The notes beneath the pieces were generated by a model. That model ran no database searches, was not told where the DNA came from, and saw nothing but the letters and a program-made list of their open reading frames with translations. Positions 1-64,000 of a stretch of 64,000 bases of DNA are shown here, in pieces. Source of the DNA: a bacterium (GTDB taxonomy: Bacteria > UBA10199 > 2-02-FULL-44-16 > JAAZCA01); assembly GCA_021810905.1 (NCBI GenBank), contig JAJZQH010000006.1, forward strand, positions 62,001-126,000, given 5' to 3'. Made by a program: the position numbers and the translations under genes. Positions within the stretch are counted from its first letter, which is position 1, and the number at the start of each line of letters is the position of its first letter.

Positions 1-369
1 AGGCGGGCGTGTCGGGTTAAGATGATCGATATCTACCCCTCCCCATCCCTCCCCTTACAAAGGGGAGGGCGCGGTTCCGATTCACGATTCACGATCCACG
101 ATCCACGAATAACGACAATCGAGGGGCTCTCCATTGATGGCAAACTGCACCCGATCCAGCAGGCGTTCATCGACTGCGGCGCCATACAGTGCGGCTTCTG
201 CACGCCGGGCATGGTGCTCACCGCAAAGGCACTGCTCGACGAAAGCCCGAATCCAACTCGTGATGAGATCAAGAAGGCGCTCGCCGGCAACCTCTGCCGC
301 TGCACGGGATATCAGCAGATATTTGAGGCGGTAGAAGCAGCTGCAAAGATCGTGAACCGTAAACCGTAA
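1..369 (+). CDS. Xanthine dehydrogenase-type [2Fe-2S] subunit, C-terminal part, with in-frame repeat insert
   Basis: Electron-transfer subunit of a molybdenum hydroxylase (xanthine dehydrogenase/CO dehydrogenase family); the 5' end lies outside the window. The frame is open from base 1. It reads RACRVKM, typical of the end of the plant-ferredoxin domain, then about 30 unusual residues, then ITTIEGLS and the second [2Fe-2S] domain with CGFCTPGM and NLCRCTGY. Related proteins run from the first block to ITTIEGL with only a few residues between. The extra residues are encoded by a palindromic element plus a heptamer array (see the repeat entry). The last residues (VNRKP) and the stop codon also lie in a heptamer array. 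Whether the protein folds with the insert is unknown; without the insert reading it would be a truncated pseudogene. A second, complete copy of this subunit lies at 5729-6235. Confidence 0.75.
28..113 (+). repeat. Palindromic half-element plus heptamer array inserted in a coding frame
   Basis: Bases 28-69 match the right half of the nested palindrome at 57230-57308 (same order: ATCTACC, CCTCCCC, then a hairpin around TTACAAA). The hairpin at 47-69 has a perfect 8-bp stem (CCCTCCCC/GGGGAGGG). Five 7-bp units follow at 79-113 (GATTCAC twice, GATCCAC twice, GAATAAC). The whole block keeps the reading frame of the surrounding Fe-S subunit gene, and the conserved protein sequence resumes right after the last heptamer. 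Confidence 0.8.
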
Positions 370-372
370 ACC
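352..372 (+). repeat. Heptamer array over a stop codon
   Basis: Three 7-bp units (GTGAACC, GTAAACC, GTAAACC). The TAA stop of the Fe-S subunit gene (367-369) is inside the third unit. The orientation is the same as in the other arrays that follow stop codons. Confidence 0.8.
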
Positions 373-382
373 GTTTGGAGGT

Positions 383-1669
383 TCACGAAAAGGCTCGAGA
401 GATAGCGTCCACGTCCAGGCGTTCCCCTGCTACGTACGTGGACTCTATCATCTGGCTGTCGCCGCGATACATGAGGAGCGACAAGAGTTCGTCGGTGTCG
501 AGCGCATCGAGCCGATAGACCGGATCAATGCCGCTTATATCCAGCACGCAGAAATCCGCGAACTTTCCCGGTGCAAAGTTTCCGATCTCTGAATCCATCG
601 ACATGACGGCGGCGCCGCCCATAGTGGCGAGCCACAATGCCTTAGCGGGCGGTATCGAATGTTCGTCCTGCGCGTAGTCGGCGTGCCTCATCTCGGTGAA
701 GATCGACATCGAAGTGCCCGCGCCCACGTCCGTGCCGAACCCATATGCGCAGCCCGCGCCCTCCACGCGCCGCACGGACATCCTGCCGCTCTTGAGGAAG
801 AAATTCGACGTGGGACAGTGCGCGATCTTCGTGTCGCTTGCGGCGAGTCGGCGGTATTCATCGTCCGAGAGATGGATAGCGTGCGCGAGGATCGTGCGCG
901 GCCCCAGGCAGCCTGCGTCTTCAAAGAGCGAGACGTAGTCGCGGTGCCCTGGAAAGAGTTCCTTCACCCGGTCGTTTTCGTCCAGCGTCTCCGCGATGTG
1001 GCTCTGCAGATAGGCGCCGGCGCTCCGCGCGAGTTCGGCGGCGTCCTTCAACAGTTCGAAGCTGCAGGTGGGCGCGAACCTCGGCGTGAATGCGTAGCGA
1101 AGACGCCCGTTTCCCGCTCCGTGCCATTTCGCACACAACGCTTCCGATTGTCCCAGCGAATCCGCTGTCGTTTCCAGCAATCCTGCCGGCGCGTTGCGGT
1201 CCATCATCACCTTGCCGATGAAACAGCGCACCCCTGCTGCCTGCGCGATTTCAAAGCACCTGTTTGTGGCCTCGGCGTGCACGGTCGAGTAGAGCCCTGC
1301 CGTAGTCGTACCGTTGAGTATGAGTTTTTTGAAGAAGCGCACGGCCACGTCGTCCACCACTCGCGGTTCGGCAAAGGCCATCTCGGCCGGCAGGATGTAG
1401 CGATCGAGCCACGCCAGAAGCGTCGAGCCGTGTTTGCCGCGCGCGTCCAGCTGCGGGATATGGCTGTGGACGTCGACGAGGCCGGGGATGATGAGGCGCG
1501 ATGGAAATTCCTGAACCTGTGCGTTCGACATCGGATCGGCCCACCCGAACGATACGATACGGCCGGAGTCGTCCACCTCGAGAACGCCGTCGCGGATGTC
1601 CTCGACCTTCTCTGGGGAAAGGCTGTGCATGATGCGCGCGCGAAAGCGCTTCGCGGCTCTGTTGGTCAC
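383..1669 (-). CDS. guaD: Guanine deaminase
   Basis: Hydrolytic deamination of guanine to xanthine, feeding the molybdo-hydroxylases encoded nearby. The 428-residue protein has the amidohydrolase metal motif HSH at residues 68-70 in [17 protein letters not shown] (223-227), AHAIHLS (262-268), HCPTSNFFL (284-292) and GTDVGAGTS (312-320). The Zn ligands and catalytic Asp are therefore all in place. The SNFFL and GTDVGAG versions favour guanine deaminase over other members of the TRZ/ATZ family. It starts with GTG and overlaps the yacG stop by 4 bp, so the two are translationally coupled. Confidence 0.9.
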
Positions 1670-1881
1670 TTGCCCTCCCCCTCGCCTTTCGTTTCATCCG
1701 ACTCACCCTCATCGGGGACCGCGGAATCGTCCCGATGCCCTGGAATCCTGTATTTCTCCGACGCCCACTTACCCAGATCGATCAATCGACACCGCTCTGA
1801 GCAGAACGGCCTGAAGGGATTGTCTTCCCATACAGCAGGCTTGCCGCAATGGGGGCAGGGTTTTGCTTTCGTCTGTTTCAT
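1666..1881 (-). CDS. yacG: YacG-like zinc-finger protein (DNA gyrase inhibitor family)
   Basis: Small zinc-binding protein of about 71 residues. It holds the family pattern [10 protein letters not shown] then [17 protein letters not shown], giving a four-cysteine zinc site, and an acidic C-terminal tail. Members in enterobacteria inhibit DNA gyrase; that role here is by homology only. ATG at 1881 is chosen because the family begins just before the first cysteine pair; an upstream start at 1923 would add residues unlike the family. It is coupled to guaD downstream, with no obvious functional link. Confidence 0.85.
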
Positions 1882-2095
1882 GCCCAATGAATACGTCCGA
1901 TCGAGGTGAATGACAAGCATCACGATGTCTGCAAGTGCGCGAGCGATCTCTCATCGAATGCATGCGCAATGGCACGCAGAGAGCGGATTATCCCGTCCTC
2001 GCTGCGCGATGCCTTCGTTGCGGTTTTCAGGGCGCCACTAATTGATGCTTGCTCGCGACAGGATGCGCTGCTATCTAGGGGCGCTCGGAGGACAA

Positions 2096-3127
2096 ATGGA
2101 AATCGGCATCCTGGGACTCAAGCAGAGCGGAAAGAGCACCATCTTTGAGATCATGACCGGCGTGCGTTCGCGCGAAATGTACGGCGAACCGTGCGTCCGC
2201 GGAGTGGCTTCCGTGCCCGACGAGCGCTTCGACACGCTCGTTCAGATATTCTCACCGGCAAAGGTCTCGCCGGCCTCGGTTCCCTTCATCGACGTCAATG
2301 CAGGCGGAGAAAGCGCGTGGGAGGCGATCCGCCAGAACCTCTCCTCGGCAGACGGCTTCGTGCACATAGTGGACGCGTTCACCGCTGAGGAGCCGTCCGA
2401 GGTCGTAACGCGCTACCGCAAGCTGGCTGACGAGCTCATCTTCTCGGACCTCGTCGTGGTGGAGAACCGGCTCGCGAGGCTTGAAAAAATACCAAAGGCC
2501 GCGCTCAAGCCGGATGAGGCGCGCCACGCCGTAATACTTCCAAAGGCGAAGGAATTGCTGGAAGCCGGGACTCCGCTTCGCGAGCTCGTTCTCACGGCGG
2601 AAGAGCGCCACGCTCTGCGCGGCTTTGCCTTCTGGACCATGAGGCCGGAGCTGGTCGTAGTAAACGTGCGGGACGACAATCGATCGTTCGCGGAGGAGTT
2701 CGCAAGACAGATCGGCGAGAAGTCTCCAGTCATCGGCATCAACTGCATGCTGGAAAGCGAGATCGCGCAGCTCGACCCCTCGGATCGCGACGAGTTTCTC
2801 AAATCCATGGACATCGACGAGCCCGCGTTTGAGCTCATCATCCGCACCGCGTTCTCGCTGCTCGGCCGCATCTGCTACTTTACGGTCGGAGAGGACGAGG
2901 TAAAGGCGTGGGTGATACCCGAGAACTCCACGGCGCCGCGCGCCGCTGCCGCCATTCACAAGGATTTCGAACGCGGATTTATCAAGGCTGAAGTTGCGTC
3001 GTACGACGACTTCATCAAGTGCGGCGCAACTCTGGGTGCTGCCAAATCCTCCGGCAAGCTGCGCCTCGAAGGCAAGGAATACATCGTACAGGACGGGGAT
3101 ATCATCTCGTTCAGGTTCAATGTGTAA
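2096..3127 (+). CDS. YchF/OLA1-like GTPase with C-terminal TGS domain
   Basis: P-loop NTPase of the Obg-related YchF group, 343 residues. ATG at 2096 is preceded by CGGAGGAC, a strong ribosome site; the longer frame from 2042 is not needed. The P-loop is GLKQSGKS (residues 7-14), where YchF usually has GLPNVGKS. The body matches the YchF coiled-coil and DUF933 layout, and the C-terminal 70 residues form a TGS-type domain ending IVQDGDIISFRFNV. YchF proteins bind ATP or GTP and associate with ribosomes. Given the altered P-loop this may be a divergent paralogue rather than the housekeeping copy. A nonamer array begins just after the stop codon. Confidence 0.8.
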   Translation: MEIGILGLKQSGKSTIFEIMTGVRSREMYGEPCVRGVASVPDERFDTLVQIFSPAKVSPASVPFIDVNAGGESAWEAIRQNLSSADGFVHIVDAFTAEEPSEVVTRYRKLADELIFSDLVVVENRLARLEKIPKAALKPDEARHAVILPKAKELLEAGTPLRELVLTAEERHALRGFAFWTMRPELVVVNVRDDNRSFAEEFARQIGEKSPVIGINCMLESEIAQLDPSDRDEFLKSMDIDEPAFELIIRTAFSLLGRICYFTVGEDEVKAWVIPENSTAPRAAAAIHKDFERGFIKAEVASYDDFIKCGATLGAAKSSGKLRLEGKEYIVQDGDIISFRFNV

Positions 3128-3131
3128 AGGC

Positions 3132-3254
3132 GGCAAGCAAGGCACGCAAGGCAAGCAGGGCAGAAATGCTCTCCAGAAAAATTCAAAGACTCATATCGGT
3201 AATTTCTGAACCCGCGCCTTAACAAACGTTGCTTGCATTGCGTGCCTTGCGTGC
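3132..3254 (+). repeat. Nonamer tandem repeats in inverted arms (YchF-like/xdhC spacer)
   Basis: Left arm 3132-3163 has 9-bp units GGCAAGCAA, GGCACGCAA, GGCAAGCAG and a partial unit. Right arm 3229-3254 has the reverse-complement type TTGCTTGCA, TTGCGTGCC, TTGCGTGC. About 65 bp separate the arms. The left arm begins 5 bp after the stop codon of the YchF-like gene and the right arm ends 13 bp before the xdhC start. The same unit family occurs at 29956-30045 and 31846-31892. Confidence 0.8.
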
Positions 3255-3267
3255 AGAGGGATACGGC

Positions 3268-4059
3268 ATGGATCTCGATCACAAAGCCCTGACTCTCAAG
3301 GAAGCAAAGATCCCCTTCTGCTGGGCTACTGTCGTGCGCGCAGAAGGATCTGCGCCGCGGCACGCGGGCGCCAAGATGATCGTCACCGCATATGAATCGT
3401 TCGGCACAGTCGGCGGCGGCGGTCTGGAGCACAGGGCGATAGACGATGCGCGCGACGTAATGCGCAGGCGTTCGCCGGAGCTCTTGCGATATCCGCTGAC
3501 GGAAAAAGGCATCCAGCCGTGCGGCGGCGAGGTCTATATCTTCTTTGAGCCCGTGATGCCCATGCCGCCGTGCGTGGTGTTCGGCGCCGGGCATGTGGCT
3601 GAAAAACTCTGCCCCATGCTCGTGGACCTGGGCTTTGAAGTGACGCTTGTCGACGAGCGCGCCGAGAGGCTTGAACTGCCCGCATTTAGAAGCGTAGCAA
3701 AGCGCGCGAACCTGCTCCCCTCCGAATTTCTTTCAGCGCTGAAATTTACCGACGACCTGCACATCATCACCATCACACACAAGCACGTCCACGACAAAGA
3801 GATAGCAAAGTTCTGCATCGGCAGGCCGTTCAAGTATCTGGGAGTGATCAGCTCTCGCAAAAAATGGGCGCTGTTCTGTGAGAGCTTCCGAAAACAGGGC
3901 ATCAGCGATGCGACGATCGCTCGCGCGACCTCGCCTGTCGGGCTCGATATCGGTGCCGAGACGCCGATGGAGATCGCGGTGGCGATAGCGGCGCAGATGA
4001 TCCAGCTGAACGCAAAACCGGAGGACTTCGCGAGCGGCGTTGCGCACTTTACAACGTGA
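3268..4059 (+). CDS. xdhC: XdhC family protein, molybdenum hydroxylase maturation
   Basis: Predicted accessory protein that binds molybdenum cofactor and aids its sulfuration and insertion into xanthine dehydrogenase-type enzymes. The 263-residue protein has the N-terminal XdhC/CoxI domain (ATVVRAEGSAPRHAGAKM, then GGGGLEHRAI) and a C-terminal Rossmann-like domain (VVFGAGHVAEKL, then IISSRKK-type GVISSRKKW). ATG at 3268 follows AGAGGGA; the longer frame from 3229 would read through a repeat arm. Its TGA stop lies inside a GTGAATC unit of the next array. The MocA-like gene follows in the same direction. Confidence 0.88.
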   Translation: MDLDHKALTLKEAKIPFCWATVVRAEGSAPRHAGAKMIVTAYESFGTVGGGGLEHRAIDDARDVMRRRSPELLRYPLTEKGIQPCGGEVYIFFEPVMPMPPCVVFGAGHVAEKLCPMLVDLGFEVTLVDERAERLELPAFRSVAKRANLLPSEFLSALKFTDDLHIITITHKHVHDKEIAKFCIGRPFKYLGVISSRKKWALFCESFRKQGISDATIARATSPVGLDIGAETPMEIAVAIAAQMIQLNAKPEDFASGVAHFTT

Positions 4060-4178
4060 ATCGTGCGATGGTGTGATCGGCAAATACGTGCGATGGTGCG
4101 TTGGTGCGATCGTGCGATCGTAAAATCAATCCAAGGTATTACGAACGCACGATCGTACGAACGCACGGTTTTACGATT
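4056..4178 (+). repeat. Octamer/heptamer inverted arrays (xdhC/mocA spacer)
   Basis: The whole xdhC-mocA spacer is repeat. Left part: GTGAATC, GTGCGAT, GTGTGAT, then 8-bp units around GTGCGATS up to about 4118. Right part 4141-4178 is in the opposite sense (ACGAACGC, ACGATCGT, ACGAACGC). The arms can pair into an imperfect long hairpin with a loop near 4123-4138. The first unit contains the xdhC stop codon and the last base abuts the mocA start. Confidence 0.8.
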
Positions 4179-4790
4179 ATGCACACATTCATTGGCATCA
4201 TACTCGCTGCTGGAGCCGGCTCCCGCATGGGAGGTCCAAAGGCGTTATTGCGCTTTGACGATGGCGCCACGCTGCTGGAACGACAGTGCGGCATGCTGCT
4301 CGAAGGTGGTTGCTCGCGAATCGGAGTAGTCATCGGAGCGGCAGCGCCAGAAATTCGTCTGGCGCACCCCGCCATCCCTGCACGATGGCTGCTGAACGAA
4401 CTCTGGGAGCAAGGTCAGTTCACTTCACTGCAGATCGGAATCAAGGGAATGCACGCGACGGAGTCCGACGGCGCGGTAGTGCTGCCCGTTGACGTGGCGG
4501 GGGTCTCCGATGCTATCATATCCGCACTGATCGACGCCGCAATATGCAACCCCCACCTCGACGCCATCATCCCGGAATACAACGGCCGCGGCGGTCACCC
4601 GGTTCTCCTCTCCTCTCGCTTCTGCGAGCTGCTCGCGGGCCTCGATCCCTCAGACGAGCGCTCTCGCCTGGACGTGCAGATGGCCGCGAACAAAAACACC
4701 TTGCGCGTTCCGGTGGGCGACCCTCACGTAGTAAAAAACATCAACACACCTGATGAGTGGGAATCATATCGAAAAACCGCGCACCGCTAA
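4179..4790 (+). CDS. MocA/MobA-like molybdenum cofactor nucleotidyltransferase
   Basis: Predicted CTP:molybdopterin cytidylyltransferase or related transferase, 203 residues. It starts with the nucleotide-binding motif LAAGAGSRMGGPKALLRF (residues 10-27) and carries VLPVDVAGVS and GRGGHPVLLS, all typical of MocA. MocA makes the cytosine form of the cofactor used by xanthine dehydrogenase-family enzymes, which fits the neighbours. ATG at 4179 is chosen by homology; no Shine-Dalgarno is visible because the upstream sequence is a repeat arm. A longer frame from 4101 would translate that arm. MobA or a general NTP transferase are less likely alternatives. Confidence 0.85.
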   Translation: MHTFIGIILAAGAGSRMGGPKALLRFDDGATLLERQCGMLLEGGCSRIGVVIGAAAPEIRLAHPAIPARWLLNELWEQGQFTSLQIGIKGMHATESDGAVVLPVDVAGVSDAIISALIDAAICNPHLDAIIPEYNGRGGHPVLLSSRFCELLAGLDPSDERSRLDVQMAANKNTLRVPVGDPHVVKNINTPDEWESYRKTAHR

Positions 4791-4856
4791 CGTGATTTCC
4801 CGCCTTACGCGAACTCCGCGCCACGGAGCTGGCTTGCAGGGAGGAGGCGCGACGTG

Positions 4857-5732
4857 CTAAACGCTCGATGCTCGCCGAAAATCCTTGATCGTCACCTCGC
4901 GCAGATAGCGCGCCAGCAGACCTCCGGCGGCGAAGCGGCGGTAATCTGCAGTGGAGCGCAGATCGTCTATCGGCGTCACCTCGTCGGCGAGCGAAGCGCC
5001 GGCTTTGTCGATCAGGGCCTGCGTTATCACCTTGCCCTTGAGCAGGGCCTCGGTGCCCGGAAGGCGCATGGGTGTCGCGGCGACGCTGCCCACGGCGATC
5101 TTCACCCATTCTATACCGCCGTGGCGCACCCTCCCGCGCGCGCAAAGCGATACCTTCGATATGGCCTGTGCGCGGCGCTGTCCGATCTTGTAGAAACGCG
5201 CGCGCTCTTTCGTATCGGGCATCGGCAACATTATGCGCGTCAGAAGTTCGTGAGGCGCCAGAGAGGTCTTTCTGTACCCGACAAAAAAATCGTTCGCCTT
5301 GATCCATCTCTCGCCCTTGAGGTCCTGGGCCAGAAACATCGCCTCATGCGCGAGCAGCACGGGCAGCGTATCCCCTGCAGGCGAAGCGTTCATGATATTT
5401 CCGCCGAGCGTGCCCGCGTTCTGGATCTGCACACCGCCGATCGTGCGGCATGCGGCGGCGAGAGCCGGAAATCTCTGAACAACGATCCTGTCGGCCGCAA
5501 TTGCGGAATGGGTTACGAGCGCGCCGATCTCTATTCCTTCTTCGGTGATAGAAATCGCGCGAAGCTCCGAAAGCCCGGAGATATCGATGACGCCTTCCAG
5601 CTTCAGAAGCCCGCTGCGCCATTGGACGACAATATCGGTACCACCTGCGAGCACTGGAAATCTGCCGGGATTCGCCGCGAGCAGAGCCAGCGCTTCGGGC
5701 AAACTCGGCGGCTTGTGATATGCGAACGTCAT
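4857..5732 (-). CDS. Xanthine dehydrogenase-type FAD-binding subunit
   Basis: Medium (CoxM/XdhB-like) subunit that binds FAD and passes electrons from the Fe-S clusters to an acceptor; 291 residues. FAD motifs are visible: PVLAGGTDIVVQWRSG (residues 27-42) and TIGGVQIQNAGTLGGNI. The C-terminal CO_deh_flav_C domain is present. Its ATG overlaps the stop of the Fe-S subunit gene by 4 bp, so the two are coupled in the order molybdo-subunit, Fe-S, FAD. The substrate cannot be read from this subunit. Confidence 0.9.
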   Translation of the reverse strand: MTFAYHKPPSLPEALALLAANPGRFPVLAGGTDIVVQWRSGLLKLEGVIDISGLSELRAISITEEGIEIGALVTHSAIAADRIVVQRFPALAAACRTIGGVQIQNAGTLGGNIMNASPAGDTLPVLLAHEAMFLAQDLKGERWIKANDFFVGYRKTSLAPHELLTRIMLPMPDTKERARFYKIGQRRAQAISKVSLCARGRVRHGGIEWVKIAVGSVAATPMRLPGTEALLKGKVITQALIDKAGASLADEVTPIDDLRSTADYRRFAAGGLLARYLREVTIKDFRRASSV

Positions 5733-6235
5733 CTCTTTGCCTTCCTCGTTTTTCTGGATCTGCCGGCTTGAATTTCAGCGGCCTTTTCGATCGCATCTAT
5801 TATCTTTGCGTACCCCGTACACCTGCAGAGATTGCCTGCGATGGCCTCCGCTATCTGCGCGCGCGTGGGCCTGGGGTTTTTCGATAGAAGCGCGTGCGCG
5901 GCGATGAGCATCCCGGGCGTGCAGATGCCGCACTGGGCTCCGCCCTCATGCACAAAGCAATCCTGCAAAGGCGAGAGGTGCGTTGCATCGCCAAGGCCTT
6001 CGACCGTAGTTATGGAGTCTCCGTCGGCGAGCTGTCCGACGAGCATGAGACACGAATCGATGACTTCTCCGTTGAGGAGCACGGAACATGCGCCGCACTC
6101 CCCTTCGCCGCAGCCTTCCTTCGTGCCCTTGAGGCCCAGAGGTCCGCGAATAAAATCGAGCAGGCGCATCTCGGGCGCAATTTCCATCTCATGTTCCACA
6201 TCATTGATCTTCAGTCTTTTGATCACTGTTTGCAT
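5729..6235 (-). CDS. Xanthine dehydrogenase-type [2Fe-2S] subunit
   Basis: Small electron-transfer subunit, 168 residues, with two [2Fe-2S] domains. The plant-ferredoxin cluster cysteines are at about 42, 47, 50 and 62 (CGEGECGAC then DSC). The second cluster has CGIC at 102-105 and CRC at 137-139. ATG at 6235 is preferred over a GTG nine bases upstream. It is uninterrupted, unlike the copy at the left edge, and so shows where the insert there sits: between SITTVEGL here and the preceding cysteine block. It is separated from the molybdo-subunit by a repeat-filled spacer of about 150 bp. Confidence 0.92.
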   Translation of the reverse strand: MQTVIKRLKINDVEHEMEIAPEMRLLDFIRGPLGLKGTKEGCGEGECGACSVLLNGEVIDSCLMLVGQLADGDSITTVEGLGDATHLSPLQDCFVHEGGAQCGICTPGMLIAAHALLSKNPRPTRAQIAEAIAGNLCRCTGYAKIIDAIEKAAEIQAGRSRKTRKAKR

Positions 6236-6253
6236 GGTGGACACTCATCTTAC

Positions 6254-6390
6254 GTCAGTACTTTGGTACGTTGAAAAAAAACATGTGAATCGGCAAGTAG
6301 TACGTTGGTTCGTTAGTACTTTGGTACGTTGGTACAAAATCTGGTATAAACAAAGTTTACAATTAAACGTACTAACGTACTACTGCTACA
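6254..6390. repeat. Octamer inverted arrays between molybdo-subunit and Fe-S subunit genes
   Basis: Units of 8 bp occur at 6300-6335 (GTACGTTG, GTTCGTTA, GTACTTTG, GTACGTTG, GTAC), with a further short stretch at 6254-6271. The inverted arm is at 6366-6390 (ACGTACTA, ACGTACTA-like). On the minus strand the first arm begins right after the stop codon of the molybdo-subunit gene and the second arm lies before the Fe-S gene, as in the other arrays. Confidence 0.75.
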
Positions 6391-8664
6391 TCACTTTCCA
6401 TTACAACGACGCCACTCCTCATACAGCCGCTCCGGCGTTATCGGCAGATCGCGTACGGAAAGCCCGGTCGCCTGTGCGACTGCGTTTGCTATGGCGGGCG
6501 CGCCGCCGTCCATCGGCAGCTCGCCTACGCCCTTGGCCCCCATCGGTCCATATGCGTACGGCTTTTCGATTATGATCGTATCCATCTCAGGCATATCCAT
6601 GGACGTCGGTATTACGTAGGTCTGAAGGCGGTTCGTCCGCACGTGGCCGCGATCCATCACTAGCTTTTCCATGACGGCCCAGCCCAGAGCCTGAATCGTG
6701 CCGCCCTCGATCTGTCCCTCGGAGAGTTGCGGATTCACGGCGCGGCCTATCTCTGCGGCCATCCACATCTTATCCACGCGCAGGTCGAACGTATCGAGAT
6801 CCACCTCTACCTCAGCCACGTCGCAGCCCCACGCGTACGTGGGATAGGCATCTCCCTCGTATTTTTCGTCGTCCCAGTGGATTCCTGGCGGCAAATCATA
6901 GTGATCTATTACCGTGAGCGGCCCGCGTTCCGCGAGATATGTCCGCACGAGCTCATCCACGGATACAAGGGATTTTTTCCCGCTCATGAGAGAGAGCCCC
7001 TTGAACGACAGTTTATTCTTGTCCGCACCGAATCGCTTTGCAGCGAACGCGAAGAGTTTTTCCTTGATGCCCTCCGCACATTTGCCGAGCACGACCCCCA
7101 TCACCATCGTCGTGCGCGACGCGACGGTCGGGCCGCTGTCAGGCACCAGCGCGGTATCTGGGGTTTCGATAGAGACGCATTCGAGATCGACTCCCAGATG
7201 ATCAGCCGCCATCTGCGGGAGCACCGTGTGCGAGCCCTGCCCCATCTCCGTGCACGCGGTGAGCACGCAGATCTTTCCGTCCGGATCGAGTCTGAGACCG
7301 GCCTCGCCCTTGAGCTTCGCTTCGCCTGAACCCGTGAATCCGGAGCCGTGCTGAAAGAGCGCTATGCCAATTCCCCTGCGCAGATTTTTCTGCTGCGGCT
7401 TTGCAAGTTCGCTCCACCTGCGCGCAAAATTCGAGCGCTTTGCTGCGGCCTCAATGACCTCCGACGCCCCCACGCAGCCGTTGAGGATCTGACCGGTTGC
7501 CGTGGAATCGCCCTCGTGCAGGAGGTTGCGCCTCCTGATCTCGAGCGGCGACAGCCCAAGCGCCGCAGCGATCCGGTCCATATGGACCTCTATGGGAAAT
7601 ATCGCCTGCGGCGCGCCGAAGCCTCTGAACGCGCCGTTGGGAGAGGTGTTCGTGCAATACGCGCACCCTACCGCGCGCACGTTGTCGCAGCGATACGGCC
7701 CAGGGCTGTGGATGAATCCGCGGGAGAGCACCACCGGCGTGAGCGTAACGTAGGCGCCGCCGTCCAGCTCGAACGATATGTCCATCGCCTTGAGCGTTCC
7801 GTCCCTGGCAACCCCCGTGCGGTGCCGCACTATCGCTGGGTGTCGTTTTGTCGTGGCCTCTATGTCCTCATCCCGATCGTAGATTATCTTCACGGGCCTG
7901 CCGCACTTTGCGGCGAGCACCGCGGCAAAACCCGCGATCACTGAGGGGTAGTCCTCCTTGCCGCCGAACGCCCCACCCACTGCTGCCTGCCGAACCGAGA
8001 TGCGCTCCTCCGGCATGTCCATGATGATGGCGAGCGCCCTAGATACGTAGTACGGGCATTGCAGCGAGCCCGTGACCGAGAGTTTTCCGTCATCCCGCAT
8101 GGCGGCGACCATGCCCTGCATTTCTATGTAGATGTGCTCCTGATAGCCGGCGGTATATGTCCCCTCGATCACCAGGTCGGATGCGGCGAATCCCTTGTCC
8201 ACGTCGCCTCTGTGTATCTCGTAGCGTGAAATCACGTTGTCATCGCCGCGGATCTTGATGCGCGCGGCCTTTGAGTCCTCGATGGAGAGGACCGGTTCCC
8301 ACTCCTCGCACTCGGCCTTCACATGCCGCCGCGCCTCCAGGGCGAGCTCGCGGCTGGGTGCCGCGATGAGCATTATCGCCTCGCCCACGTGCTTCACCAC
8401 GTCGGTGACTATCAGCGGGAGGTCGTCTTCGATCATCGCGACGCAATTCCGGCCGCGGATGTCGCGCGCGTCTGCGGTCACTACGCGGCTCCAGTCAAAA
8501 GCGGGATCGAGCGATATGCGGCGCAGCCTGCCGTGAGGTATACAGGCGCGAACGACAGCGCCGTGCCACATTCCGGGCATGTCGATATCGTCGACATATA
8601 CGGCCCGGCCGGTGACTTTTTCGATTGCATCGAGCCTGGGGACGCTCTTTCCGACGATTGGCAT
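6391..8664 (-). CDS. Xanthine dehydrogenase-type molybdopterin-binding subunit
   Basis: Catalytic large subunit of a three-subunit molybdenum hydroxylase, 757 residues. It has the N-terminal a/b hammerhead (GKSVPRLDAIEKVTGRAVYVDDI), molybdenum cofactor motifs such as GGAFGGKED, AFRGFGAPQ and MGQGSHTVLPQ, and the base-catalyst Glu at about 715 in GAKGVGELPMDG. The start is supported by AAAGAGGG just upstream. With guanine deaminase, XdhC and MocA nearby, purine (xanthine or hypoxanthine) oxidation is the most likely role. Subunits of this family also act on nicotinate, aldehydes or CO, and the sequence does not exclude these. Confidence 0.9.
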   Translation of the reverse strand: MPIVGKSVPRLDAIEKVTGRAVYVDDIDMPGMWHGAVVRACIPHGRLRRISLDPAFDWSRVVTADARDIRGRNCVAMIEDDLPLIVTDVVKHVGEAIMLIAAPSRELALEARRHVKAECEEWEPVLSIEDSKAARIKIRGDDNVISRYEIHRGDVDKGFAASDLVIEGTYTAGYQEHIYIEMQGMVAAMRDDGKLSVTGSLQCPYYVSRALAIIMDMPEERISVRQAAVGGAFGGKEDYPSVIAGFAAVLAAKCGRPVKIIYDRDEDIEATTKRHPAIVRHRTGVARDGTLKAMDISFELDGGAYVTLTPVVLSRGFIHSPGPYRCDNVRAVGCAYCTNTSPNGAFRGFGAPQAIFPIEVHMDRIAAALGLSPLEIRRRNLLHEGDSTATGQILNGCVGASEVIEAAAKRSNFARRWSELAKPQQKNLRRGIGIALFQHGSGFTGSGEAKLKGEAGLRLDPDGKICVLTACTEMGQGSHTVLPQMAADHLGVDLECVSIETPDTALVPDSGPTVASRTTMVMGVVLGKCAEGIKEKLFAFAAKRFGADKNKLSFKGLSLMSGKKSLVSVDELVRTYLAERGPLTVIDHYDLPPGIHWDDEKYEGDAYPTYAWGCDVAEVEVDLDTFDLRVDKMWMAAEIGRAVNPQLSEGQIEGGTIQALGWAVMEKLVMDRGHVRTNRLQTYVIPTSMDMPEMDTIIIEKPYAYGPMGAKGVGELPMDGGAPAIANAVAQATGLSVRDLPITPERLYEEWRRCNGK

Positions 8665-8790
8665 ACCCTCTTTGTACCGGGCAAATGCGTCGAAAGCAAG
8701 GGGGAGTCAACGAACGCCATCCTGGCGATGTCACCTCGAAATAAAGATCATCTGAATCTTTTTTTCGAACATCTTCTATCACGGACGAAC

Positions 8791-8822
8791 AAAAAAACGG
8801 GGCGGACCTTACGGTCCGCCCC
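8791..8822 (-). terminator. Rho-independent terminator after the ompA-like gene
   Basis: A perfect hairpin GGGGCGGACC-TTAC-GGTCCGCCCC at 8799-8822, followed on the minus strand by a run of seven T. It lies 19 bp after the stop of the OmpA-family gene and separates it from the molybdo-hydroxylase genes. Confidence 0.92.
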
Positions 8823-8840
8823 GGTAATGCTGCGTCATCC

Positions 8841-9350
8841 TCATCTCGCCTGCAGTTCGATGCGGCGGTTCTTTGCCCTGCCGGCATCGGTCTTGTTGTC
8901 TGCTACAGGATCTGCCTTGCCCTTGCCCTCGGCAGAAATCCTGCCCGCAACCACGCCCTTGGAAACGAAGTAGTTCTTCACGCTGTTTGCGCGAGCCAGC
9001 GAAAGTCTGTTGTTCAAGGCGTCAGAACCGCGATCGTCGGTATAGCCCACTACGACGATCTTGACGTCGGACTTGCTGTTATTTATCTTTTCGATATTCG
9101 AATCGAGCACTGCGAAGGATTCCTTCTTTATCTTCGAGCTTCCGGTATCGAAGTAGATTCCCTCGAGCACTATTTTTTCGCCCTTTTCGATCCTCTCGAC
9201 CTTTGGCGCAGGGGCTGGAGCAGGCTTTGCCTCGGCCATGCAGTGGTGCCAGGGCCACTGGTAAAATTCACATGTTTTTGCTGATGCATTAGAAACAAAC
9301 CCCAACCCCACCACACCGGATATAACCGCCATCAATATTGTCTTTTTCAT
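8841..9350 (-). CDS. OmpA-family outer membrane/peptidoglycan-binding protein
   Basis: Secreted 169-residue protein expected in the periplasm or outer membrane, holding peptidoglycan through its OmpA C-terminal domain. ATG at 9350 follows AAAGGAGGATGTG. Residues 1-24 form a signal peptide (hydrophobic, ending NASA). A short Pro/Ala linker (PAPAPAP) leads to the OmpA domain: IYFDTGSSKIKKES, GYTDDRGSDALNNRLSLARA and AKNRRIEL. The cysteines of the mature N-terminus (KTCEF, HHC) are not in a lipobox, so it is probably not a lipoprotein. It may be its own transcription unit, with a terminator downstream. Confidence 0.9.
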   Translation of the reverse strand: MKKTILMAVISGVVGLGFVSNASAKTCEFYQWPWHHCMAEAKPAPAPAPKVERIEKGEKIVLEGIYFDTGSSKIKKESFAVLDSNIEKINNSKSDVKIVVVGYTDDRGSDALNNRLSLARANSVKNYFVSKGVVAGRISAEGKGKADPVADNKTDAGRAKNRRIELQAR

Positions 9351-9372
9351 CACATCCTCCTTTAAAAAAGGA

Positions 9373-9771
9373 TTAAGATTTTTTACCATACAATGTCAAC
9401 ATCTCCTTCATCGTATTGAAAAGGTCCTCCTTGCGAATCGGCTTCTGAAGTATCCTTGAATGATCGAGCCTCTTGAGCGCATCGAGCGTCGTCGGATCAA
9501 GCACGCTCACTATCACCACGGGGATATTCATAGTTTTTATATTTCCGCGCAGATATACGAAGAAAGATTCGCCCGTCAATGGTTCCATTATAATATCAAG
9601 TATTATTATATCGAAATGTTTGTCCTCCAGATGCCGCAGCGCCTCCATGGCGTCGGTATACATCTCGACGTCATAGAGCGGTTCGTCCTTGAACATGCCG
9701 GTATAGATATCGAGCATGTCCGGATTGTCCTCAACAACCATGACGCTGATCTTTTCCGATGTTGTCATCAT
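9373..9771 (-). CDS. Single-domain response regulator
   Basis: Stand-alone receiver domain, 132 residues. Acidic pocket at VVEDN (12-16), phospho-acceptor Asp59 in DIIILDIIMEPLTG, and the conserved Lys in LQKPIRKED near the C-terminus. No output domain follows. Its ATG overlaps the stop of the upstream hybrid kinase by 4 bp (a second ATG is at 9768), so it is the last gene of the phosphorelay operon and a likely phosphate acceptor of a kinase encoded there. Confidence 0.9.
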   Translation of the reverse strand: MMTTSEKISVMVVEDNPDMLDIYTGMFKDEPLYDVEMYTDAMEALRHLEDKHFDIIILDIIMEPLTGESFFVYLRGNIKTMNIPVVIVSVLDPTTLDALKRLDHSRILQKPIRKEDLFNTMKEMLTLYGKKS

Positions 9772-12023
9772 TTCCTCCGTTTGAGATCTCTTTCGCCGTT
9801 TACACGCGGCAGCTCCACTATGACTCTGGCGCCCTTGCCCAGCCCCTCCGACCTCACCTCAATGTTCCCATTATAGCGTTCCACTATCTGCTTGCAAATA
9901 GGAAGTCCGAGTCCCATGCCTGGCGAAGCGGGATTGACCTGAAAAAAAGGCTCAAACACCTTGTCCAGCGCATCCGCTGGAATGCCCGCTCCTGTATCCG
10001 CAACGGTGATTCGCACTTGTTCCCCCACAACTTCGGCGGTCATCGAGATTTTACCTTCCCTGGTCGAGTGAACGGCATTGCTGACGATGTTGCCCAGTAC
10101 CGTATAGAGATCCACTTCCTCTATAAAGACGGTATCCGCTTCTTCGCCTATATCTACTTCAAACGAAAGCGCGCGATCCGATACGAACCCAGCGCCTTCC
10201 CGCATGACGCCCTCGGCAACCTTTCGCAAAGAAGAATGAAGACGCTCTTCGCCAACGCCTTTCAGCTGAGCGACAAAAAATTCCATCACCCTGTCCACGT
10301 CTGCGCGCAGCTGGCCGATGCTGGCCGCTATCAGCTCAAGCGATCGCTTTCTGAGCTCAGGGTCTTCCTTTTTCAGTGAATCGAATGCAAGATCGCACGC
10401 CATCTGCGCGGTGGCAATAGGAGTCTTGATCTTATGGGTCACATCGCGGATGATGTTGTTCTTGATCGTATCGATTCTCTTTCGTACCGATATATCCCGG
10501 ACACTTGCCTTGACCACGGTCTTGCCGAGGTATTCGATCGGTGTGAGTAGTATTTCAACCGGGATTTCGCCGCCATCCTTGCTTGACAACTCGGATTCGT
10601 AGAAGGTCGGTTTTCTCAGTGAAACCGTGCGCCTGAAGAAACCGTCGGCGCGAGAGAGCACTGATTCTGTATGGAATCCGAGGAAATTCTTGCCGATCAA
10701 CTCCTCCGCAGCTCGTCCAAAGATGACCTCGGCCCTCCTGTTGACTTCGATGATTTTGCCGTAATCGTCGCAGAGCAGAATCGCGTCTCCTGCATATTTA
10801 ATTAGCGCGCTGTATTTTGCCTCTGATTCGCGCAACGCGTCCTCCGCGCGCTTTCGATCGCTAATGTCGAATAGCACGCCGTCGAGCCATTTGAGATTGC
10901 CCGTATCGTCGAATACTCCCTGGCCGCGCTCTCCGACCCATTTCACTGAGCCGTTGCTGCAGATGACCCGGTATTCCAGTTCATACATGTTACGCATCGA
11001 GACTGCCTGTTGAACCCGATCTTTCACCATCTCTCTGTCGTCGGGATGAATTATGGAGGCATAGCTGCGGACGCGATTCTCGATGAACTCGGAGCACGGA
11101 TATCCGGAGATGGTCTCGATAGCCGGACTGATGTAATACATGGTCCATTCAGGATCGTTGGCGCAGTGGTATACGGCGCCGGGGATATTCTGGATCATCG
11201 TGCGCATGCGGCCCGCGCTCTCTTTGAGGGCCTCCTCGGCAAATCTTCGTTCGGTAATATCCTCGCCGGAACTGAGCGTTCCCTGATTTTTTCCATCGGC
11301 GTCCCTGAGAACGGTGTTGTGCCAGGCGATAAGTCTCTCGCCACCCGATTTGGTGACGATAGGGCTTTCGAAATAATCAGGGGCCTCCATCTTTCCGGCT
11401 AATACAGCATGAAGCATGGATCTCAATTTCTCGCGGATTCGCTCGGGCACGCATGTCGCGAACCAGTTTCTGCCGGTCAGTTCTCCATCGTCGTAACCCA
11501 GAACGCTATATCCCTTGCGATTAAGAAGCGTAATGCGCCCTTCGCGGTCGAGCGCGAGCAGCACGACGCCTGCGACGTCGAGGTAGAGCTGGGACAGGTC
11601 GTACTCCTCCTGCAGCAATTGTATGGCGCGCCTCTTCTGCCTGATCAACTCTGCGCGTTCAATGGCCCTGTGCACTGCCTGCGGGAGTTTTGTAAGGTGC
11701 GACTTGAGCACGTAGTCCGCCGCGCCCTGCACCATGCAATCAACGGCTACTTCTTCGCTGATTGTTCCGGTCACGATGATAAGCGGGACATCGGGCAGCC
11801 TCTCGGTGAGAAGCTTAAGCGCTTCCATGCCGTTGAATTGCGGCAACGTGTAGTCCGAGAGCACGAGATCCGGGTGGAAAGAGCCTATGGCGTCAAGAAA
11901 ACCCTCCTTGTCTGACACGGTTTGAGAATCGAACAGCAGGCCGGAACGCTTCATCTCGCGCTGCATGAGTTCGGCGTCGGCCGCGCTATCCTCAAGAATG
12001 AGTATTCGGATCGTATCCGCCAT
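9768..12023 (-). CDS. REC-PAS sensor histidine kinase
   Basis: Soluble 751-residue kinase with an unusual order: an N-terminal receiver domain (Asp57 in LVLSDYTLPQ), three PAS regions (about 150-510), a dimerisation domain with phospho-acceptor His in DVTHKIKTPIATAQM, and a HATPase domain (VADTGAGIPADALDKVFEPFF, then GMGLGLPICKQIVE). No transmembrane segment is visible. A kinase with a receiver ahead of its PAS domains is probably controlled by phosphorylation from another kinase, for example one encoded upstream. The next gene overlaps by 4 bp and the previous one ends 1 bp away. Confidence 0.9.
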   Translation of the reverse strand: MADTIRILILEDSAADAELMQREMKRSGLLFDSQTVSDKEGFLDAIGSFHPDLVLSDYTLPQFNGMEALKLLTERLPDVPLIIVTGTISEEVAVDCMVQGAADYVLKSHLTKLPQAVHRAIERAELIRQKRRAIQLLQEEYDLSQLYLDVAGVVLLALDREGRITLLNRKGYSVLGYDDGELTGRNWFATCVPERIREKLRSMLHAVLAGKMEAPDYFESPIVTKSGGERLIAWHNTVLRDADGKNQGTLSSGEDITERRFAEEALKESAGRMRTMIQNIPGAVYHCANDPEWTMYYISPAIETISGYPCSEFIENRVRSYASIIHPDDREMVKDRVQQAVSMRNMYELEYRVICSNGSVKWVGERGQGVFDDTGNLKWLDGVLFDISDRKRAEDALRESEAKYSALIKYAGDAILLCDDYGKIIEVNRRAEVIFGRAAEELIGKNFLGFHTESVLSRADGFFRRTVSLRKPTFYESELSSKDGGEIPVEILLTPIEYLGKTVVKASVRDISVRKRIDTIKNNIIRDVTHKIKTPIATAQMACDLAFDSLKKEDPELRKRSLELIAASIGQLRADVDRVMEFFVAQLKGVGEERLHSSLRKVAEGVMREGAGFVSDRALSFEVDIGEEADTVFIEEVDLYTVLGNIVSNAVHSTREGKISMTAEVVGEQVRITVADTGAGIPADALDKVFEPFFQVNPASPGMGLGLPICKQIVERYNGNIEVRSEGLGKGARVIVELPRVNGERDLKRRK

Positions 12024-12024
12024 G

Positions 12025-12471
12025 TTATCCCCTTGGAGGCTGGTTCAAGATAAGCCAGTAGAGCCCTATCTCGGAGACAGACGACACGAATTGCTCGAAA
12101 TCGACCGGCTTGACGATGTAGCTGTTCACCCCCAGGTGATAGCTCTCAACCACGTCCTTCTCCTCGCGTGAGGAGGTGAGCACGACAACGGGCAAGACCT
12201 TGAGGGCAGCGTCTGACTTGATTCGGCGCAGCACCTCAAGCCCGTCCACCTTTGGGAGCTTGAGGTCGAGGAGCACCAGCTTCGGCGTTTCGCGCGCATT
12301 CCGTCCCGCGTATTCTCCAGTGCGGAAGAGGTAATCGAGCGCCTGCGCGCCGTCGCCCACGACGTGGACCTTGTTCGCAAGATTGTGTTGCGAGAGCGCT
12401 CGAAGCGTCAGCTCTACGTCATTCGGGTTGTCCTCGACGAGCAGTATCTCCACAGCATTGCCTTTGCTCAT
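12025..12471 (-). CDS. Rcp1-like response regulator
   Basis: Single receiver domain of 148 residues in the group of cyanobacterial phytochrome partner Rcp1: [18 protein letters not shown], the loop insertion [11 protein letters not shown], phospho-acceptor Asp69 in [18 protein letters not shown], and KPVDFEQF. Such regulators are usually paired with the kinase encoded just before them, here the MEDS-PAS kinase, whose stop codon overlaps this start by 4 bp. Confidence 0.92.
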
Positions 12472-14402
12472 GACTCGCTCCTTTCTGAATTCAGCTGCGG
12501 CAGAATGAACGAGAAGGTCGATCCCTTGCCGAGTTCAGACGCTGCCTCAACGCGGCCTCCATGGCGCTTCACGATGCGGGCCACGATCGCGAGTCCCACG
12601 CCGGTACCTTCGAATTCGTCCGCTGTATGCAGCCTCTGGAAGACTTTAAAAAGTTTGTCCACATAGCGCATGTCGAATCCCACGCCGTTGTCGCGCACGC
12701 TCACGCGGACCTCGTGTTCGTCGGATTCACCGAAGATCTCAATCACAGCCAATTCGCGCGGACGCGTAAATTTGACCGCGTTGGAGACGAGGTTCGCCAT
12801 GGCCTGTTGGAGCATGGTGCGATCGCCGTATACGGAAGGCAGCGACCCCATGCGCAGTTCGATGGAACGCGCGGGCTCGGCCGAACGCAGGCCCTCGAAT
12901 ATGCTTCGTATCATGGAAACAAGGTCGACTTCCTGAGATTCTATGGTGCAGCGGCTCATCCTGGAGAAGTTGAGCAGGTCGCTAATGAGCCGGTCCATCT
13001 GCGCCGCGCTTGAACGAATCACGCCCAGCACCCGGAGACCCTCGGCATCGAGACGGTTCGATTGTTCCTCGACGAGTATGCGCGCGAAGCCGTCGATCGC
13101 CCGGAGCGGCGCGCGCAGATCGTGCGATACTGAATAGGAAAACGCCTCCAGTTCTTTGTTTGCGTCTTCAAGTTCCGCAGTACGCTGTCTCACGCGATCC
13201 TCGAGCTCGGCGTTGAGCCGCAGGATTTCTTCCTCTGCTTTTTTGCGCTCGGTGATGTCATTGTAGATCGCCACTACTTCGCCCGTTGGAAGGCGATACA
13301 CATAGTTTTCCCGCCAGCTTTCGATGCGCTCGTCGCGGTAGAGCGACACGGGATGGTGTTCGGCTGCGCCGCTCCTCCAGACGCGACGAAAGACATCAAT
13401 AAGGCCAAACTCCTCGACGCCGTGAAAGGCCTCCCGTACCTCTCGCCCGATGACCTTCTCCCTGCTTATATTTTCGATCCGTTCCGCCCCGGTGTTGAAA
13501 CCCACAATGACAAAGCCCGCCCCATCATTTATGGCTTTATAGACGGCGATGCCGCTAGAGCTGCCTTCAAAGAGCTGTCGATACCTCTCCTCGCTCTTCT
13601 TCAGCGACTCGTGGGCCAACCTGCTGTCCTCCAGTGCGCTGAGCATTGCACGGCGGGAACGTTCGGCCCGGTTGAGGTTATCGTGCAGCTCTTTCTCTAT
13701 ACGCTTGCTGTCGATTTCCGATCTGGCGCTGGCGATAATCCCGTCGCGGATATCCTGATAAACGCACGCGGCAAACTCGTCGTGTTCAACGCCGCAGAGG
13801 AATTCGTCTGGAGGTATGTAATACCGGTTTTTGCACAGGAGTCCGTGGATCACAACTTTCGGGTGCGTATGGATCACGCCGATCAGGATATCCGGATCGA
13901 ATCGGCTCTCATGATATTGACAGATCGCGCTCGATCGGCTGTTCGGAAAAAAATAATTGAGCTTGGATTCGTATTCGATCAATCGATGGCTTCCGGGATG
14001 TTTCGATAAAACCCAGGTCATTTCCCCGGTAGCCCTCATGCCCGAATACCCCTCCTTCAGCGCCGTTTCCTCCGCCTGTTTGAGGGTTGCAATCATCCTG
14101 TCCGGATCGAAGCTTCCCCCTTTGAGATACGCATCTTCCTTTGTGAGAAAAACGAACTGACCAGACTTAAGATACTCATCGATCTCTACACCTGAGCCGA
14201 TGAATGCCTTTCGAATTTCATTCGTCGAACTTTCATCGACGATATAGATGCATTTTTCGTGATTCTTAAGCCCACAGGATAAATACGGAACGATGATCTC
14301 CATCTGTTCGTAGACGTCACGGTAAATAGAGCAGAGGTGATCGCCAAACCCCAATCCGCTGATCTCTTCCACTGTTTCGGACAACGCGTTCACGGAAGCC
14401 AT
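12468..14402 (-). CDS. MEDS-domain PAS sensor histidine kinase
   Basis: Cytoplasmic 644-residue kinase. Residues 15-200 form a MEDS (DcmR-type) sensory domain: [17 protein letters not shown], then YIVDESS and the ATGEMTWVL motif. A coiled coil, a PAS domain and a kinase core follow: [20 protein letters not shown] with the phospho-acceptor His, and [20 protein letters not shown] followed by [13 protein letters not shown] domains are linked to sensing of small organic compounds in methanogens and methylotrophs; the ligand here is unknown. The Rcp1-like regulator directly downstream is the likely partner. Confidence 0.9.
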
Positions 14403-14407
14403 CTATT

Positions 14408-16561
14408 CTATCCCTCGCTCTGGTAACGCATTTCCTCGCCCAGTCTGCGGCAGAGGTCGTTCACCTCTCGTTTGAGCTCTTGAACGCGATCCTCTCTGTC
14501 GAGCATGACCTCCTGCCATCGCTGGAGTTCATCCAACTGAGTTTTGATCTCCTCTGCAGCGCGTTTTTGCTCGGTGACGTTGGTGAGGATGCAGTGCGTC
14601 CGAAGCATATTTTCTTTTTCGCCATACACGATTCTTCCATCAAACGACGCGATGATGCGGCTTCCGTCCTTTTTTTGCATGACGAATTCTACTCCGTGAA
14701 TTTCACCGGAGACCTTGAATTTCGGAAACCGCTCTCTGAAGAGATCAACCTGATCGGGTGCGAGAAACTCGCCAAACCAGCGGCCAATCACCTCGTCTTT
14801 CGAATATCCGAGAGCACCAAGCCACGCCTGGTTGACTTCACGGATGCGCCCGTCGACATCGAGCGACTGATAGCCGAGAGGAGCGCGCTCGTAGAGGAGA
14901 CGGAATCGTTCCTCGCTCTCGCGCAGGGCTACGGCCTCATGTGTGGCAAATCGAGCCTGCTGCTTGCGCCAGAAGGCAACTACCGCACTGCCGGAAAGCG
15001 CGACCGCCAGCATGACCGCAAGCCAGACCAGCATCCCCTGCTGACGCAACGGCGTGAAGATCTCATGCGCGTCGACCTTGGAAACGATAAACCAGGAGGT
15101 GTCGGGCACAGGCATAATTGCTGCTACCACCGGCTCGCCACGATAGTCACGTCCCCGCACCACGCCGACGATACCCCTCACGGCCATAGCCGCAGGCAAG
15201 TCCTGCTGTGAAACGGGAAACCGCAGGGAAAGCGTCGTGTCAGAACGATGGCGCAACTCATTGAGAAAGACCACTTCGTCGCCGTCTCGGCGCACTAGCA
15301 GGGTTTCGGCCGTGGGGCTGGGCGTGGGCCAAGACTGAATCAGTGGATAGAGAAAACGGTTCGGATCGATTCTGATAAAAACGACACCCAGTGGCGCCTT
15401 CTTCGAAGAACTCGTATCAATCACAGGGACCAGAAGATCCATATGGACCCATCCGGCCGAGCCCACGTGAAAATCCGTGAGGCGGATAGTTCCGTCGGCC
15501 ATCGACTCACGCGCCATTTCCTCGACTTCCTGGTCGACGGTGAGGCTTGTGCCCTCGGCTGCGAGCAGTGGGTGTCCATCCGCACCCATGATCAGGACGT
15601 CACGAAAATCGTAGCCTGCCTTGCGTACGGTAAGCCATTTGGAAAGCTCTCGCACGAGGCGCGCGTTGCTGCGATCTCGTTCGATTCCCTTGATAGCTTC
15701 CGCAATGAAAGGGTTTTCGCTTATTGTCCTTGCGTCGCTCAGACGCTCCTGTCTCCAGACATTTATCTGAGAAATTTTCAGGTCCGCGACCGAGGAGAGC
15801 TGCTCCGCCACCGTGCTCATGAACATGTTGCGGTGTTCAATGTAGAACACGGAGCCGACTGCTCCGATGCCCGCCATGAGAAGGAAAAAAATGACCAGGA
15901 GCCGCGGTGGGATCCCTGAAATATCGAACAGGCGCGCGGGCAACGCACCGGGCCCCGCAGCCAGCAGGTTGCCGACGCCCAGAATCACAAAGGCAAAGGC
16001 AGTCGGCAGGGCGACAGGAATCATCGCGCGACCATAAAAGAGCGGCGAATCGTAGATATAGCTCAATACCAGAATACAGCCGATCACAATGACGCCTGAT
16101 GACATCAACCCCGCTACGTCTTGAAGGCGGCGATGTTCATGCGACGCGAAACGCAGGCACATTGCCAGCGAGGCGAGCATAAACGCAGCCGCGGTGACAG
16201 GCGACATGCGGCCTTCAGGAACACCGTGGAACGGGCGAGGAGAAGACATGATCCCTCGTTCAACGTCCCAGCTGACGCCCGATAGATACTGGATGAGAAT
16301 GGGGATGACTGCAAAGTAGACAGCGACGGATACAACTATCGCCGCGACGCGAACGGCGCCTCGTTCTGGAGCCGCAGCCGCAGCTGCGAGCGTGAAACCC
16401 AGCAGCATGAAGGCCAGCGCCGTCACCGGCGCCATGGGAATATAATGCTCACTCAGAGCCGTAAGACCCCGTAGATCCGCCACCCATCCCACGATTGTGA
16501 ACACAGCGACTGCCGCCACGGCGAACCCGCATATTTCGGCCACGCGTGTCCATTTATTCAC
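14408..16561 (-). CDS. Membrane sensor with Cache-like and PAS domains, no kinase core
   Basis: 717-residue inner-membrane protein. About seven hydrophobic segments occupy residues 1-235, and a large extracytoplasmic region follows (about 240-510, beginning EHRNMFMSTVAEQLSSVADLK) of the dCache type. A last transmembrane helix near 515-535 (LVWLAVMLAVALSGSAVVAF) leads to a PAS domain. The protein ends in a coiled coil (REDRVQELKREVNDLCRRLG) instead of a histidine kinase or GGDEF domain, so it probably signals through partner proteins. It overlaps the upstream regulator gene by 4 bp and is followed 5 bp later by the MEDS kinase gene. Confidence 0.85.
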   Translation of the reverse strand: MNKWTRVAEICGFAVAAVAVFTIVGWVADLRGLTALSEHYIPMAPVTALAFMLLGFTLAAAAAAPERGAVRVAAIVVSVAVYFAVIPILIQYLSGVSWDVERGIMSSPRPFHGVPEGRMSPVTAAAFMLASLAMCLRFASHEHRRLQDVAGLMSSGVIVIGCILVLSYIYDSPLFYGRAMIPVALPTAFAFVILGVGNLLAAGPGALPARLFDISGIPPRLLVIFFLLMAGIGAVGSVFYIEHRNMFMSTVAEQLSSVADLKISQINVWRQERLSDARTISENPFIAEAIKGIERDRSNARLVRELSKWLTVRKAGYDFRDVLIMGADGHPLLAAEGTSLTVDQEVEEMARESMADGTIRLTDFHVGSAGWVHMDLLVPVIDTSSSKKAPLGVVFIRIDPNRFLYPLIQSWPTPSPTAETLLVRRDGDEVVFLNELRHRSDTTLSLRFPVSQQDLPAAMAVRGIVGVVRGRDYRGEPVVAAIMPVPDTSWFIVSKVDAHEIFTPLRQQGMLVWLAVMLAVALSGSAVVAFWRKQQARFATHEAVALRESEERFRLLYERAPLGYQSLDVDGRIREVNQAWLGALGYSKDEVIGRWFGEFLAPDQVDLFRERFPKFKVSGEIHGVEFVMQKKDGSRIIASFDGRIVYGEKENMLRTHCILTNVTEQKRAAEEIKTQLDELQRWQEVMLDREDRVQELKREVNDLCRRLGEEMRYQSEG

Positions 16562-17118
16562 GGCATCACCTTCCCTGACAAGAAATACTTTGGAGCTCTG
16601 CCCAGCTCCGCGAGCAGCGAGTTTACCTCCTGTTTGAGCTCTACGATGCGCTGTTCCCGGCCGACCATGAGTGCATTGAAGTCGCTTATGTTTCTCAGCT
16701 TCTCCTTCAATTCCTCTTCCGCGCCGAGCCTTTCATCGTGTTCTCTCTTGCGATCCATCGTCCTCTGCACGGCGGGCCCAAGCTTGGCAAGGTGGCTCTT
16801 GAGGACATAATCCGCAGCGCCTTCAAGCATGCACTCTACCGCGGTCTCCTCGCTGATCGCACCCGTCACGACTATGAGCGGGATCTCAGAAACGCGGCTC
16901 TTTACGATATCCAGCGCTGTCATTGCATCGAGCTGCGGCATGGAGAAATCGCTGAGCACGATATCGGGCTCAAAAGAACCGAGTTCCTTTATGAATGTTT
17001 CTTTGTCGATTGTTACCTTTGAAATAAAATCGACGCCTGCGCGTGTAAGCTCGCGCCTGATTAGTTCGACATCCCGGGGATCGTCTTCGAGGATAAGTAT
17101 CTTGAGCTGATCGGCCAT
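16558..17118 (-). CDS. Receiver-domain protein with C-terminal coiled coil
   Basis: First gene of the phosphorelay operon, 186 residues. Receiver domain with EDD acidic pocket and phospho-acceptor Asp57 (DIVLSDFSMPQLDAM), closely like the receiver at the front of the hybrid kinase downstream. After residue 125 it carries a coiled coil ending REQRIVELKQEVNSLLAELG, which resembles the C-terminus of the membrane sensor encoded next. ATG at 17118 follows GGGGGAGCC; the longer frame from 17184 is not favoured. The shared tails suggest that the two proteins interact; this is inference. Confidence 0.87.
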   Translation of the reverse strand: MADQLKILILEDDPRDVELIRRELTRAGVDFISKVTIDKETFIKELGSFEPDIVLSDFSMPQLDAMTALDIVKSRVSEIPLIVVTGAISEETAVECMLEGAADYVLKSHLAKLGPAVQRTMDRKREHDERLGAEEELKEKLRNISDFNALMVGREQRIVELKQEVNSLLAELGRAPKYFLSGKVMP

Positions 17119-17155
17119 GGCTCCCCCATCGACCAGGTGCTTTGTGATACATTCG

Positions 17156-17184
17156 ATATGTATGGGATCTGCTGTTGTTGTCAA
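17156..17184 (-). promoter_or_regulatory. Candidate sigma-70 promoter of the phosphorelay operon
   Basis: On the minus strand a perfect -35 box TTGACA (17184-17179) is followed after 17 bp by ACATAT (17161-17156), a weak -10. The start codon of the first operon gene lies about 38 bp further on. The box lies downstream of the tRNA terminator, so the operon has a promoter of its own. Confidence 0.5.
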
Positions 17185-17230
17185 TTGTTACATTTTGAAA
17201 GGTAGCAATTCGAGCGACACCTCTACGTTC

Positions 17231-17270
17231 AAGGAAAAAGGGGTCGCCAAAATCGCGACCCCTTTTCCTT
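17231..17270 (-). terminator. Rho-independent terminator after tRNA-Gly
   Basis: Strong hairpin with stem GGGGTCGC/GCGACCCC extended by A/T pairs on both sides, followed by a T run in the minus direction. It begins 2 bp after the tRNA. Flanking A and T runs make it possibly active in both directions. Confidence 0.88.
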
Positions 17271-17271
17271 G

Positions 17272-17342
17272 AGCGGGTGAAGGGAATCGAACCCTCGTAT
17301 CAAGCTTGGGAAGCTCGTGTTCTACCATTGAACTACACCCGC
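17272..17342 (-). tRNA. tRNA-Gly (anticodon CCC)
   Basis: 71-nt cloverleaf on the minus strand. The acceptor stem is GCGGGTG with CACCCGC; the D-arm contains AGTTCAATGGTAGAAC. The anticodon stem CGAGC/GCTTG encloses loop TTCCCAA, giving anticodon CCC. The T-arm is GAGGGTTCGATTCCCTTC. The CCA end is not encoded (TCAAGG follows). Confidence 0.95.
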
Positions 17343-17456
17343 ATGTGGGAGGCGCGTTTAGCATCCGGGCGCGCCAAGCGCAAGGGGCTTTTCAATAGAG
17401 GCGCGGACTGATAGAACAAGCGGGAGATCGAATAAATTATAGCTGGAGGACTTGCT

Positions 17457-17819
17457 ATGCAGCTGATATTTTTGGGAATTCTGGGCGCGGCAGCCGGCGT
17501 CTTTGCCGGTCTCTTCGGACTGGGCGGCGCCGTCATAGTGGTGCCCGCGCTCGTGTTCATCTTCGGGTTCAGCCAGCATCAGGCGCAGGGAACTTCACTC
17601 GCCATGCTCCTGCCGCCGATCGGGCTTCTGGCCACATGGCGCTACTGGCAGGCGGGGTATGTCAAGTTGGGTGTCGCTTCCGTCATGGCCGCGGCATTCC
17701 TCGTGGGCGCCGCCGTTGGGGCGCACTATGCGGTGCAAATACCTGAAACATTGATGAAGAAACTGTTCGGCGCCGCACTGGCGATAATCGGAGTGTTGAT
17801 GATGGTGACTGCAAAATAA
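17457..17819 (+). CDS. Half-size TauE/SafE-type membrane protein
   Basis: 120-residue membrane protein with four predicted helices. The N-terminal motif GAAAGVFAGLFGLGGAVIVVPALV is the TauE/SafE signature, seen here in part as AGLFGLGG (17-24). Full-length family members have two such repeats and about 250 residues, so this is a single-repeat form that would have to dimerise. It ends 1 bp before the convergent rtcB stop. Transport of sulfite or another organic or sulfur anion is only a family guess. Confidence 0.8.
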   Translation: MQLIFLGILGAAAGVFAGLFGLGGAVIVVPALVFIFGFSQHQAQGTSLAMLLPPIGLLATWRYWQAGYVKLGVASVMAAAFLVGAAVGAHYAVQIPETLMKKLFGAALAIIGVLMMVTAK

Positions 17820-20795
17820 TCAACCCTTGATCACTCCCATCGGTTTGAGCTTCGCGACCTTTTTCGAGATCCCTGCTCCGACGACCGCGTCCACCACGTC
17901 GGCCACGTCCTTGTATGCCTCGGGGACCTCTTCCACGACCGTTGCCCGCGACGAGCCCCGCACTATGATGCCCTTGTCCAACAGCTCGCGCTCTATATCG
18001 CGGCCGCGGCATATGCGCATTGCCTGGTGCCTGCTCATGAGTCTGCCAGCGCCGTGGCAGGTTGAGCCGAAGGTCTCCTCCATCGCGCGCTGTGTGCCAA
18101 CGAGCACGAACGAGTAACGCCCCATGTCGCCCGGTATTAGCACGGGCTGGCCGATCTCGCGATACACAGCGGGCACCTCAGGATGGCCGGCGGGGAATGC
18201 GCGCGTTGCGCCCTTGCGATGCACGCACAATCTCCGCGAAACGCCGCCTACCATGTGTTCCTCAAATTTGGCGATATTGTGGCAGACATCGTAGACCGGT
18301 TCGATTCGAAGATCGGCGGGCCCCATGCGCAGCGCGTGCATGAACGCCTCACGCACCCAATGCGTGATCGTCTGGCGGTTGGCGAAAGCGAAGTTCGCCG
18401 CGGCCGCCATCGCGGCAAAGTAGTGTTGGCCCTGCGGAGAGCCGATCGGCGCGCAGCAGAGCTGTTTGTCGGGGATCTCGATATGATATTTTCTGGCCGC
18501 GGCGATCATGATCTCGAGATGATCTTCGCAGACCTGATGGCCGAACCCGCGCGAGCCGGTGTGCACGGTGATCGTCACCTGCCCGGGGAAGAGCCCCATC
18601 ACGTTAGCCGCGTGCTCGTCGTAGATCTCGGCGACCTCCTGCACCTCGACAAAGTGATTGCCGCTTCCAAGAGTCCCCACCTGATCGCGGCCGCGCTCCT
18701 TCGCGCGCTCGGAGACCGCCTGCGGGTCAGCGCCGGGAATGCAGCCGTGCGCCTCGATGTGATCGAGATCGCCCTCGTCTCCATAGCCGCGCGAGATTGC
18801 CCAGCGCGCGCCGTCCTTGAGCACATGCTTGAGATCGTCGGGCCCAAGCTTGAAACTCTTGTGGTGCGCGCCCACGCCAGTGGGGATGTCGCGGAAGAGC
18901 TGATTCACGACCTCGCGCAATTTCGGCTTGAGGTCCGCGGCATCTAGGTCCGTGCGCAGGAGCCGGACCCCGCAGTTTGAGACGACGAATCCATCGGCAA
19001 TGAAATTATGATCCGGATGATCGACAGTGAAATCATAAACATACCGAGGGCGTCTCACGAATCCTGATGATTCGACCGTGTCCCACAGGAGACTGCTGTG
19101 TTCCAATCCCTTTTTTACGGCCACCCTGAATTCAGAAAACGTTGGAAAATTTTTTGGAATCCGAGAAGCAACGCCGACACGACCGCCTTTCTGTACAATT
19201 GCTTGAATAGATCTCTTTCCCACCCAAACGCTCCCCAATCGATCGTGTATCACACGATAACTTAATCCCTGCTTTTTCAGTCGCAGTATCGCCCTGACAA
19301 CCTTCAGTCTTTGCTGAATCACATGCTGCTTCAGTTTCAAATAGTGCACCGCCTCACAGGCCGCCCTCGCCTTCTCCTGATGGTAATCAAAACCGATCTT
19401 TCCCCACAGACTGATGAGACTGGACGGTTTACACGAAAAAACCAGTTCAAAGTAGCAGGATGTCTTTCCGTTCTTTGAAGTACGCTTTCTTCTCATCACC
19501 GTATCTGTAGTCTCGACCCCGAACCCCCTTGCCATTGTGGCAATGCTTCTCAAAAAGAGCCTCGCATTGGATGCATAGTCCTCATGTTTACACATTGAAA
19601 GAACCGGGGCGAAAAAATTGCCTTTCTTTGATGATTTGCTTCTGGGACGTGAAAGCTCAGCACTGAAGAAGCCGCTCAAAAAGAGTCTTCTCTGCCAGCG
19701 CTTTGCCTTCTTGATCCAGCGGGGAATGTCATAGCATTGACTCACCTTCGTTCCCAAGGGAACACCAAGGGCCGACAACAGAACGACAAGACTTGCCGCA
19801 TTCACGACAACTCCATAATTTTTATACCTTCTGTATTCCCCCCTATAGACGATCTTCGTAAAATGCTCATAAACGCGTGATGGACTGTATCCCAATTCAC
19901 GAACATCGCTTCGCATCAACTCAAGATCTTCTCTGTTCCCAAACAGACCAATAATTCCGTCGCCCCTGGCACCAATGAAGTTCATGCTTCCGTCGCCATA
20001 GATCATGCCCATCAATTTTATGAGCAGCGGCAACTTCACGTGATCGCTCATCAGGGGAAGCAATCCTCGCTTCTTCAACCTGCCGATGATGAGGCGAGCG
20101 CTCCACCCGTTCGGATCCTTCCTCATTTTCAAGAGAATCCTGCGAACGTCCCTTTCCGACACAAGGCATCGAGGTTCCGGTCGTTCATACGAAACGCCCT
20201 CGAATGGATAGATCGCAACGCAATCTCCACTCCGCAATTGCCCCGCATCCTTCATACCGCTTGGAGTATAATAGGGATGATCTTCTGTCGCGACAAGGCT
20301 CTTGCCCGAAGCAGTCCTGATGATCAGCATTCTCTTTCCCGGTCGTTTCTTCAGGAATGCATCAAGAGCGAAATGAGTGACGGAGTGATCCTTCAGGTCA
20401 ACGCCGCAAACGTGCTCATTACCGTGTTTTCCGAACTCACGAATCGGAATCCTGTACCCGTGACGACATAAAATAGGACTGTCTCCTGCCAAACAATTGA
20501 TGTCATAGCCGACAATCCCAGGTGACACGATCCCCTCATCGACATCAAACGCAGCCACACCCCCAATGGGCGCGCCGTATCCCCAATGTATATCCGGCAT
20601 CGCGAGCGACGCGCCGACTATCCCCGGCAGGCACGCAACGTTGATCACCTGCTGCAGAGACTCATCGCCGCGTATGGCGCCCAGCATCTTGCGCGAGGCA
20701 TACACGATGCCGTCTACTCGCATGTTGCCGTGTTTTTTTATTCGCCAGGCAAAGTCGTGGATTCGTTCGAGGTCCATGATGCGCAAGGATGACAT
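17820..20795 (-). CDS. rtcB: RtcB RNA ligase interrupted by an intein
   Basis: RtcB joins RNA 2',3'-cyclic phosphate (or 3'-phosphate) ends to 5'-OH ends using GTP and Mn2+, for tRNA splicing or RNA repair. The frame encodes 991 residues. Residues 1-100 and 608-991 form a 484-residue RtcB, the usual size. Visible family motifs are AMPDIHWGYGAPIGG, GYDIN joined to CGVRLLR, GTLGSGNHFVEVQ, HTGSRGFGHQ and the guanylylation-site motif VHRKGATRAFPAG. The intervening 507 residues are an intein (separate entry). Splicing would restore GYDIN-CGVRLL. No archease or RtcA gene is adjacent. Confidence 0.95.
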   Translation of the reverse strand: MSSLRIMDLERIHDFAWRIKKHGNMRVDGIVYASRKMLGAIRGDESLQQVINVACLPGIVGASLAMPDIHWGYGAPIGGVAAFDVDEGIVSPGIVGYDINCLAGDSPILCRHGYRIPIREFGKHGNEHVCGVDLKDHSVTHFALDAFLKKRPGKRMLIIRTASGKSLVATEDHPYYTPSGMKDAGQLRSGDCVAIYPFEGVSYERPEPRCLVSERDVRRILLKMRKDPNGWSARLIIGRLKKRGLLPLMSDHVKLPLLIKLMGMIYGDGSMNFIGARGDGIIGLFGNREDLELMRSDVRELGYSPSRVYEHFTKIVYRGEYRRYKNYGVVVNAASLVVLLSALGVPLGTKVSQCYDIPRWIKKAKRWQRRLFLSGFFSAELSRPRSKSSKKGNFFAPVLSMCKHEDYASNARLFLRSIATMARGFGVETTDTVMRRKRTSKNGKTSCYFELVFSCKPSSLISLWGKIGFDYHQEKARAACEAVHYLKLKQHVIQQRLKVVRAILRLKKQGLSYRVIHDRLGSVWVGKRSIQAIVQKGGRVGVASRIPKNFPTFSEFRVAVKKGLEHSSLLWDTVESSGFVRRPRYVYDFTVDHPDHNFIADGFVVSNCGVRLLRTDLDAADLKPKLREVVNQLFRDIPTGVGAHHKSFKLGPDDLKHVLKDGARWAISRGYGDEGDLDHIEAHGCIPGADPQAVSERAKERGRDQVGTLGSGNHFVEVQEVAEIYDEHAANVMGLFPGQVTITVHTGSRGFGHQVCEDHLEIMIAAARKYHIEIPDKQLCCAPIGSPQGQHYFAAMAAAANFAFANRQTITHWVREAFMHALRMGPADLRIEPVYDVCHNIAKFEEHMVGGVSRRLCVHRKGATRAFPAGHPEVPAVYREIGQPVLIPGDMGRYSFVLVGTQRAMEETFGSTCHGAGRLMSRHQAMRICRGRDIERELLDKGIIVRGSSRATVVEEVPEAYKDVADVVDAVVGAGISKKVAKLKPMGVIKG
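18975..20495 (-). mobile_element. Intein with LAGLIDADG-type homing endonuclease in RtcB
   Basis: A 507-residue in-frame element. It starts with Cys101 (CLAGDSPIL, block A), has block B ATEDHPYYT, and ends HNFIADGFVVSN followed by the +1 Cys608 (blocks F and G). The last residue is Asn, as required, but the one before it is Ser instead of the common His. Between the splicing blocks, LMGMIYGDGS and LSGFFSAEL resemble the two LAGLIDADG helices of a dodecapeptide homing endonuclease. The insertion point is directly before the conserved metal-binding Cys of RtcB, so only the spliced form can be active. Confidence 0.93.
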
Positions 20796-20863
20796 TATTT
20801 GTATCTGAGATCAACGATTCAGTCGTGTGGAGCAGACAAGGCCGAGCAGCGCGAAACGCCGTA

Positions 20864-21826
20864 TTACATTGCGCCTTCTTTTTGTGCGGACATGACCACG
20901 AACGACCCGTATTTAGAGAGGATGTCAGGAATCTGTCTTAAGTATTCCATCGTCCGCCTGGCGATCGCCTTTCCGTAACGGCGCTCGACCTCGTCCGCCC
21001 TGCCCTCGTAGACCGAAAGGGAATGCAGCCAGGTGTTCATCGTCTTATCGATAATATCCATGCGGCGCGTGATATTGAAACCGCGTTTTTCGAAGATGCC
21101 GGGCCAATCCGTCATCAGCTCGCGCCCGTCGTGATAGAGGATCGAGCGCATGGCGCGTTCTTCTTCGCGCGTGGGGCGGCCCGTGAATACCAGGTCCGAG
21201 AAGCCTATCCTTGCTCCAGGCCTCAGGACGCGATGAAGCTCGTCCGCCAGCTTGATCTTCTGCTCCTTTGTAACGCAGATATCGCCTGCTACTTCGAGAC
21301 AGAGCGCCGAATCAAAGCTCACGTCCTCGAACGGCAGTTTCAAGGCGTTGCCTTCGACCACAGAGATCCTGTCCGAGAGCCCATGCCGGGCAACCAGCTC
21401 GCGGCCCTGCCTCACCTGCTCGGCGCTGATATTGACTCCGGTGATCCTGCATCCGTATCGACGGGCCAGGCGTATTGCTGGCGCGCATATTCCACAGCCG
21501 ATGTCGAGCACGCACGCGGAGCTTCCGACCTGAGCCATGTCCGCTACGATGTCGGTGTGATTGTTCAGCGCGGTTGCGAAGTCCTCGCCGCCGTCCTTGA
21601 AATATCCGAAGTGAAAACTGTCGCCGTAGAACATCCTGGCGTCGTCGGTGATGAGATCGAAATAGGCGCCCACGCTCGAATTAGTGCGGCGGCCTATGGT
21701 CATGACCGGCAGATGCATCTTTATGGCTGCAGCTATTTTGCGCAGACAACCCGTCAATCCAGAGTCGCGATAAGTTTCAGTGAGAAACCCGCTTCTCGTC
21801 GTATAGACCCGTTTATGACGTATCAC
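20864..21826 (-). CDS. Class I SAM-dependent methyltransferase
   Basis: Cytosolic methyltransferase of about 320 residues. Motif I is VLDIGCGICAPAIRLARRYG, followed by GVNISAEQV and later RVLRPGARIGFSDLVF. The layout resembles sterol, tocopherol or cyclopropane-fatty-acid type small-molecule methyltransferases. The substrate cannot be told. GTG at 21826 is proposed as the start (GGGCGGG upstream); the frame also allows TTG at 21844. No partner gene is adjacent: rtcB lies downstream and a hydrolase upstream, in the same direction. Confidence 0.8.
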   Translation of the reverse strand: MIRHKRVYTTRSGFLTETYRDSGLTGCLRKIAAAIKMHLPVMTIGRRTNSSVGAYFDLITDDARMFYGDSFHFGYFKDGGEDFATALNNHTDIVADMAQVGSSACVLDIGCGICAPAIRLARRYGCRITGVNISAEQVRQGRELVARHGLSDRISVVEGNALKLPFEDVSFDSALCLEVAGDICVTKEQKIKLADELHRVLRPGARIGFSDLVFTGRPTREEERAMRSILYHDGRELMTDWPGIFEKRGFNITRRMDIIDKTMNTWLHSLSVYEGRADEVERRYGKAIARRTMEYLRQIPDILSKYGSFVVMSAQKEGAM

Positions 21827-21902
21827 AGACCCGCCCTTCTCCAAGGGCGCGTATTTGTATCGTTTGCGGGGAATTGTAAAGGAAGAAAAAGTCTTACTGC
21901 GC

Positions 21903-22784
21903 TTACTTTTCGGCGCGATGCAGGAAATCGCGGATGCGTCGCAGGCATTCGTCGGGCTTTTCGATGAGATGCATGTGCGACGTGCCCTCTATCACCGCGG
22001 ACTCGGCGCCAGTGATGCGGCGCTGGTATTCGCGCGTGCTCTCGGGCGTGGCCTCGTCGAATTCTCCGCACATGAGGAACGTGGGCACGCGTATCTCTCC
22101 GAGCCGTTCGGTGAGATCGAAATTCTTGAGCGTGCCGGTGACCGTGAACTCGCTCTCCCCCCACATCTGCAGATATATCTCCCGATTCAGCTGTTCGAAC
22201 GCCTTCACCATGACCTCGGGCCACGGATCGAGCCTGCAGATGTGGCGACGATAGTACTCCATCATCGCGTCTTGATATTCGGGCGATTCGCAATCGCCAG
22301 ACGCCTCTGCCGCAACGATCGCGTTGCGCATCTTTTCGGGCAGCTCTCGCACATAGCGGCGCTGATCCGCCTCGAACCGCGCAGCAGAGAGGCATGCACC
22401 AGTGAGCACGAGCCCCGCAATCCCTTCCTGCCCTTCATCAAGCGCGTACTCCACCGCAAGCATGCTCCCCCACGACTGGCCAAAGAGAAAGAACCGATCG
22501 AGCCCGAGCGCTGCCCTGACCTTCGCCAGCTCGCGCACATAGCGTGCGAGTGTCCACAGCGACGGATCGTGAGGGCGGTCCGAACGGCCACAGCCGAGCT
22601 GGTCGTAGAACCAGACCGGCCGCTCATCCGCGAGCGCCTCCAACGGCGCCAGGTAATCGTGCGGCGCACCCGGCCCTCCGTGCAGCGCGAGCAGCGGAGT
22701 GCCGCGCGCGCCCTTGCCCACGCATCGGCAGAAGACGCGGCCGCCTTCTACCTCGACGAACCTCTCCTCGATATGATGTGTCAT
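21903..22784 (-). CDS. Proline iminopeptidase-like alpha/beta hydrolase
   Basis: 293-residue alpha/beta hydrolase. The oxyanion motif HGGPG (residues 35-39) and nucleophile elbow GQSWGSML are the signatures of the S33 prolyl aminopeptidase family, which removes N-terminal proline. The acid residue is likely in CGEFDEATPE and the catalytic His in EGTSHMHL. There is no signal peptide, so it is cytoplasmic. Amide or ester hydrolases share this fold and remain possible. Confidence 0.85.
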   Translation of the reverse strand: MTHHIEERFVEVEGGRVFCRCVGKGARGTPLLALHGGPGAPHDYLAPLEALADERPVWFYDQLGCGRSDRPHDPSLWTLARYVRELAKVRAALGLDRFFLFGQSWGSMLAVEYALDEGQEGIAGLVLTGACLSAARFEADQRRYVRELPEKMRNAIVAAEASGDCESPEYQDAMMEYYRRHICRLDPWPEVMVKAFEQLNREIYLQMWGESEFTVTGTLKNFDLTERLGEIRVPTFLMCGEFDEATPESTREYQRRITGAESAVIEGTSHMHLIEKPDECLRRIRDFLHRAEK

Positions 22785-22917
22785 AAAAGCGATGAATCAG
22801 GAAAACATCCTAGCGTCAAGTCTACTTCATCAGAGACGGCCGCAGCCTGCGACGGCTGCATAGTTTTTACGCAACTTTTCTCATGGTAGACCGATAACGG
22901 TTGAGGAATTCGACGAT

Positions 22918-24399
22918 ATGACCACGACGTCTTTCGACATCTGTACGGGCATCATGTACGCGGCGGCCATGACTGCCGACGGTTCCTCTGCATTGACGCA
23001 GACAGAGGAGACGCTTCCTGCAACTTCGGAAGAATCCTCTTATAGTGAAGACCCGGCACTCGAAAGCCTCGTCCGCCGCGTGGGTCTTGAAGCGCTCGAT
23101 TCAGCGTTCAAGGCCTATGACGACAGACGAACGATCATGCGCATGCTCGTTCATTTTTCTGTCGATCGAACTCAGCTCAACGAAACTGTCGAAGTCGTCG
23201 ACGGCCTCCTGCAGCTTGATCGGCTTTTTTGCGAAATGATACTCCCGGTACTGGCGCCGATCGTCCGATCCTGCGATGAATTGAAAGAAGCAGCGCGCAT
23301 GGCGGTCGAGGTCAGCGATGCCTGCCGCATAAAGAAAGGCAACGTAGGGGAGACATATTTCTGCATGTTGCAGGAACTCGAACGCAATCCGACGCTCGCA
23401 CATTGGAAAGACATATGCGAGGCGTGGCTCCTCTTTTATGACGTGGAATTCAAGTTGCCGGCCGATCCCTGCGCAGACAGGGCGTCGATCCTTCGCGCGA
23501 TCCGCAGGGAAAGTAATCTCTTTCGAGAGCTCGACGACGTATGGCGGGGAGATCCGGTGGTTGCGCTCGCTGCAATCAGATGGTCAGCGGATAATCTCTA
23601 TCACATAGATAGAGAGCTCTTTACGGATCGTTTTTTTCAGAAACTGGCCTTTGGTCTCAACTGGAACATTTTTCCTGAATTGTTCCACCCTGAGACATGG
23701 ATGAAAGAGAAGCATGGTTCTCTCGTTCGATCATGTGATGAATTGGGAATCCTCATGAGGAATCGTTTCAATACTAACGCGATCGAAGCGATCATACGCA
23801 ATCGCAGGATGATCGATCGAGCAGACCCACGGCCCGCACTGCTGGTCCTCTATCCCCGCAATGACCACAACAAAGCGCTCGTGAGAAACCAGATATGGAA
23901 ATGGATCGATAACGGCTGGCGCGCGCTTTATTTCGAGGCGGAAAACGCAGACGACCTGCGCTTTGTGAGGACTGAACTTACTCGCATGCAAGGCCGCGGC
24001 GTAAAAATGCTTCGTGCCATGATCGTCGCCGGGCATTCAACTCCAGTAAAGACCGCCTTTGGCGCGAACGATCCACGCGAGGGTCACATCGAAACCGGCG
24101 CAGACACCTACTTCGATGCCCTCGATCCATCCATGGGGATTGCCGCGGAGCTTGCGTTATTCGATCCATTTCTCGCCGATGAGAGCGATGTGATCGTCGA
24201 AGGATGCGGCGCAGGGGCCGGAGAGGGCAGGATCATGAACGTGCTCAACCGCCTAGCAAGTTTCTACGGGCGCAGCCGCCTCCATGGCCCCACGCGAATA
24301 GCGAGGGCTCCGGCATATCGCTTTGATGCAGAGCGAAAGCTCGCGTCCGTGGATTATGGGCCCGGAATACCGACTTATGTGATTGAGCCTCGGAGATAG
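22918..24399 (+). CDS. Uncharacterised protein with caspase-like His/Cys arrangement
   Basis: 493 residues, not recognised as a named family. Residues 1-50 are low in structure and rich in Ser, Thr and Glu; 50-300 look all-helical. From about 305 the pattern is alternating strand and helix: ALLVLYPRND, ALYFEAENADD, AMIVAGHSTP with His373, and DVIVEGCGAGAGE with Cys430. A strand ending in His, then a strand ending in Cys about 55 residues later, is the hallmark of clan CD (caspase/gingipain/CHAT) proteases. That assignment is inference from pattern only. A weak AGGA lies before ATG. The gene stands alone, divergent from the hydrolase gene. Confidence 0.75.
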   Translation: MTTTSFDICTGIMYAAAMTADGSSALTQTEETLPATSEESSYSEDPALESLVRRVGLEALDSAFKAYDDRRTIMRMLVHFSVDRTQLNETVEVVDGLLQLDRLFCEMILPVLAPIVRSCDELKEAARMAVEVSDACRIKKGNVGETYFCMLQELERNPTLAHWKDICEAWLLFYDVEFKLPADPCADRASILRAIRRESNLFRELDDVWRGDPVVALAAIRWSADNLYHIDRELFTDRFFQKLAFGLNWNIFPELFHPETWMKEKHGSLVRSCDELGILMRNRFNTNAIEAIIRNRRMIDRADPRPALLVLYPRNDHNKALVRNQIWKWIDNGWRALYFEAENADDLRFVRTELTRMQGRGVKMLRAMIVAGHSTPVKTAFGANDPREGHIETGADTYFDALDPSMGIAAELALFDPFLADESDVIVEGCGAGAGEGRIMNVLNRLASFYGRSRLHGPTRIARAPAYRFDAERKLASVDYGPGIPTYVIEPRR

Positions 24400-24422
24400 C
24401 CGCGGTTCGTAATGACGATGCG

Positions 24423-26189
24423 CTATTTGTACAGCCTCTCCTCAGCGTCGGAACCTATGTATTTGCGCTTCCACGCGTCCACCGACAGGTGTTTGCCGGT
24501 CTCGCGCTCCAGGAACGCATCCCATTGATAAAGCTCGCCCTGCGCGAGGAAGTCCTTCATGAGCCAGTCGCCAAGTTCCTTGCGGCCGTAATAGCTTCTC
24601 GCATTCGCATCTCCGATGCGCTTGTTGAAGAGCTCGGCGAATTGAACGTTCGCGATTCGTCCGATAGCATAGTTTGAATAATAGAGAGGCTCCACGACCG
24701 GGATGTGATATTTGGCAAGCGCGTCTGGCGCCTTCCATCCTTGCGGCCGCGCGAGCAGCTGATTTTTCTCGCGGCACTCCCACCATGTATCTCCGATATC
24801 GACGTCGGGGTTTTCATAGAATTTCTTCTCAAAGCAATAGATCGTGGCGGACCACCGCATGAAGATGAGCTGGTCCACGTAGTTGATTAAGTCCACCGCG
24901 CTCTGCGTCTCTTCCGCCGTGTTCACGGGAACGCCGAGATGAGTAAACCAGTCGGCGGTCTCGGTCTGGCCTTCCATGAGCATGGCGAACGCCTCGGTGA
25001 GCATTGTGGGATCGCGCAGCAGATATGGGATCTCTTTGTTGGCGAGTATCGCCTCGTAGTTGATGTCGTGCCCCAGCTCGTGCACGAGCGTAGACGCCTC
25101 CGACGCCTTGGGCGGCTGCGGCGGATTCGGCAAATTCATGATCAGCACCGAGCTGCCCGGTTTATCCGGATCCAGCAGCCACGCCACCGCGTGAGGGTTC
25201 TTGCCGGGCGCGGGATAGAGGCTTGAGTTATTGACGATGCCGCGGATATCCACGCCCATGCTGCCGTAGAAGTCGATCGTCTTTTCCACGACGTTCTTCG
25301 AATCAACTCCCTTGTACAGGGAATCCAGGTCGATCTTACCGAAGATCGCGGTGGGCGCCTCTTGGAAAAATTCGTTCTGGTAATGCCACGGCTGAAGCTC
25401 AGCGACCTTGATCTTGAAGCGCTCAGCCAAGCGCGGATCGATGTACTCCTCCTTGAGCTTCTTGAACGGGGCGTCGGTGGCCTTTGCCACGTCGTTATAG
25501 AAGCGATCGAGCATGTCGAGGCTCATCTCGTTCACGGTGGCGGTGAGATCGAGGGCGTTCTTGTACCCGAGGTCGCGCGCGATCTCGTTGCGCAGTTTCA
25601 CCAGATCGCGATAGTCCTTTTCGAGCAGATTCGATACACCCTGTTGCGATTTCCATACTTTCTCGAGCGTGGCGCTGTCGGTGGAATCCGCCAGTATGTG
25701 CGAGACGTCCACTGGCGTGAGTTTCTTGCCGTTGAGTTCCGCACGATAGTCGTTGAAGGTCTCTTCGACGCGTTTTTCAAGTTCGGTGAGTTTCTCTAGC
25801 TTCTCCGGCTGAACCTGGTTGGGCAGATGCGAGAGATAGAGCACTTCGACCTCGCGCCTTATCGTCGGATCCACGATGCGATCGCGGCTCCTGTACAGAT
25901 CCTTGAGCTTAGCGAAACGCTCCGCATCGCTGTCGAGCTTCCTGACCGCAAGCTCCATTTCGGATTCGCGCGCGCTCGCCTTTTTGTCTCCAGTGGTGTC
26001 GTACTTGTACCATGCCTTTCGCATTTCAAGATCCAGAGGCTTGTACTTCGCCAGATATTCCTCGATCACAGCCTTCGACTCGTTCTCCATGGCCATCGCA
26101 TCCTTTCGAGCCGCATGCGCCGCAGCTATCCAGCAGATGACCGTCACGGCAGCGACAGCGGCAACAGCAAATATCACGCTCTTCTTCAT
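24423..26189 (-). CDS. M2-family-like zinc metallopeptidase (ACE-related), exported
   Basis: Predicted dipeptidyl carboxypeptidase-type enzyme, 588 residues. ATG at 26189 follows GGGGAGATAC; a longer frame reads through repeat sequence. An N-terminal hydrophobic segment (AVAAVAAVTVICWIAAAHAA) is a signal peptide or membrane anchor, so the enzyme works in the periplasm. The gluzincin zinc motif HELGHDIN is followed about 25 residues later by LTEAFAMLMEG with the third ligand Glu. The long helical N-terminal half agrees with M2 peptidases such as angiotensin-converting enzyme; family M3 is the alternative. Confidence 0.85.
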   Translation of the reverse strand: MKKSVIFAVAAVAAVTVICWIAAAHAARKDAMAMENESKAVIEEYLAKYKPLDLEMRKAWYKYDTTGDKKASARESEMELAVRKLDSDAERFAKLKDLYRSRDRIVDPTIRREVEVLYLSHLPNQVQPEKLEKLTELEKRVEETFNDYRAELNGKKLTPVDVSHILADSTDSATLEKVWKSQQGVSNLLEKDYRDLVKLRNEIARDLGYKNALDLTATVNEMSLDMLDRFYNDVAKATDAPFKKLKEEYIDPRLAERFKIKVAELQPWHYQNEFFQEAPTAIFGKIDLDSLYKGVDSKNVVEKTIDFYGSMGVDIRGIVNNSSLYPAPGKNPHAVAWLLDPDKPGSSVLIMNLPNPPQPPKASEASTLVHELGHDINYEAILANKEIPYLLRDPTMLTEAFAMLMEGQTETADWFTHLGVPVNTAEETQSAVDLINYVDQLIFMRWSATIYCFEKKFYENPDVDIGDTWWECREKNQLLARPQGWKAPDALAKYHIPVVEPLYYSNYAIGRIANVQFAELFNKRIGDANARSYYGRKELGDWLMKDFLAQGELYQWDAFLERETGKHLSVDAWKRKYIGSDAEERLYK

Positions 26190-26203
26190 GTATCTCCCCT
26201 GTC

Positions 26204-26273
26204 TTCGTGGATCGTATCCCCTCATGTACTAGGGCGATTTTACGAACCACGATCCACGAGTCACGATTCACGG
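26204..26273. repeat. Heptamer array with short inverted arm (slt/peptidase spacer)
   Basis: On the minus strand the array reads GTGAATC, GTGACTC, GTGGATC, GTGGTTC, GTAAAAT from 26272 down. A short inverted arm ATACGATCCACGAAG follows at 26217-26203, just before the peptidase ribosome site. The slt stop codon TGA (26263-26261) lies in the second unit, so the last residues of that protein are encoded by the repeat. Confidence 0.78.
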
Positions 26274-28465
26274 CCGTACAACCTCTGATATTTCCAGTAC
26301 GACGTCATCACCTTTTTTACGTAGAGATTCGTCTCGTCGTAGGGGATCTCTTCGATCCACTGTTCGATGTCCGTGAAGGAACCGTTTGAGAGCCAACGCG
26401 CAACCGCCTCCTCGCCCGCATTGTATGAAGCGATCACTGCGGCGGAGTTGCCGGGGAAGAGGCGCGAGAGCTTGCCCAGGTATGCGACGCCGTAAGAGAT
26501 ATTTTCAGCGGGCCGCGTGAGATCCTCCATCGACGGATCGCCGCTGCCGCCTCTCTCCTTCGAGATCTTTCCGGCAGTGGTGGGCATGAGCTGCATGAGA
26601 CCGACCGCGCCTGCAGGCGAGACGACAGCGGGTTTGAACGCGGATTCGTTCTGCATGATCGACCAGGCGAGCATCGGATCGATTCCCTCCCGGCTCGCCA
26701 GGCTTTCCACTGCCGGCTTATATGCCTCAGGGTAAGCCGCCTGCCAGATGAAGCGTGAAGATGCGTCGTGTCCTGGCGAATCATCGAGCACGTATTTATA
26801 TCTCACCTTCGCGATGACGTAGGCCGTGTCATGGACATAGTTGCGCTTGGCAAGTGAGATGATCTCTTCCGGTGAACCGTCGCCGTCGCGCGCCGCGGCC
26901 CTGACCTCCATGGCCGCTTCGTCGTGGAGGCCCAGCCTGTCGAAGAGCGCCGCTGCACCGAGATGTCCGCGTCCTTCCGCCGGAATCCGCGGTTCGAGCG
27001 CGCTGCCCGCGGGCCATGCATCTCGCGCCGCGGCAAAATCCTGCGTGTTGCGCAGATCGCCCGCGAGGGCGCGACCGGCGAGCTCCGCATAGTAGCCGCC
27101 GGGATGCTCCTGCACGATCTTGCGGAAGACGGCCATGGCCTCTTCCTTCTGCTTTATGTGAACGAGCGAGCGAGCCTTCCAGTACTCGACGCGATCGTCG
27201 ATGTCGGCAGCTTTTGCACCGGACTTGAACAGGGCATCGAAGTCTCGCGCCGCTGCAGCGTAATCGCCCTGCATGTAGTTGCACCAGCCGATGTACCAGC
27301 GCGCCATAACCGCCTGATGGCCCGCACCTCGCATGGACGCCGCCCGCTCCCAGAGAGGAATTGCCTCTGCATAGCGCCCCTCGTCCATATGGAGGAACGC
27401 GATCTTGTACGCCATCTGCGCAGCGCCGCGCGAAGCAGGAGGCATTCGGTCCAGCATCCCCTGTCGGATCGAGAGCGCCTTGGCGTAGTCGTTTTTCTTC
27501 ATGTAGGTCGTGGCGAGCGTTCCCAGGAGATCGTCCGAGAACGAGCCGGATGAAGGATCGCGCCGGAGCGTTTCCATGATGGCTATCGCTTCGTCGTAGC
27601 GGTGGGTCCAGCGATAGCATCGCGCCAGCATCCACTTCGCGCGGACGAGATCGGAGCCGTTAAGAGAACCGTGCTTGACGAGCTTCTCCAGCCGCACCGC
27701 GGCGTCGGCCCATTGCGACGCGGCTACATAGCTCTGAATCAGGCGAAGCTGCTGCTGTGGCTCTTCGATCCACGCGCGCACATCTATATGATAGCGGGAC
27801 TTGAGCGCGTCGAAGAGATCGTTCAGCTGCGAGAGCTCCCTCTCGCCAGCGCAACTGATCGCCATATTCCTGATATACGAAGCCGCGCGTTCTCCATCAC
27901 CCGACGCGATATAGGTGCGGGCCAGTTCCCGGTCTATGCGCGGCTTGTCACTGGCGTTCGCGGCGCCAAGCGCGCGAGAGAGAGAAGAGGCTGATTCGGA
28001 ATATCGGCCCGATCCCGAGAGAGCTATACCGCGCTCGACAAGCGCCTCGTTAGACCACACGCTGTCGCGCCCAATCGCGTCAAAACGATCGAGCAACGCC
28101 AACGCGTCGGAAAATTTTCCCATGCGGTTGTCGGCCGCGGCCATAAAATAGAGAATGTGATCTTGAGCGGCGGCCAGTTTTCCGTCCGCGAGCCCGAGAT
28201 AATGTTCTGCAGCGGCCCACTGCCCGCCCACGAAATTCGCGTAGCCCAGCACAAAATTCCAGTCGTCCTTGTTGTATTTTGAAGCCCTGCTCTCAAAGCC
28301 CGCAAGACCTTGCACGACTTGATTGAGGTCGCCGGGCTCCATCGCTTCAGGCGCGCGTACCGCCTTGGCTGCAGGTTTGGCGCGTCCCGCAGCACACGCG
28401 GGCTGCACAACGGCAAGGGCTGAGAGCATTGCAGCTAAGACAATTGAATGAAATTTGTGAGCCAT
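26261..28465 (-). CDS. slt: Soluble lytic murein transglycosylase
   Basis: Periplasmic enzyme that cleaves peptidoglycan glycan strands to 1,6-anhydro products, 734 residues. Signal peptide at 1-26 (AAMLSALAVVQPACA). A long helical, TPR-like superhelix (about 40-560) resembles the U and L domains of Slt70. The C-terminal SLT domain has catalytic Glu in LAWSIMQNESAF, followed by AVGLMQLMPTTA and IASYNAGEEAV. No Shine-Dalgarno is obvious; the region before ATG is a repeat arm. The C-terminal RES and stop come from a heptamer array. Confidence 0.92.
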   Translation of the reverse strand: MAHKFHSIVLAAMLSALAVVQPACAAGRAKPAAKAVRAPEAMEPGDLNQVVQGLAGFESRASKYNKDDWNFVLGYANFVGGQWAAAEHYLGLADGKLAAAQDHILYFMAAADNRMGKFSDALALLDRFDAIGRDSVWSNEALVERGIALSGSGRYSESASSLSRALGAANASDKPRIDRELARTYIASGDGERAASYIRNMAISCAGERELSQLNDLFDALKSRYHIDVRAWIEEPQQQLRLIQSYVAASQWADAAVRLEKLVKHGSLNGSDLVRAKWMLARCYRWTHRYDEAIAIMETLRRDPSSGSFSDDLLGTLATTYMKKNDYAKALSIRQGMLDRMPPASRGAAQMAYKIAFLHMDEGRYAEAIPLWERAASMRGAGHQAVMARWYIGWCNYMQGDYAAAARDFDALFKSGAKAADIDDRVEYWKARSLVHIKQKEEAMAVFRKIVQEHPGGYYAELAGRALAGDLRNTQDFAAARDAWPAGSALEPRIPAEGRGHLGAAALFDRLGLHDEAAMEVRAAARDGDGSPEEIISLAKRNYVHDTAYVIAKVRYKYVLDDSPGHDASSRFIWQAAYPEAYKPAVESLASREGIDPMLAWSIMQNESAFKPAVVSPAGAVGLMQLMPTTAGKISKERGGSGDPSMEDLTRPAENISYGVAYLGKLSRLFPGNSAAVIASYNAGEEAVARWLSNGSFTDIEQWIEEIPYDETNLYVKKVMTSYWKYQRLYGRES

Positions 28466-28476
28466 ATTTCGGATTC

Positions 28477-28576
28477 GCGGATCGTGCGTTCGTGAATCGT
28501 GTATCGTGTATCGTGTATCGTGGATCGTAACCCCCTCAGGTTTTTACGATCCACGATCCACGATACACGATTCACG
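28477..28576. repeat. Heptamer arrays forming a long hairpin (barrel fusion/slt spacer)
   Basis: The clearest example of the class. Left arm 28492-28530: GTGAATC, three GTGTATC, GTGGATC, GTAA. Right arm 28544-28576: TTAC, GATCCAC twice, GATACAC, GATTCACG. The right arm is the reverse complement of the same unit order but with other copy numbers (one GTGTATC and two GTGGATC). The loop is about 13 bp. It lies immediately after the TAA of the gene at 28579 and reaches to within a few bases of the slt start. Confidence 0.88.
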
Positions 28577-28578
28577 CG

Positions 28579-31500
28579 TTAAAAGATTGTGCCTATCGAC
28601 AGAATGAGCATACCGTACTTTACGTTGTTGCCTATTATCGGGTCTGTGATACCTACCAGGCGATCGCGGTTCAGGACTATGATGGCGTAACCCACTCGGC
28701 CATGTATCGGCAGGCCGTGACCTATCACAAAATCGCCGCGAAGTTCGGCTCCTACGCCCAGGAAGAAGTCGTCGAAGAAAGTCTTGATGCTGTCTTTGTT
28801 GGGATTGCCAGCGTTCCAGCCGTCTCCGTAGTCCGCAAAGATCGCCCCGCTTATATCCTTGAGATAGACTGGTACGGTGCCGAGCCCGCGCTGTAACGAA
28901 TAGATCGGGAAGCGGTACTCGGTCGAAAGGACCATTGCGCGAGTAGCCGAGATTGCAGAGAGAGGAAGACCGCGCAGGGGGAAATAGTTATACGAGCCTC
29001 CGGATGCGAACTGGCCTTCACCCAGGGCGCCACCGACTCCGAACGTGCCCTGCACTACCTTGTCTCCCCACGTCATGCCGCCCATGCCGCGGAAAGCCAG
29101 GACATGATGGCGCCAGAGCTTCACGTACTCACGCCAGTCCCCTGCAAAGATTATCTGTTCGTTGCGATCGCCCGAACCGAAGTACTTGTTCGTGATGCTT
29201 GCGTCGAGCTTGATGTTGCGGCCGTTCTCGCGGCTGATAGAAGCCGGATACTTCTCTGAATCTCCGTACCTGTATTCCACGAAAAATCCCGCGAAGTGTC
29301 CCAGGTTGAGCGCATTCTGCTCAGCGGGCGTAAGCGTGGTCTTCGGCCGGTGGTCCTCGAAGAAATACGAGAGGCTCAGGAAGTGTTTCTTGTACGGAAT
29401 CGCCAGATACGCAGACGCGCGCTGCCTTTTCTCGAAGTAGTGAACGATATTCAGGGCGCCGTTTTCCAGAAAGGCTATATTGCCGAAATCCACTGCAAAG
29501 TAGCTGGCGGTCACGCCGACGATCGGCTTGAACCTGTTGTATCCGTACACGAACGTATAACCCAGGAAGTTCGCGTCGCTGCGATAAGTGGCGGCAGCCG
29601 CCCAGTTGTGCCAACGCAGCGGATCGGTGCCGCCGGTGAGCGCGCTGGCGAAGACATATCCGTCGCCATACATCGCGTACGGCACGATGAAGCGCGGGAG
29701 GAAGAGAGACTTGCCGAAGGCGACGTATTTTTCATCCTTGAAATCCGCGTCCGGCGGAAGGGGAGGCGGCGCCGCAGCAGCGGCAGCGGCCGCCTGTTTT
29801 TTATATTTCGCGTATTTGTTCTGCTTCGCGCCAGAGGTCCGGATCTCGGCTGCGGTGCTTCCAGCTTCAGTTGCACTGCCGGACGAAGCGACTATCCCTG
29901 AGTTGCCGGTATTTACGGCGCCGCCCGCACTCGCTCCCGTAATTTTCGCGCCAGCGTTGCTTGCCTTACTGGCGCTGTCCACGTTACTTGCCGTCTTTTC
30001 GTCGCTGGCCTTCTTTTCGTTGCTTGCTTTGCCTGCCTTGCTTGCCTCTATCGCCAACCCGTCAAACCGCGCGATCACAAATCCTTTTGAGGTATAATAC
30101 TGCGCATAGATCTGGCCCGAGGATGCGATCTGCGGCTGAAATACCCCGGTGATGACATTCGTGAGTTTCCTGGATTGGCCGCCGTCTCTGCCCACGACAT
30201 AGAGGTTGGCAATGCCGCTCTCGTCGGATGAATATACGATCGAATTGCCGTCAGGCGTCCACTCGGGCCTGCTCTCTACGATAAGCCCCTTTGCCTCCGT
30301 GAGCTTCACGGGCATGCTTCCATCGATGGCGTATCTGTAGATACGCCAGCCTTCATCCGGCTTCCATACTGATACGGCCATAAAATTGCCGTCCGGCGAG
30401 ATCCTGGGATTCGCGAACTGCATGCGCGGGGGGACGTTCGGCGTAATAGCGGTGATCTCTTTCGATTCGACATCTATGCGATTGAGCCGGCCAGTACCGT
30501 TGTCGTACGCGACGAAGATGACTGATTTGCCGGCGCGGTCGAATTCAGGATCGCGAGCCCTCTTTCCGTTGGTGAGCCTCTTGGCCCTGGATTTTTCTTT
30601 CTCTATCGAAAAATCGTAGAGCCAGAGGTCGAAGTACTTGTTGAAATTTTTATAAGTTCCTGCTGAGGCATAGACGATCCTCATTCCGTCCGGGCTCCAC
30701 GAATACTGGACCGCGTCCTGTCCCTTGCGAAGGACCTCAGTCTCTCCCGTTGCGAGATCGAGCAGCCGGATCTCGGTTTTTCCATGTGGAGAGTTCGCGG
30801 TATAGACGAGCTTCGTCCCGTCGGGAGAAAGCGCGGGTGCGTTGTACTGGCCGTCCCATCCCGTCGGCACGATTGTCTCCGAGGGCTTTGTCTCGCCGGC
30901 CGCCTCGATTTGCGCCGAGAGTTCCGCATATTTCTTTATGAGGGACTGCCGCCATTCGCTCCACATCTCGTAGAACGTCTTGCCGTAGACGTTCCGCGCG
31001 TCGTGGTTGATCATTCCAAGAAGCAGCGACGAACGGATATTGTGGTCGAGCTTCATGAAGCGATCGATGCCGTAGGTTTCGATAAGCCAATCGATGAATC
31101 CAATGCCGTAGACATAGGCGCCCTTGTATCCCGGCCAGCGCCAGCCAAGTCCGTCGGCAACGTCTATCGTAGGGAATTCGCCGTCGAGCGTGGCGGCGCG
31201 AATGACCATCTCGCTGTACGAGCCCCTGCCGCGGCCGGCCTTGGTGAAATAAGTCTCGTCATATTGGGAGACTCCCTCGCGCATCCAGACCGGGTTCATG
31301 CCTGAAGGGGAGACCGTCTTGCCCAAAAAGATCCTCGGAACGATCATCGCCCCGCCGTAGGCGTCTATCTGAACGAGGTGAGTAAATTCGTGGAGCAGCA
31401 GCGTGCGGAGCCAGTCGTCATAATTTGCCAGGGATGAATCCGCGTCCGGCGGTGCGACATAGATGATCATCCAGTTGTAAGGCAGCACGCTCGTCATTCC

Positions 31501-31791
31501 GTTGGCTTCGTCGGTGGAATCGGTGAGCACGACCTCGGTGCGTCCCCATGGTTTCCAGTGCCACTCCTCGGTGATTTTCGGGTAGATCTCTTCATAGATG
31601 CGGCCGGCCCGCTGTGCCGTGTCGCTGATGCGTTCGGGGTGGTGTATGCGGAAATGCGGAGTGGTGAGCGTCTTCCAGCCGGCGCCGGGATCAAATACGG
31701 CGGCGTATGACGCCGAGCTCAATATAATAGCGGCTGCGCATGTACAGACTGCCAGAAATCTGCGGACCGCTCCCCCACGAGGACGATGCAT
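28579..31791 (-). CDS. Fusion of MA-like metallopeptidase, TolB-type propeller and outer-membrane barrel
   Basis: 1070 residues from the ATG at 31791, with a signal peptide (VCTCAAAIILSSASYA). Residues 35-310 form a gluzincin domain with HEFTH at 134-138 and VWMREGVSQY. Residues 320-575 form a WD40/TolB-like propeller with repeated SPDG motifs (LSPDGTKLVY, WSPDGMRIVY, ISPDGNFMAV, WTPDGNSIVY). Residues 583-612 are a nonamer-encoded Ala/Ser/Lys linker, then an Ala/Pro stretch. The last 350 residues look like a surface-antigen (D15)-type barrel ending in Phe (LILSIGTIF). It would be an outer-membrane protein with a periplasmic peptidase head. The longer upstream frame to 31890 translates repeat sequence. 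Confidence 0.87.
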   Translation of the reverse strand: MHRPRGGAVRRFLAVCTCAAAIILSSASYAAVFDPGAGWKTLTTPHFRIHHPERISDTAQRAGRIYEEIYPKITEEWHWKPWGRTEVVLTDSTDEANGMTSVLPYNWMIIYVAPPDADSSLANYDDWLRTLLLHEFTHLVQIDAYGGAMIVPRIFLGKTVSPSGMNPVWMREGVSQYDETYFTKAGRGRGSYSEMVIRAATLDGEFPTIDVADGLGWRWPGYKGAYVYGIGFIDWLIETYGIDRFMKLDHNIRSSLLLGMINHDARNVYGKTFYEMWSEWRQSLIKKYAELSAQIEAAGETKPSETIVPTGWDGQYNAPALSPDGTKLVYTANSPHGKTEIRLLDLATGETEVLRKGQDAVQYSWSPDGMRIVYASAGTYKNFNKYFDLWLYDFSIEKEKSRAKRLTNGKRARDPEFDRAGKSVIFVAYDNGTGRLNRIDVESKEITAITPNVPPRMQFANPRISPDGNFMAVSVWKPDEGWRIYRYAIDGSMPVKLTEAKGLIVESRPEWTPDGNSIVYSSDESGIANLYVVGRDGGQSRKLTNVITGVFQPQIASSGQIYAQYYTSKGFVIARFDGLAIEASKAGKASNEKKASDEKTASNVDSASKASNAGAKITGASAGGAVNTGNSGIVASSGSATEAGSTAAEIRTSGAKQNKYAKYKKQAAAAAAAAPPPLPPDADFKDEKYVAFGKSLFLPRFIVPYAMYGDGYVFASALTGGTDPLRWHNWAAAATYRSDANFLGYTFVYGYNRFKPIVGVTASYFAVDFGNIAFLENGALNIVHYFEKRQRASAYLAIPYKKHFLSLSYFFEDHRPKTTLTPAEQNALNLGHFAGFFVEYRYGDSEKYPASISRENGRNIKLDASITNKYFGSGDRNEQIIFAGDWREYVKLWRHHVLAFRGMGGMTWGDKVVQGTFGVGGALGEGQFASGGSYNYFPLRGLPLSAISATRAMVLSTEYRFPIYSLQRGLGTVPVYLKDISGAIFADYGDGWNAGNPNKDSIKTFFDDFFLGVGAELRGDFVIGHGLPIHGRVGYAIIVLNRDRLVGITDPIIGNNVKYGMLILSIGTIF
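29956..30045 (-). repeat. Ten in-frame nonamers inside the barrel fusion gene
   Basis: Exactly ten 9-bp units (plus-strand forms such as GTTGCTTGC, CTTACTGGC, GTTACTTGC, TTTGCCTGC, CTTGCTTGC), encoding 30 residues of ASK/ASN/EKK triplets, residues 583-612. The unit is the same as in the intergenic arrays at 3132-3254 and 31846-31892. It sits between the propeller and the barrel. Confidence 0.85.
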
Positions 31792-31845
31792 AGGGTGATA
31801 AAATAAAGGATATGCCTGAGAAGCGCAACAGCGAAGTACCCTGAC

Positions 31846-31892
31846 CGCAAGCAACGCCAGCAAAGCAGGCAACGTAAACAACGCGGGCAAGA
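31846..31892. repeat. Nonamer array between dtxR-feoA and the barrel fusion gene
   Basis: Five 9-bp units on the plus strand: CGCAAGCAA, CGCCAGCAA, AGCAGGCAA, CGTAAACAA, CGCGGGCAA. It lies in the 156-bp spacer upstream of the barrel fusion gene and would be translated as a false N-terminal extension if the longer frame were used. Confidence 0.8.
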
Positions 31893-31947
31893 CGAGTAAC
31901 GACGACCTCTCGGAAACAGAACCCGTGCGTACTTTGTAGCACGAAGC

Positions 31948-32604
31948 TCAACGCTCCAGGCGGACGTGGATCTCCATGGCAACCTGGCGATCGACTGCAA
32001 ACTGACCCTCTCCGATCTGGAAGAGATAGGAAGGATACCCGGACAACAGTGTAATCTCGGTCCCCGGCGCGACTCCCATGGTGACGAGCATCTGGGCGCG
32101 GCGCGGATCGGTCGTGTGCAGATAGACCACCTCGCCGTGCTCACCAGGCTTGAGACTCGCCAACGGCGCGATCGCGCGCGCAACCATCTCCCGCCCCTCC
32201 TCGCAGCATCGCCCGGGGGGTATCGGCTTTCCATGAGGGCAGACCTGCGGGTGCCCCAGCAGCGTGCAGATATTGGTATCCACGCCCCTGTGGAGGTGGT
32301 GCTCGAACTGGCACGCGGTTTCGTGGATCAGGTCCTTCTTTACGGAGAGGATATCCGTGAGCAGCCGCTCCGAAAGCCTGTGCCTGCGGATCGCGTCCCG
32401 CGCCTCATGCATGCCGTGCTCGGTGAGAGTGACGAAGTCATCGCCATGTGCATGAGTCAGGACACCCGCATCGATGAGTTCCCTGAGCACCGGCAGCTCC
32501 GGCATCGTGCGGAGCTGCGAAAGCCTAAGGTGCGCCGAATTTGTTTCTTCATATGCTATCCACAGAATTTCGAGAATCTCCTCTGCCTCTTCGCTGACGT
32601 TCAT
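31948..32604 (-). CDS. DtxR-family regulator with C-terminal FeoA domain
   Basis: 218 residues. The N-terminal half is a DtxR/MntR-like winged helix and dimerisation domain (EEILEILWIAYEE, LTEHGMHEARDAIRRHRLSERLL, and metal-binding ETACQFEHHL). A Cys-rich stretch (TLLGHPQVCPHGKPIPPGRCCE) follows, and the last 75 residues are a FeoA/SH3-like domain. Such proteins combine a metal-dependent repressor with the FeoA partner of FeoB, so it may both sense iron and act with FeoB. Its start is 11 bp from the feoB stop, in the same operon. Confidence 0.88.
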   Translation of the reverse strand: MNVSEEAEEILEILWIAYEETNSAHLRLSQLRTMPELPVLRELIDAGVLTHAHGDDFVTLTEHGMHEARDAIRRHRLSERLLTDILSVKKDLIHETACQFEHHLHRGVDTNICTLLGHPQVCPHGKPIPPGRCCEEGREMVARAIAPLASLKPGEHGEVVYLHTTDPRRAQMLVTMGVAPGTEITLLSGYPSYLFQIGEGQFAVDRQVAMEIHVRLER

Positions 32605-32615
32605 GTAATTGGCTC

Positions 32616-34364
32616 CTATAGTTTAATATGCGCAATCACCAGCAGACCGTTCAACGCTACGCCCGTTACAAAAGAAAACATGAGAATAAACAGCGAGAGA
32701 GCGACGCCGATCTTCCAACCGCGTTCCTTGAGCGTGATGATGAACTGCGTGATGCACGGCAGGAAGAGCGTGAGAACCACCGCCGCGACGAGCAACTGGT
32801 TTGCGTCGAACACGCCTTGGCGATTCAGATCGTAGAGACCCGCCGCGCCGTAATCCCTGCGGAAAAAACCGAAAATAAACGCGGTAGCAGCCGAGTCAGG
32901 AAGCCCCATGAGTGAAAGCGGGGCAGACATCGCACGTACCAGGAGGTCGAAGGCGCCGGTCACCTGGCCGAGCCAGATGAGGGCCGAGGCCAGTGCAAAC
33001 AGCGGCACGACCTCCTTGAAATACCACGCAACGCGCGCCCCAGTCTTGACGAATACGTTCCTCATCTGCGGCATGCGCATGGGCGGAACCTCGAGAAGAA
33101 ACGTCGGCCGCGCGCCGGGGATGATCTTTGCGCCGAGCATGCCCACTGCCATGAAGATGGATATAATGATGAACGCCCAGGCCGCGAGCACGTGAGGACG
33201 GACCGCGAGCAGACCCATGATCACGCCGGTCTGCGCCGCGCAAGGTATGCACAGCGCCAGCAAGAAGGTCGCGATGATCCGCTCGCGCCTCGTGGGCAGA
33301 GTGCGGGTCACCATCGTCGCCATGGAGACGCAGCCCAGGCCCAGCACCATGGGGATAATGGCCCGGCCGGAAAGTCCGATTCTCTTGAACGCCCTGTCGA
33401 GGAGAAAGCCCAGTCGCGGCAGATAACCGGAATCTTCCAGCAGAGCGAAGACGAAAAAATAAAAGGCTACGATTGGCATAATGATGGCCACGGCGTATCG
33501 CACGCCCAGCGTGAAGATTCCGTATTCGCCAGCAAAGAGCCCGCGCAACGCAGGCCAGGGCACGGTCGCTGAAACGACATTCTCGATAAAGGGATTGAGA
33601 TAATCCGTGTAAGCGCCTTCCAGCAGATCGACCACGACCCCGGCGCCAAGTACTCCAACGAAGAGATAGAGTCCGAAATAGACCACCGCAGCGAGGATCG
33701 GCATGCCCGTGAGCGGCGACATGAGCACGCGATCGAGCCGGCTCATGCCATGACGCGCCCCGCTCTTGCGACAGACCTGCCGCGCGATAACGCGCGCCCG
33801 TTCATGCCATACGTGCATGCGCGAATCCGAATAAGGAGGCAACTCCATCGGCTTCTTGCCGCGCGACGCGGATTCATGCATCGCAGATCTTATCAAGCCG
33901 ATCAGCCTGTCGATCCCCTGCCCGTTTATGGCGACGGTTGTCGCTACCCGCACGCCGAGGAGTTCGGTGAGCCTTTCCACGTCGATGGAGATCCCGTTCT
34001 GATCCGCCTCGTCTATCATATTGAGGACGAGCACGAGCGGGACGCCGGATTCCATGAGTTGAAACGTGAGCGGAAGCATCCTCTCGATATTCTTGGCGTC
34101 CATGACCTGCACGATCACGTCCGGTCTGCCCTCGGTGAGGATGCGCAGCGCGACGCGTTCCTCCTCCGTGATAGGATAGATGCTGTAGAGCCCGGGCGTG
34201 TCGATGACTTCATACAGGTTTCCTCCCGCGCGGAGCGAGCCGCGCGAGACCTCCACGGTCGTGCCCGGGTAATTGGATACGGTGACGTAGCTGCCTGTGA
34301 GACAGCCGAACAACACGCTTTTGCCTACGTTCGGATTTCCGAAGAGGGCGACGTTAGCCATCAT
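32616..34364 (-). CDS. feoB: Ferrous iron transporter FeoB
   Basis: Inner-membrane Fe2+ transporter with a cytoplasmic G domain, about 582 residues. G1 GNPNVGKS (9-16), G2 around NYPGTTVE, G3 DTPGLY, G4 NMIDEAD, then about nine transmembrane helices with the two Gate motifs (MVLGLGCVSMATMVTRTL and ADEYGAAGLY-like FFRRDYGAAGLYD). ATG at 34364 or 34361 follows AAGGGGCGG and overlaps the preceding dtxR stop. This FeoB is shorter than the E. coli protein at the C-terminus, which is common outside enterobacteria. Confidence 0.95.
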   Translation of the reverse strand: MMANVALFGNPNVGKSVLFGCLTGSYVTVSNYPGTTVEVSRGSLRAGGNLYEVIDTPGLYSIYPITEEERVALRILTEGRPDVIVQVMDAKNIERMLPLTFQLMESGVPLVLVLNMIDEADQNGISIDVERLTELLGVRVATTVAINGQGIDRLIGLIRSAMHESASRGKKPMELPPYSDSRMHVWHERARVIARQVCRKSGARHGMSRLDRVLMSPLTGMPILAAVVYFGLYLFVGVLGAGVVVDLLEGAYTDYLNPFIENVVSATVPWPALRGLFAGEYGIFTLGVRYAVAIIMPIVAFYFFVFALLEDSGYLPRLGFLLDRAFKRIGLSGRAIIPMVLGLGCVSMATMVTRTLPTRRERIIATFLLALCIPCAAQTGVIMGLLAVRPHVLAAWAFIIISIFMAVGMLGAKIIPGARPTFLLEVPPMRMPQMRNVFVKTGARVAWYFKEVVPLFALASALIWLGQVTGAFDLLVRAMSAPLSLMGLPDSAATAFIFGFFRRDYGAAGLYDLNRQGVFDANQLLVAAVVLTLFLPCITQFIITLKERGWKIGVALSLFILMFSFVTGVALNGLLVIAHIKL

Positions 34365-34797
34365 GCCGCCCCTTTCGAATCGACGTCTTTCGAACCGCAC
34401 AGGTGCGACACTCCTTCTGTTCCATCATCCTCGTCACCGCCTTTACAGTTTCTGTACTTAAGTGATGCTCTATCGAGCACGCGTCTTCTTCTGCAATCAA
34501 CTCCGGAACGCGAAGCACTTCCGTAAGAAAGCGTTTGAGCAGCGCGTGTCGGGACGCGACCGCTGAGGCCAGCCGCTTCCCCTCGCGCGTGAGCTCGACG
34601 TAGTCGTACCTGCCGTGGTTCACGAGCCCCATGCGCGAGAGTCTGGCAACGGCGCTGTTGGCCGACGGCATGGATACGCCTAGGCGCGCTGCAATGGCGC
34701 GCATCCCGACCGCGGCGCCCGCGCCTGAAATGGCGAGGATCGCCTCGAGGTAGTCCTCCTGACTTTGCGACAGGGATCTTTTTTTCGGCCTGGCCAT
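34354..34797 (-). CDS. DtxR-family metal-dependent transcriptional repressor
   Basis: 147 residues, first gene of the feoB operon. N-terminal winged helix (SQSQEDYLEAIL, then GVSMPSANSAVARLSRMGLV), dimerisation helix and metal ligands (ELIAEEDACSIEHHLS). The C-terminus CRTCAV has two extra Cys. It lacks the SH3/FeoA domain carried by the other regulator in the operon. It probably represses the operon in the presence of Fe2+ or Mn2+, through the inverted repeat next to its start. Confidence 0.9.
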   Translation of the reverse strand: MARPKKRSLSQSQEDYLEAILAISGAGAAVGMRAIAARLGVSMPSANSAVARLSRMGLVNHGRYDYVELTREGKRLASAVASRHALLKRFLTEVLRVPELIAEEDACSIEHHLSTETVKAVTRMMEQKECRTCAVRKTSIRKGRHDG

Positions 34798-34801
34798 ATA
34801 A

Positions 34802-34817
34802 GTTAGCTGCGGCTAAC
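34802..34817 (-). promoter_or_regulatory. Likely DtxR-type operator
   Basis: Perfect inverted repeat GTTAGC-TGCG-GCTAAC, 5 bp before the dtxR start codon. The half-site TTAGC resembles that of iron-box operators of the DtxR/IdeR/MntR class. It overlaps the proposed -10 box. Confidence 0.65.
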
Positions 34818-34842
34818 TAACTCCCCGCAGATGCCATGTCAA
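34814..34842 (-). promoter_or_regulatory. Candidate promoter of the feo operon
   Basis: Perfect -35 TTGACA (34842-34837 on the minus strand), a 17-bp spacer, and TAGTTA (34819-34814) as a weak -10 that overlaps the inverted repeat. It would give a very short leader. Confidence 0.5.
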
Positions 34843-34864
34843 CGCTAATATTTCATTTATTTTT

Positions 34865-34936
34865 ATCAGCACTCAGCCTTCAGCAACCCTGTTCTCATCA
34901 CGGACTTTGCTGAGTGCTGACCGCTGAATGCTGAGT
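34865..34936. repeat. Heptamer inverted arrays upstream of the feo operon
   Basis: Left arm 34865-34885: ATCAGCA, CTCAGCC, TTCAGCA. Right arm 34909-34936: GCTGAGT, GCTGACC, GCTGAAT, GCTGAGT. Same build as the other heptamer pairs but with a different unit. It sits between divergent genes and is not next to a stop codon. Confidence 0.78.
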
Positions 34937-34990
34937 GGCCTGTAAGATTTTTCTTGCAAGCGAAGCCTTGCTTGTGTAACCAAAAAGGAA

Positions 34991-35143
34991 ATGAAGGCAA
35001 TGCACACAGCCCTGAACCACCGACATTGGCGCCATTACACGGCAATGCCAGGCTGTGCCCCGATTATTATGGAAATGTCCTTTATCTTTACCAGGAGCTT
35101 CGGCTCCAACTCAGGCTGTATTAGCATTTCCCCGAACTGTTGA
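34991..35143 (+). CDS. Possible 50-residue Cys-containing peptide
   Basis: A short frame in the 530-bp region before the FGAFK peptide genes. It starts ATG at 34991 (or 35000, with AAGG before it) and ends in Cys: ...GCISISPNC. It has three Cys, several His near the start and no known motif. An AAGGA lies just ahead of the first ATG, too close for an ideal site. There is no coding evidence beyond the frame; the region may instead be a structured leader, as it contains the small hairpins GGAGCTTCGGCTCC and GAGCCCGCAAGGGCTC. Confidence 0.25.
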   Translation: MKAMHTALNHRHWRHYTAMPGCAPIIMEMSFIFTRSFGSNSGCISISPNC

Positions 35144-35330
35144 ACCCCGGCAGCAAAACTCAAAAAATCTTGAATTGACGACGATGGAGCCCGCAAGGGC
35201 TCACGTTGCGTCTATTATTTCTGTTTCAACGATGAAACAGCAATACTTTAAAAACGTTAAATGCAGTTTTAACGCAACAATTAGCGAAATCAGCCGATAA
35301 CAATAAAGGAAGACCGAAAAAGGAGGGGTT

Positions 35331-35549
35331 ATGGATTCAATAAAGGCTTTGCTGAGCAGGATGGTCAATGCGGTGAGCATGGTGCCCGAAGAGGAATGCA
35401 CCAAAAAGATCGACCTCGGAATCGTGGAGATATGCTCGACTCCGGGCCGCGAGTCGCTCTTCTCCTCGGCACCGACTCCCGACGCAGAGCTCGCTTCGGT
35501 CGTGCAAGACCGCGACGTCACGATGTCCGGCTTCGGCGCGTTCAAGTAA
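35331..35549 (+). CDS. Small peptide with C-terminal FGAFK, copy 1
   Basis: 72 residues, preceded by an excellent ribosome site (AAAAGGAGGGGTT). It begins MDSIKALLSRMVNAV (amphipathic helix) and ends PDAELASVVQDRDVTMSGFGAFK. There is no signal peptide. The next gene encodes a second protein with the same start (MDxI) and the same last five residues, so both are probably real and paralogous. The function is unknown; conserved tails with variable middles are seen in precursor peptides, tagging sequences and export signals. Confidence 0.75.
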   Translation: MDSIKALLSRMVNAVSMVPEEECTKKIDLGIVEICSTPGRESLFSSAPTPDAELASVVQDRDVTMSGFGAFK

Positions 35550-35625
35550 GACGTTCCAGTGATCTCCGCGGGAATAACGGCGAGACTCGCCGTGTGCGTT
35601 AGCGTCTATCAGCACGGGAGGGTAT

Positions 35626-35889
35626 ATGGATGGAATCAATTGCTTTTTTGCCAGACTTCGCTCTGCATGGGAAAGTCTTGGCATCCGTGAAGTCAACTCC
35701 GGAAAGCAAATGTCGCGGGAGGAAAGCGCCCGGAGCTTGAATGATGGGGATGAGTATATTTTAGCAGAAGCGCGGGTTTGTCGGTCTCAACTCAACTCGG
35801 TATTGAGCGGAAAATATTTATTGATATCCGAACCAGACGCACGGCAGTTCGATGTATCGACGTCGTCCCATTTCGGAGCGTTCAAATAA
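35626..35889 (+). CDS. Small peptide with C-terminal FGAFK, copy 2
   Basis: 87 residues, preceded by GGGAGGGTAT. It begins MDGINCFFARLRSAW and ends PDARQFDVSTSSHFGAFK. It shares with copy 1 the MD-x-I start, an early amphipathic helix, a PDA element, a DV-x-x-S element and the exact FGAFK end. The middle (SGKQMSREESARSLNDGDE) differs. The two genes are 76 bp apart, in the same direction, and share the terminator at 35931. Confidence 0.75.
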   Translation: MDGINCFFARLRSAWESLGIREVNSGKQMSREESARSLNDGDEYILAEARVCRSQLNSVLSGKYLLISEPDARQFDVSTSSHFGAFK

Positions 35890-35930
35890 GTTGTTTTATG
35901 TCTGCGAAGGCAACGGCAAGCGAGGACTGA

Positions 35931-35969
35931 AGGTAAGGTCCGCCGCAAGAGGCGGGCCTCACCTTTTTC
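35931..35969 (+). terminator. Rho-independent terminator after the FGAFK genes
   Basis: Hairpin with 14-base arms AGGTAAGGTCCGCC / GGCGGGCCTCACCT (two mismatched or wobble pairs), loop GCAAGA, then TTTTT. A heptamer array starts at the next base. Confidence 0.85.
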
Positions 35970-35997
35970 GTGAATCGTAAATCGTAAATCGTAAAAG
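35970..35997 (+). repeat. Heptamer array, single arm
   Basis: GTGAATC, GTAAATC, GTAAATC, GTAAAAG directly after the terminator and 15 bp before the next start codon. No inverted arm is visible. Confidence 0.8.
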
Positions 35998-36012
35998 CAC
36001 GGAGAAATTTTG

Positions 36013-36708
36013 ATGAATTCAGCGGGGACCACTATACCTGCTATTGGCGCGATCGCGCAGTTCGGCGTTTCAGGTGACGTCTCGAATGACGGCACTGAGG
36101 AACTCGTGCCGCTGGATTTCGACGATGGGCTGGACGGAGACGATCCTGCGCTGGAAGGGACTGCCTTTCCGCTGCCATCAGACGAGCGTCAGCACATGGA
36201 CGCATTACTGAGAGGAACGATGGCTATTTACAGAACACCTGTGGCCATCGCATCCGTTCAGCCGCCTCCGCAGCTTCAGCCTTCCCAACCGCCGTTCGAG
36301 AAAAGGATAGTCGATCTCGCCATTGCAGCAGTCCCTGCATCGGCGGAACCGCCTCAATTCATCACGCCGCCTCCTCTGCCTGAGCCGCCTCCACTTACGT
36401 TCGCGCAGAAGCTTTGGCAGAATATTCGGAGATCGTTGGGCGCAAAACCTGAAGACGTTATCTTACCGCTGACATCGGCTCAATTCTCCTCCCTGTCTCA
36501 AACAGGCAATATATTTGGACTCAGGTGGAGCACTATAGAAGGATGCTGGGTCTTCAGGGCACGCGCGAAAGATCAGCTCGCCCGATACCTGCACCCCTCA
36601 AGGTTCGTGGAATACCCGGACGGCGCCATTGAACTAAAAGTCAAAGGGACGAACGACCACGTACTCCTCCATCCCAGGCGAAAAAGCCCAGCCAAAGATA
36701 AATCCTGA
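36013..36708 (+). CDS. Hypothetical proline-rich protein
   Basis: 231 residues, ATG with GGAG 8 bp upstream. The first 60 residues are acidic and low in structure, then there is a Pro-rich stretch (QPPPQLQPSQPPFEKR; PPPLPEPPPL). The C-terminal third (about 135-231) looks globular and basic, with LTSAQFSSLSQTGN and WVFRARAKDQLARYLHPSRF. No family was recognised. There is no signal peptide or membrane helix. It follows the FGAFK genes but is cut off from them by a terminator and a repeat. Confidence 0.7.
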   Translation: MNSAGTTIPAIGAIAQFGVSGDVSNDGTEELVPLDFDDGLDGDDPALEGTAFPLPSDERQHMDALLRGTMAIYRTPVAIASVQPPPQLQPSQPPFEKRIVDLAIAAVPASAEPPQFITPPPLPEPPPLTFAQKLWQNIRRSLGAKPEDVILPLTSAQFSSLSQTGNIFGLRWSTIEGCWVFRARAKDQLARYLHPSRFVEYPDGAIELKVKGTNDHVLLHPRRKSPAKDKS

Positions 36709-36806
36709 CCTGCTTAAGTCATCGCAATCCATCTCGGCCGATACATACCTCTGGAATTTCCCAAATACCTCCGCTATGGTTAAGTCTTTATCAATAAGGA
36801 GGGCCG

Positions 36807-37517
36807 ATGCGCCGATACATGCTCGTTGCGTTGCTGCTGATCTTGCTTCCAAACACGACGCTCGCGAAACAAACGGACGAGGAAAAACTCGATTCCGGCT
36901 GGATCCTCAAGGAGATCACCATACAGGAACCCGCCGCAGAGGGAGAGCCTTCATGGGCCCTCGTGCGCGTGCAGGCCGTGATCGACTCTTCGCCAAAGGC
37001 GGTGTGGACCGCGCTCACCGATATGGAGCGCTGGCCCAAGTGGCTGCCCATGTCCCAGAAGGTCGGATTCCTCTCGCCCGAGGCCGCGGCGCTCGTAACG
37101 CCGGAAGTCGCGGGCGATGAAAACCAGGTAATGGCGCTGGACCGCGCGCACCCCGCTTCACCCAACCCCGCCGGCTACTCGGGGCACTGGCAGCGCACGG
37201 CATACGAATTCTACAACCTGCCATGGCCGATCAAGAACGAATGGGTGGTGAGGCGCTACACTTACGACGAAAGCGCGGAAAAAGATCGCGCCGCGTGGAG
37301 AAAGCTCGACTCGAAGACGCAGGACGACGACGGGTACTGGGAGGTTATCGCGCGCGCGGACGGCAAGACGCTGCTCAAGTATTACTACCGCGTAAAGGCC
37401 AAAGAGAGCGTGCCCAAGCCGGTCTTCAAGGCAGCGATAGGGCTCACGGTAAACTCGATGATCAAGGCGGTAAGGCACGAGTCAGCCCGCCTCGATGCGC
37501 AACTCGCAAGCCATTAG
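36807..37517 (+). CDS. Secreted START/SRPBCC-like protein
   Basis: 236 residues. The start is supported by AAGGAGGGCCG. Residues 1-20 form a signal peptide (MLVALLLILLPNTTLA). The rest fits the START/polyketide-cyclase helix-grip fold: SSPKAVWTALTDMERWPKWLP near the front and KYYYRVKAKESVPKPVFKAAIG with a long C-terminal helix. Such folds bind lipids or other hydrophobic ligands; the ligand is unknown. The C-terminal half resembles periplasmic members that carry lipids. Confidence 0.8.
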   Translation: MRRYMLVALLLILLPNTTLAKQTDEEKLDSGWILKEITIQEPAAEGEPSWALVRVQAVIDSSPKAVWTALTDMERWPKWLPMSQKVGFLSPEAAALVTPEVAGDENQVMALDRAHPASPNPAGYSGHWQRTAYEFYNLPWPIKNEWVVRRYTYDESAEKDRAAWRKLDSKTQDDDGYWEVIARADGKTLLKYYYRVKAKESVPKPVFKAAIGLTVNSMIKAVRHESARLDAQLASH

Positions 37518-37536
37518 TCGGCGACGCACCCCTTTT

Positions 37537-39420
37537 TCACCGACGCTCCTCCAGCTCCGCCCAGCGGTCGTAGGCATGCGCCAGCTCCGCGCCGATCTGA
37601 CCCAGCCTCTGCATCACCGCTGCCACGCTCTCCGCACTCCCGTAGACCTTTGCATCGGACATGGAATTGACGAGTTCGATCTTTTCCTTTTCCAGCGATT
37701 CGATGCGCGCAGGCAGTCCCTCGATCTCTCTCTTCTCGTTGAACGTGAGCTTGCGCGGGCCCGAGGGCGCGGCCCTCTCCCTCGCGGGCTTCTCATCCCT
37801 GGAGGCGGACACGGGCGCGGGCTGCGCCTTGCGCTGCCGCAGCATATCGTCATACCCGCCCACGTATTCGCCCACCCTTCCCTCTCCCTCCAGCACGATC
37901 GTGCTCGTGACCACGTTGTTGAGGAACTCGCGGTCGTGGCTCACCAGCAGCACGGTGCCGTTGTATTCCATGAGCATCTCTTCCAGGAGATCGAGCGTCT
38001 CCGCGTCGAGATCGTTGGTCGGCTCGTCCAGCACGAGCACGTTCGAAGGCAGAGTGAAGAGCTTTGCCAGCATCAGGCGATTGCGCTCGCCGCCGGACAG
38101 GACGGATACTGGAGACCTCGCCCTCTCCGGGGGAAAGAGGAAATCCTGCAGATACCCCACGACGTGCTTTTTCTTTCCGTTGATCGTGAGAAACGGATTT
38201 CCGTCGCAGATATTATCCTGCACCGATTTGTCCTCAGCGAGCGCGCCCCTCAGCTGATCGAAATATGCGATCTGGAGATTCTCGCCCTGCCGCAGAAAAC
38301 CCTGCTCGAGTTTGAGCTCGCCCAGCAGCATGCGCAAGAGCGTCGTCTTGCCCGAGCCGTTGGGCCCTATGATCCCGATCTTGTCGCCCCGCACGATCGT
38401 GGTGGAGAAATCTTTGACGATCGCCTTTCCCGGATAAGAGAACGATGAGTCCTCTATCTCGATCACCAGTTTCCCGGTGCGCTGGGCCTCCTGCGCCTCA
38501 AGACGGATGGAGCCTATGCGCGAGCGGAGCGCCTGTTTCTGCTCGCGCATGCGCATGAGCGCGCGGACCCTGCCCTCGTTGCGCGTCCTGCGCGCGCGCA
38601 CTCCCTTTCTCAGCCACGCCTCCTCCTCGGCCAGCTTCTTTTCGAACCTTGCCCTCTGCTTTTCTTCTGCAAGCAGATCCTGCTGCCTGCGCTCCAGAAA
38701 GGTTTCGTAATTGCAGGCCCAGCTCTTGAGGATGCCGCGATCGATCTCTACTATGCGGGTCGCAAGCCTTCGGAGAAACATGCGGTCGTGCGTGACGAAG
38801 ATGAGAGAGCCGGCGAAGTTAAGCAGATATTCCTCGATCCAGTTTATCGAATCGATGTCGAGGTGGTTCGTGGGTTCGTCCAGAAGGAGAAGGTCGGGTT
38901 TGCCCAGGAGAGCGCGCGCCATGAGCACCCTGCGTTTCATCCCCGCCGAGAGCTCCTCGCACCTGGCATCCGGCGCGAGGCCCATATGCGAGATCAGCCG
39001 GTCAACCTCGCTGTGCATCCGCCAACCGCCACTTATCTCGAGCTGATGCTGGATCTCGTCCATGCGCTTCATCAGCGCCGCGTCATGCGCGCCGGCCATG
39101 CTTGAACTGATGGCGTGATATTCCGCGAGAAGATCGCCCGTCTCCTTGAGGCCGCCTGCCACCACGTCAAATACAACTCCACTGAGCCCCTGCGGAACCT
39201 CCTGCGGCAGATACGAGAACACGGCCCCGCGCTCCCGCGCCACCTCGCCCGAATCGGGCGAGCATTCGCCTGCGATGCACCGAAGCAGCGTGGACTTGCC
39301 TGTCCCGTTGCGCCCCACGATGCAGATCCGCTCGCCCCTCTTCACGTTCATGCCCACGTGATCGAGAAGCGGCAGCTCGTCAAACGCCACGCACAGATCG
39401 CTGATGCTCAGGAGCGCCAT
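37537..39420 (-). CDS. ABC-F family ATPase (Uup-like)
   Basis: Cytosolic protein of 627 residues with two ABC domains and no membrane part. Walker A motifs are GRNGTGKST (37-45) and GPNGSGKTT. The signatures are ELSAGMKRRVLMARALL and VLSGGERNRLMLAKLF, with LLLDEPTNHLDID and LVLDEPTNDLDAE. The linker between the domains is Arg-rich (VRARRTRNEGRVRALMRMRE). A C-terminal coiled coil (about 555-627) after a charged linker is the Uup mark. ABC-F proteins act on the ribosome or, for Uup, bind DNA branch structures. Confidence 0.9.
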   Translation of the reverse strand: MALLSISDLCVAFDELPLLDHVGMNVKRGERICIVGRNGTGKSTLLRCIAGECSPDSGEVARERGAVFSYLPQEVPQGLSGVVFDVVAGGLKETGDLLAEYHAISSSMAGAHDAALMKRMDEIQHQLEISGGWRMHSEVDRLISHMGLAPDARCEELSAGMKRRVLMARALLGKPDLLLLDEPTNHLDIDSINWIEEYLLNFAGSLIFVTHDRMFLRRLATRIVEIDRGILKSWACNYETFLERRQQDLLAEEKQRARFEKKLAEEEAWLRKGVRARRTRNEGRVRALMRMREQKQALRSRIGSIRLEAQEAQRTGKLVIEIEDSSFSYPGKAIVKDFSTTIVRGDKIGIIGPNGSGKTTLLRMLLGELKLEQGFLRQGENLQIAYFDQLRGALAEDKSVQDNICDGNPFLTINGKKKHVVGYLQDFLFPPERARSPVSVLSGGERNRLMLAKLFTLPSNVLVLDEPTNDLDAETLDLLEEMLMEYNGTVLLVSHDREFLNNVVTSTIVLEGEGRVGEYVGGYDDMLRQRKAQPAPVSASRDEKPARERAAPSGPRKLTFNEKREIEGLPARIESLEKEKIELVNSMSDAKVYGSAESVAAVMQRLGQIGAELAHAYDRWAELEERR

Positions 39421-39506
39421 GCAGACCCCTTAGCAAAAGCATCGCCCGAAGCAAAGCCGGGAGTGGTGAAGAACCCTTCGATAGACGCGCGGCCGCGCGA
39501 TGCAGC

Positions 39507-39547
39507 AAAAAATCGGACGCCTCTGAAACTTCTTTCAGAGGCGTCCG
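39507..39547 (-). terminator. Rho-independent terminator after the VOC gene
   Basis: Perfect 15-bp stem CGGACGCCTCTGAAA / TTTCAGAGGCGTCCG with a CTTC loop (39514-39547), followed on the minus strand by six T. It ends transcription of the VOC gene before the ABC-F gene. Confidence 0.95.
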
Positions 39548-39597
39548 GAGTTTGTTGCTTGTGAAGCAGGTCAGCCGTGGCCAATATGGCCGGCCGA

Positions 39598-40086
39598 CTA
39601 CTTCTGGCTGTAGAATTTCTTCGCGCCCTCCGCCAGCTCCTGGTTGCTCACGTCCCTCGTGTGCGTCGCCACAGACCAGAAATGACCGAAGGGATCCTTG
39701 AACATCCCTACCCTGTCGCCCCAGAACATGTCGGCAATGGGCATCGACACGGTGGCGCCGTTATTTACCGCTTTATTAAACGCAGCATCAGCATCCTTCA
39801 CGTACAGATAAAGGTTCGTGGTCGTCCCTCCAACGTCTGCGGGCGACCTTACGCACAGCGTGTCGTGACCTTCATGCGGCGGGCACTCATCGGAAATCAT
39901 GAGAATTGAATTTCCGATCTTCATGGTCGCGTGCATGACCTTTCCATCGGGCCTGTCGAGACAGTAAGTCACCTCGGCGCCAAAGGTCTTCTTGTAGAAT
40001 TCAAGAGCCTCTTTCGCGCCGCGAATGACAAGGCTGGGCGTGACCGTGTGGTAGCCTTCCGGAATGAAATTCGTCTTTTTTTCCAT
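39598..40086 (-). CDS. PhnB-like VOC (glyoxalase fold) protein
   Basis: 162 residues of the vicinal-oxygen-chelate fold, PhnB-like group: VTPSLVIRGAKEALEFYKKTFGAE, HATMKIGNSILMISDE and WGDRVGMFKDPFGHFWSV. The function of this group is mostly unknown; it is related to demethylmenaquinone-type methyltransferases, glyoxalases and bleomycin-binding proteins. AAGGAGGCTCAC precedes the start. It is a separate transcription unit with its own terminator. Confidence 0.85.
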   Translation of the reverse strand: MEKKTNFIPEGYHTVTPSLVIRGAKEALEFYKKTFGAEVTYCLDRPDGKVMHATMKIGNSILMISDECPPHEGHDTLCVRSPADVGGTTTNLYLYVKDADAAFNKAVNNGATVSMPIADMFWGDRVGMFKDPFGHFWSVATHTRDVSNQELAEGAKKFYSQK

Positions 40087-40350
40087 GTGAGCCTCCTTGC
40101 CCGCCGTCAGGCAGGCCGTTGATTTCTTTGATCAGGTTGGACATATCGAGAGCCCACAATATCGTCAATAATATAATTAACGACATGTTTTATGGAAGGC
40201 ATTGCCTCGCGGTTTTTGACCTCGACTGACGGCCTGGTCAAGAAGAGGCGCCTGCGAACGCTCCCCTTTTGTTACATGGGACAACCATGTATAAAGACTT
40301 TGTCCTTTCCATGAGAGAGGGCGGAGATTGAACTCGGCAAGGAGGCCCAC

Positions 40351-40968
40351 GTGCTCGCACATATCATCAAGGCCGCGGTCACATTCTATGTCGTCATCGA
40401 TCCCATCGGCACTGTCCCTTTGTTTCTCTCCGCAACAAAGGGGAAGGACGTCCGCGAACAGCGCCGCATCGCGCTCAAGGCCTGCATCATCTCGGCCTGC
40501 ATCCTCGTCGCCTTTATCATCCTGGGCCAGGTCCTGCTCGATCACCTGGGCATCGAAATGTACGCCTTTCAGGTGGCCGGCGGTCTTGTGCTCCTGCTGG
40601 TTTCGCTGAAGATGATTCTCGATGCGGATCTGGAAGGGGTGCACGTCAATGCGCATCAAACAGGGGTCGAGCGCGATGTGTCGGTGTTTCCGATTGCATT
40701 GCCGTATATCGCGGGACCTGGAGTGATCATGGCGGTAGTGCTGCAGACGAACAATGATCTCTATTCGTGGAAGGAACAGGCGGTCATTACCGGCGTCATG
40801 TTGGGGATTCTCTTGATGACCTGGTTCACGCTGCGCTCGGCCCCGTATTTTCAAAAGTGGCTGGGAAAAACGGGAATCGATGTGATCACGCGCGTGATGG
40901 GGCTTATCCTTGCCGCCCTTGCGGTGCAGACGATGCTGGCGGGCATCAGCGGGCATTTCAAGTTGTAG
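40351..40968 (+). CDS. MarC family integral membrane protein
   Basis: 205 residues with six hydrophobic helices, MarC/UPF0056 family: TFYVVIDPIGTVPLFLS near the start, FQVAGGLVLLLVSLKMI and FPIALPYIAGPGVIMAV. The function is unresolved; the old link to antibiotic resistance was withdrawn. GTG start with AAGGAGGCCC upstream. The 264-bp region before it holds no recognisable gene. Confidence 0.9.
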   Translation: MLAHIIKAAVTFYVVIDPIGTVPLFLSATKGKDVREQRRIALKACIISACILVAFIILGQVLLDHLGIEMYAFQVAGGLVLLLVSLKMILDADLEGVHVNAHQTGVERDVSVFPIALPYIAGPGVIMAVVLQTNNDLYSWKEQAVITGVMLGILLMTWFTLRSAPYFQKWLGKTGIDVITRVMGLILAALAVQTMLAGISGHFKL

Positions 40969-41038
40969 CGTTTATTTGCGGCGCGAAGGAACAACCTGCG
41001 ATATAATTTTTAAATATTCGAGCCTCAAAGGGGATACC

Positions 41039-42844
41039 ATGTCAAAGATCAGCGCTTCTGTCCTGCTGGTGCTGACCCTCGCAATTGCCGCATACAACGA
41101 CGGCTGCAGTGGCACATCATCGACACCTCCCACGATCACCTCGACAACGGCCACGAATGCCCGGCTCTATACCACGAGTACAATCTCGGTCACCTTCTCC
41201 ACGGCCATGGACCATACGAGCGTGGAGGCTGCATTCCAGATCACAGGGAGCGGCCCGGCAGCCGGCACGTTCTCATGGACGGACAACACGGTGACCTTCA
41301 CTCCATCGACACTCTGGAAGACGCATCACCCCTACGCGCTGACTATCCAGAACACTGCAAAGAGCGCCCAGGGCGCGGCGCTGGCAGAAACATTCACGCA
41401 GTCCTTCAAGCCATCTCTCAACATGCACGACGTGAACGGCGACGGCATCGACGACATCATCGCCGGCGCGCCGCACAACGACCAGTCCGGCGTGGATTCG
41501 GGCATGGCCTACCTTTTCCTGGGCAAGACGAACTGGTCCAACGTAAACCTCTCCACGAAGACGGCAGACGCCCAGTACAACGTGGCTTCGGATAACATCA
41601 ACTTCGGCTGGTTCACGGCGAGCGCGGGCGACATCAACGGCGACGGATACGCCGACATGCTCGCCTCCGCACCGCGGTCGAATATCGGCGGCAGCAACAG
41701 GGGGCTTGTCGCGATTATCTACGGATCAGCCACGCCCACAAGCAGGACATTCCAGCTGACCGACACCGATGCGGATATCTTGATAGGTGGGGCCGACAAT
41801 GTCTTTTTGGGGTTCGGCGTATACCCCGCAGGCGACGTCAACGGCGATGGGTTCGCCGACTTTTTGATCAGCGGCGCGCAGCCCGCAGCATTGCCTCCTT
41901 ATTCGCAGTTCTGGCTCGTGCTGGGGCGAGCTGCGCGCTATGGAGCCTTCACGCCGATCACCGATGTCGCCCAGGCAAGTTTCATCGTCACTGGCTCTCC
42001 TGCCATCGGCTCGCAGATGTACAAATCGTGCGACGTCAACGGCGACGAGCTGGATGACATCGTACTCGCCGCGCCCACCGCAGCAGGCGGCGGCACGATG
42101 CGCGGCCAGGTCTATTACGTCGCTGGCTCGACCTCCCTGGCGAGCCTCGATCTGAGGACCCAGCCGGCAAGCGCCACATTCACCGGCGCGCAGGACAACA
42201 ACGCACTCGGTCTCGGCCTGCTCTGCAGCTGCGCGGATATCAACGCCGACGGATACGATGACATGCTGATGGGAGCGCCTCCGGCGGGCGGGACAAAGGG
42301 GATCGCCTACCTCGTGCTGGGTTCCGCATCCCCCGCAAGCATCGATTTCTCGACCGGAAGCGCCCAGGCAACATTCACAGGCGACGCGGCGCCGTCCGAA
42401 CTGGGCTACGCCATCTCCGTGCCAGGCGATGTCAACCGCGACGGGTTCAACGACATGCTCATCGGCGCCCCGTTAAGATTTGTTTCGGGAGCGGGCGGCA
42501 CGGGCACAGCCTATCTCTTCACGGGGTCCGCAACTCCGGTCAGCGTGGACCTGAGCGCCGGGGGGAGCGCCTCCGCTACCTACTCGGGGTCGGTTCCGCT
42601 TCCGACAAAATCGACGATCTTCGGCTGGTCAAAGCCCTTTGGAGACATCAACGGCGACGGGATCGACGACATGGTGATGAGCGCCACACACTGGCCGAAC
42701 GGCACTGAACAGGGCATCATCTACATCGTCTTCGGATCCACCCAGCCCGTGAGCCTCGACTTCAACACCCAGAGCGCGGACGTGACGATCACGGGACAAG
42801 CAGCTGGAGATATGCTCTCCCTGCAGCAGATGCCGCCCAGCTGA
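41039..42844 (+). CDS. FG-GAP repeat (integrin-alpha-like) surface protein
   Basis: 601 residues. ATG follows AAAGGGGATACC. A hydrophobic N-terminus (ASVLLVLTLAIAAYNDGCSG) is a signal peptide; the Cys could be a lipid site although the lipobox is poor. Residues 30-120 look like a bacterial Ig-like (Big_5) domain. Seven FG-GAP blades follow, each with a Ca-binding D-x-N/D-x-D-G loop: DVNGDGIDD, DINGDGYAD, DVNGDGFAD, DVNGDELDD, DINADGYDD, DVNRDGFND, DINGDGIDD. The blades should close into one propeller. It is probably an extracellular or surface adhesin-like protein. Confidence 0.85.
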   Translation: MSKISASVLLVLTLAIAAYNDGCSGTSSTPPTITSTTATNARLYTTSTISVTFSTAMDHTSVEAAFQITGSGPAAGTFSWTDNTVTFTPSTLWKTHHPYALTIQNTAKSAQGAALAETFTQSFKPSLNMHDVNGDGIDDIIAGAPHNDQSGVDSGMAYLFLGKTNWSNVNLSTKTADAQYNVASDNINFGWFTASAGDINGDGYADMLASAPRSNIGGSNRGLVAIIYGSATPTSRTFQLTDTDADILIGGADNVFLGFGVYPAGDVNGDGFADFLISGAQPAALPPYSQFWLVLGRAARYGAFTPITDVAQASFIVTGSPAIGSQMYKSCDVNGDELDDIVLAAPTAAGGGTMRGQVYYVAGSTSLASLDLRTQPASATFTGAQDNNALGLGLLCSCADINADGYDDMLMGAPPAGGTKGIAYLVLGSASPASIDFSTGSAQATFTGDAAPSELGYAISVPGDVNRDGFNDMLIGAPLRFVSGAGGTGTAYLFTGSATPVSVDLSAGGSASATYSGSVPLPTKSTIFGWSKPFGDINGDGIDDMVMSATHWPNGTEQGIIYIVFGSTQPVSLDFNTQSADVTITGQAAGDMLSLQQMPPS

Positions 42845-42863
42845 AGGCGCAGATCGTCGTGGT

Positions 42864-43184
42864 TTAACTTCCAGAGGTCAGCTTAAGCCCTACGATGCCG
42901 GCGAAGATGAGAAAAATGAATGCTATCCTCGTAGGTGTGTATGCTTCGCCAAAGAGGATGATGCCGAAAAGCGCCGTACCAAAGACTCCGATGCCGGTCC
43001 AGACGGCGTAGGAGGTGCCGATGGGCAGCGTCTTGGAGGCCTTCGAGAGCAGGACAAAACTCAAAATCAGCGCGATACACGTGGGAACCGTGTAGAGCAT
43101 CTTCGTAAAACCGTTCGAATATTTGAAACCGATGGGCCACGCGACCTCAAGAAGACCAGCCACCAAGAGACAGAGCCAATCCAT
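42864..43184 (-). CDS. SMR family exporter (SugE/Gdx-like)
   Basis: Four-helix small multidrug resistance protein, 106 residues. The essential membrane Glu is at 13 (VAGLLEVAWPIGFKYS). Other family marks are SYAVWTGIGVFGTALFGII and ILFGEAYTPTR. The WPIGFKYS and GIGVFG forms are closest to SugE/Gdx guanidinium exporters, with multidrug SMR as the alternative. No guanidine riboswitch is visible: the cupin gene lies only 19 bp upstream, as if in one operon. Confidence 0.88.
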   Translation of the reverse strand: MDWLCLLVAGLLEVAWPIGFKYSNGFTKMLYTVPTCIALILSFVLLSKASKTLPIGTSYAVWTGIGVFGTALFGIILFGEAYTPTRIAFIFLIFAGIVGLKLTSGS

Positions 43185-43203
43185 AAAATATCCTTTCCGC
43201 GGC

Positions 43204-43536
43204 CTACGCCTCCCTTATCATCACGAGCATCATCTTGAAACGTTTGAGCGCCTTCACTGAGTGGACAACGCCGGCCGGCATGAGCAGCATATCGTCCTTG
43301 GAAAGACGCCTGGGTTCACCGCCGAGGGTGATCTCGGCAAGGCCGTCCAGCACATACACCAGCGCATCGAAGGGCGCGGTATGCTCGCTTAAGCCCTGAT
43401 CCTTGTCAAAGGCAAAGACCGTCACAGTGCCGCTCCTCTTCTTGACGAGCTCGCGGCTCACCACCGCGCCGGGCTGATAAGCGACAAGCCCCAGCGCATT
43501 TTCGACTGTGCTATGTATGGATTGAGGTGTCGTCAT
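43204..43536 (-). CDS. Cupin domain protein
   Basis: 110 residues forming one cupin barrel. Cupin motif 1 is seen as EHTAPFDALVYVLDGLAEI and motif 2 as DMLLMPAGVVHSVKAL. The His and Glu metal ligands are incomplete compared with enzymes (only one His per motif), so it may be a binding or regulatory protein. Co-directional with the SMR exporter gene. Confidence 0.85.
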   Translation of the reverse strand: MTTPQSIHSTVENALGLVAYQPGAVVSRELVKKRSGTVTVFAFDKDQGLSEHTAPFDALVYVLDGLAEITLGGEPRRLSKDDMLLMPAGVVHSVKALKRFKMMLVMIREA

Positions 43537-43574
43537 AACACGGGCTCCTCTCCTGTTTTAGTTCTGCTGACCTT

Positions 43575-43623
43575 CCCCATAATGAGCTTTGCCTTCATCG
43601 CAAATTTTGCTTCGGCTGATGAG
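43575..43623 (+). repeat. Dispersed repeat, copy 1 (part A)
   Basis: About 49 bp starting CCCCATAATG and containing AAATTTTGCTTCG, near-identical to 47480-47529. It lies in the spacer after the secreted protein gene. Confidence 0.7.
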
Positions 43624-43637
43624 GTTCTGAAGAGCGC

Positions 43638-44504
43638 TCAATTCACCTTCCACTCGCCGCCTTGCTTTACGAGCGATTGCACGGAGGTGCTGCCCTGTCC
43701 CTTGAGCACGATGGTTGCGTGCGAGCCGCGCACGAAGACGCGCGAAATCTGGCGGTCGATCTCTGCTGCTGAGGATCCCTCAGACTTCAGCATCTTGCGG
43801 AACTCCTCATCGCTCACCTTCTTCTTGTACGCCTCCAGTTCCGTCCAGTTGTTTTCCGTGGCGAGCTTGCGCGCAGCCTCCAGGTCGCCGCGGCCGAGCG
43901 CTGCAATGTACGCCTTCAGCGCCTGCGCCTGCGGGCTTATGATCGCAGCGCGGCCGGAGAGCTTTGCCGTGAGCGGCTCGTCGTGAAAGAGCGGCGCTGA
44001 AAACGTGGCATCGCAAGAATATGGCGGGAGATCGGCAAAGGACTTATTGTCAGAGCTGTACTGCAGTTCGCCGCTCACGCGCAGCGCGTCGACCTTGAGC
44101 CCTTTTAACTCGTCGTTGCCTGAGCTCGTGAAGAAGATGAGCGATGCCTGCGGATCGCTCGGCGGCACGAGCACCGTACCGTGCATGTGATCCAGAGGCT
44201 TTCGCGGATCGAGCTTGAGCAGGATGCCGCGGACCTTGCCCTGGCGCGCCATGTCGTCGAGCGTACGAGGTCCCTCAAACCCGGCCAGCACCGTGACCGG
44301 GAGCTCGCGGTCGGTGAGCAGGATGCGCAGCTCCGGCCCATCCCCGAGCCCCTCTTCGTTGTTATACCGGTGTGCATAGGCGTGCGTGAGCTTGATCTTC
44401 TCCTTGCCCACGGTGAGCAGACCATTAGCCTTGCCCGCATCGATGGCCAGCGCGAGCCGCGGCAGGCAGAGCATCAGCACAACAGCCAGGCAGATCTTTT
44501 TCAT
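43638..44504 (-). CDS. Secreted protein of unknown function
   Basis: 288 residues with a clear signal peptide (MKKICLAVVLMLCLPRLALA). The mature part has a beta-rich N-terminal region (LTHAYAHRYNNEEGLGDGPELRILLTD, seen in part as THAYAHRY and RILLTDREL) and a helical C-terminal third (ALKAYIAALGRGDLEAARKL). No family was recognised. A GGAGCC lies before the ATG. It is flanked by the two halves of a dispersed repeat. Confidence 0.75.
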   Translation of the reverse strand: MKKICLAVVLMLCLPRLALAIDAGKANGLLTVGKEKIKLTHAYAHRYNNEEGLGDGPELRILLTDRELPVTVLAGFEGPRTLDDMARQGKVRGILLKLDPRKPLDHMHGTVLVPPSDPQASLIFFTSSGNDELKGLKVDALRVSGELQYSSDNKSFADLPPYSCDATFSAPLFHDEPLTAKLSGRAAIISPQAQALKAYIAALGRGDLEAARKLATENNWTELEAYKKKVSDEEFRKMLKSEGSSAAEIDRQISRVFVRGSHATIVLKGQGSTSVQSLVKQGGEWKVN

Positions 44505-44636
44505 GATGGCTCCTGTTCAATTTGGAAACGGCCGCTTTTTCTTTGCTCCGTGATTGGGGCTATCAAAAACGTATTCCCGTATTATATTCAATTGTCTCCA
44601 GGACTTCCGATTTCACCATCGCGTGAGGGAAGTTGT

Positions 44637-44664
44637 GAATCAAGTGTCGCGGCCCCGGAATTCC
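44637..44664 (+). repeat. Dispersed repeat, copy 1 (part B)
   Basis: GAATCAAGTGTCGCGG then CCCCGGAATTCC, about 20 of 26 bases shared with 47537-47563, where it directly follows part A. Confidence 0.5.
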
Positions 44665-44666
44665 TG

Positions 44667-45827
44667 TTATTGGCTATCCATAAAAATGTCGGTATATTTT
44701 TTGTAGATATAAGATTGGCCGTATTTCTTATCCTTATCTTTCGGGGAAAGAATGCCCATCTCTATAAAACGATTGATGACGGTTTGTGCGCCGGCGCGCG
44801 TAAAATGGGTCCACTTTTGCACAAGCGCAACATTGACGATCGGCTGTCCATAGAGCTTTGGCAACAAGAGCGCTGCACTCTCTGCAGACCGTTTTCCAAG
44901 TTTCTGCATTCTTGCCATATCTTCTTCACGCAATACAGTGATCTTGCCGACAATTTCTATGGCTTCAGCGGCGACTTCAATGACTCCTTCGAGAAAAAAA
45001 CTAACCCAGTCATCCACCGTTCCGTATTTTTGATAATTGAGCAGTTTTTCATAATACAACTCCTGATGTTTTTTGAAAAAAGAGGACAAAAACAGAACCG
45101 GCTTTTCAAGAAATCCTTCTTTGCATAGATAAAAATTAATCAACATTCTGCCGGTTCTTCCATTTCCATCGAGAAAGGGATGAATCGTTTCAAATTGTGC
45201 ATGGATCAGCGCTGCCTTGATCAGCGTCAGCGTCGAATCGTCTGCATGCATGAAGCGCTCAAGATCATTCAATGCCCTGTTCATCTCCTCAACGGGTGGA
45301 GGAACAAAACGGGCATTGTCCGGGCGGGTGCCCCCGATCCAGTTTTGTGTTTTGCGAAACTCTCCGGGATCAGAAAAGTGGGTTGCGCGCGCCTGGTCCA
45401 TCAGTCTTGCATGCAACTCACGCACAAAACGCAGAGATACCGGAAAATCATCGTCAACCATCCGCTTCATCCCGTAATTCAGCGCCTTGATGTAATGCAA
45501 AATATCATCCACATCTTTGGGAATATCGGTGTTAACTTTTGCCTCAGCTTCGATCGCATTGATCATTGTGGCTTGTGTCCCCTCAATCTGGCTTGAGGAG
45601 GCTGCGTCTTTCCGGAGATACATCAGGAGGAAAAAGTCGGCGTCGGGTAACAACTTGGTAATGCCATCCAGCTTTCCCAGCAATCTGGTGGCCAGATCCG
45701 CCTTCTTTAAGAGGTTTGCATCCCAATCGAACCCCTCTTTTGGAGGAAATGGATGAGGGATAAAGGCCTTAAATCCTTGTATTTGCGTTATATTTTTACC
45801 AAGCTCGAGACGTTTCATAGTTTGCAT
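44667..45827 (-). CDS. Fic family protein (AMP-transferase type)
   Basis: 386 residues. The Fic motif HPFLDGNGRTGR is at 216-227, complete with catalytic His and phosphate-binding loop. An N-terminal inhibitory helix motif SSSQIEG (77-83) marks a class II self-inhibited Fic. The C-terminal 120 residues form a winged-helix domain (FTRAGAQTVINRFIEMGIL) typical of Fic proteins that bind DNA. It probably adds AMP to a cellular target and may control its own promoter. First gene of the AT-richer island; the starts at 45827 and 45818 are both possible. Confidence 0.92.
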   Translation of the reverse strand: MQTMKRLELGKNITQIQGFKAFIPHPFPPKEGFDWDANLLKKADLATRLLGKLDGITKLLPDADFFLLMYLRKDAASSSQIEGTQATMINAIEAEAKVNTDIPKDVDDILHYIKALNYGMKRMVDDDFPVSLRFVRELHARLMDQARATHFSDPGEFRKTQNWIGGTRPDNARFVPPPVEEMNRALNDLERFMHADDSTLTLIKAALIHAQFETIHPFLDGNGRTGRMLINFYLCKEGFLEKPVLFLSSFFKKHQELYYEKLLNYQKYGTVDDWVSFFLEGVIEVAAEAIEIVGKITVLREEDMARMQKLGKRSAESAALLLPKLYGQPIVNVALVQKWTHFTRAGAQTVINRFIEMGILSPKDKDKKYGQSYIYKKYTDIFMDSQ

Positions 45828-45895
45828 CCATCTTTCTTAAGATGTAAACAAAGTATATGGGTTTGTATACATTCAGTCAAGGGATGGATACAAAC
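45820..45895 (-). promoter_or_regulatory. Three related operator-like sites at the fic promoter
   Basis: A 13-bp motif occurs three times: GTTTGCATCCATC (45820-45832), GTTTGTATACATT (45861-45873) and, inverted, GATGGATACAAAC (45883-45895). The last two form an inverted repeat with 9 bp between, and the first overlaps the fic start codon. This fits binding by the Fic winged-helix domain or another repressor. Confidence 0.55.
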
Positions 45896-45972
45896 AATGC
45901 AGGCCTTCATAATTTCAGCTGAAGGCCTGGTACAACGGCGACTTTTCGAATTCCCCATATATCATTCTTGCT

Positions 45973-46195
45973 TTAATCCTCCGCAATCTCCGACTCCTTG
46001 TGCTTGTGGCGGTTCTTGGGGTTGTAGCATTTCACAAAGTCGTCGAGGTCCGCGCGCTTGAGCGTGTTCTCCTTGAGCGTGAAGTGCATGTTCGTGCGCA
46101 GGTCGTAGTCCACGGTTTTTGCTGCGCGGGCTTGCGGTCGAAGAAGAGGACGTTGGCTTTCACGCCCTGCGCCTGAGAACTCTTCTCAATCTTTG
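45973..46195 (-). pseudogene. Relic of a type I methyltransferase (hsdM) C-terminus
   Basis: On the minus strand one frame reads SSQAQGVKANVLFFDRKP and, after a frameshift near 46120, another reads VDYDLRTNMHFTLKEN, then LKRADLDDFVKCYNPKNRH and a TAA. Joined, these match the C-terminal end of HsdM N6-adenine methyltransferases, lacking a few residues at the junction and everything upstream. The nucleotidyltransferase gene now occupies the place of the missing part. Non-functional. Confidence 0.85.
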
Positions 46196-46869
46196 AGAGA
46201 CTGCGCAATTGACGATTCCTTTGCCAGTTCAAGCACCTTGATGATTTTTTGCCGCCAGCTACGGGGAACCGACTGAAAAGCCCCCTTGATTTTAGCGATT
46301 TCGCCCTTCTCGATGAGTGCCCTGAGAACCTTCATCGCCGCATCCCGGTCCTTCGTCATTTTTTCGCTGCTTTGCCTCCGCTGAGAGATGATTAATTTAT
46401 GAAGCGCAAAATTTGCAGGGTGTGGCAGCGCAACCGTTACATCACCGATGCGGACAGCGATCGTGTCGGACATGAGAAAATTTAGGAACCGGAGCGCCTG
46501 GGCGTTGAAACCGAGCTGAGGCAAGGCTACTGGTTTATCTGTTCCTCTTCCAAGTTCCGGCACAAGGAATTCGATTACGAGATCAGGGTGTTCCAGCTTC
46601 ATCACGCCATGCTCGCCCTTAAAACCGAGTATGAATCCGAGATCCTTCAGGAGCTCCTCGAGATCGACCTTCGAACGAAATGAACCAGGTTTCGGTATCA
46701 AGAAATCAATATCTCTGGTCCTTATGGAGGGACTGTAGTCTATTCCAGAAAAATAATTCTCGTAGAACGGAATACACCAGCTCCCGATAATAATAAGATG
46801 CCTCAGGAAGCCGGCCTTTTCCAATCTCCGCAAAACTTCGCGACACAGCTTATATTGGTTTTTTCCCAC
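46186..46869 (-). CDS. Nucleotidyltransferase-fold protein (NTP_transf_8-like)
   Basis: 227 residues. Residues 25-60 carry a nucleotidyltransferase pattern: IIIGSWCIPFYENYF, then RTRDIDFLIPKP with the two catalytic Asp. The rest is helical with a basic C-terminus. It matches the group of NTases found as toxins of toxin-antitoxin-like pairs (AbiEii/MenT relatives). GTG start at 46869 inside the end of the upstream gene (20-bp overlap), so the pair is coupled. The catalytic Asp pair is intact. Its target is unknown. Confidence 0.8.
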   Translation of the reverse strand: MGKNQYKLCREVLRRLEKAGFLRHLIIIGSWCIPFYENYFSGIDYSPSIRTRDIDFLIPKPGSFRSKVDLEELLKDLGFILGFKGEHGVMKLEHPDLVIEFLVPELGRGTDKPVALPQLGFNAQALRFLNFLMSDTIAVRIGDVTVALPHPANFALHKLIISQRRQSSEKMTKDRDAAMKVLRALIEKGEIAKIKGAFQSVPRSWRQKIIKVLELAKESSIAQSLKD

Positions 46870-47167
46870 GCAACGTGCTCCGCAAGAATGTTATTTGTTT
46901 CTTCACTTGCGACAAGAGTTTCCGATACTTAGCCCTGAATTCCTTTGCGCTCTTGTATTTCTTTACTTCCTCGCCGGATAACTTCCCCTTATAGATGAAC
47001 TCTACCTTTCCCCCAACCCGCTGCACGAGATAGTAGTATTCATGGCCCTTGATCGTCTTCTTCACAAGGCTTCCCTGCGGAAGTTTTGCCAGCTCCCTCT
47101 CGTAATCCTTCTTCATCTGAAGGGAATTTTCCAGCTCCTCTCTAAGAACGCCCTTGATCACACCCAT
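46850..47167 (-). CDS. Small partner of the nucleotidyltransferase (possible antitoxin)
   Basis: 105 residues, basic and helical (REELENSLQMKKDYERELAK), with a short beta hairpin (HEYYYLVQRVGGKVEFIYKG) in the middle. ATG at 47167 follows GGAGGG; the longer frame extends into the operator region. It overlaps the NTase gene by 20 bp. The gene order, coupling and operator-laden promoter are those of toxin-antitoxin operons, with this protein in the antitoxin position. That is inference; no antitoxin family was recognised. Confidence 0.75.
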   Translation of the reverse strand: MGVIKGVLREELENSLQMKKDYERELAKLPQGSLVKKTIKGHEYYYLVQRVGGKVEFIYKGKLSGEEVKKYKSAKEFRAKYRKLLSQVKKQITFLRSTLRGKKPI

Positions 47168-47190
47168 GCAACCCTCCATCCAAATCACAT

Positions 47191-47291
47191 GGTTACCATA
47201 CACTTACATGAATATCATACATTGTATGGTAACTATCGTCAAACAAAAGTTACCATACAATAAACAATACATTGAACATTGTATGGTAACC
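47191..47291 (-). promoter_or_regulatory. Promoter with four operator half-sites (NTase pair)
   Basis: On the minus strand -35 TTGACG (47242-47237), a 17-bp spacer and -10 TATGAT (47219-47214) form a good sigma-70 promoter. An 11-bp half-site GTTACCATACA occurs four times in alternating orientation: 47191-47201, 47223-47233, 47249-47259 and 47280-47290. The second lies in the spacer and the first between the -10 box and the gene. The two inverted pairs are 57-58 bp apart. Confidence 0.75.
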
Positions 47292-47479
47292 GACCAGCAA
47301 GGGCCGCGACCGGAAGAGGATCAGCCCTGTTCCTCGCATCCGGCGAGCACAAAGACCACAAGCCGGCGATGCTGGGTATGCATGGAAATTCCTGGGGAGT
47401 ATCGCAGGGAGTCTGGGTTTTGCTTTGCTTTTTAAGCATCGCCCCCGGAATGAAAATGTTTCAGCTATTACAACCATTA

Positions 47480-47563
47480 CCCCATAATGCACTTTGCGTT
47501 CATCGAAAATTTTGCTTCGTCTGGCAGAGTTTGCTTGAATTAAATGTCGTGACCTAGGAATTA
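47480..47563 (+). repeat. Dispersed repeat, copy 2
   Basis: CCCCATAATGC to CGTCTGGCAGAG (part A), followed at once by GAATTAAATGTCG and CTAGGAATT (part B). Both parts recur about 1 kb apart at 43575-43623 and 44637-44664. The rest of the 47168-47585 gap holds the operators above and no gene. Confidence 0.65.
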
Positions 47564-47585
47564 CGTCTTCAAATCTCCCACCAAA

Positions 47586-47888
47586 TCAACCCACCAACCA
47601 TTTGATGGCATGTGGCACACCATAGGTCAGCAGTGACCCAATAACGCCACCACAAAATGCGGACCTGTATACATCCTTCTGATACCACTTCAGGGAAATC
47701 AATTCTGCGTGTTTACCCGGGACACAGGCAATTCCGTCCTTGGTCAAGACATGAAACGTCACATGATCCTTGCCCTGACTTCCGTACTCATTGAAAGAAA
47801 AGATTCCGAAAAGGCGATTCGGTTTCTCTTTCGAACCTTCTTGTTTGACGTAGTATGAATCACATAGAACAAAGTCGCCTTTACTCAT
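47586..47888 (-). CDS. Hypothetical small protein with C-terminal membrane segment
   Basis: 100 residues. ATG at 47888 follows AAGGAG with 5-bp spacing and sits directly behind the stop of the restriction-modification gene, so it is co-translated with it. The N-terminal 75 residues look like a small beta barrel (GDFVLCDSYYVKQEG, HVTFHVLTKDGIACV). The C-terminus has a hydrophobic stretch (AFCGGVIGSLLTYGV). Not recognised; it could be an accessory of the restriction system. Confidence 0.65.
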   Translation of the reverse strand: MSKGDFVLCDSYYVKQEGSKEKPNRLFGIFSFNEYGSQGKDHVTFHVLTKDGIACVPGKHAELISLKWYQKDVYRSAFCGGVIGSLLTYGVPHAIKWLVG

Positions 47889-47890
47889 AT

Positions 47891-50791
47891 TCACTCCTTT
47901 TCCACAGACTCTTCGACTATTTTTATTTCTTCTTTTGTTAAACCATATAGCTCATACACAAGTCGGTCGATCTCGTTGTCAATGGCGTAAATTTGGCGCT
48001 GAAGCGCAGTCTTCACGTGAGGTGTTTTTGCGACTGTTATTTTTTTGTTCAGCACGAACATCAAATTAACATACTTAACGAGCTTATCATGATATGATTT
48101 ATCAGTCTTATTCGAAAAGTTGATTTGACGTACTGGAAGCCTCGCAACATTTGTTTTCTTAACTTCCGCTAATGCTTCACCAACTTCGGGGTTTAATGTA
48201 CGATAATACCAATTGAGCAGTGTTGAGTTAACGATGCCGAGCAAATAGGATGGATCGTACTGACTCTTTCGAGGAACAATAACATGCATATTGTTCAAAC
48301 AAAGATACTTATCTATATCTAGAGCTGCAATTAATCCGTCTCCCGTTTGCCGCATAACGATTTTAGGCACTACATCAAAGTCTGCAGCTGGTCTTGGTTC
48401 TGCCAGCCAGGGACCATATTTCAGATAGCGCCTCTGCAGCGGAGCAATCAAATATCGGCCTATGTCACACCCTCTTAAATATTGACGATGCATTGGGGTC
48501 TTGGGGGAAGCACTATCAAATGACCTATTTTCGACATCATTCCTTGTCTGGGGCGGTTTTCCCTTGCCAACTTGGTAAGGTTTGATTCCAACATTGATTA
48601 CACACAATTCATCGAGCGGCTTAGTTCGCTGCAGACACTTATGCGCTAATCTATCATCATCCTCATCCATGAATATATTAATAGTTCCACCGTTCAACCT
48701 CTTCCACTTATCCTGATCGTGTTTAATGATTTTTATGTTATCCGGTGTAGGTAGCACCAAACCATCCGCAGATTCTACGATAGACACTCTCGTTTCCCAT
48801 TTACCGGATTCCATTCTCCGAAGAATGACAATTTGAGTATCAACAGTGGCATCATCAAAAACGGGGAATAAGAAATGGACTATTTCAACCATACGAGTTT
48901 TTGTCGTGACAAATTTTCTCACATTTGTCTGGAGAAGGTTTGTTAACCATGGATTCGGAATAATCATTCCATAATATCCGCTTCCATTAATTAACTTTGT
49001 AATGGTTCTCTCAAGAAAGAGAAGATAACTATCGAGCTGATAATTTTGGCACGTATAACTTCTGTGAAGATATTCTTTTTCCATTTCACCAAGGTATGCG
49101 CCGTACGGTGGATTCCCGATGACCGTATCGAATCCGCCACTCTTCATGATAGCTGAAAACTCACCGTCCCAATCAAAAACATTAATGCGCATGCGCTCTT
49201 CGTCAGTAAAAAAATCCATTTGATTCTTGTAAAACTCCGGTCCAATCAACGAATTTCCGCACTTGATGTTGCTGCCCAGGTCGGGGAGGGCATGTTCGCG
49301 GAAGAGTTCACGCTGCTGCAGACCCTCAAGGAGCTTCAACAGCAGCGAAAGTTTCGTAACCTCCACCGCCTGGGGATCGATGTCCACGCCATACAGGTTG
49401 TCCGTCAGGATTCGCTTTTGTTCCGTAAATGTGAGAGCCCATTCATCTTTGCGTATCTTGTAAAGTGCGGGCGTCTTCCCCTTAGCCCATCTTTCAGGAT
49501 TGTGATGCGTGTACCATTCAAGATGCCACTTCATCAGATGATCGTACGCTCCGATAAGAAACGAGCCCGAACCGCAGGCAGGGTCGAGGATGCGAAACCT
49601 TGCGGCCTCCTTTGGCGTTTTTCCCTCCAAAAGCTCTCCCACCGTGTTTTGGACGATGTAATCCACTATGTACGACGGCGTGTAATAGACGCCGCCCGCT
49701 TTGCGGACCTCGGGTTTTTCTTCGATCTTAGCGCGCCGCGTGGGTGTGAGGTGGATAACCTTGCCGAGAAAGCGCTCATAGGCTTGACCCAGTATCTCCG
49801 CTGGGATAACGGAAAATTCATAGGGACTCTGCGGATAGTACAAATTCTCGAAGATAGTGCGCAGGACGCTGTCATCTATTTTGAGCTTGGGCGTTAATGT
49901 GTCGATAGGTGTGGCGCGTCCTCGTTCCTCCACAAAGTGAAAGAGGCCCGAGTTATAGCGCTTGTCAGCGTGTCGGAATATTTCAACAAGGCGATCATAA
50001 ACGTGCGGCCCGTTCTGTAAGGCCATGAGTTGGCCGTAGCTTTCAAATCCATGGTCTTCACAAATGCGCAGAAAGATAATCCGGTCGATGATAGCCTGGA
50101 CGGCAAAATTGAGATTGCGCACATCCAGCCGTTTATTATTTTGCGCGATCCCCTGTGCGAGGAGCTGGCGCCATCGTTCTATCTCCTCCAGAAAAGCGTC
50201 ATCCACACCTGCGGTACCGCGCCTGCCCTTGGCACCTTCGGCGTATTTGTCAAAGGAACCTTTGAGAATCGCATTTTTCGAAAAAACTCCGGAGATCTCA
50301 TCCCAGCGCTCGAGATATTGATCGTATTTCAGGTAGAGGATGCGAGAGGTCGAGGCCTTATCGGATTTAATGGGCCTAGTCCGACAGTCATAGACAGCGA
50401 ACTCCTCGAAGTCAGTGACGATGCCGAGCGGCAGCTTGGCGCTCCACGCATAACGCCGCAACTGAAAGGCAGGATAGGGCTCGTCCCTAACGCTGACGGA
50501 CGGCTTCTTGGCTTCCAAGAAAAATTTGCGCACGCCACCGATGCGGAAACAATAATCGGGCGCCTTGGTTCCGACTCCGGTCTTGATGGAATCGTGGTGA
50601 ATTACATCTTTATAAGCTTCCGAGCATCCCTCTCGATTGGCGATATCCCAGCCGAGAGCTTCGAACATCGGCAGGATAAACTCAGCACAAACTTGTTCTT
50701 CCTTGTATCTGCCAGATTTATAATCGCATATATGCTCACTAAATCTATTGACGAGATCATTAATAATCTTTGGGACATCCGCGTTCGACAT
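47891..50791 (-). CDS. Single-chain restriction-modification enzyme (type IIG-like)
   Basis: 966 residues that combine cleavage, modification and recognition. Residues 20-170: type I R-subunit-like nuclease domain with APDYCF and FFLEAKK, the PD-(D/E)xK pattern. Residues 370-560: N6-adenine methyltransferase with ILDPACGSGSFL (AdoMet site) and NPPYG (catalytic). The C-terminal half, with TaqI-like and HsdS-like features (LPVRQINF near the end), is the likely DNA-recognition part. No separate S subunit is present. ATG at 50791 follows GGGGGA; an upstream ATG at 50797 is also possible. The Mrr-type gene lies 30 bp upstream. Confidence 0.9.
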   Translation of the reverse strand: MSNADVPKIINDLVNRFSEHICDYKSGRYKEEQVCAEFILPMFEALGWDIANREGCSEAYKDVIHHDSIKTGVGTKAPDYCFRIGGVRKFFLEAKKPSVSVRDEPYPAFQLRRYAWSAKLPLGIVTDFEEFAVYDCRTRPIKSDKASTSRILYLKYDQYLERWDEISGVFSKNAILKGSFDKYAEGAKGRRGTAGVDDAFLEEIERWRQLLAQGIAQNNKRLDVRNLNFAVQAIIDRIIFLRICEDHGFESYGQLMALQNGPHVYDRLVEIFRHADKRYNSGLFHFVEERGRATPIDTLTPKLKIDDSVLRTIFENLYYPQSPYEFSVIPAEILGQAYERFLGKVIHLTPTRRAKIEEKPEVRKAGGVYYTPSYIVDYIVQNTVGELLEGKTPKEAARFRILDPACGSGSFLIGAYDHLMKWHLEWYTHHNPERWAKGKTPALYKIRKDEWALTFTEQKRILTDNLYGVDIDPQAVEVTKLSLLLKLLEGLQQRELFREHALPDLGSNIKCGNSLIGPEFYKNQMDFFTDEERMRINVFDWDGEFSAIMKSGGFDTVIGNPPYGAYLGEMEKEYLHRSYTCQNYQLDSYLLFLERTITKLINGSGYYGMIIPNPWLTNLLQTNVRKFVTTKTRMVEIVHFLFPVFDDATVDTQIVILRRMESGKWETRVSIVESADGLVLPTPDNIKIIKHDQDKWKRLNGGTINIFMDEDDDRLAHKCLQRTKPLDELCVINVGIKPYQVGKGKPPQTRNDVENRSFDSASPKTPMHRQYLRGCDIGRYLIAPLQRRYLKYGPWLAEPRPAADFDVVPKIVMRQTGDGLIAALDIDKYLCLNNMHVIVPRKSQYDPSYLLGIVNSTLLNWYYRTLNPEVGEALAEVKKTNVARLPVRQINFSNKTDKSYHDKLVKYVNLMFVLNKKITVAKTPHVKTALQRQIYAIDNEIDRLVYELYGLTKEEIKIVEESVEKE

Positions 50792-50827
50792 ACGCATTCC
50801 CCCATATTTCGGAGATACGAGATATAA

Positions 50828-52204
50828 TTATTGTTGTCCAAATACATCATCAAGGCTCTTAGCATTCATAATGTTCTTTAATCGAGAATACCTAGGGCCC
50901 TGCGGTTTTAAATAATGATTAGCACCCAAGCCAACGGGTTTATCTAATTCAATCGGATCGCCTTCCAAAAGAAGTTTGTATTTGCCGGTATTCTCGAATG
51001 GCTCAATATTCTTCACTTTCCCATAATAGGTTATCATTGATATAGGGGCGACCTGATAAATCGCAATATATTTGATAAAGGGAATTGTCTTTGGATTGAG
51101 ACGTACAGCCCACCAAGCTTTCTGTCCTAAAAAAGCTCGTTTAAATCCATCCTCATGTGCAGCGCAGACCAATGTGTCCCAATCTGGTGCGATATCAACG
51201 GCGATCGTTGACTTGGTTATTTCTGGTTGAAGTGATGAAAGCTCGAACTGATCTTCAATATTAAAATCTTTTTTCCTTCTTATCCCGAACCTCCCAGCAT
51301 ATGTATCATCTATCTCATCGAAGTGCTTCAATATAAGACCAGCAAGGTCATCGCCATCAATCAATTTAATGAAGATCTTGCCCGGAGCCTGGGCTTCCTC
51401 AGTAGCTTGAGCTGTGAATGTTGAAAGAGTGATTAAACACCCGTGCTCGCCTTGACTGAGGGCGCCTCGCAAGGCCAAGACTTCTTTGTTTCCAATTGAT
51501 CCTCTGGTTCGTTTCACTTGAACGCGCAATGTAAGGTTGGCCAAGCCTTCAGCATCGAGGACACCATTTACATCTATGCCTTTATCACCAACATAAGGTG
51601 TTGTTTCGGCTGTAAATCCGATAATATCTAACAAGTGCCTGATGAATTCTTCAAATTCTTTTCCATTTAGATCCATCAAGCTGGATAAAATAACGTCGCG
51701 AATCCGTTCCGGTTTGTCTGCTGGGGTAACTGCTAGGCCGGATATCAGCGAGTCCAGTTCATGAGCATATTTATCCAAGGAAAATATTGTAAGAAGCGCG
51801 CCAAGAGAATACGCAAGGTTCGTAGACATGTCTTCTTTCAGAAGTGTTCTGTCCGACCATCTTATTTTTCGACGATGTTTATAGTCGCAACGATCAGTTG
51901 GTCTGTCTTCATAGTAATATTCTCCAACCTCACCAACTAAATACTCGCCTTCACCCAACGGTGAAAGAATGGTGTCACCTACCTGCATTTCTAATCCGAA
52001 TCGGAATAGCTGCCCCGCTTGGTTTGGCATTTGTGAAGCCGAATAATTATAACTAGATTTTGAAATCGCATCTTTGATACGTTCAAGGCTTCCCAATGTT
52101 CTCAAATCAGACACTTCATTCCAACCGACGGCAATAAAACTGTCTTTTCTAGCTTCTTCGATGTATTTTGAACCTTCGCCGATTCTTACTAGATAATATG
52201 ACAT
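50828..52204 (-). CDS. Mrr-type restriction endonuclease
   Basis: 458 residues. The N-terminal domain (about 1-130; YLVRIGEGSKYIEEARKDS, FIAVGWNEV, VGDTILSPLGEGEYLVGEV) resembles a PUA/EVE-like base-reading domain. A central Mrr catalytic domain has GKEFEEFIRHLL, GDKGIDVNGV and LRVQVKRTR, giving the D...QxK active site. A third domain (about 330-458) is not recognised. Mrr enzymes cut modified DNA. Next to a methylating enzyme this could be a modification-dependent or companion nuclease. Confidence 0.87.
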   Translation of the reverse strand: MSYYLVRIGEGSKYIEEARKDSFIAVGWNEVSDLRTLGSLERIKDAISKSSYNYSASQMPNQAGQLFRFGLEMQVGDTILSPLGEGEYLVGEVGEYYYEDRPTDRCDYKHRRKIRWSDRTLLKEDMSTNLAYSLGALLTIFSLDKYAHELDSLISGLAVTPADKPERIRDVILSSLMDLNGKEFEEFIRHLLDIIGFTAETTPYVGDKGIDVNGVLDAEGLANLTLRVQVKRTRGSIGNKEVLALRGALSQGEHGCLITLSTFTAQATEEAQAPGKIFIKLIDGDDLAGLILKHFDEIDDTYAGRFGIRRKKDFNIEDQFELSSLQPEITKSTIAVDIAPDWDTLVCAAHEDGFKRAFLGQKAWWAVRLNPKTIPFIKYIAIYQVAPISMITYYGKVKNIEPFENTGKYKLLLEGDPIELDKPVGLGANHYLKPQGPRYSRLKNIMNAKSLDDVFGQQ

Positions 52205-52272
52205 GCTCTATCCCTTGTTATTAACAATTTATTCCAAAACAAATATTTTCTTTATCAGTTCTAGCTCACAAT

Positions 52273-53079
52273 TCAATCTGCTGGAAGAAAGGAAGCCATG
52301 TGTCGTTCAATTCGTCTATTGATATCTTCCCAACGTCCTCTATAAATTCCTTCCTTCCAGAACCCGAATTTCTTGAGGGCCATCTGTGCACATAACAGCG
52401 CAAGTTTTCCGCATGCGGCATATGATAAACCACAAAGATTCATGAAACCCGATGGCTCCATGTGTCGCAGTCCGGCTAAGGCTGAACCATGTGTCATCCA
52501 ATTCATTTTTTGATACTCTGTGCAATATATCTCTGTCAATTTTGTGTTCTCATGCGAATCTGCGATCTCTACATCTGTATTTAATCTGTTACCAGTCCAT
52601 CGGCAAACGGGATGATTCACTTTTGCCCAGAACTGTTGTCGTTTATGTACAATGGCTTCTTTATCTTTATCAATGAAGGCCTTCTGAGCATGATAATGAT
52701 CGGGTAGAGCCAGGCCTTGTTCTCCGTAGTATCGCAACACCTTTTCCGCCGCCTTAAGCTTGGCAGATTCTTCCCATGCTCTCATTTTCAAATATCCATC
52801 GGCTTTATCGTGGTGAAGCAAGATCATGTCGGTGGTCAGTTCTAACAATGCACGATTGACGTGCGCGATAGTTTGAAAATCAGAGGATTGATTGCATTTA
52901 CGCAATGTTTTCATGAAGCAGACCGCTCGGCAAAATAGGCCAAAATATGTATTTTCATTTGGAGTTTTCCCGAGAACTCCTCGAATCATATCAAAGATTC
53001 CTTGTTCCAGATAGTCGCAGATCATCTGCATTTGCTGGAACAAACCTTCGAAAAACTTTTCTTCTTCGTCTGATTTCAT
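52273..53079 (-). CDS. DUF5677-like protein
   Basis: 268 residues, mostly helical, with several conserved Cys and His (MTHGSALAGLRHM, NLCGLSYAACG) and a pattern of long helices as in the DUF5677/DUF5677-like group often found in defense islands. No catalytic motif can be assigned. ATG at 53079 is preferred (AGGGA upstream); the frame extends to 53160. Codon use and AT content match the island. Confidence 0.65.
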   Translation of the reverse strand: MKSDEEEKFFEGLFQQMQMICDYLEQGIFDMIRGVLGKTPNENTYFGLFCRAVCFMKTLRKCNQSSDFQTIAHVNRALLELTTDMILLHHDKADGYLKMRAWEESAKLKAAEKVLRYYGEQGLALPDHYHAQKAFIDKDKEAIVHKRQQFWAKVNHPVCRWTGNRLNTDVEIADSHENTKLTEIYCTEYQKMNWMTHGSALAGLRHMEPSGFMNLCGLSYAACGKLALLCAQMALKKFGFWKEGIYRGRWEDINRRIERHMASFLPAD

Positions 53080-53344
53080 TTGAATCCCTGTTTCTACCCA
53101 CGCGCACAGCAAGTCCTCCCCCACACTGCCAACTCTATACCCCACTCCCGCGGGCAGCACAACTTATGCGATTGGATTGTTATGTGGTGCTGCGACGAAA
53201 ATTCGATGACGAAAATACTGCAGTGCTGCTGCGAATCGCAGCAGCTGCGGAAGGTGCGCCTGTTGATTCTCAAGGATTTTTTCCTGGCCCGTAGATTGCA
53301 TTATGTACCCTTGTCGTATGTTCACGAATCTCTGGAGGGACAAG

Positions 53345-53872
53345 ATGTCGGATTCAAACGCACTCATTCCGATAGAGGATATTGAAACCAACATTAAACT
53401 GGTGAGAGGACAGCGCGTAATACTCGCCACGGATCTTGCTCGGCTTTATGGCGTCTCAACCAAGAGATTGAACGAGCAGGTCATCCGCAATAGAGAACGC
53501 TTCCCTCCTGATTTCGTGTTTCAGCTTAATTATCAAGAGGTTGAACATTCAAGGTCGCAATTTGCGACCTTGAAACGTGGCATGAATATTAAATATCTTC
53601 CATACGCCTTCACTGAACATGGTGCGGTAATGGCAGCTAACGTACTGCGGTCCAAGCGGGCATTCGCAGCGAGCATCTATGTTGTCAGGGCCTTCGTGAA
53701 ACTGAGAGAGTTTCTTGCGTCTCACAAAGAGCTGGCCGAAAAATTCGCCGAATTGGAAAGGCAAGCCGGGACGCACGACAAGGCTATTGTCTCGCTGTTT
53801 GAAGCGATCAGAAAACTCATGGCCCCAGAACCGGAGAACAAGAAAAGGATTGGATTCATGTTGGATGGATGA
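53345..53872 (+). CDS. ORF6N domain protein
   Basis: 175 residues. ATG follows TGGAGGGACAAG. An N-terminal ORF6N DNA-binding domain (ILATDLARLYGVSTKRLNEQV, seen in part as DLARLYGVSTKRLN, then NRERFPPDFVFQL and YAFTEHGAVMAANVL) is followed by a coiled coil (HKELAEKFAELERQ). Proteins of this kind are common in prophages and islands, where they act as phage antirepressor-like or regulatory factors. It closes the island. Confidence 0.88.
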   Translation: MSDSNALIPIEDIETNIKLVRGQRVILATDLARLYGVSTKRLNEQVIRNRERFPPDFVFQLNYQEVEHSRSQFATLKRGMNIKYLPYAFTEHGAVMAANVLRSKRAFAASIYVVRAFVKLREFLASHKELAEKFAELERQAGTHDKAIVSLFEAIRKLMAPEPENKKRIGFMLDG

Positions 53873-53947
53873 CAAGGCAACTGCGATGGTGAGGCGAATC
53901 TACGGTGATGATCAAGCGACGATAATGCGAATTGATGGCGGGTGTTC

Positions 53948-53975
53948 GATTCACGATTTACGATTCACGATTTAC
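53948..53975 (-). repeat. Heptamer array over the stop codon of the PHP lipoprotein gene
   Basis: On the plus strand GATTCAC, GATTTAC, GATTCAC, GATTTAC. Read on the minus strand the first unit is GTAAATC, and its TAA is the stop codon of the lipoprotein gene. Single arm. Confidence 0.82.
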
Positions 53976-56900
53976 GGCTTTATCGGCGAGATTCCCTCTT
54001 TTACGTATTTCGCGGTGAAGCCGTTGCCTTCGGTATCGAGGAATATCGGGTTCGCCAGCGCCCAGGCGCTGGCGCCTACTCGCTCGTCGGCGTGGAATAG
54101 CGCTAGGTTCGCGGGGTCGATGCTTTCGGGCGCCTTGGTCTCGTCGACGAGCGCGTTGGTGACGATCGGGAAGAGCGAGCGGTAGCCCTTTGTCGAATGC
54201 GTGCCGCGCGCCATCACGACTACCCACGTGTCCTCGTCCACCGTGAGATCGAACGTCACACTCGCGGTGATCGCGCCGTTCTCCTCTTTCCAGTCCGTGA
54301 GCGTCCCCTCCGCAAGGCTGAAGCTCTTCGTGGGTTCATACGAATAGCGCGGCATGTGATACGGCTTGTAGAACGTTGCCGGATCTGCCGCTGTCCCCTG
54401 CATCGGCGTGTCCGTGGCGTCGTCCACGGGCATGGGCTCGGTGTTCGCGTATACCTCTATGGTGTCGAACCACGCCCACGACGGCGCGGTCACGTTCACC
54501 GTGAACTGCGCGTGCCTACCCTTGATCGTGCCGCCAACGTCTGCAGAATCGCCCGCATCTCCTTTTGCCTTCACCATGATAATTGGACCAGCTGAGATCG
54601 TGGTCTTGTGCGCCTTTACGTTTGCCGCGTATTCGTTGAGATCGATGGCGTCGTGCGACGCACCCATTCCGTCCGCCGGGTCCACGGAACTCGCGATGAA
54701 ATTGCGCGGGATGCCCACCGGATCCGGTACGACGCGGTGGCTGTCCGAGTCCGCGGTCGCCGTGGCGAGTATCCCTAAGTTGAGCAGGTTGAACCACGTC
54801 GGGAGTGCTGCGCGGAAGAGTATTCCGTTGTCGTGCAGATGCGGCCCCACCACCAGCTCCACCGCGTCGTAGTTTGCGGTCATGAGACCCGACTCGCCGA
54901 ACGGAATCGGAAACGCGGTGCCCGAACTGCGCGGCGGCATGCGGCGCTCCACCGGATCTGCGTAGCTCGACAGCGGCGCCACGCCGAATCCATCCATATA
55001 GAAAGGTGTCGTGACCCAGCCCGACGCGAGCGGCAGCCCAGTGGGGTTGTCCATGAGGTGATTGATCTGAATCACGGGATTCGCGGGATCTGATCTCAGC
55101 CTCGTTATGAGTTCGTCGAGCGAAGGCCCGACTTCAGGCGCCATCGAAACGATGTCGTCCGGCATCTCGCTCCAGTCGGGCGCGCCGCCGTCTGGATCGT
55201 CCGGATGAGGAGTGAGCGGATACGCGTGAATATGTCCGTAATGATTGGGCGTAATCTCGTCCCCGGGCGAAGACCTGATGCTGCCGGCCTTGATGAGCCC
55301 CATATTGACGAGCGACGCGATCACGGGTTCGTAATCCACGATATAGTCGTGATCGGACGATTGCAGCACGTCGAGCCCCTCCGCCGCAGCGGAAAGCACG
55401 CGCTCTTCCTGGGTGATATTCGAATCCGGACTCGCGATGCAGTGGATATGAAAGTCCGCGCTGATGTAACCCGGAGTCTTCACGATGCGCTTGAGCTTTA
55501 TCTCTCCGAGGTCGACCTGTGCTCCGGCCTGCACCTCTATCACCTTCTCTTCCGCCGCATATTCCGGCCCGTGGCTGAAGTTGAAGAGATATGTCCCAGG
55601 CTCCAGGTTGAAGCTGGAGCTGCCGGTCATGTCGAACGTCCCGCGAATGGTCGTGTACTTCACGTCGACTATTCCGAACGGTTGCAGCCAGTAAATGGTG
55701 GAGCGGAATCTTCCGGCGCTTCCAACCTTGTTGGGACTGGGATCTTCGCCGACTATCGTGAGCCTCACGGGCATCGGCTGCGCGCTGTCCGCGTCCACTA
55801 CGGGTTTCGACAGCGTCACTGTCCCGACCTCTCCCAGCGTGCACGTCACGCTCGCCGCTTCTTTCGTCTCGACGTCGATCTCCGCGGGATCGCACGAGCC
55901 GGCGTCCGTGGTGCCGTTCTTCTGGAAGCCGGGCATCTCCACGCTGACCTTGTAATGACCGTCGCCAAAGCGCCTTGATTCGAGCTCTCCTCCCGTGGGC
56001 AACTGCCCCGAGAAGCGGCCCGCGGAATCCGTGCGATACGTGATGAGGGTTCCGCCGCCGGAATTCACTGCCACTGTAGCGCCGGCGACCGGCTTGCCAG
56101 CCGCGTCCTGAACGCGCCCGGTGAGCGGCCTCGTTGCTGCGCCAATTGCGGCCAGCCCGTTGTCCATGACCTCGCCCGCGGAACCGCCGCCCACCACCAG
56201 GTAGCTCGTGATCGTACGCGACTGCCCCGCCGGGATGACGAAATGAATTTCCGGAGTGCCGCCCATTCCTAGAGGAAGTATCTTGAGGAATTCCTCTCCA
56301 AAGACCAGGCCCGTAACTCCTGAATAGGAAACAGACGCGCTGTTGTAAGGCTGGCTCGTCTTCGGGTCCATGAATTGCGCCGCATTGAAGAAGTATCCAT
56401 AGGATGCCCCCGCGCCGTCGAATGCGGCATATACCACCGCCGGGGTATTGCCGCCGACCTGCGTCATGAGGTCTGGCGTAAAGCCGATGCCCGGCACCAG
56501 CATGGAGACCTGGCCGGACAAGTTTACGAACTCGCCCATCGGGAGCTTGATGTCTTTTTCACCGTCATTCTTGAACGTGGTGTCGATGCGCACGTAGTTC
56601 TTGCCCGGCTCGAGCGTGTAGTCGGTCACGACCTCAGGTTTGAGGCCCTTGAGGTCGTCGTAGATCTCGAACGGATTTCTGCGATCGTCGAAGCGGTTTG
56701 AAAAGGAAATCGACTGACCTGCCACACCCTGCGCAACCTCGCCTATGAAGTCGAGATCCAGGTAATCGTACACGTCGATGAGCCCGTGCGCGCGCAGGAC
56801 CTTCGCGCCGCTCTCCGTGCCTTCCGTTACGGCCTCGTAATTCTGATAGTTGACGGTCCATTCGATATTCACGAGCGGAAACATCGAGCCGAAGCTGTCC

Positions 56901-57208
56901 TGTCCTGCCTCGCCCGCGGCACGCACGATATCCGCATCTATTATATTGCCGCCGAACGAATCCACGTTGGAGTTCTTGCCGGGCTTCTGGATGATGACGC
57001 GGATCTTGTCGTTTGAGAGCAGCACGTCGCCCACGCGGCCCTGGGCATTGGGTCCGCCTATGAGCTCGGACTCGCTGTGAATGGTGAACGGCGTCTCGGG
57101 ATACCCGGAGACGTCGGGGCTGGGCGCACTCTTGCTCCCGCTGCAGGCGGCGAGGATGAGTGCAGGTAAAAAAACAAAGCCCCACATTTTTATGAATCGC
57201 ATGACCAT
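53972..57208 (-). CDS. Large lipoprotein with carboxypeptidase-regulatory-like and PHP metallohydrolase domains
   Basis: 1078 residues. A signal peptide with lipobox ALILAACSG anchors it to a membrane. Residues 40-350 are beta-rich. A carboxypeptidase-regulatory-like (Ig fold) domain follows around 360-450 (GRVQDAAGKPVAGATVAV, GRFSGQLPTGG). From about 590 comes a PHP/CehA-like domain: YISADFHIHCIASPDS with HIH, then LQSSDHDYIVDYEP and later NHYGHIHAYP and QINHLMDNP. Such PHP proteins are metal-dependent phosphoesterases or hydrolases. The C-terminal 250 residues are beta-rich. The second ATG (57202) is an equally good start. Confidence 0.83.
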   Translation of the reverse strand: MVMRFIKMWGFVFLPALILAACSGSKSAPSPDVSGYPETPFTIHSESELIGGPNAQGRVGDVLLSNDKIRVIIQKPGKNSNVDSFGGNIIDADIVRAAGEAGQDSFGSMFPLVNIEWTVNYQNYEAVTEGTESGAKVLRAHGLIDVYDYLDLDFIGEVAQGVAGQSISFSNRFDDRRNPFEIYDDLKGLKPEVVTDYTLEPGKNYVRIDTTFKNDGEKDIKLPMGEFVNLSGQVSMLVPGIGFTPDLMTQVGGNTPAVVYAAFDGAGASYGYFFNAAQFMDPKTSQPYNSASVSYSGVTGLVFGEEFLKILPLGMGGTPEIHFVIPAGQSRTITSYLVVGGGSAGEVMDNGLAAIGAATRPLTGRVQDAAGKPVAGATVAVNSGGGTLITYRTDSAGRFSGQLPTGGELESRRFGDGHYKVSVEMPGFQKNGTTDAGSCDPAEIDVETKEAASVTCTLGEVGTVTLSKPVVDADSAQPMPVRLTIVGEDPSPNKVGSAGRFRSTIYWLQPFGIVDVKYTTIRGTFDMTGSSSFNLEPGTYLFNFSHGPEYAAEEKVIEVQAGAQVDLGEIKLKRIVKTPGYISADFHIHCIASPDSNITQEERVLSAAAEGLDVLQSSDHDYIVDYEPVIASLVNMGLIKAGSIRSSPGDEITPNHYGHIHAYPLTPHPDDPDGGAPDWSEMPDDIVSMAPEVGPSLDELITRLRSDPANPVIQINHLMDNPTGLPLASGWVTTPFYMDGFGVAPLSSYADPVERRMPPRSSGTAFPIPFGESGLMTANYDAVELVVGPHLHDNGILFRAALPTWFNLLNLGILATATADSDSHRVVPDPVGIPRNFIASSVDPADGMGASHDAIDLNEYAANVKAHKTTISAGPIIMVKAKGDAGDSADVGGTIKGRHAQFTVNVTAPSWAWFDTIEVYANTEPMPVDDATDTPMQGTAADPATFYKPYHMPRYSYEPTKSFSLAEGTLTDWKEENGAITASVTFDLTVDEDTWVVVMARGTHSTKGYRSLFPIVTNALVDETKAPESIDPANLALFHADERVGASAWALANPIFLDTEGNGFTAKYVKEGISPIKP

Positions 57209-57229
57209 GGCCTGTCATCAAAATACATT

Positions 57230-57308
57230 CCCTCCCTTTGTAAGGGAGGGTTAGGGAGGGTAGATCAACGAGATCTACCTCCCCTATCCCCTCCTTACAA
57301 AGGAGGGG
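57230..57308. repeat. Nested palindrome of 79 bp
   Basis: Two hairpins with perfect 9-bp stems (CCCTCCCTT/AAGGGAGGG and CCCCTCCTT/AAGGAGGGG) lie in a larger inverted repeat centred near GATCAACGAGATC. The right half recurs at 28-69. The 57209-57755 region holds no gene: it contains this element, a small hairpin at 57429-57450 and the tandem array below. Confidence 0.85.
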
Positions 57309-57460
57309 AAAAGACGCGTCCTTCTTATCGGCCCTTCTCTCAATATGTTGCGCACTTATTGCAGAAATCTGAGAATGCCGCTAGGCGCCATGCAGCAAGG
57401 CTTTGCCGGGGTGCGTCAATACAAAGAGCCCTGCAGCGTAAGCTGCAGGGCATCCACCAC

Positions 57461-57656
57461 CCTCTCCCTTGAGGGGAGAGGGAAGGGTGAGGGTGACCCC
57501 CTCTCCACCACCCTCTCCCTTGAGGGGAGAGGGAAGGGTGAGGGTGACCCCCTCTCCACCACCCTCTCCCTTGAGGGGAGAGGGAAGCCTGCCTGCCGGT
57601 AGGCAGGGGTGAGGGTGCCCCCCTCTCCCCGACCCTCTCCCGCAAGGGGAGAGGGA
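57461..57656. repeat. 51-bp tandem repeat with G/C-rich hairpins
   Basis: Four copies of a unit built around CCTCTCCCTTGAGGGGAGAGG, starting at 57461, 57512, 57563 and 57634. The first two steps are exactly 51 bp. The third step is 71 bp because of a 20-bp insert that contains CTGCCTGCCGGTAGGCAG. The fourth copy has CGCAAG in the loop. Each core can form a stem of about 8 bp. The unit resembles REP-like elements common in bacterial spacers. Confidence 0.85.
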
Positions 57657-57755
57657 GTTTATAGGTTGACTGAATCCTCAAATTGGCGTTAGAAGCAGCT
57701 CGCTCTACAGCCCTATCCATCTGAAATATTATACTTTTTGTCCCAGGAGGCTCAT

Positions 57756-58847
57756 ATGATCATCGGCGTACCGAAGGAGATTAAGACCCAGGAAACCCGC
57801 GTAGCAGTGACACCTGACGGCGTTCGCAAGCTCGTCGGGGCCGGCCATACGGTATTCGTCGAAAAAGGCGCTGGCAATCTCTCGGGGTTCGGCGACGCGG
57901 ATTATCAGGCAGCGGGCGCCACTCTCGAAATGAGCGCCGAGAAGATCTGGAAGGGCTCCGAGATGATCGTCAAGGTCAAGGAGCCGCTTGAGAGCGAGTA
58001 CCGCTACTTCAGGCCCAGCCTCAACCTCTTCACCTATCTGCATCTTGCGAGCATGCCGGAGCTGGTGGCGGCCCTCTGCGAGACAAAGGTCCTCTCCATC
58101 GGATACGAAACCGTAGAGCTGGACGACGGCTCGCTGCCGCTGCTCACGCCTATGAGCGAAGTGGCCGGCCGCATAGCAGCGCAGATCGGCACGTATCTGC
58201 TGCACAAGAATCACGGCGGCAAGGGCCTGCTGCTCGGCGGCGTGACCGGCACAAAGCGCGGCACGGTGGTCGTTATCGGCGGCGGCATAGTCGGCCGCAA
58301 CGCGGCTGAGGTGGCCATGGGCCTTCGCGCGGACACCGTCGTGCTCGACGTGGCTGACAAGAAACTCTCGCAGATAGAGCGCGCGTACAACGGCAAGATA
58401 AAGGCAGTGAAATCTACGGATGCGTCCGTGGCAGAGTGGGTATCAAAGGCAGATCTGCTAGTAGGTGCGGTGCTCGTAACTGGCGATCGCGCGCCGCACG
58501 TCGTCACCGAGAAGATGGTAAAGACCATGCAGCCAGGCTCGGTCGTGGTCGACGTGGCCATCGATCAAGGCGGCTGCATAGAGACGATAAGGGCCACGAG
58601 CCACGATACTCCTACCTATGTGCTGCACGACGTAATCCACTACGCAGTGCCCAATATGCCGGCGCTTACGCCTTACACATCCACCGAGGCGCTCACCGCG
58701 GCGACGTTCCCGTACGCTCTCAAGCTCGCGAGCGAAGGAGTGGAGAAGGCGCTGTCAGGCGACAAGGCGCTCGCAAAGGGTCTTCAGACAAAGACCGGCA
58801 AGGTGACGCTGCCCGTGCTGCAGAAGCTCTTCCCGCAGTGGGCGTAA
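57756..58847 (+). CDS. ald: Alanine dehydrogenase
   Basis: NAD-dependent interconversion of L-alanine and pyruvate plus ammonia, 363 residues. It starts MIIGVPKEIKTQETRVAVTP after CCAGGAGGCTCAT. The substrate-binding Lys and Arg region (VFVEKGAGN; IVKVKEPL), the catalytic His96-type stretch (FTYLHLA) and the NAD site (VVVIGGGIVGRNAAEVAMG) are in place. It stands alone, with a terminator between it and hemL. Related NAD(P) transhydrogenase alpha subunits lack the full C-terminal part seen here. Confidence 0.95.
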   Translation: MIIGVPKEIKTQETRVAVTPDGVRKLVGAGHTVFVEKGAGNLSGFGDADYQAAGATLEMSAEKIWKGSEMIVKVKEPLESEYRYFRPSLNLFTYLHLASMPELVAALCETKVLSIGYETVELDDGSLPLLTPMSEVAGRIAAQIGTYLLHKNHGGKGLLLGGVTGTKRGTVVVIGGGIVGRNAAEVAMGLRADTVVLDVADKKLSQIERAYNGKIKAVKSTDASVAEWVSKADLLVGAVLVTGDRAPHVVTEKMVKTMQPGSVVVDVAIDQGGCIETIRATSHDTPTYVLHDVIHYAVPNMPALTPYTSTEALTAATFPYALKLASEGVEKALSGDKALAKGLQTKTGKVTLPVLQKLFPQWA

Positions 58848-58864
58848 AAACGGAGAGACTAACG

Positions 58865-58902
58865 AAACAGCGGTCGAGCGAAAGCTCAGCCGCTGTTTTT
58901 AT
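58865..58902 (+). terminator. Rho-independent terminator after ald
   Basis: Stem AACAGCGGT-C-GAGC / GCTC-A-GCCGCTGTT with a GAAA loop, followed by TTTTT on the plus strand. It lies between the convergent ald and hemL genes; T-rich flanks on the other side are weak. Confidence 0.88.
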
Positions 58903-60188
58903 TTTGTAGCGGCGAAGCGTAGCGCCGCGTTGTGCGACGATATCGTCTGTTTGATATCGTTCCTGCTGTGTTTGAACGACAGGAAGTTCGCCTCGAACTG
59001 CGAAGGCGGAAGGTTGATTCCCTTCTTCAACATCGACCAGAAATACCGCGCGTATGCGGCGGTGTCCGCGCGCTTCGCGCCCTGATAATCCGTCACCTCG
59101 GAACTCGTGGAAAAGAGGGTGAACATCGAGCCGGCCCTATTGAGCGTGAACCCTACGCCCTCCCTCTTCATGCCTTCGACCATCCCGTCGCACAGCAACT
59201 GCGTACGCTCGTCGAGGGCGCGGTAATCGAGGTGCGCGAGTTCCTTCAGGGCGGCTAGGCCGGAATTCACCGCGATGGGATTCCCCGAGAGCGTGCCGGC
59301 CTGGTAGACGGGGCCTGCCGGGGAGAGGCGCTCCATTATCTCCGCCCTGCCGCCGTAGGCGCCGATAGGTAGCCCCCCTCCTATTATCTTGCCGAGGCAC
59401 GTGAGGTCCGGGCTCACGTTGTAGAGTTTTTGCGCGCCGCCGTAGGTGAGGCGGAATCCAGTGATCACTTCGTCGAATATGAGAACGATCCCGTGCGCCG
59501 CGGTAAGCTCGCGAAGCGCGGCGAGGAATCCGTCTCTCGGCAGCACGACACCCATATTTGCGCAGACCGGCTCGACTATCACGCATGCTATCTCGCGATG
59601 TCGCTTCCTGATGATGGAGGCTATGCTATCGACGTCGTTGTAAGGACAGACGATCGTCTCATCGGCGATGCCGCGCGGGACACCCGCGCTGTCCGGCACG
59701 CCGCAGGTCATTGCGCCAGAGCCAGCGCGCACCAGGAGCCCATCCGAATGGCCGTGATAACAGCCCTCGAACTTTATGATCTTGTCTCTCCCGGTGAACC
59801 CGCGGCTCAGGCGGATGGCGCTCATCGTGGCCTCGGTGCCCGAATTCACGAGCCTCAGCCGTTCGATCGAAGGTATTGCGGCCGAGATGAGCCTGCAGAG
59901 TTTTGTCTCCTGACTCGTGGGCGCGCCGTAGCTCGTGCCTCTTCCGGCCGCGGCGCGTATAGCGCGCACAACCGAAGGGTCCGCGTGCCCGAGCACGAGC
60001 GCACCCCAGCTCATCACATAATCTATGAAGCCATTGCCGTCCTCGTCGTAGAGCTTTGAACCGCGGCCACGCCGGATGAAAAGGGGGTGCCCGCCCACCG
60101 CGCGATAGGCGCGCACAGGACTGGATACGCCGCCGGGCATGGCAGCGAGCGCGTCCTCAAAATGTTTTTTAGATTTATCGAATCTCAT
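58899..60188 (-). CDS. hemL: Glutamate-1-semialdehyde 2,1-aminomutase
   Basis: PLP enzyme that converts glutamate-1-semialdehyde to 5-aminolevulinate, 429 residues. It shows PGGVSSPVRAYRAVGG, NSGTEATMSAIRL, YHGHSDGLLV, LIFDEVITGFR and the PLP Lys in TCLGKIIGGGLPIGAYGG. Last gene of the heme operon; its ATG overlaps the ahbB stop by 4 bp. Confidence 0.97.
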   Translation of the reverse strand: MRFDKSKKHFEDALAAMPGGVSSPVRAYRAVGGHPLFIRRGRGSKLYDEDGNGFIDYVMSWGALVLGHADPSVVRAIRAAAGRGTSYGAPTSQETKLCRLISAAIPSIERLRLVNSGTEATMSAIRLSRGFTGRDKIIKFEGCYHGHSDGLLVRAGSGAMTCGVPDSAGVPRGIADETIVCPYNDVDSIASIIRKRHREIACVIVEPVCANMGVVLPRDGFLAALRELTAAHGIVLIFDEVITGFRLTYGGAQKLYNVSPDLTCLGKIIGGGLPIGAYGGRAEIMERLSPAGPVYQAGTLSGNPIAVNSGLAALKELAHLDYRALDERTQLLCDGMVEGMKREGVGFTLNRAGSMFTLFSTSSEVTDYQGAKRADTAAYARYFWSMLKKGINLPPSQFEANFLSFKHSRNDIKQTISSHNAALRFAATK

Positions 60189-60655
60189 CGCATGATCTCC
60201 GAAAGCTGCGCCTTTTCCTTCTTGAGTTCCCTCACCGTGAAGAGCACGCGGTACTCATCGAGCCGCGCGCGTGCAGCCATGCGCGCGATGACGGCGAGGC
60301 AGGATTTCCTGTCGCGGGCGTGAACCATCGTATAGAGATTAAACGGCCATCCCTTCGCGGGACGCCTCGAATAACAATGGCTCACCTCGTCAAAGCGCGC
60401 AAGCGCCTTGGCCGCGGCATCGAGCCGGTCGTCGCAAACCAGCCAGACGACGAGCGCGTTCGAATGAAGTCCCGCCTTTTCCTGCCTCAATACCGCGCCG
60501 ATCCTGCGGATCACGCCGGCCTTCTTGAGCGCGCGCATAAGTGAGACGAGCGATCGCTCGGTGAGCCCTTGTTCCGTAGCCATCCGCTGAAACGGCCTCT
60601 CGGTGATTTCAAGCGGCCTGTCCATGGAGAGCAGTCTCTTTTTTTCTATCGCCAT
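60185..60655 (-). CDS. ahbB: Siroheme decarboxylase, AhbB-type subunit
   Basis: 156 residues of the Lrp/AsnC-like siroheme decarboxylase family. With AhbA it removes two acetate carboxyls of siroheme to give 12,18-didecarboxysiroheme. Winged-helix part (PFQRMATEQGLTERSLVSLM), then GVIRRIGAVLRQEKAGLHSNALVVW and CYSRRPAKGWPFNLYTMVHAR. The ATG at 60655 follows AGGA; a GTG at 60667 would overlap the ahbA stop. It pairs with the gene just upstream. The A and B subunits are paralogues; naming follows gene order and the WPFNLY motif. Confidence 0.9.
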   Translation of the reverse strand: MAIEKKRLLSMDRPLEITERPFQRMATEQGLTERSLVSLMRALKKAGVIRRIGAVLRQEKAGLHSNALVVWLVCDDRLDAAAKALARFDEVSHCYSRRPAKGWPFNLYTMVHARDRKSCLAVIARMAARARLDEYRVLFTVRELKKEKAQLSEIMR

Positions 60656-60663
60656 CCTCTTCC

Positions 60664-61122
60664 TCACGGCAGTTCAAAGACCGCGCGCATCTTGAACGCC
60701 TTTTCGGTGCGCAGGTCCAGCACGTCCTGAATATCGCTCCTGTCGCTTATCTCGCGTATCAACTTCGTAAGCGCCCTCGACGAAGGAGCGGAGATCGTCC
60801 ACCAGAGATTGTAGTGATCGTCCCGCTCGTAGTGATGGCTCACCTGCGGATATGAGTTTACGATCTTCGCGACCGCATCGATCCTCTTGCGGGGGACGTG
60901 CATGCCTATGAGGCTCGACTTCACGCCGAGCCGCGGCAGATTGAAGATGATGCCCATGCGGCGGATGAGGCCCTGCTCCGCGTGACACCTGAGCCTCTTG
61001 ATGAGCGAGCCCTCCGTGAGCCCGTGCCTTTTGGCGAGCGCCTTGAAAGGCCTCGGCGCAAGCGGCAGACCTCGCTGCAGCTCGCAGAGGATCGCCTTGT
61101 CTCGAGAGCTAAGCGCCGTCAC
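60664..61122 (-). CDS. ahbA: Siroheme decarboxylase, AhbA-type subunit
   Basis: 152 residues, paralogue of the next gene: DKAILCELQRGLPLAPRPF, LTEGSLIKRL, GLIRRMGIIFNLPRLGV and SHHYERDDHYNLWWTISAP. GTG at 61122 is chosen because it gives the normal family length and overlaps the ahbC stop by 14 bp. A much longer frame to 61557 runs antisense-like through ahbC in another frame and has no homologous content there. It forms the heterodimer with AhbB. Confidence 0.92.
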   Translation of the reverse strand: MTALSSRDKAILCELQRGLPLAPRPFKALAKRHGLTEGSLIKRLRCHAEQGLIRRMGIIFNLPRLGVKSSLIGMHVPRKRIDAVAKIVNSYPQVSHHYERDDHYNLWWTISAPSSRALTKLIREISDRSDIQDVLDLRTEKAFKMRAVFELP

Positions 61123-62137
61123 CTTCGCCCCCGTTTCGCAAATCCGCGCGCACGTCCTGCTGCGAAAAAATGCACCCATCGTCCTCTCCCATGTAGTCCC
61201 CGCTCGAAGCCCACGCGCGCGCGCGGCATCCGCCGCAGCTGACCCTGTGGATGCATTCGCCGCAGCGGCCGGAATACCTCTGTCCGCGCAGCTTTTGGAA
61301 ATGCGGATCCTTCCGCCACAACTGGGAAAACAGCGTCTCGCGCACATTGCCCACTTTGATTGGCAGGTACGGACACGGATGCACGTCGCCATTGGGGAGC
61401 ACGCAGCAGTACGAGATGCCTGCGAGGCAACCCTGCGTGAAGCGGGTGGGCTGCCCGATCTCGGCTGCGATGCGCACGAACTGCGGCGCGCAGACCGGCT
61501 TGATCTCGATTCCCAGGCCCTGCTGTTTCTTAAGGAGCTCGCGCAGCAGCTCTTCAACCTGCGCCGGCGTTATCGCGTCTTCCTCTATCGAGCAGCCTCT
61601 TCCGGTCGGGACAAGGAAGAATACGTGATGCGCCTTTGCGCCGAGCTTCACAGCCAGATCGCTGATCTCTCCTATCTCCTTCCAATTGTTCCGCGTCACC
61701 GTCGTGTGGATCTGGAATTCGAGACTCTCGTCCTTGCATGCGCGCATGGCAGCCACGCCCTTCTCCCACGCGTCCTCATCGCCGCGGAAGGAATCGTGCC
61801 CCGGCGGCGCTATGCTATCGAGGCTTATGCCGGCGCGCGAAAGTCCCGCGCGCTTGAGCCTCCGAGCGACATCCTTGCTGAGGAGCGTGCCGTTCGTGCC
61901 GAGCACGGGCCTGAGCCCATTATCGCCGGCGGCCGCTATGAGCGCCTCTATATCCTGCCGCATGAGCGGCTCGCCGCCGGAGAGCACGAGAATTTTGAAA
62001 CCCGCGCGCGCGATCTCGCCTGTGAGCGCAACGCTCTCGTCGGTATCGAGTTCGTCCGCATCTGCTACGCCCGCATCCCTGTAACAGTGAAGGCACCTCT
62101 GGTTGCAGGCGCGCGTCACGTTCCATGAGATCAGCAT
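61109..62137 (-). CDS. ahbC: Radical SAM Fe-coproporphyrin III synthase (AhbC)
   Basis: 342 residues. Converts didecarboxysiroheme to Fe-coproporphyrin III by loss of two acetate side chains. The radical SAM cluster motif is CNQRCLHC at the N-terminus (CX3CX2C), then LSGGEPLM and GISLDSIAPPGHDSFRG. A C-terminal SPASM-like Cys region (CVLPNGDVHPCPYLP, then CGECIHRVSCGGC) would bind a second cluster. The related NirJ of heme d1 synthesis is an alternative name, but the presence of AhbD and absence of other nir genes favours AhbC. It overlaps hemB by 7 bp. Confidence 0.92.
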   Translation of the reverse strand: MLISWNVTRACNQRCLHCYRDAGVADADELDTDESVALTGEIARAGFKILVLSGGEPLMRQDIEALIAAAGDNGLRPVLGTNGTLLSKDVARRLKRAGLSRAGISLDSIAPPGHDSFRGDEDAWEKGVAAMRACKDESLEFQIHTTVTRNNWKEIGEISDLAVKLGAKAHHVFFLVPTGRGCSIEEDAITPAQVEELLRELLKKQQGLGIEIKPVCAPQFVRIAAEIGQPTRFTQGCLAGISYCCVLPNGDVHPCPYLPIKVGNVRETLFSQLWRKDPHFQKLRGQRYSGRCGECIHRVSCGGCRARAWASSGDYMGEDDGCIFSQQDVRADLRNGGEGDGA

Positions 62138-63138
62138 GCCGTCTCCGCGATCCAGCGCGCCATATCCTTGGCGTGATACGTGATCACGATGTCCGCGCCC
62201 GCGCGCCTGATGCCCGTGAGCACTTCCATCACGATCTGTTTTTCATCGAGCACGCCGGCCGCGGCCGCGGCCTTCACCATCGCGTACTCGCCGCTCACGT
62301 TGTAAGCGGCCACCGGCACGTTCACGGAGTCGCGCACCCTGCGGATCACGTCGAAATAGGAGAGCGCGGGTTTGACCATGACGATATCCGCGCCCTCGGC
62401 GATATCGAGGGAGACCTCGCGCATCGCCTCCGCGAGGTTTGCGGAGTCCATCTGATAGGAGCGGCGATCGCCGAACTGCGGCGGCGATTCCGCGGCCTCG
62501 CGAAACGGTTTGTAGAATGAGGAGGCGAACTTCGCGCTGTAAGCCATGATCGGTACGCCGGAAAATCCGCTACCGTCGAGCACGCCGCGAATCGAGCGCA
62601 CCTGCCCGTCCATCATGGCTGACGGGGCGACCATGTCCGAACCCGCCTCCACCTGGGCCAGCGCCGCCTTTGCCAAAAGCTCCAGCGTTGCGTCGTTGTC
62701 CACCGCGTCGCCAGACGCCATGTCGCGCGCATTGCGGTTCAGCACTCCGCAGTGGCCGTGGTCGGTGTACTCGCACAGGCATACGTCGGTGATTACGAGC
62801 ACGCCCGGCGCTTTTTCCTTAATCTCGCGCACGGCGCGCTGGATTATCCCGTCGGCGGCGTACGCGTCGCTGCCGCGCGCATCCTTTCTCTGCGGTATTC
62901 CGAAGAGCAGGACCGCGGGCACGCCGAGCGACACGGCCTCGCGCGCCTCCTTCACCGCCTCGTCGATGGAGAGCTGAAAACAGCCCTGCATCGAAGAAAT
63001 CGGTATCCGCGTGTTCGCGCCTGGACGGACGAAGAGCGGCATGACCAGATCGTCCACTCCTACGCGCGTCTCGCGCACGAGATTTCGCATGGTTTCGTTG
63101 CGGCGCAGGCGCCTGGGTCTTATCGATGGGAATGACAT
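62131..63138 (-). CDS. hemB: Delta-aminolevulinic acid dehydratase (porphobilinogen synthase)
   Basis: Condenses two 5-aminolevulinate molecules to porphobilinogen, 335 residues. Active-site Lys residues are in MAYSAKFASSFY and IVMVKPALSYFD. The metal site DVCLCEYTDHGHCG has three Cys, as in zinc-dependent enzymes, and not the Asp form of Mg-dependent ones. It overlaps ahbD upstream by 19 bp and ahbC downstream by 7 bp. Confidence 0.97.
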   Translation of the reverse strand: MSFPSIRPRRLRRNETMRNLVRETRVGVDDLVMPLFVRPGANTRIPISSMQGCFQLSIDEAVKEAREAVSLGVPAVLLFGIPQRKDARGSDAYAADGIIQRAVREIKEKAPGVLVITDVCLCEYTDHGHCGVLNRNARDMASGDAVDNDATLELLAKAALAQVEAGSDMVAPSAMMDGQVRSIRGVLDGSGFSGVPIMAYSAKFASSFYKPFREAAESPPQFGDRRSYQMDSANLAEAMREVSLDIAEGADIVMVKPALSYFDVIRRVRDSVNVPVAAYNVSGEYAMVKAAAAAGVLDEKQIVMEVLTGIRRAGADIVITYHAKDMARWIAETAC

Positions 63139-64000
63139 GATTTCTCCTCGGAGTTATTGCCGATTTCTTCCTCAGTGAGATAACATGCAGGATCCTCCTG
63201 CCAGATGTCGTCGTATCTCGCCTCGGCCCTTGCCCTGAAATTGCCGTTGCACGCGTCGAGGAACCCGCACCTGCTGCACCGGCCCTTGAGCAGACCTTTT
63301 CTGTCCCGAAGCCGGCCGAGCAAGGTGTCTGTGGCTGCATTGCCCCAGATCTCTTCGAACGATCGCTCCTTCACATTGCCGAGCGAAGGCCCGTTCCAGA
63401 ATTGATCCGGATGCACGAAGCCGCGCTCGTCGATGCCGGCGATTCCCTCTCCAGAGCGGTTGCCGCCGTTGGAGCGCAGCAGCGTAAGAATCTCTTCCGC
63501 CCTCGCGGGATCTTCGCGCGCGGTCTTGAGATAGATGTAGGGTCCGTCAGCGTGATTGTCGACCGTCAGCACTTCCTTTTTTATTCCGCGTTCGATCAGC
63601 GAGCGCACCCAGTCGCATATCGAGTCGATAGAGCGCCGCGTCTGCTCGTGCGAGAGGTCGTTGTCCGCTATCGCAGCGCCCCTGCCTGAATAGACCAGGT
63701 GATAAAAACATGCGCGGTCCACGCGCAGGCCTTCAACGAGCAGCATGACCGCGGGCAGGTCTACGATGTTCTCCCGGGTCATGGTGAAGCGCAGCCCGAC
63801 CTTCTGCCCCGCATCCACGAGATGATTGATGCCGTCCACGGCCCGCGCGAATGCGCCGCCAAGGCCTCGGAAGCGGTCGTTGCGTTCGCCGATTCCGTCC
63901 AGGCTCACGCCGACGTAATCGCATCCGGCCGCCCGGATACTCTGCGCCAGCTCTGCCGTGATCAACGTGCCGTTCGTGGAGATGACGGTCCTGAGGCCCC
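63120..64000 (-). CDS. ahbD: Radical SAM heme synthase AhbD (5' end outside window)
   Basis: C-terminal 290 or so residues; the frame runs through the window edge, so the N-terminal CX3CX2C motif is not seen. AhbD turns the two propionates of Fe-coproporphyrin III into vinyl groups, giving heme b. Visible: TVISTNGTLIT (just after the edge), GVSLDGIGERNDRFRG, FYHLVYSGRG, and the C-terminal SPASM-like cysteines (CSRCGFLDACNGNFRARAE, then DPACYLTEEE). First visible gene of the heme operon. Confidence 0.92.
   Translation of the reverse strand, partial: GLRTVISTNGTLITAELAQSIRAAGCDYVGVSLDGIGERNDRFRGLGGAFARAVDGINHLVDAGQKVGLRFTMTRENIVDLPAVMLLVEGLRVDRACFYHLVYSGRGAAIADNDLSHEQTRRSIDSICDWVRSLIERGIKKEVLTVDNHADGPYIYLKTAREDPARAEEILTLLRSNGGNRSGEGIAGIDERGFVHPDQFWNGPSLGNVKERSFEEIWGNAATDTLLGRLRDRKGLLKGRCSRCGFLDACNGNFRARAEARYDDIWQEDPACYLTEEEIGNNSEEKSCHSHR

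Follow-up and report, generated by a model that had tools for sequence, protein, structure and literature searches.

The tandem arrays of 7-9-bp units that occupy many gene spacers of this genome did not arise independently at each locus; they are parts of dispersed palindromic elements, which form about seven families. These elements are palindromes of roughly 90-130 bp and resemble miniature inverted-repeat transposable elements (MITEs). The arrays were regarded as members of dispersed families because their loops, the order of their unit variants, their outer ends and the polarity of their arms were conserved. The reading that we consider probable is that MITE-like palindromes were dispersed and that slippage then acted secondarily in one arm.

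The source genome comprised 2.98 Mb in 21 contigs and was 99.5% complete. The window, the whole stretch of 64,000 nucleotides under analysis, corresponded to C18:62001-126000. About 1.52 Mb of the host genome was analyzed as stretches, in which a stretch of contig C5 and 5 kb of C6 consisted of N, and the first array counts came from a 0.75-Mb subset. The host was placed in a phylum-level group of 46 genomes. The nearest relatives in the comparison shared the family of the host and belonged to other genera; about 0.4 Mb of the family member G002 and smaller amounts of the others were sampled.

Tandem Arrays and Their Inverted Pairing

The 0.75-Mb subset contained 40 arrays with periods of 7, 8, and 9 bp (24, 14, and 2, respectively), and simulated sequence (first-order Markov) contained none, which ruled out a chance origin. 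The number of arrays was 76 once the sample reached 1.52 Mb. For 30 of the 40 arrays, the score of an inverted partner within 150 bp exceeded the 98.5th percentile for 200 random placements. The original prediction had proposed a genome-wide class of inverted tandem arrays, and this was supported: pairing was far beyond chance and more frequent than for random arrays. An assembly artefact was practically excluded because the same build recurred across numerous contigs of the host, in related genomes and in viral contigs of other origin.

The six paired loci first read in the window (28.5 kb, starting at 28477, and 4056, 6254, 3132, 34865, and 26204) were all present in the sequence, and they folded better than shuffled sequence (z -8.7, -5.9, -2.8, -4.7, -3.3, and -2.9, in that order). 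The four proposed single arms (352-372, 31846-31892, 35970-35997, and 53948-53975) were also present, that at 31846-31892 in degenerate form (E 5e-4), and an additional array at 78-108 had been overlooked. No known RNA families were found at the hairpins.

Elements of the Window

The complete 7-mer element at 28484-28586 belonged to subfamily A2 (nhmmer E 4e-26). It had (TCGTGNA)n arms and a loop with CCTCAGG, and was located between two minus-strand genes, just beyond the stop codon of the gene at 28579-31722. The 7-mer element of family A at 26204-26293 (nhmmer E 2e-15) had a short 5' arm and an A-type loop (CCTCATGTACTAGGGCGATTTTACGA) related to GGCCTCAAGTACTTGGRCGATTTT, which was present at 11 genome sites. 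Two elements had 8-mer units. The first, of family F (GTGCGATC; 4058-4183; nhmmer E 1e-26), filled the spacer between xdhC and a mobA-like gene and was abutted by the upstream stop codon. The second, of family B (GTACGTTR; 6291-6382; nhmmer E 8e-18), displayed an outer CAAGTA and the loop CTGGTATA...TTACAATTA, which was common to other B copies; BLAST identity to these copies was ~80-93% over ~40-72 nt. The 9-mer element of family C (GCAAGCAAC; 3133-3254; nhmmer E 5e-12) was found in the spacer between a ychF-like gene and xdhC. The 7-mer hairpin at 34865-34936, composed of TCAGCAC / GCTGAGT units, was identified by direct reading and had no family model.

The remaining features lay on the plus strand. 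The gene of a xanthine-dehydrogenase-type Fe-S subunit began 167 bases upstream of the window and ended at position 369. Alignment with its PDB homologue 4zoh_C located an in-frame insert at 31-105, whose ~21 codons comprised a CCCCTCCCC palindrome and a downstream TCACGAT array (element match at 67-133, nhmmer E 2e-9). Tandem Repeats Finder (TRF) and translation indicated that a single 7-mer arm at 351-374 formed the C-terminus (...KIVNRKP) and the stop codon of the same gene. The degenerate single arm at 31846-31889 was assigned to the 9-mer family C (nhmmer E 5e-4). Two further single 7-mer arms were detected by TRF: a CGTAAAT arm at 35960-36015, just before a start codon (nhmmer E 7e-6), and a CGATTCACGATTTA arm at 53934-53981, at a gene end (nhmmer E 5e-6).

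Another dispersed repeat family was formed by G/C-rich palindromes (CCCTCCCCTTACAAAGGGGAGGG; also as a 51-bp tandem unit), which were observed at 57453-57587 and 35-70 of the window and at C15:214641-214740. In places they adjoined heptamer arms.

Families of Palindromic Elements

Iterated HMM searches from eight seeds yielded 181 merged elements in 1.52 Mb. The 7-mer families were A/A2 (TCGTGNN), D (CAGAATA), E (CGTCGTT), and G (GTGACCA); the 8-mer families were B and F, and the 9-mer family was C. The claim that units vary in sequence and length between loci was therefore only half right, since units do differ and the loci nevertheless sort into about seven families.

The loops, which lie outside the arrays, were conserved from locus to locus. 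One loop word, GGCCTCAAGTACTTGGACGATTTTACGATC, had 11 genomic occurrences when up to 3 mismatches were allowed, and its reversed control had none. When the arrays were masked, BLAST still joined loci at ~80-93% identity across ~40-72 nt, which covered the 5' arm and loop with variant units included. The order of unit variants was also common to loci, for example GTACGTTA-GTACTTTG-GTACGTTG-GTAC followed by AAAATCTGGTATAGTCCAAAGTTACAATTA. Shared loops and unit order indicated that the paired arms were inherited as part of the element. Among same-family neighboring arms within 140 bp, 60 pairs were convergent, 2 were direct and none was divergent.

The outer ends were conserved as CCGT...ACGG or CAAGTR..., and CAAGTR started many B arms. 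Among arms of the NCGTNNN families, 47 of 135 had an outermost unit beginning with C, compared with 37 of 449 inner units (p 1e-12), and an A-rich stretch was found outside the outermost unit. The corresponding numbers in G002 were 19/32 and 3/119 (p 6e-13). The main units (TCGTGAA, GTACGTTG, GCAAGCAAC, and others) contained no G-tract. The divergence between copies, some 5-20%, gave no sign of a very recent burst.

Arm Length and the Origin of the Arms

As had been noticed at 28.5 kb, the two arms kept the same order of variants and had unequal copy numbers: the last letters of TCGTNNN were GAA, GTA, GTA, GTA, GGA in the 5' arm and GAA, GTA, GGA, GGA in the reverse-complemented 3' arm. The partner arms of 16 long arrays (6-16 units) had mostly ~3-5 matching units, which indicated that one arm expands alone. 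The ancestral arm had about four units, and the long arrays are later growth of a single arm.

It had been proposed that units were gained and lost after, or during, arm copying, with arrays and arms arising locus by locus through replication slippage and template switching on a hairpin. One-armed expansions do occur, and the unequal arms at 28.5 kb agree with such a process. However, unlinked loci have common loops and unit order, the outer ends are conserved, and syntenic junctions have or lack whole elements. Unit gain after the arms had formed was thus borne out, and the local copying of arms by template switching was not. We consider this per-locus explanation unlikely as a whole: as the origin of the arms it is largely refuted, and as the cause of later length changes it is likely.

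True arm pairs matched better than arms swapped within a family in A2 (z 3.5, p 0.0005) and marginally in A (z 1.6, p 0.06), and general compensatory change between arms was not found across the families. This suggested that arm complementarity was mainly inherited from the family.

Position Between Genes and Possible Role in mRNA

Gene calling relied on a simple hexamer-score script, and counts that rest on gene borders are therefore approximate; on this basis, elements were present in 129 of 542 co-directional spacers of at least 40 nt, in 13 of 91 convergent ones and in 8 of 153 divergent ones (co-directional vs. divergent, p 3e-8; co-directional vs. convergent, p 0.056). The CCGT end could be placed relative to the upstream stop codon in 17 cases; it followed at exactly 3 nt in seven of them, and in four the first unit of the element supplied the stop codon. 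The 3-nt spacing may reflect targeting, or merely the narrow space where insertion is harmless.

The median MFE of the hairpins was -40 kcal/mol. In mRNA, two cistrons would be separated by the strong hairpin of an element, and this predicted hairpin may affect mRNA processing or stability. It is possible, though we hold it to be less than probable, that the hairpins, whatever their origin, are functional intercistronic RNA signals under selection, such as mRNA stabilizers, RNase III sites or attenuators; this would not exclude dispersal as MITE-like palindromes. The almost exact bridging of stop and start codons, the preference for co-directional over divergent spacers, the strong folding and the presence of elements in ribosomal operons are consistent with such a role. 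Against it, about half of the occupied sites had no array in G002, elements were also found inside coding sequence, and there was little sign of compensatory change, because arms matched no better than swapped arms except in A2 and weakly in A.

Two tuf-like genes (C2:231637 and C2:248442) were both preceded by the same AGTTCAA heptamer hairpin, probably as a result of gene conversion between the copies.

Insertions in Genes and Comparison of Syntenic Spacers

In comparison with PDB homologues, in-frame inserts were found in valS, nth and the gene of the molybdenum-hydroxylase Fe-S subunit. ValRS had an extra stretch at VWYC...PIVARE (vs. 1gax), and endonuclease III had ~20 extra residues between residues 155 and 183 (vs. 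1p59). The Fe-S subunit carried ~21 extra residues between its two domains, where 4zoh_C has ~4 residues instead of ~25 and aligns on both sides. RarA and MiaB were weaker cases.

Orthologous spacers in the relative G002 were empty or short, or contained elements with other units; the gene names at these junctions are a reading of protein ends, not database annotation. The nusG-rplK spacer was 118 bp in the host and 20 bp in G002. Several junctions of 0-2 bp in the host measured 48-98 bp in G002 and contained arrays there. Hairpins were found between rpsL and rpsG in both genomes, with different heptamers. The occupancy of orthologous spacers was correlated between the host and G002 (12/25 vs. 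13/88, OR 5.3, p 0.0017), which could be explained by old shared insertions, hot spots or repeated insertion.

Dispersal and Candidate Mobilizing Enzymes

The elements possess several MITE traits: they are short and non-coding, have terminal inverted repeats, occur in many dispersed copies and have conserved ends and loops. Some points counted against a MITE-like nature. Some arms stand alone, no transposase linked to the elements was found, and target-site duplications showed no excess over permuted flanks, with element ends that are approximate. A search of about half of the genome for arms enclosing 0.2-4 kb gave one candidate, which held an IVP gene and had no transposase.

For dispersal as MITE-like palindromes, we propose that a master copy would be moved in trans by a putative enzyme. 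Most surviving insertions would be those that fall into the few nucleotides separating a stop codon from the following start codon, or that keep the reading frame. One arm would later be lengthened by ordinary replication slippage, and the amplification of different masters may have given each genome its own units.

REP, BIME and REPIN sequences are intercistronic palindromes of transcribed spacers and are rare between divergent genes. The genome contained four Y1_Tnp genes, the gene context of the elements was similar to that of REPs, and the missing target duplications would fit HUH chemistry. We therefore weighed a REP/REPIN-type nature of the elements, with the genome's own RAYT-like Y1 transposases as the enzymes that move them, and found this very unlikely. 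The flanks of the inspected Y1 genes held a different palindrome, GTGCCTGGCACC, or none, and had no such arms. In addition, the arms of the host elements are built of about four tandem 7-9-bp units, which sets them apart from REP stems; their ends differ as well, and the elements do not adjoin the local RAYT-like genes. The GTGCCTGGCACC palindromes, which flanked the RAYT-like Y1 genes at C6:78247-78891 and C6:106778-107428, represent a second dispersed repeat system.

At C2:1861-2337, family-B arms surrounded an S23/IVP gene of ~121 codons between protein genes, an arrangement that recalls 23S rRNA intervening sequences. The intact IVP gene inside a family-B hairpin raised the idea that the small hairpins could be related, as non-autonomous forms, to an S23/IVP (PF05635) element of the kind found in these intervening sequences. 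This seems extremely improbable, since there was one case only, and G003, with 12 IVP matches, had no such arrays in the 180 kb read. The IVP copy number showed no clear relation to array content among the 46 genomes, and no IVP relatives were found in the viral contigs. Elsewhere, two PF05635 genes at C2:210431-211185 were arranged head to head, ~80-130 bp apart, and formed a long inverted repeat. By match coordinates, such pairs were also found in G002:C36, G003:C14, G003:C30, and G004:C74, and they were not in rRNA here.

Distribution Beyond the Host

Many CGTGACT arrays were found in G002, and arrays of CGTGACT or other units were found in G025, G043, G017, and G041. No arrays of this kind were detected in the sampled stretches of G001, G003, G013, G019, G024, and G029. 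The TCGTGAA unit was present in eight IMG/VR contigs, some of them near-copies, and several had paired arms with the polarity seen in the host. This indicated that the build was not limited to the host lineage. One IMG/VR contig (L209, 123-182) carried a long GTACGTTG octamer array beside related GTACGGGTGTACATTG units.

An undescribed mobile hairpin system might extend across unrelated bacteria and phages, with common CCGT...ACGG ends and polarity, a genome-specific 7-9-bp unit, and a putative enzyme that would aim insertion just behind a stop codon or before a start codon. We regard this broader proposal as doubtful.

Comparison with Known Repeats

Paired arms had been thought unreported for repeats of this kind. 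That was wrong, as convergent pairs of GGGAATC heptamers are known from Xanthomonas, with 70-75 close convergent array pairs per genome and mostly four units per array (Rehm et al., 2015; PMC4692102). In those genomes, 89-93% of the arrays are intergenic, mostly between co-directional genes and near the upstream ORF, and few lie between divergent genes; some are intragenic, and the sites vary between species (PMC4692102). The host arrays likewise have about four units, form convergent pairs and lie between genes near the upstream ORF. However, Xanthomonas has one G-rich unit, which was studied as a G-quadruplex former (PMC4692102), whereas the host has many units of 7, 8, and 9 bp without a G-tract. 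The host elements also differ in that their loops and ends are conserved, some are inserted in frame, and there is evidence that whole elements were dispersed. They are thus a richer version of repeats known from Xanthomonas, and the GGGAATC heptamers are their closest precedent.

Other systems share single features with the host elements. Rickettsia palindromic elements comprise several families of palindromes, ~100-150 bp long, that occur as in-frame insertions in housekeeping genes unrelated to one another (reviewed in PMC10969869). The host elements are also inserted in frame in conserved protein genes (ValRS, endonuclease III, and the Fe-S subunit), but have tandem arrays as arms and lie mostly between cistrons. 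Like ERIC, Correia, QMITE, and other bacterial MITEs, they are dispersed intercistronic palindromes without a transposase of their own; unlike these, they gave no evidence, in the half of the genome analyzed, of terminal repeats shared with a known IS, and target duplications were not seen in the host. The TAACTGA repeats of Beggiatoaceae and cyanobacteria are heptamer direct repeats, with a single indirect one in a Beggiatoaceae genome (PMC4679880). These and the Calothrix STRR resemble the host arrays as intergenic heptamer arrays at many loci per genome, and differ from them as direct repeats.

The scattered reports of heptamers in Xanthomonas, cyanobacteria and Beggiatoaceae can be tied to one testable idea, namely that the arrays are arms of dispersed palindromes and that long arrays are secondary. 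The conserved ends and loops provide concrete targets in the search for a mobilizing enzyme. About one quarter of the co-directional spacers of at least 40 nt hold an element. The elements would therefore influence the form of operon mRNAs, and essential enzymes would even gain peptides from them.
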